A DNA stretch of 11,940 nucleotides. Origin: Microbacteriaceae bacterium (GTDB lineage: Bacteria > Actinomycetota > Actinomycetes > Actinomycetales > Microbacteriaceae). The stretch spans positions 1 through 11,940 of the forward strand of contig RFQD01000024.1 of the NCBI GenBank assembly GCA_009925875.1. Reading direction: 5' to 3'. The position numbers and the translations under genes are program-made. The notes below the pieces were generated by a model, which ran no database searches, was not told the origin of the DNA, and saw only the letters and a program-made list of their open reading frames with translations. Shown piece after piece: positions 1-11,940 of the stretch (position 1 is the stretch's first letter; every line of letters begins with the position of its first letter).

Positions 1-1308
1 AGATGGCGGCCAGCTTGTGGGCCTGCGTTCGCTCGTGTTCCACCCACGGGTCGTCTGCTCGCACCACGACAGTCTTGGGGACCCGACCCGGACGCGCCGT
101 CCTCCGCCGAGAAGGCATCCCTTCGAGAACTCGTGACGGGTTTCGGTCAAACTGAGATTGACGAACTTGCCACGCTCGAGGCAACCACGCGCCACGATGT
201 GAAGGCCGTGGAATACCTCGTGCGTGCTCGGCTCGAGAATCTTGGACTCCGGCGCGTGAGCGAACTCACGCACTTTGCGTGCACGAGCGAAGACATCAAC
301 AACGTCGCGTATGCGCTCATCGTGCGCGACGCCATCCACAACATTTGGTTGCCCGCATTCGATGCGGTCATCACGGAGCTCCGGTCGCTCGCACACGAAC
401 ACCGCGCCGTGCCCATGTTGTGCCGCACACACGGTCAACCGGCCACCCCGTCGACCATGGGGAAGGAACTTGCTGTTTTCGCGCACCGCCTCCTGCGCAT
501 CCGCGATCACATCACCCGCGTCACGTATTTGGCAAAGTTCAGTGGGGCCACGGGAACGTTCAGTGCTCACGTGGCTGCCGACTCGAATGCCGATTGGGCG
601 GCCATCTCGCAAACATTCATCGAAAAACTCGGGCTCGCGTGGAATCCACTCACCACACAAATTGAGTCTCACGATTGGCAGGCCGAGCTCTATTCACACA
701 TCTCCCATGGCAATCGCATTGTGCACAATCTGGCGACCGACATGTGGACCTACATCTCGTTGGGCTTTTTTCGGCAGATTCCCCAGGTCGGAGCGACCGG
801 TTCGTCGACAATGCCCCACAAAATCAACCCCATCCGGTTCGAAAACGCCGAGGCCAACCTGGAGCTCTCGTGTGCCGTGCTCGACTCTCTGGCCGCAACA
901 CTCGTGACATCGCGCATGCAACGTGACCTCACTGATTCGACCACGCAACGCAATATCGGCGTTGGCTTGGGTCACTCACTGCTTGCGCTCGACAACGTTC
1001 GCCGCGGTTTGGGCGAAGTCGATCTCGACGTTTCCGCGCTCGAACGTGACTTGGAGGCGAACTGGGAGGTTCTCGGTGAAGCCATTCAGACGGTCATCCG
1101 CGCCGAAGTGGTTGCCGGAAATTCGCAGATCAGCGACCCCTACGCGCTTCTCAAAGACCTCACCCGTGGAAAGAAACTCGCCCCCGCAGCACTCGCACAA
1201 TTCGTCGGCGAACTCGACATCTCCGCCGAGGCAAAAACTCGACTATTGGCGCTGACCCCGAGTGGCTACGTTGGTCGTGCCGCGGAACTCGTCGATTTTC
1301 TCGACTAG
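1..1308 (+). CDS. purB: Adenylosuccinate lyase, 5'-partial and possibly disrupted near its start
   Basis: PurB cleaves SAICAR to AICAR and adenylosuccinate to AMP in cytosolic purine synthesis. Numbering from the in-frame GTG at 133 (391 residues to the TAG at 1306-1308), the fumarase/aspartase-superfamily motifs are intact: HDVKAVEY (21-28), TSEDINN (51-57), RTHGQPATPST with the catalytic-type His (98-108), TTQIESHDW (174-182), the signature GSSTMPHKINPI (223-234) and QRDLTDST (263-270). The C-terminus is complete. Against E. coli PurB as I remember it, GTG 133 corresponds to about residue 71, so about 70 residues are missing from that start and the true start must lie upstream. The frame is open back to base 1, but only about 58-132 (ending AEKASLREL) looks like PurB. 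The conserved SE-x-x-L...RV-x-VE-x-x-W block is not visible in any frame (see findings). Function is certain; the 5' end is not. Confidence 0.93.
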   Translation, partial: RWRPACGPAFARVPPTGRLLAPRQSWGPDPDAPSSAEKASLRELVTGFGQTEIDELATLEATTRHDVKAVEYLVRARLENLGLRRVSELTHFACTSEDINNVAYALIVRDAIHNIWLPAFDAVITELRSLAHEHRAVPMLCRTHGQPATPSTMGKELAVFAHRLLRIRDHITRVTYLAKFSGATGTFSAHVAADSNADWAAISQTFIEKLGLAWNPLTTQIESHDWQAELYSHISHGNRIVHNLATDMWTYISLGFFRQIPQVGATGSSTMPHKINPIRFENAEANLELSCAVLDSLAATLVTSRMQRDLTDSTTQRNIGVGLGHSLLALDNVRRGLGEVDLDVSALERDLEANWEVLGEAIQTVIRAEVVAGNSQISDPYALLKDLTRGKKLAPAALAQFVGELDISAEAKTRLLALTPSGYVGRAAELVDFLD

Positions 1309-1544
1309 TGGGGAGCGTCCATCTCTTCAATATCGGTGAGTTCTTCACGCTTGGGTTTAATCGCGAGCACAATCATGGCGATAATCACGAGGCTTGCAAT
1401 GAAGGTAACTCCCGCCCACACCAACGATTCGTAGGCCATGCGCGTCGACATCAGAACGATCAAGCCAGTGAAGGCCGCAATCACTGCCGACAAGCCAATC
1501 AGCTCAAATGGGCGAAGTCGGTCTCTCCGAGACGGTGTGCTCAT
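1305..1544 (-). CDS. Small two-helix membrane protein, function unknown
   Basis: This 79-residue protein has two predicted membrane helices, about residues 14-34 and 41-62. A basic N-terminus (RRDR) precedes them and a charged tail (KPKREELTDIEEMD) follows. I recognise it as resembling small conserved hypothetical proteins of Microbacteriaceae, but no function is known to me. The ATG at 1544-1542 has a good ribosome binding site (AGGAAAGAGGA, ending about 4 bases upstream) and overlaps the stop of the upstream gene as ATGA, so translation is probably coupled. Its TAG stop shares the palindrome CTAG with the purB stop on the other strand. It is the last gene of the dnaB transcript. A role in the envelope is only inferred from the helices. 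Confidence 0.8.
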   Translation of the reverse strand: MSTPSRRDRLRPFELIGLSAVIAAFTGLIVLMSTRMAYESLVWAGVTFIASLVIIAMIVLAIKPKREELTDIEEMDAPH

Positions 1545-2128
1545 GGTGTCCTCTTTCCTTCCGGTGGCACAGAAACGGCATCAAACCTCAACGTCATGCC
1601 CGCGATAGCCGCGTAGACACTGACAACGACGCCAAAAGCGCCGAGAATACCGACCGCGTAAACGCTACTGAGGGGCACGGCCACTTCCACGACGGCGAGG
1701 ACGACTCCGGCCAGCGCAATGACACGAAAATCTCGTCGCACGACCTTGTCGGGGGCATTAATCGACAGCAGGATGTCGCACACGGCGACCGCGCCAGCCC
1801 ACGTCGCGACGAGCAGAGTGAACAACCCCAAGGTGGGGCCGGTCAGCAATGCCCCTCCCGCAAGCACACTCGTGACAATGGAAAAAGCCAGGGCGACCGC
1901 ATGCGATACTCGCCATGCGGTTGACCTGTCCGACACTGCCGCCACTGCCACAACCCGAGCAATCGCACTGCCGAGGGCCGCGATAATCAGACCGATGAGT
2001 CCGACGGTCGGGGCGTGATTGACCGAAAACGTGATGAAGACGCCCGACACCGCACACGCGACGGACAACGCCAAGAAATAGAGTCCACGCGCAGCGGATA
2101 GCTGAGGTGGAGTGTCGCGTGGGGTCAC
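1541..2128 (-). CDS. Six-helix membrane protein, function unknown
   Basis: This 195-residue protein is very hydrophobic, with about six predicted membrane helices near residues 15-34, 41-63, 75-95, 99-121, 135-151 and 154-177. The segment FSVNHAPTVGL after helix 1 resembles a family of Microbacteriaceae membrane proteins that databases often label 'acyl-CoA synthetase'. No adenylation-domain motif (such as a P-loop YTSGTTG) is present, so that label would be wrong here. The start is GTG at 2128-2126. A GGAGG lies only one base upstream of it, which is too close for a good ribosome binding site, so the exact start is somewhat uncertain. The gene begins 18 bp after the dnaB stop and ends in an ATGA overlap with the small membrane protein gene. 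It is probably cotranscribed with dnaB, although no functional link is evident. Confidence 0.8.
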   Translation of the reverse strand: MTPRDTPPQLSAARGLYFLALSVACAVSGVFITFSVNHAPTVGLIGLIIAALGSAIARVVAVAAVSDRSTAWRVSHAVALAFSIVTSVLAGGALLTGPTLGLFTLLVATWAGAVAVCDILLSINAPDKVVRRDFRVIALAGVVLAVVEVAVPLSSVYAVGILGAFGVVVSVYAAIAGMTLRFDAVSVPPEGKRTP

Positions 2129-2146
2129 GCCTCCACTCTAGGGGCG

Positions 2147-3514
2147 CTATTGCTGTGCAAAGTCGTTGAACCGAGACAAGTGACCCGTGAATCCGACGAC
2201 GACGGTCGCGGTGGGACCATTTCGGTGCTTGGCCACAATGAGGTCCGCCTCGCCGGCGCGAGGATGATCGCGATCGTACGCGCCTTCTCGATGCAAAAGA
2301 ATGACCATGTCCGCGTCCTGCTCAAGGGATCCCGATTCGCGAAGGTCAGACAGAGCCGGTTTTTTGTCCGTTCGTTGTTCCGGTCCACGGTTTAGCTGAG
2401 ACAAGGCAACGACCGGTACTTGGAGTTCTTTCGCGAGCAACTTCAAGGCACGACTAAATTCACTCACTTCCTGCTGACGGTTCTCGACCCGCTTGCCGCT
2501 CGTCATCAGCTGAAGGTAATCAATGACAACCAGTTTGAGACCAACTCGTTGCTTCAGTCGCCGACATTTGGCTCGGATTTCGACGAGCGTCATGTTGGGG
2601 CTGTCATCGATATAGAGCGGCGCCTCCGCGATGCGCCCACGTGTCGCGGCAATCGCTGTCCAGTCATTGTTTGCAACCGTGCCCTTGCGCATGTTCGACA
2701 ACGGCACAGACGACTCGGCCGCAAGCAGGCGCATGGCAATCTCACTCTTTCCCATTTCGAGCGAGAAGAAAATCGTGGGTTGGTTGTATCGCACACTTGC
2801 ATGACGCGCGAAATCGAGCGCGAGCGTCGACTTACCCAACGCAGGTCTGGCGGCGATGATGACAAGCTGTCCCGGGTGCAGGCCATTTGTGAGCTCATCG
2901 AGATCCCGAAATCCCGTGGGGACACCAATCATGCTTCCATCGCGATGACGCGCGGTCTCGATTTCTTCAATTGCCGCATCGACAGCCGTCGTAAGCGGAA
3001 CGTAATCTTCGATTTCGGCAGAGCCGGTCACCGAGTAGATCTCCGCTTGTGCCGAGTTAACCAAGTCTTGCGGTTCGCCTTCGCCGGAGTATCCCATTTG
3101 CACGATGCGCGTTCCAGCATCCACCAGTCGGCGGAGAAGCGCGCGCTCCGCGACAATGCCCGCGTAGTACCCGGCGTTCGCCGCCGTCGGAACGAGCGCG
3201 GTCAGGGTGTGCAAGTAATCTGCTCCACCCGCCCTCACGAGAGATCCCGTTTTTGTTAGTTCATCGGTGACGGTGATTGCGTCGGTCGGCTCACCGTGTG
3301 CGTACAGATTCAGAATGGCGTCGTAGATGACCTCGTGCTTGGGCACATAAAAATCTGCCCCTCGAACAACCTCAACGACGTCGGCGACGGCGTCTTTGCT
3401 CAATAACATGCCGCCCAGCGTGCTCTGCTCGGCGAGCACATCGTGCGGCGGAACACGCTCCCCCGGGGCCGAACCGCGCGAATCAGCGGGGGGAGGCAGA
3501 TGAGCGATTGACAT
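2147..3514 (-). CDS. dnaB: Replicative DNA helicase DnaB
   Basis: DnaB is the hexameric helicase that unwinds the replication fork and recruits primase. The 455-residue length is normal. The N-terminal primase-interacting domain is about residues 22-125 (AEQSTLGGMLLS at 28-39), followed by a linker and the RecA-like domain from about 195. That domain holds Walker A ARPALGKST (222-230), the SLEM motif (251-254), Walker B LVVIDYLQLM (328-337), ALSQLNRGPEQR (370-381) and the arginine-finger region SGSLEQDADMV (394-404), then VAKHRNGPT (427-435). These sites are uninterrupted, so there is no intein. The ATG at 3514-3512 follows an AAAGGGAG ribosome binding site. The gene is separated from rplI by 503 bp that contain DnaA-box-like repeats, suggesting its own promoter and possibly DnaA control. 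Two membrane protein genes follow closely. Confidence 0.98.
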   Translation of the reverse strand: MSIAHLPPPADSRGSAPGERVPPHDVLAEQSTLGGMLLSKDAVADVVEVVRGADFYVPKHEVIYDAILNLYAHGEPTDAITVTDELTKTGSLVRAGGADYLHTLTALVPTAANAGYYAGIVAERALLRRLVDAGTRIVQMGYSGEGEPQDLVNSAQAEIYSVTGSAEIEDYVPLTTAVDAAIEEIETARHRDGSMIGVPTGFRDLDELTNGLHPGQLVIIAARPALGKSTLALDFARHASVRYNQPTIFFSLEMGKSEIAMRLLAAESSVPLSNMRKGTVANNDWTAIAATRGRIAEAPLYIDDSPNMTLVEIRAKCRRLKQRVGLKLVVIDYLQLMTSGKRVENRQQEVSEFSRALKLLAKELQVPVVALSQLNRGPEQRTDKKPALSDLRESGSLEQDADMVILLHREGAYDRDHPRAGEADLIVAKHRNGPTATVVVGFTGHLSRFNDFAQQ

Positions 3515-3642
3515 CGTGGCTCCCTTTCTGATTTTTCATGGAGTTTCTAGCAGCGGGCTCCGACACTGTGCCTCTCCTGCTCGGCAACACTAGAAAGAAG
3601 CTCGACGTCTTCCCAAACCGACATGTGGATAAGTCTGTGTAT

Positions 3643-3655
3643 GACGCGCCGATAA
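3643..3655 (+). repeat. 13-bp direct repeat, copy 1 (GACGCGCCGATAA)
   Basis: It matches copy 2 at 3853-3865 (GACACGCCGATAA) at 12 of 13 positions. The copies lie 210 bp apart; copy 1 is inside the left part of the DnaA-box cluster and copy 2 lies beyond its right end. The function is unknown. Confidence 0.45.
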
Positions 3656-3705
3656 CTCGGCATCTACTGTTTATAACTTGTGGGCAATGTTGGGGATAAG
3701 CTGCG

Positions 3706-3743
3706 AAATTTTTCTCATTTTTAGCCTTCAATCAGGGATTTTA
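3706..3743. other. AT-rich segment inside the DnaA-box cluster
   Basis: 28 of 38 bases are A or T, in a window that is otherwise GC-rich. It contains runs such as AAATTTTT and ATTTTT and lies between the left group of DnaA-like boxes (to 3699) and the right group (from 3756). That is the position expected for a DNA-unwinding element. The role is inferred. Confidence 0.4.
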
Positions 3744-3852
3744 GGCAGATACGCGTGTGCATAACATTCAGTCTCAACGTTGTGTTTAACGTTGCCCCTG
3801 GCGCGGAGACCTGTGTATAGAAAACCCCTATGTGAGGCGATTAAAATCGTGC

Positions 3853-3865
3853 GACACGCCGATAA
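3853..3865 (+). repeat. 13-bp direct repeat, copy 2 (GACACGCCGATAA)
   Basis: This is the partner of the copy at 3643-3655, with one mismatch. It shares CCGATAA, which overlaps the GATAA end of a DnaA box but not its TGTG part, so it is not itself a good box. Confidence 0.45.
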
Positions 3866-3969
3866 GCCATTATTTTGTGCGTCCCGCGACTTGACAACGA
3901 CACAATCCACTCTCGGCTTTCCGGCGGCACAGGACGTTCGCATCGTCGACTCCGCCGTGGATTAAGCGA

Positions 3970-4003
3970 ATTCGGGCCCCCCTCTCATGAGGAAAGCCCG
4001 AAT
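3970..4003 (-). terminator. Terminator-like hairpin after rplI
   Basis: ATTCGGGC at 3970-3977 and GCCCGAAT at 3996-4003 form a perfect 8-bp stem. The loop contains a second small stem (CCTC-ATGA-GAGG on the minus strand). It starts 14 bases after the rplI stop. A smaller hairpin, AGTCA-N5-TGACT, covers the stop itself at 4005-4019. No clear U-run follows on the minus strand, so it is either a weak intrinsic terminator or an mRNA 3'-end stabiliser. It is the only candidate end for the ribosomal operon before dnaB. Confidence 0.5.
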
Positions 4004-4017
4004 CAGTCAACAACTGA

Positions 4018-4470
4018 CTACTTTGCCGCGACAACCTGAAGGGTGATGGTCGCAACCAAGTCCTCACGTAACCGAACCGTTGCCTCGTGGTCGCCCGTGA
4101 ATTTGATGGGCGACACGATTTCGATCTTGCGCTTGTCGATGTCTCCCAGTCCGGCCGCGGCAACGGCGGTTGCGATGTGGTCGGTTTTCACCGAACCGAA
4201 CAACCGGCCGTCGCGACCGACCTTGACCGACAACTTCACCTTTGCTGATTCCAGCTTGGCCTTCAACGCTTGCGCCTCTTCGAGGGTTGCCAGAGCGCGT
4301 GCCGTGCGTGCGGCACGAATCTGCTCGACCTGCTTCTCCCCGCCTCGCGACCACGCAACCGCGAAACCCTGAGGGATGAGATAGTTGCGCGCGTATCCAT
4401 TCTTCACGTCAACCACGTCGCCCGCGGATCCGAGGCCAGAAACCTCGTTCGTCAAAATAAGCTTGGACAT
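4018..4470 (-). CDS. rplI: 50S ribosomal protein L9
   Basis: L9 binds 23S rRNA near the L1 stalk and helps keep the reading frame. The 150-residue length is normal for the family. The N-terminal rRNA-binding domain carries the L9 signature around [17 protein letters not shown] (21-37). A long connecting helix follows (about 41-78) and then the C-terminal domain (about 80-147). The ATG at 4470-4468 follows TAAGGAG, so the Shine-Dalgarno sequence overlaps the rpsR stop codon and the gap between the genes is only 11 bases. It is the last gene of rpsF-ssb-rpsR-rplI, and a hairpin follows the stop. Identification is firm. Confidence 0.98.
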
Positions 4471-4481
4471 TTCGTTACTCC

Positions 4482-4742
4482 TTAGCGTCCGGCGCCGGCG
4501 TAGGGGAGAAGCGCCATTTCACGAGCGTTCTTAACGGCTCGTGCAATGAGGCGCTGTTCCTGAACAGACACACCCGTGATGCGACGGGCGCGGATCTTTC
4601 CACGCTCCGAGATGAACTTGCGCAGAGTCGCGACGTCTTTGTAGTCGATAACTCCCACGCGAATCGCCTTCGCCGGGGCGAGGGCCTTTGCGTTCTTGCC
4701 GCGAAGCGGCTTGCGGCGATCGCCGCTGCTCTTTCCAGCCAT
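4482..4742 (-). CDS. rpsR: 30S ribosomal protein S18 (cysteine-free type)
   Basis: S18 forms a dimer with S6 on the platform of the 30S subunit. The protein has 86 residues. The core [19 protein letters not shown] and the C-terminal REMALLPY are standard. The N-terminal extension ([20 protein letters not shown]) is basic and, like the rest of the protein, contains no cysteine. It therefore lacks the zinc-ribbon cysteines found in some actinobacterial S18 copies and should not need zinc. A second, zinc-type rpsR elsewhere in the genome is possible. The ATG follows AAGAGGAATC, a good ribosome binding site. It lies 52 bp after ssb, and that gap holds a strong hairpin. Confidence 0.98.
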
Positions 4743-4763
4743 GATTCCTCTTTTGATCTGTGC

Positions 4764-4780
4764 TCGGAATCACATTCCGA
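4764..4780 (-). other. Hairpin between ssb and rpsR
   Basis: TCGGAAT (4764-4770), a three-base loop and ATTCCGA (4774-4780) make a perfect 7-bp stem in the 52-bp gap between ssb and rpsR. No U-run follows. It may be an RNA processing or stability site that sets different levels of SSB and S18, or a leaky attenuator. This is inferred from sequence alone. Confidence 0.5.
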
Positions 4781-4794
4781 ACAATTGACATTGC

Positions 4795-5301
4795 TTAGAA
4801 GGGAGTGTCGTCGGGGAACGAATCCGCTCCCGTAACTCCCGGCATGTTCCACGGGTCTGCGCCCGCGCTCGACGGCTGTCCCCATGGCTCGTCGCCACCA
4901 GCGGGAAGACCCCCGCGTTGCGCGCCTCCCGCACCGCCTGTCGCACGACTCACCTGCGCCGTGGCGTATCGCAACGACGGACCGATCTCATCCACTTCGA
5001 GTTCGATCGTGGTGCGCTTCTCGCCCTCTTTGGTCTCATACGAACGCTGCTTCAGTCGACCGGTCGCGATGACGCGCGACCCTTTCGTCAGACTGCCCGC
5101 AACGTGTTCGGCAAATTCTCGCCACACGCTCGCTCGCAAAAACAAGGCTTCGCCGTCTTTCCATTCGTTCGACGCGCGATCAAAGTTGCGAGGAGTGGAG
5201 GCAATCGTGAAATTCGCCACCGCGAGCCCGTTCTGCGTGTACCGCAACTCCGGGTCGCTCGTGAGGTTGCCCACAACGGTGATGACAGTTTCGCCGGCCA
5301 T
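4795..5301 (-). CDS. ssb: Single-stranded DNA-binding protein
   Basis: SSB coats single-stranded DNA during replication, repair and recombination. The protein has 168 residues. The OB-fold domain spans about 3-112, with [16 protein letters not shown] near the start and the internal motifs [10 protein letters not shown] (58-67) and [11 protein letters not shown] (73-83). A Gly/Pro/Ala-rich disordered linker follows (about 118-158). The acidic tip ends in DDTPF, the partner-binding tail (DDIPF in E. coli). The ATG lies 5 bases after the rpsF stop. I see no strong Shine-Dalgarno sequence at the right distance (AGGA is about 14 bases away), so translation probably depends on ribosomes finishing rpsF. 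Its place between rpsF and rpsR is the usual actinobacterial arrangement. Confidence 0.98.
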
Positions 5302-5306
5302 TGAGA

Positions 5307-5702
5307 TCAGGCGTCCTGTTCCGTTGCGTCGGCAACTTTCGCCGCTTTGGGAGCCTTCGCCGCGCGTGCGGCCTTTGCCGCAGCGAGTTCCGCCGCCGCC
5401 GCGACCTGAGCAATCGCTTCTTCGGCCCGCAGCACCTTGGTGCGCATGACGGCCTCGCTCAGCTTGAGCTGGCGGTCAAGTTCCACCGTGGCATCGGCGC
5501 TCGACGTGAAGTTGACGACAGCGTAGATGCCCTCGGACTTCTTGTTGATTTCATAAGCCAGACGACGACGTCCCCAGATGTCGACATTGTCGATGGATCC
5601 GCCGTCGTTGCGAACGACGTTGAGGAACTTGTCTAGGCTCGGAGCGACAGTGCGCTCGTCAACCTCGGGGTCAAGAATGACCATGAGTTCGTATTGATGC
5701 AT
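5307..5702 (-). CDS. rpsF: 30S ribosomal protein S6
   Basis: S6 binds S18 and the central domain of 16S rRNA. The protein has 131 residues. The alpha/beta core is about 1-95, with [15 protein letters not shown] at the start, the conserved [16 protein letters not shown] (43-58) and RTKVLRAEE (87-95). From about 96 to 131 it carries an Ala/Lys-rich tail, longer than the minimal S6 core; tails of variable composition are common in this family. The ATG at 5702-5700 has a perfect AAGGAGG about 10 bases upstream. That Shine-Dalgarno can pair with an upstream leader segment (see the S6:S18 leader). It is the first gene of the rpsF-ssb-rpsR-rplI operon and lies 123 bp after pcnA. Confidence 0.98.
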
Positions 5703-5706
5703 GACT

Positions 5707-5758
5707 AACCCGCCTCCTTCGGACTAAACGGCTGCAGACGGTCTGCAGCAGGAGGGTT
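5707..5758 (-). promoter_or_regulatory. rpsF leader resembling the S6:S18 complex-binding RNA motif
   Basis: Read on the minus strand, AACCCTCCT (5758-5750) can pair with AGGAGGCGGGTT (5718-5707), allowing a GGC bulge. This stem contains the rpsF Shine-Dalgarno. Inside it is a perfect hairpin, GCTGCAGA-CCG-TCTGCAGC (5749-5731), and then a 12-base one-sided bulge (5730-5719) that contains CCG (5722-5720). The published S6:S18 complex-binding motif is a CCG in a bulge flanked by a stem and a hairpin upstream of rpsF. The arrangement here fits it and would let S6:S18 block translation of its own operon. The pairing was found by eye; no folding program was run. Confidence 0.7.
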
Positions 5759-5825
5759 GCACATACGCCGTGCGGAGAAGTCGCACCGAGCGACGACCAC
5801 ACAACTTTCCTAGAGTACCGGGTAC

Positions 5826-7268
5826 CTACTCCCGAACGAAATCGGGTTGTTCCCTCCACCACGTGAGCAAGAGTTCCGCGGCGTGTTCTTCGCCCACGGG
5901 GCCACGATCCAGCCTCGTTTCCAGCAAGAACTTGTATGCACGGCCGACAATCGGTCCCGGTTTGACGCCAAGGATGCGCATAATCGCTTCCCCGTCGAGG
6001 TCCGGCCTCATGGCCGCAAGTTCCTCCCGTGCAGCGAGCTGCGCGATGCGGTCCTCGAGGTCGTCGTAGGCAAACGACAAACGTTCTGCTTTGCGCTTGT
6101 TGCGCGTGGTCACGTCGGCACGAGTGAGGATGTGCAGAAGTTCCAGTTGCGCACCGGCATCCCGAACGTAACGTCGCACCGCCGAGTCGGTCCAGGAACC
6201 TTCGCTATAGCCAAAGAACCGCAGGTGTAACTCGATGAGCTCGGCAACTGCCGCGATGGTGTCATTATCGAATCGAAGTTCTCGCAGGCGTTTCTTGGCG
6301 AGCTTGGCGCCCACCACGTCGTGGTGATAGAAACTGACAGCGCCACCCGCTTCGAAGCGCCTCGTCGTTGGTTTCCCGATGTCGTGCAAGATTGCTGCCA
6401 GACGCAAAACCAGATTGGGCGCAGTTTCGGGAATGCGTCGTCGTTCCCACTCAATCGCCTGGTTGAGCACCGTAAGGCTGTGTTCATAAACATCCTTATG
6501 GTGGTGATGCTCGTCCGTTTCGAGCTGCAGAGCTGGAAGTTCCGGCAAAAAGACATCTGCCAGTCCCGTGCGAACGAGCACCGAAATACCGGGGACAGGG
6601 TCGTCCGCACTCAACAACTTGATGAGTTCATCCCGAACGCGCTCTGCAGAAATGCGAGTCAAATCATCTCGAAGTTCGGACATGACCCACTCAATTTCCT
6701 CGTCGAGCTCAAAACCCAACTGGGCGACAAACCGAGCGCCCCGCATCATTCGCAGCGGATCTTCACGAAAACAGGTGGTCGCATCTCGCGGCGTTCGAAG
6801 ACGGCGCGCCATCACATCGTCAATGCCGCCAAAAGGGTCAACCAGCCGCAACGGCGTGAGGACAAGGGCCATCGCGTTGACGGTAAAGTCCCGTCGCACG
6901 AGATCATCCTCGAGGGATTCTCCAAAAGTAATGACGGGTTTGCGCGTGACGCCGTCGTACAGGTCTGCCCGATAGGTCGTGATTTCGACCTCCTCGCCCT
7001 CGACGCGCGCGCCGATGGTACCGAATTCGCGCCCGGTCTCCCAGTGCGCGTCGGCGAGAGGTGTCACGATTTTCAGAATCTCGTCGGGGCGCGCGCTCGT
7101 GGTGAAGTCGAGGTCGTTAATTGTGCGCCCCAAGAACGCATCGCGTACGGGTCCTCCGACGAGCGCCAATTCGTGTCCCGACGCATCAAAAGCAGCCGCG
7201 AGGCGAGCCACCGGGGCCGAGAGCGCAATCGCGTGAAGCGTTTTGAGAGCCTCCGCCGCGCTTTCCAC
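5826..7268 (-). CDS. pcnA: CCA tRNA nucleotidyltransferase (PcnA/CCA-adding family) with HD domain
   Basis: This cytosolic class II nucleotidyltransferase adds or repairs the 3'-CCA end of tRNAs. The 480-residue length is normal for actinobacteria. The nucleotidyltransferase head shows LVGGPVRDAFLGR (36-48), the metal-binding pair D52-x-D54 in INDLDF, RRDFTVNAMA (125-134) and EDPLRMMRGARFVAQLGF (169-186). The neck and body follow. A C-terminal HD-type domain has HHHHKDVYEHSL (254-265) and LHDIGKP (294-300), so 2'-phosphatase-like activity is possible. Its M. tuberculosis counterpart is called pcnA, but poly(A) polymerase activity is unlikely. The start is GTG at 7268-7266. No Shine-Dalgarno is visible, and a -10 element TAGAAT ends 8 bases before the GTG, suggesting a leaderless transcript. 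It is divergent from the DUF6049 gene, as in related genomes. Confidence 0.95.
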   Translation of the reverse strand: MESAAEALKTLHAIALSAPVARLAAAFDASGHELALVGGPVRDAFLGRTINDLDFTTSARPDEILKIVTPLADAHWETGREFGTIGARVEGEEVEITTYRADLYDGVTRKPVITFGESLEDDLVRRDFTVNAMALVLTPLRLVDPFGGIDDVMARRLRTPRDATTCFREDPLRMMRGARFVAQLGFELDEEIEWVMSELRDDLTRISAERVRDELIKLLSADDPVPGISVLVRTGLADVFLPELPALQLETDEHHHHKDVYEHSLTVLNQAIEWERRRIPETAPNLVLRLAAILHDIGKPTTRRFEAGGAVSFYHHDVVGAKLAKKRLRELRFDNDTIAAVAELIELHLRFFGYSEGSWTDSAVRRYVRDAGAQLELLHILTRADVTTRNKRKAERLSFAYDDLEDRIAQLAAREELAAMRPDLDGEAIMRILGVKPGPIVGRAYKFLLETRLDRGPVGEEHAAELLLTWWREQPDFVRE

Positions 7269-7275
7269 GCGCCCG

Positions 7276-7281
7276 ATTCTA
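7276..7281 (-). promoter_or_regulatory. -10 element for leaderless pcnA
   Basis: On the minus strand this reads TAGAAT and is followed by seven bases and then the GTG start of pcnA. A transcription start 7-8 bases downstream would fall at or next to the GTG. No clear -35 hexamer is visible, as is common for actinobacterial promoters. Confidence 0.55.
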
Positions 7282-7396
7282 CGCAGGATTCACCCCTGAC
7301 GGTTTGGCGGTCCTCGCCCAGAGCATCCGCTTCGTGTTGTAAAACTAGCCCGTGCCCGAGCGGGTGTGCCCGAGGGTCTCATCACGTGGGCGCGTT

Positions 7397-7402
7397 TAGA
7401 CT
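7397..7402 (+). promoter_or_regulatory. -10 element for the leaderless DUF6049-murJ transcript
   Basis: TAGACT is followed by six bases and then ATG at 7409. The expected transcription start coincides with the A of that ATG. There is no Shine-Dalgarno sequence upstream and no good -35. This supports ATG 7409 over the TTG at 7403, which would lie upstream of the transcript start. Confidence 0.55.
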
Positions 7403-7408
7403 TTGCTC

Positions 7409-9427
7409 ATGCGTGGACGTCGCCTCCGCAGTGCCGGCCTGGCGCTGGTTCTGAGCCTCGGCGTGGGCGTCGGTGCTGCACTTCCCGGAGTCCTGCTAGT
7501 GCAACCAGCCGTCGCCTCGCCCGCGTTGGCGGCCACCATCTACCCCCAACCCGGTGCCACGGCCCGACCGGGTGAACCTTTCCTGCTCACTCTGACGGTC
7601 ACCAACGCCGGAACGGAAATCGCGCCGGCAACTCAAGCCGAAATCCGGACCGGCTCGCAGTCGCTCCACACTGTGCAAGAAGCCGCTGACTGGCTCCACG
7701 GGGCTGAGGTGCGCCGAGACCCTAACCTCCTCGCATCCATCGACGTCGGAGACATTCCGGCCGGCGAATCACGCACTGTGACGGCACCGATCACCATTAG
7801 CGAAGGGGATGTCCCAAACGGATGGCAGGTCCTCGGACTGCATGCAGACATCGTGGGCGCCGAATGGGTGACATCGGCTCGCACAGCGATCGTGTGGAAC
7901 GACGGACCTATGCCGACACCCGTGGGCTTTCTTCCGGTTGTTCCCCTCGTGGCACCAGCGAATGCCGACGCGTTCCTCGATTCCGTTACCCTCGAACGGC
8001 TGACGCGCGGCGGAGCGCTCCTCCAAAAACAACTCGACGCAGCCGAGGCGGCGGGGCTCGTCGCTATCGACCCTCGACTTGTTGCCTCGATTGAGCGTCT
8101 GGGAGACAAGGCCCCCGGCGTGGCACGATCGTGGCTGGCCCGCGTGAGCGCGCTCACGACGCCGACCTTCACTTTGCAATATGGGGATGCCGATCCCGCC
8201 CTCGAAGGACAGGTGGGCTTCACCCAACTCATTCCCGTGACTTTTGACTCCGCCGCCGAGCCTGACTCGTTGCCCGACGGTCAGTGGAGTCCGACACTGA
8301 CGAACGTCGTCTGGGCCGAGCCAAAAACGTTGACAAACACAAGTCTCACCACGATTCTCAATGGTGGCCCTCCGGTCACCTCGACAGCGTCGGGCGCTGC
8401 CCCCCCTGTGCTACTCGTCGGCTCATACAATGCGGGCGGAACGTCGCTCTCTCGCGCGTCGATTAGTCGAGACCCCAGCGACGAGGTACCCGAATCATCC
8501 GTCGAGGCGGTCATCCTGAATGATGATTTCACGGCCGCACTTCGGGCTGCCGAATCTGCTCCCTCCAATGAAGAGTGGGCCCAATCCGTTATCGAGGCCG
8601 GCACATACCTTGCCGTGGCGGCGAGCAACGGCGACGGCGAGCTGGCCGGAGGGTTTTCACGAGCCCTCGACGCCACACTCCCCTCGCTACGCACAAGTGA
8701 AACAATCGCGTATTTGCGAGCTCTGCCGTGGTCTACTGACCAGACCTTTGATGCCGTGCTGAATCATTCCGGGCCGTCTCTCCGACTAACCGAGACTCCC
8801 GAATCGAGTACGCGACTGGATGGAGGTCTACGTGTCTTCTCCACTTACCGTCAGCTCCAAGGCTTTTCATCGGCATCGAGCGAGCCGGGCCTGGTCACCG
8901 GTTTCGCGGGGCGCACCCATGCGCCGTTATTGAGCGTCGCGTGGAGTGCGCCAGGGTCGGACTGGGCAGGCGCCCTCGCCGGACTCTCGACGACAACGCG
9001 TTCCTACATCGACGAAGTTCGGTTTGGTCTCACGAGTGACATCAACATGGTCGGGGGCCAGGCCTCCATTCCCATCACCATCATTAACGGCCATTCGTTT
9101 GACGTGACGGTTTCAGTCCATGCGGTTCCGTCTAACCCGCGCCTCACCGTGGGCAGCGATCAACTGATAACCATTCCCGCGGATTCGCAAGGAACGGTGA
9201 AAATACCTGTGTCGGCTCGCGTGGGCAACGGCGATGTGAACCTGACACTCTCGCTCGCCTCGCCGAGCGGCGGGGCCATCGGCGAGCCGGTCGTTGTGTC
9301 GGTGCGGGTTCGAGCGGACTGGGAAGGCTTTGGCTTGGTCATCATCGGGGTGCTATTTGTTGCCCTCGTGATTATCGGAACGATTCGAACAATCCGTCGT
9401 CGCAAGCCCGAAGCGGACGCCACATGA
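7409..9427 (+). CDS. DUF6049 family secreted, membrane-anchored protein
   Basis: From the ATG this protein has 672 residues. An N-terminal signal peptide is clear: basic RGRRLR, a long hydrophobic stretch to about residue 33, and AVA-S as a likely cleavage site near residue 38. The N-terminal extracellular part (from about 45) looks like an Ig-type beta domain (PQPGATARPGEPFLLTLTVT). A long middle region has no motif I recognise. A second beta-rich domain (about 550-635) precedes one membrane helix (about 643-660) and a basic cytoplasmic tail (RTIRRRKPEADAT). It corresponds by position and layout to M. tuberculosis Rv3909, also just before murJ. The molecular function is not established. Its stop overlaps the murJ start as ATGA, so the two are probably coupled and may act together in cell-wall assembly (inference). 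Confidence 0.85.
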   Translation: MRGRRLRSAGLALVLSLGVGVGAALPGVLLVQPAVASPALAATIYPQPGATARPGEPFLLTLTVTNAGTEIAPATQAEIRTGSQSLHTVQEAADWLHGAEVRRDPNLLASIDVGDIPAGESRTVTAPITISEGDVPNGWQVLGLHADIVGAEWVTSARTAIVWNDGPMPTPVGFLPVVPLVAPANADAFLDSVTLERLTRGGALLQKQLDAAEAAGLVAIDPRLVASIERLGDKAPGVARSWLARVSALTTPTFTLQYGDADPALEGQVGFTQLIPVTFDSAAEPDSLPDGQWSPTLTNVVWAEPKTLTNTSLTTILNGGPPVTSTASGAAPPVLLVGSYNAGGTSLSRASISRDPSDEVPESSVEAVILNDDFTAALRAAESAPSNEEWAQSVIEAGTYLAVAASNGDGELAGGFSRALDATLPSLRTSETIAYLRALPWSTDQTFDAVLNHSGPSLRLTETPESSTRLDGGLRVFSTYRQLQGFSSASSEPGLVTGFAGRTHAPLLSVAWSAPGSDWAGALAGLSTTTRSYIDEVRFGLTSDINMVGGQASIPITIINGHSFDVTVSVHAVPSNPRLTVGSDQLITIPADSQGTVKIPVSARVGNGDVNLTLSLASPSGGAIGEPVVVSVRVRADWEGFGLVIIGVLFVALVIIGTIRTIRRRKPEADAT

Positions 9428-11034
9428 CCGAACGGAGTTTGCGCTCCTCCAGCCTCATTTTGGGCAGCGGAACGCTCGTGTCTCGTGCCCTCGGCTTTGC
9501 GCGCGCAATTTTGCTCGCCCAGGCCCTCGGCGTAACCGCCAGCGCAGGGGCAGACGCTTTCGCCGTCGCGAACCAACTCCCGAACAACATTTATGCCATC
9601 GTGGCCGGCGGCGTCTTTTCCGCGACGCTGGTCCCCGCCATCGTCAAGTCCGCTGTTCACGACGACGGCGGGCGGGCGTACGTGAATAAATTGTTGACGG
9701 CTGCCTTGACGCTGATGGTGGCGACGACCGCCGTAGCCACGGTGCTGGCTCCCGTTTTGGTGAGCCTGTATGCATCGGGATGGTCGGCAAACCAGTTGGC
9801 CCTGGCAACGGCGTTCGCCTACATCTGTTTGCCGCAGATCTTCTTCTACGGTCTTTATGCGTTACTCGGCGAGATTCTCAATGGCCGCAAGATATTCGGA
9901 CCATTTACGTGGGCACCTGTCGCCAACAACATCATCGCCATCGCGGGCCTCGTCAGCTTCGTTTTGTTATTTGGATTTGATTCCCTGGGGGCACGATCCG
10001 TCGTCGACTGGTCACCTGAAATGATTTGGCTGCTCGCGGGAACCGCCACGTTGGGTGTGGCGACACAGTCCGTCTTGCTGTTCTTCTTTTGGCGACGAAT
10101 CGGGCTCTCGTTCCGCTTGGACTTCCGCTGGCGGGGCGTTGGGATGCGAGACACCGGGCGCATGGCGTCATGGACCTTTGGCATGCTCTTGCTCACTCAG
10201 GTTGCGGGCCTGATCGAAACCAACGTGTCGGCGCTCGCTTCAGGCTATGGCGCGTCGGTCTTCACGCTCCAAACGGCGTGGCTGACATTCATGTTGCCCC
10301 ACTCGATCATCACGGTCTCACTCGCGACCGCATATTTCACTCGGATGAGCGCTCATGCCTCGGCTAACAACCTCTCCGCACTGGCCGACGACACTCAAGA
10401 ATCGGTCCGACGCATCACGCTCTTCATGTTCTGGGCAATGGGCGCGCTCATCAGTGCCGCGTTTCCCTTCTCAACACTGTTTGCATCCGGCAACCTCGCC
10501 GTTTCGCAACTCGCCTGGGTGATTATCGCCACGACCGTCGGCTTGCCCGCGTTTAGCGTGCTGTTTTTGCTGCAGCGGGTTTTTTATGCGCTGGGCGATG
10601 GTCGCACACCCTTCATCGTGACGCTCTGCCAAACGATCGTGTTCTCGGGCCTCGTGATCGCCTGCGCACTTCTCCCCAAGGAAATCCTGGCCGTGGGCGT
10701 GGCGACGACACTGAGTGTGGTGGGAATTGGGCAAACGGGTTTGGCGTTTTATTTCGTCCGCAAGCGGCTCGCTGACTTCGTTTTTCGCCCCATCCTGATC
10801 ACGACTCTTCGAGCATTTTTCGCAGGCAGCGTGTCGATGCTCGCAGGATTGTGCGTGGCGGCACTACTTGGCTCCTTCAGCGGTGGCTTCGCCGTGGCGA
10901 ACGCGGGCACCGGATTACTCAGCACTGCTGTGATTGGGGTGGTTGTCACAGGAGTCTTCGTTGCGGTTCTGCGACTCGTTCGTACGCCCGAACTCCGCGA
11001 CCTTCTCCCTCGTCGACGACCGACGGGGGAATAG
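9424..11034 (+). CDS. murJ: Lipid II flippase MurJ (MviN family)
   Basis: MurJ moves lipid II, the peptidoglycan precursor, across the cytoplasmic membrane. The 536-residue protein is hydrophobic throughout, consistent with about 14 helices of the MOP superfamily. Near the N-terminus are the conserved VSRALGFARA with Arg21 and Arg27, and ADAFAVANQLPN with Asp44, matching functionally important positions in E. coli MurJ (R18, R24, D39 by my alignment). It ends soon after the last helices in RRRPTGE. It therefore lacks the cytoplasmic pseudokinase and extracellular domains fused to the mycobacterial protein (Rv3910). The ATG overlaps the DUF6049 stop (ATGA) and has only a weak ribosome binding site, so translational coupling is likely. 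The stop at 11032-11034 overlaps the putative -35 of the trxB promoter. Confidence 0.97.
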   Translation: MTERSLRSSSLILGSGTLVSRALGFARAILLAQALGVTASAGADAFAVANQLPNNIYAIVAGGVFSATLVPAIVKSAVHDDGGRAYVNKLLTAALTLMVATTAVATVLAPVLVSLYASGWSANQLALATAFAYICLPQIFFYGLYALLGEILNGRKIFGPFTWAPVANNIIAIAGLVSFVLLFGFDSLGARSVVDWSPEMIWLLAGTATLGVATQSVLLFFFWRRIGLSFRLDFRWRGVGMRDTGRMASWTFGMLLLTQVAGLIETNVSALASGYGASVFTLQTAWLTFMLPHSIITVSLATAYFTRMSAHASANNLSALADDTQESVRRITLFMFWAMGALISAAFPFSTLFASGNLAVSQLAWVIIATTVGLPAFSVLFLLQRVFYALGDGRTPFIVTLCQTIVFSGLVIACALLPKEILAVGVATTLSVVGIGQTGLAFYFVRKRLADFVFRPILITTLRAFFAGSVSMLAGLCVAALLGSFSGGFAVANAGTGLLSTAVIGVVVTGVFVAVLRLVRTPELRDLLPRRRPTGE

Positions 11035-11054
11035 TCGGCAACTAGACTGACGTT
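11027..11054 (+). promoter_or_regulatory. Candidate SigR/SigH-type (thiol-stress ECF) promoter for trxB
   Basis: GGGAAT (11027-11032), 18 bases, then CGTT (11051-11054) resembles the SigR/SigH promoter form GGAAT-N18/19-GTT known from Streptomyces and mycobacteria, where trxB is a classical target. The -35 lies over the murJ stop codon. A separate housekeeping-type -10, TAGACT (11043-11048), lies between the two elements, so two overlapping promoters are possible, as in S. coelicolor trxBA. No regulator gene is visible in this window. Confidence 0.55.
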
Positions 11055-11096
11055 GCTATGGATGCTCGCTCATAGCGGCGAGTTCACTGCAACGTC
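11049..11096 (+). promoter_or_regulatory. Nested inverted repeats in the trxB leader
   Basis: GACGTTGC (11049-11056) and GCAACGTC (11089-11096) are a perfect 8-bp inverted repeat. Between them are two competing hairpins, GCTATG/CATAGC (11055-11060/11071-11076) and CTCGC/GCGAG (11065-11069/11078-11082). The outer right arm touches the Shine-Dalgarno GGGAG (11097-11101). It could be an RNA switch, an operator over the CGTT element, or a read-through barrier after murJ. No U-run supports a terminator. Confidence 0.45.
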
Positions 11097-11107
11097 GGGA
11101 GTGTGTC

Positions 11108-11940
11108 GTGCGTCAACTCATCATTGTCGGGTCGGGTCCGGCCGGTTACACGGCAGCCATTTACGCCGCGCGGGCCAATTTTTCCCCGCTCCTCATTGCG
11201 AGCTCGGTGGAGGCTGGCGGTGAGCTCATGAATACCACGGAGGTGGAGAACTTCCCCGGCTTCCCTGAGGGAATCATGGGTCCCGACCTGATGGATGCCA
11301 TGCGAGCCCAGGCCGAACGATTCGGAACCGAAGTTTTGCTCGACGACGTCACGAGCGTCGACTTCACCGGGGACATCAAGAAACTCTCCACCGGATCCAA
11401 CGGAGACTTCGAGGCGCTCGCCGTGATCTTCGCCACGGGCTCGGCCTATCGCAAGTTAGGGCTTCCCGAAGAGGAGCGCCTGTCCGGTCACGGCGTTTCG
11501 TGGTGCGCCACGTGCGATGGCTTCTTCTTCCGGCAGAAGACCATTGCCGTTGTGGGCGGTGGAGACTCGGCCATGGAAGAGGCCACTTTTCTTACGAAGT
11601 TTGCCGACAAGGTGTACGTCATCCACCGCAAAGACACTCTGCGCGCCTCAAAAATCATGCAAGAACGGGCCCGGTCCAATTCGAAAATCGAATTCGTCTG
11701 GAACAGCGCAGTCACGGCGATTTTGGGCACGGATGCGGTCACCGGCGTAACCCTGACCGACACCGTGACAGGCACCACTCGAGAACTTCCGCTTGACGGA
11801 CTCTTCATCGCGATCGGCAATGACCCGCGAACTCACCTCATTCATGGACAGATCGCACTCACGCCAGAGGGCACAATCGCCGTCGATGGCCGCTCGAGTA
11901 GAACAAACCTGCCCGGTGTCTTTGCCGCGGGTGACGTCAT
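11108..11940 (+). CDS. trxB: Thioredoxin-disulfide reductase, 3'-truncated by the window
   Basis: TrxB is the FAD- and NADPH-dependent flavoenzyme that reduces thioredoxin in the cytosol. 277 residues are present; the full length is usually about 310-330. Seen in order are the FAD-binding GSGPAGYTAA (8-17), GGELMNTTEVENFPGF (37-52), the redox-active CATC (Cys133 and Cys136, in WCATCDGFFF), the NADPH-binding VVGGGDSAMEEA (148-159), HRKDTLRASKIM (173-184), FIAIGNDPRT (233-242) and the start of the second FAD motif, GVFAAGDV (270-277). The GTG start at 11108 follows GGGAG with 6-base spacing and gives the usual N-terminus MRQLIIVGSGP. It lies 73 bp after murJ behind a candidate SigR/SigH promoter. 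trxA would normally follow beyond the window. Confidence 0.97.
   Translation, partial: MRQLIIVGSGPAGYTAAIYAARANFSPLLIASSVEAGGELMNTTEVENFPGFPEGIMGPDLMDAMRAQAERFGTEVLLDDVTSVDFTGDIKKLSTGSNGDFEALAVIFATGSAYRKLGLPEEERLSGHGVSWCATCDGFFFRQKTIAVVGGGDSAMEEATFLTKFADKVYVIHRKDTLRASKIMQERARSNSKIEFVWNSAVTAILGTDAVTGVTLTDTVTGTTRELPLDGLFIAIGNDPRTHLIHGQIALTPEGTIAVDGRSSRTNLPGVFAAGDV

Follow-up and report, generated by a model that had tools for sequence, protein, structure and literature searches.

The dnaB locus and its upstream gap

The DNA analysed here, referred to as the window, is a complete contig (C147) of 11,940 bp from an assembly of 1.75 Mb that comprises 423 contigs and is 93.9% complete. Its minus strand carries rpsF, ssb, rpsR, rplI and dnaB in that order, the names being taken from the sequence and from gene order. 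DnaB is 97% and 93% identical to its counterparts in two genomes of the same genus. The closest named record is an actinobacterial MAG (97% identity), and most of the next-best named matches come from genera that we take to belong to the Microbacteriaceae. The relevant genes and the gap between them are as follows:

2147..3514, minus strand: dnaB, replicative helicase, 455 aa (open reading frame; matches in relatives)
3515..4017, minus strand: rplI–dnaB gap, 503 bp, containing the putative regulatory region (delimited by the open reading frames and synteny)
4018..4470, minus strand: gene upstream of dnaB, presumably rplI (ribosomal protein L9), named from its sequence and gene order (open reading frame; tblastn query for synteny)

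The original prediction placed a dense DnaA-box cluster in this gap, and a rescan recovered all of it within the 197 bp from 3624 to 3820: two exact boxes (at 3624 and 3756), five with one mismatch (starting at 3636, 3668, 3691, 3781 and 3812) and one with two mismatches (TTGCCCACA, at 3679). All eight are co-oriented and lie on the minus strand, from which dnaB is transcribed and on which they read as TTATNCACA. The elements of the gap are listed below from the rplI side towards dnaB, with offsets counted from box F:

3812..3820, minus strand: DnaA box A, CTATACACA, one mismatch; offset −188 (−188 to −191 recurs in relatives)
3781..3789, minus strand: extra box, TTAAACACA, one mismatch; offset −157, within the inverted repeat at 3775–3794
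3775..3794, minus strand: inverted repeat CAACGTT-N6-AACGTTG, the first half of which is kept in the genus
3756..3764, minus strand: DnaA box B, TTATGCACA, exact; offset −132 (−132 to −134 recurs in relatives)
3725..3741, minus strand: CCCTGATT element between boxes B and C, where a CCTGRTCAG-like motif is conserved in relatives
3691..3699, minus strand: DnaA box C, TTATCCCCA, one mismatch; offset −67
3679..3687, minus strand: weak box c, TTGCCCACA, two mismatches to TTATNCACA and one to TTRTNCACA; offset −55
3668..3676, minus strand: DnaA box D, TTATAAACA, one mismatch; offset −44
3636..3644, minus strand: DnaA box E, TCATACACA, one mismatch; offset −12
3624..3632, minus strand: DnaA box F, TTATCCACA, exact, promoter-proximal; reference offset 0
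3587..3616, minus strand: predicted dnaB promoter P1 (TTGGGA, 18 bp, TAGTGT), starting 7 bp past box F (pattern match)
3544..3565, minus strand: PafBC-promoter-like element (TGTCGG, 10 bp, TAGAAA), from motif comparison

The start-to-start spacings of the boxes are, in order, 12, 32, 11, 12, 65, 25 and 31 bp. The spacing of 11–12 bp that had been attributed to several boxes is therefore found in three of the seven intervals, and two of these three require the two-mismatch box. Five of the seven stronger boxes carry a mismatch, which in two of them (TTATAAACA and TTATCCCCA) falls within the CACA core, so some boxes of the array may bind DnaA poorly.

Box density against chance

Allowing up to one mismatch, the window as a whole contains 14 matches where 3.06 would be expected, and none of 200 shuffles reached 14; half of these matches (7 of 14) fall on a single strand within the 197-bp cluster. 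Across the genome (1,745,965 bases), 10 boxes are exact and 317 sites match with no more than one mismatch, 174 of the 317 being on the reverse strand. The frequency of one match per 2,600 positions cited in the original prediction is correct for equal base frequencies, and the actual rate in this genome is about one per 11 kb per strand. At the genome's own rate, 0.020 boxes would be expected on one strand of a 197-bp stretch, compared with the seven that were found (Poisson term about 2e-16), in agreement with the claim of a density far above chance. A chance cluster can be ruled out by the shuffles, by the genome rate, and by the conservation in 79 loci and the class-wide counts presented below.

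Conservation upstream of dnaB in relatives

We compared 109 dnaB upstreams, comprising the window's own, those of 29 relatives and those of 79 out of 80 named-record loci; the remaining locus (L108) was left out, as it begins inside dnaB. These upstreams are not all independent, since several come from congeners, and L016 and L045 have identical box lists and may represent one genome. Comparison across relatives, in line with a check put forward with the original prediction, showed that the boxes are conserved upstream of dnaB: the 220 bp upstream of the gene were strictly the box-richest stretch in 78 of the 79 named-record loci and tied in the other one (L080). In these 79 loci, the 400 bp before dnaB carry 10.8 boxes per kb versus 0.11 per kb elsewhere, and 297 of 341 upstream boxes were in the dnaB sense.

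The positions of the boxes recur as well. Counted from box F, offsets of about −190 (A), −134 (B), −67 (C), −56 (c), −44 (D) and −12 (E) are found repeatedly in relatives, while those of the window are −188, −132, −67, −55, −44, −12 and 0, with the additional box at −157. Using bins of 3–7 bp in 30 upstreams, position A was occupied in 19, B in 14, C in 15, c in 11, D in 21 and E in 18, compared with 0–3 in seven 7-bp control bins placed between A and B. When three genomes of the genus were compared by eye, the boxes and P1 appeared as conserved islands, and the CAACGTT-containing stretch and the CCTGAT element were also conserved. In the same comparison, boxes D and E changed at the free fifth position and boxes B and C varied elsewhere too. 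The extra box TTAAACACA is identical in two same-genus genomes.

The boxes accompany dnaB irrespective of its neighbour. At least three boxes were present in the last 450 bp of all 27 upstreams in which rplI is non-adjacent or was not found, many of them from Microbacterium, and in 81 of the 82 in which rplI is adjacent, the exception (L023) having two. An element linked to rplI is ruled out by these 27 upstreams, all of which keep their boxes at dnaB. Similarly, the relative G003 has 6 boxes at dnaB although about 453 kb of the contig separate the gene from dnaA.

Several boxes deviate from the core, and two further conserved elements of the gap, the inverted repeat (3775–3794) and the CCTGRTCAG-like motif (3725–3741), are ones for which no binder could be named. 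Both points would suit a different regulator with a motif similar to that of DnaA. We nevertheless consider it very unlikely that the boxes are sites of such a regulator, given that those of relatives include TTATCCACA, TTGTCCACA and TTGTGCACA, the first two of which are tabulated as high-affinity DnaA boxes (PMC4285127), and that DnaA binding upstream of dnaB has been shown in mycobacteria (PMC7738170).

Upstream boxes across the class

A class-wide set of 92 upstreams from 91 genomes and 44 families was hand-picked from matches with a visible dnaB start; five of the 92 belong to the window's own family, and the same-family loci L172–L176 and other genomes were omitted. Counting TTRTNCACA boxes with no more than one mismatch, the last 500 bp of these 92 upstreams contain 4.73 on average, whereas a neighbouring control stretch has 0.33 and shuffled sequences have 0.42. 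At least two boxes were detected in 88 of the 92 hand-picked upstreams and at least three in 82, and the family average is at least two in 41 of the 44 families. The misses are L251 and L261, with no box, and L253 and L256, with one each.

Locus L261 comes from G017, a same-family genome of 0.9 Mb, in which the 500 bp upstream of dnaB contain no TTRTNCACA box with at most one mismatch. Nine loci of family f34 (L183, L184, L189, L191, L193, L195, L196, L198 and L200), which we take to be Streptomyces and whose genomes measure 7–10 Mb, have a recurrent box layout of their own upstream of dnaB, with offsets that differ from those of the Microbacteriaceae. An inverted TTATCCACA lies at the dnaB-proximal end of the array in all nine.

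A predicted DnaA-responsive promoter of dnaB

Helicase loading is a limiting step of initiation, and in the literature covered we met no account of how helicase supply relates to DnaA activity in actinomycetes outside mycobacteria. In the upstreams compared here, the array is coupled to a predicted promoter. A pattern of the P1 type after box F (7–8 bp, TTGNNN, 17–18 bp, TANNNT) was detected in 76 of the 109 upstreams, where Markov shuffles give an expectation of 0.04, and is absent in the tested form from the other 33; the count depends on the anchoring rule, being 73 of 109 with the first rule and 76 of 109 with the second. Since every box of the window is located upstream of the −35 element of P1 and none over P1, the array would occupy the place of an activator.

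Given the box cluster above chance upstream of dnaB, and the promoter predicted (by pattern only) beside the boxes and before the gene, the cluster is quite probably a DnaA-responsive upstream regulatory array of the predicted dnaB promoter. In the mechanism that we propose, DnaA would bind an array of six to eight boxes, all in one orientation and at set distances upstream of dnaB, ending in a strong box 7–8 bp before the −35 element of the housekeeping-type promoter P1, and bound DnaA would change, most likely raise, dnaB transcription according to DnaA level or nucleotide state. In this mechanism, we infer DnaA binding in the gap, the activity of P1 as a promoter and the sign of the regulation.

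Control of dnaB by DnaA was one of the options raised in the original prediction, and it is supported by the conservation of the boxes, by their coupling to the predicted promoter and by published binding and expression data from mycobacteria. The original prediction knew of no site of this kind at rplI–dnaB; DnaA binding upstream of dnaB has, however, been published. In Mycobacterium tuberculosis, IDAP-seq with 150 nM DnaA revealed five highly enriched regions, including Rv0057 upstream of dnaB, and homologues of the same five regions were bound in M. smegmatis ChIP-seq (PMC7738170). In mycobacteria, binding upstream of dnaB has thus been seen in vitro as well as in vivo. The mycobacterial DnaA mutant I282T showed less binding upstream of dnaB and lower dnaB expression (PMC7738170). 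The dnaB gene of Caulobacter likewise carries predicted DnaA boxes, and it is assigned to the DnaA regulon (PMC8203912, citing Hottes 2005). The mycobacterial Rv0057-region site is like the window's array in that it lies on the same side of the same gene; however, it is experimentally bound, whereas the window's array is predicted, and box spacing and promoter layout are not described in the parts of PMC7738170 covered. Caulobacter dnaB shares the predicted upstream boxes and the DnaA dependence, although it belongs to a different phylum. The kind of site is already known, and we have not seen the layout of array and promoter described in the literature covered, which was open-access only.

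Activation is the likelier sign on account of the published mycobacterial binding and expression data and the Caulobacter regulon data. DnaA can activate or repress, and its bound nucleotide can alter the strength of the effect (PMC8203912), which leaves some room for repression of dnaB or for a sign that switches with the nucleotide. We regard this as unlikely, considering that no box of the window extends over P1 or lies downstream of its −35 element, and that in the I282T mutant less binding goes with less dnaB expression (PMC7738170). The array of the window suggests that the DnaA sites of mycobacteria extend to a distant family and, being conserved and recurrently spaced from a promoter, it constitutes a directly testable element.

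Comparison with PafBC promoters

The element at 3544–3565 resembles the promoters that PafBC uses in the RecA-independent damage response, for which the motif has been given as TGTCGG-N10-TA-N3-T (PMC8151990) and as tTGTCRgtg-8-TannnT (PMC5656591). Of the 109 dnaB upstreams, 8 have the strict motif within their last 200 bp, against 0.03 expected, and in L058 the strict match and P1 share their −10 element. In a relaxed form, whose last base may be T or C, the motif was present in 39 of 109, against 0.26 expected; most of these matches end in C and so depart from the published motif. A far looser pattern, TGTC[AG][GC], was found within 160 bp in 84 of 109 upstreams, a count that is weak evidence for a PafBC element because 25 of 109 are expected by chance. 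A PafC-type HTH match is present in the window's genome, and dnaB of M. tuberculosis is induced by mitomycin C in a partly PafBC-dependent manner (PMC8151990). The window's own copy ends in A and fits neither the strict nor the relaxed form, so the case for PafBC as a possible second regulator of this dnaB is weak.

A possible origin of replication

The original prediction also suggested that the rplI–dnaB gap might be a displaced or second replication origin. In favour of this, it resembles the dnaA–dnaN gap in box number and AT content: with TTRTNCACA, it has 8 boxes compared with 5 in the dnaA–dnaN gap, and the 40-bp AT maximum is 0.70 at the former versus 0.72 at the latter. However, the dnaA–dnaN order is the usual one in the window's genome, and a displaced origin is unlikely because the dnaA–dnaN gap (363 bp, C365) has boxes of its own on both strands, five with TTRTNCACA at no more than one mismatch and four under TTATNCACA. 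Over 60 kb in six relatives, the box-richest 300-bp stretch was at dnaB in two, tied in two and at dnaA–dnaN in two, with dnaB second. A search for dnaA-trio-like runs gave no hit in either the rplI–dnaB or the dnaA–dnaN gap and does not tell the two apart.

GC skew in the window is mostly negative on either side of the site, and the cumulative skew goes on falling to both sides of it. A skew test on six relatives, hand-picked from 59 and covering 60 kb each, was mostly uninformative: the minimum was at dnaB in none of the six and at dnaA–dnaN in one (G032), and the other five were noisy. Thus, the rplI–dnaB gap does not appear as the sole or main box cluster at a skew minimum, which is how an oriC would be recognized. 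A displaced or second origin was rejected as the main reading, since the dnaA–dnaN gap has its own boxes and the skew minimum was never at dnaB in this noisy test, and we give it almost no credence.

Possible titration and a possible wider DnaA circuit

Several DnaA boxes outside the origin are also a feature of sites of the datA, DARS and DBC kinds, and they are found in datA of Escherichia coli and in the clusters of Bacillus subtilis and Streptomyces coelicolor (PMC5742627). In the last two species, such clusters are said to repress untimely initiation (PMC5742627). The array might similarly be a titration or nucleotide-exchange site that soaks up or resets DnaA once it has been duplicated shortly after initiation, its position at dnaB being secondary. 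Given that dnaB is located 16.4–21.2 kb from dnaA in six hand-picked relatives, the site would be doubled early. We regard such a role as possible, with reservations, and as compatible with the DnaA-responsive promoter rather than exclusive of it. The datA-like site suggested in the original prediction would account for a box cluster outside the origin. Titration alone, however, predicts neither the recurrent offsets relative to P1, nor the mostly shared orientation in the dnaB sense, nor the fact that the boxes follow dnaB, both where rplI is not adjacent (27 of 27) and at some 453 kb from dnaA (G003). In contrast to datA and the B. subtilis and S. coelicolor clusters, the window's array stands at a recurrent distance from a predicted promoter.

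A second conserved cluster bears on this question. The 10 exact boxes of the genome include the two at dnaB, one upstream of dnaA (C365:5719) and one by crgA (C397:5435), 35 bp past the crgA stop. Among the best 30 of 56 matching genomes (loci L270–L299), 23 have one or more boxes just downstream of crgA (C397:5182–5443 in the window's own genome, G000; locus L283), 20 have two or more and 7 have none, with 0.17 boxes per 200 bp in control stretches. In the four relatives inspected, this cluster is flanked by the converging ends of two genes, so it is unlikely to be part of a promoter. This favours titration and shows that a box cluster can be conserved in this family without serving as a promoter element.

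The cluster downstream of crgA may match the DnaA site of the mycobacterial Rv0010c–Rv0011c gap, Rv0011c being presumably crgA. In M. tuberculosis, this gap is among the five DnaA regions (PMC7738170). We tentatively envisage an ancestral actinomycete node in which an ordered DnaA array and, in some lineages, a damage-inducible PafBC-type promoter would jointly set helicase supply. Together with the clusters upstream of dnaA, at dnaA–dnaN and downstream of crgA, this node could form an origin-proximal DnaA circuit extending from mycobacteria to the Microbacteriaceae.

Other observations on dnaB genes

Two dnaB-like genes were found on separate contigs of G171 (L204 and L205), with boxes upstream of each. 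In G036, G039, G042, G043 and G057, the dnaB matches are split inside open frames of 889–1451 aa, as we would expect for inteins in dnaB.
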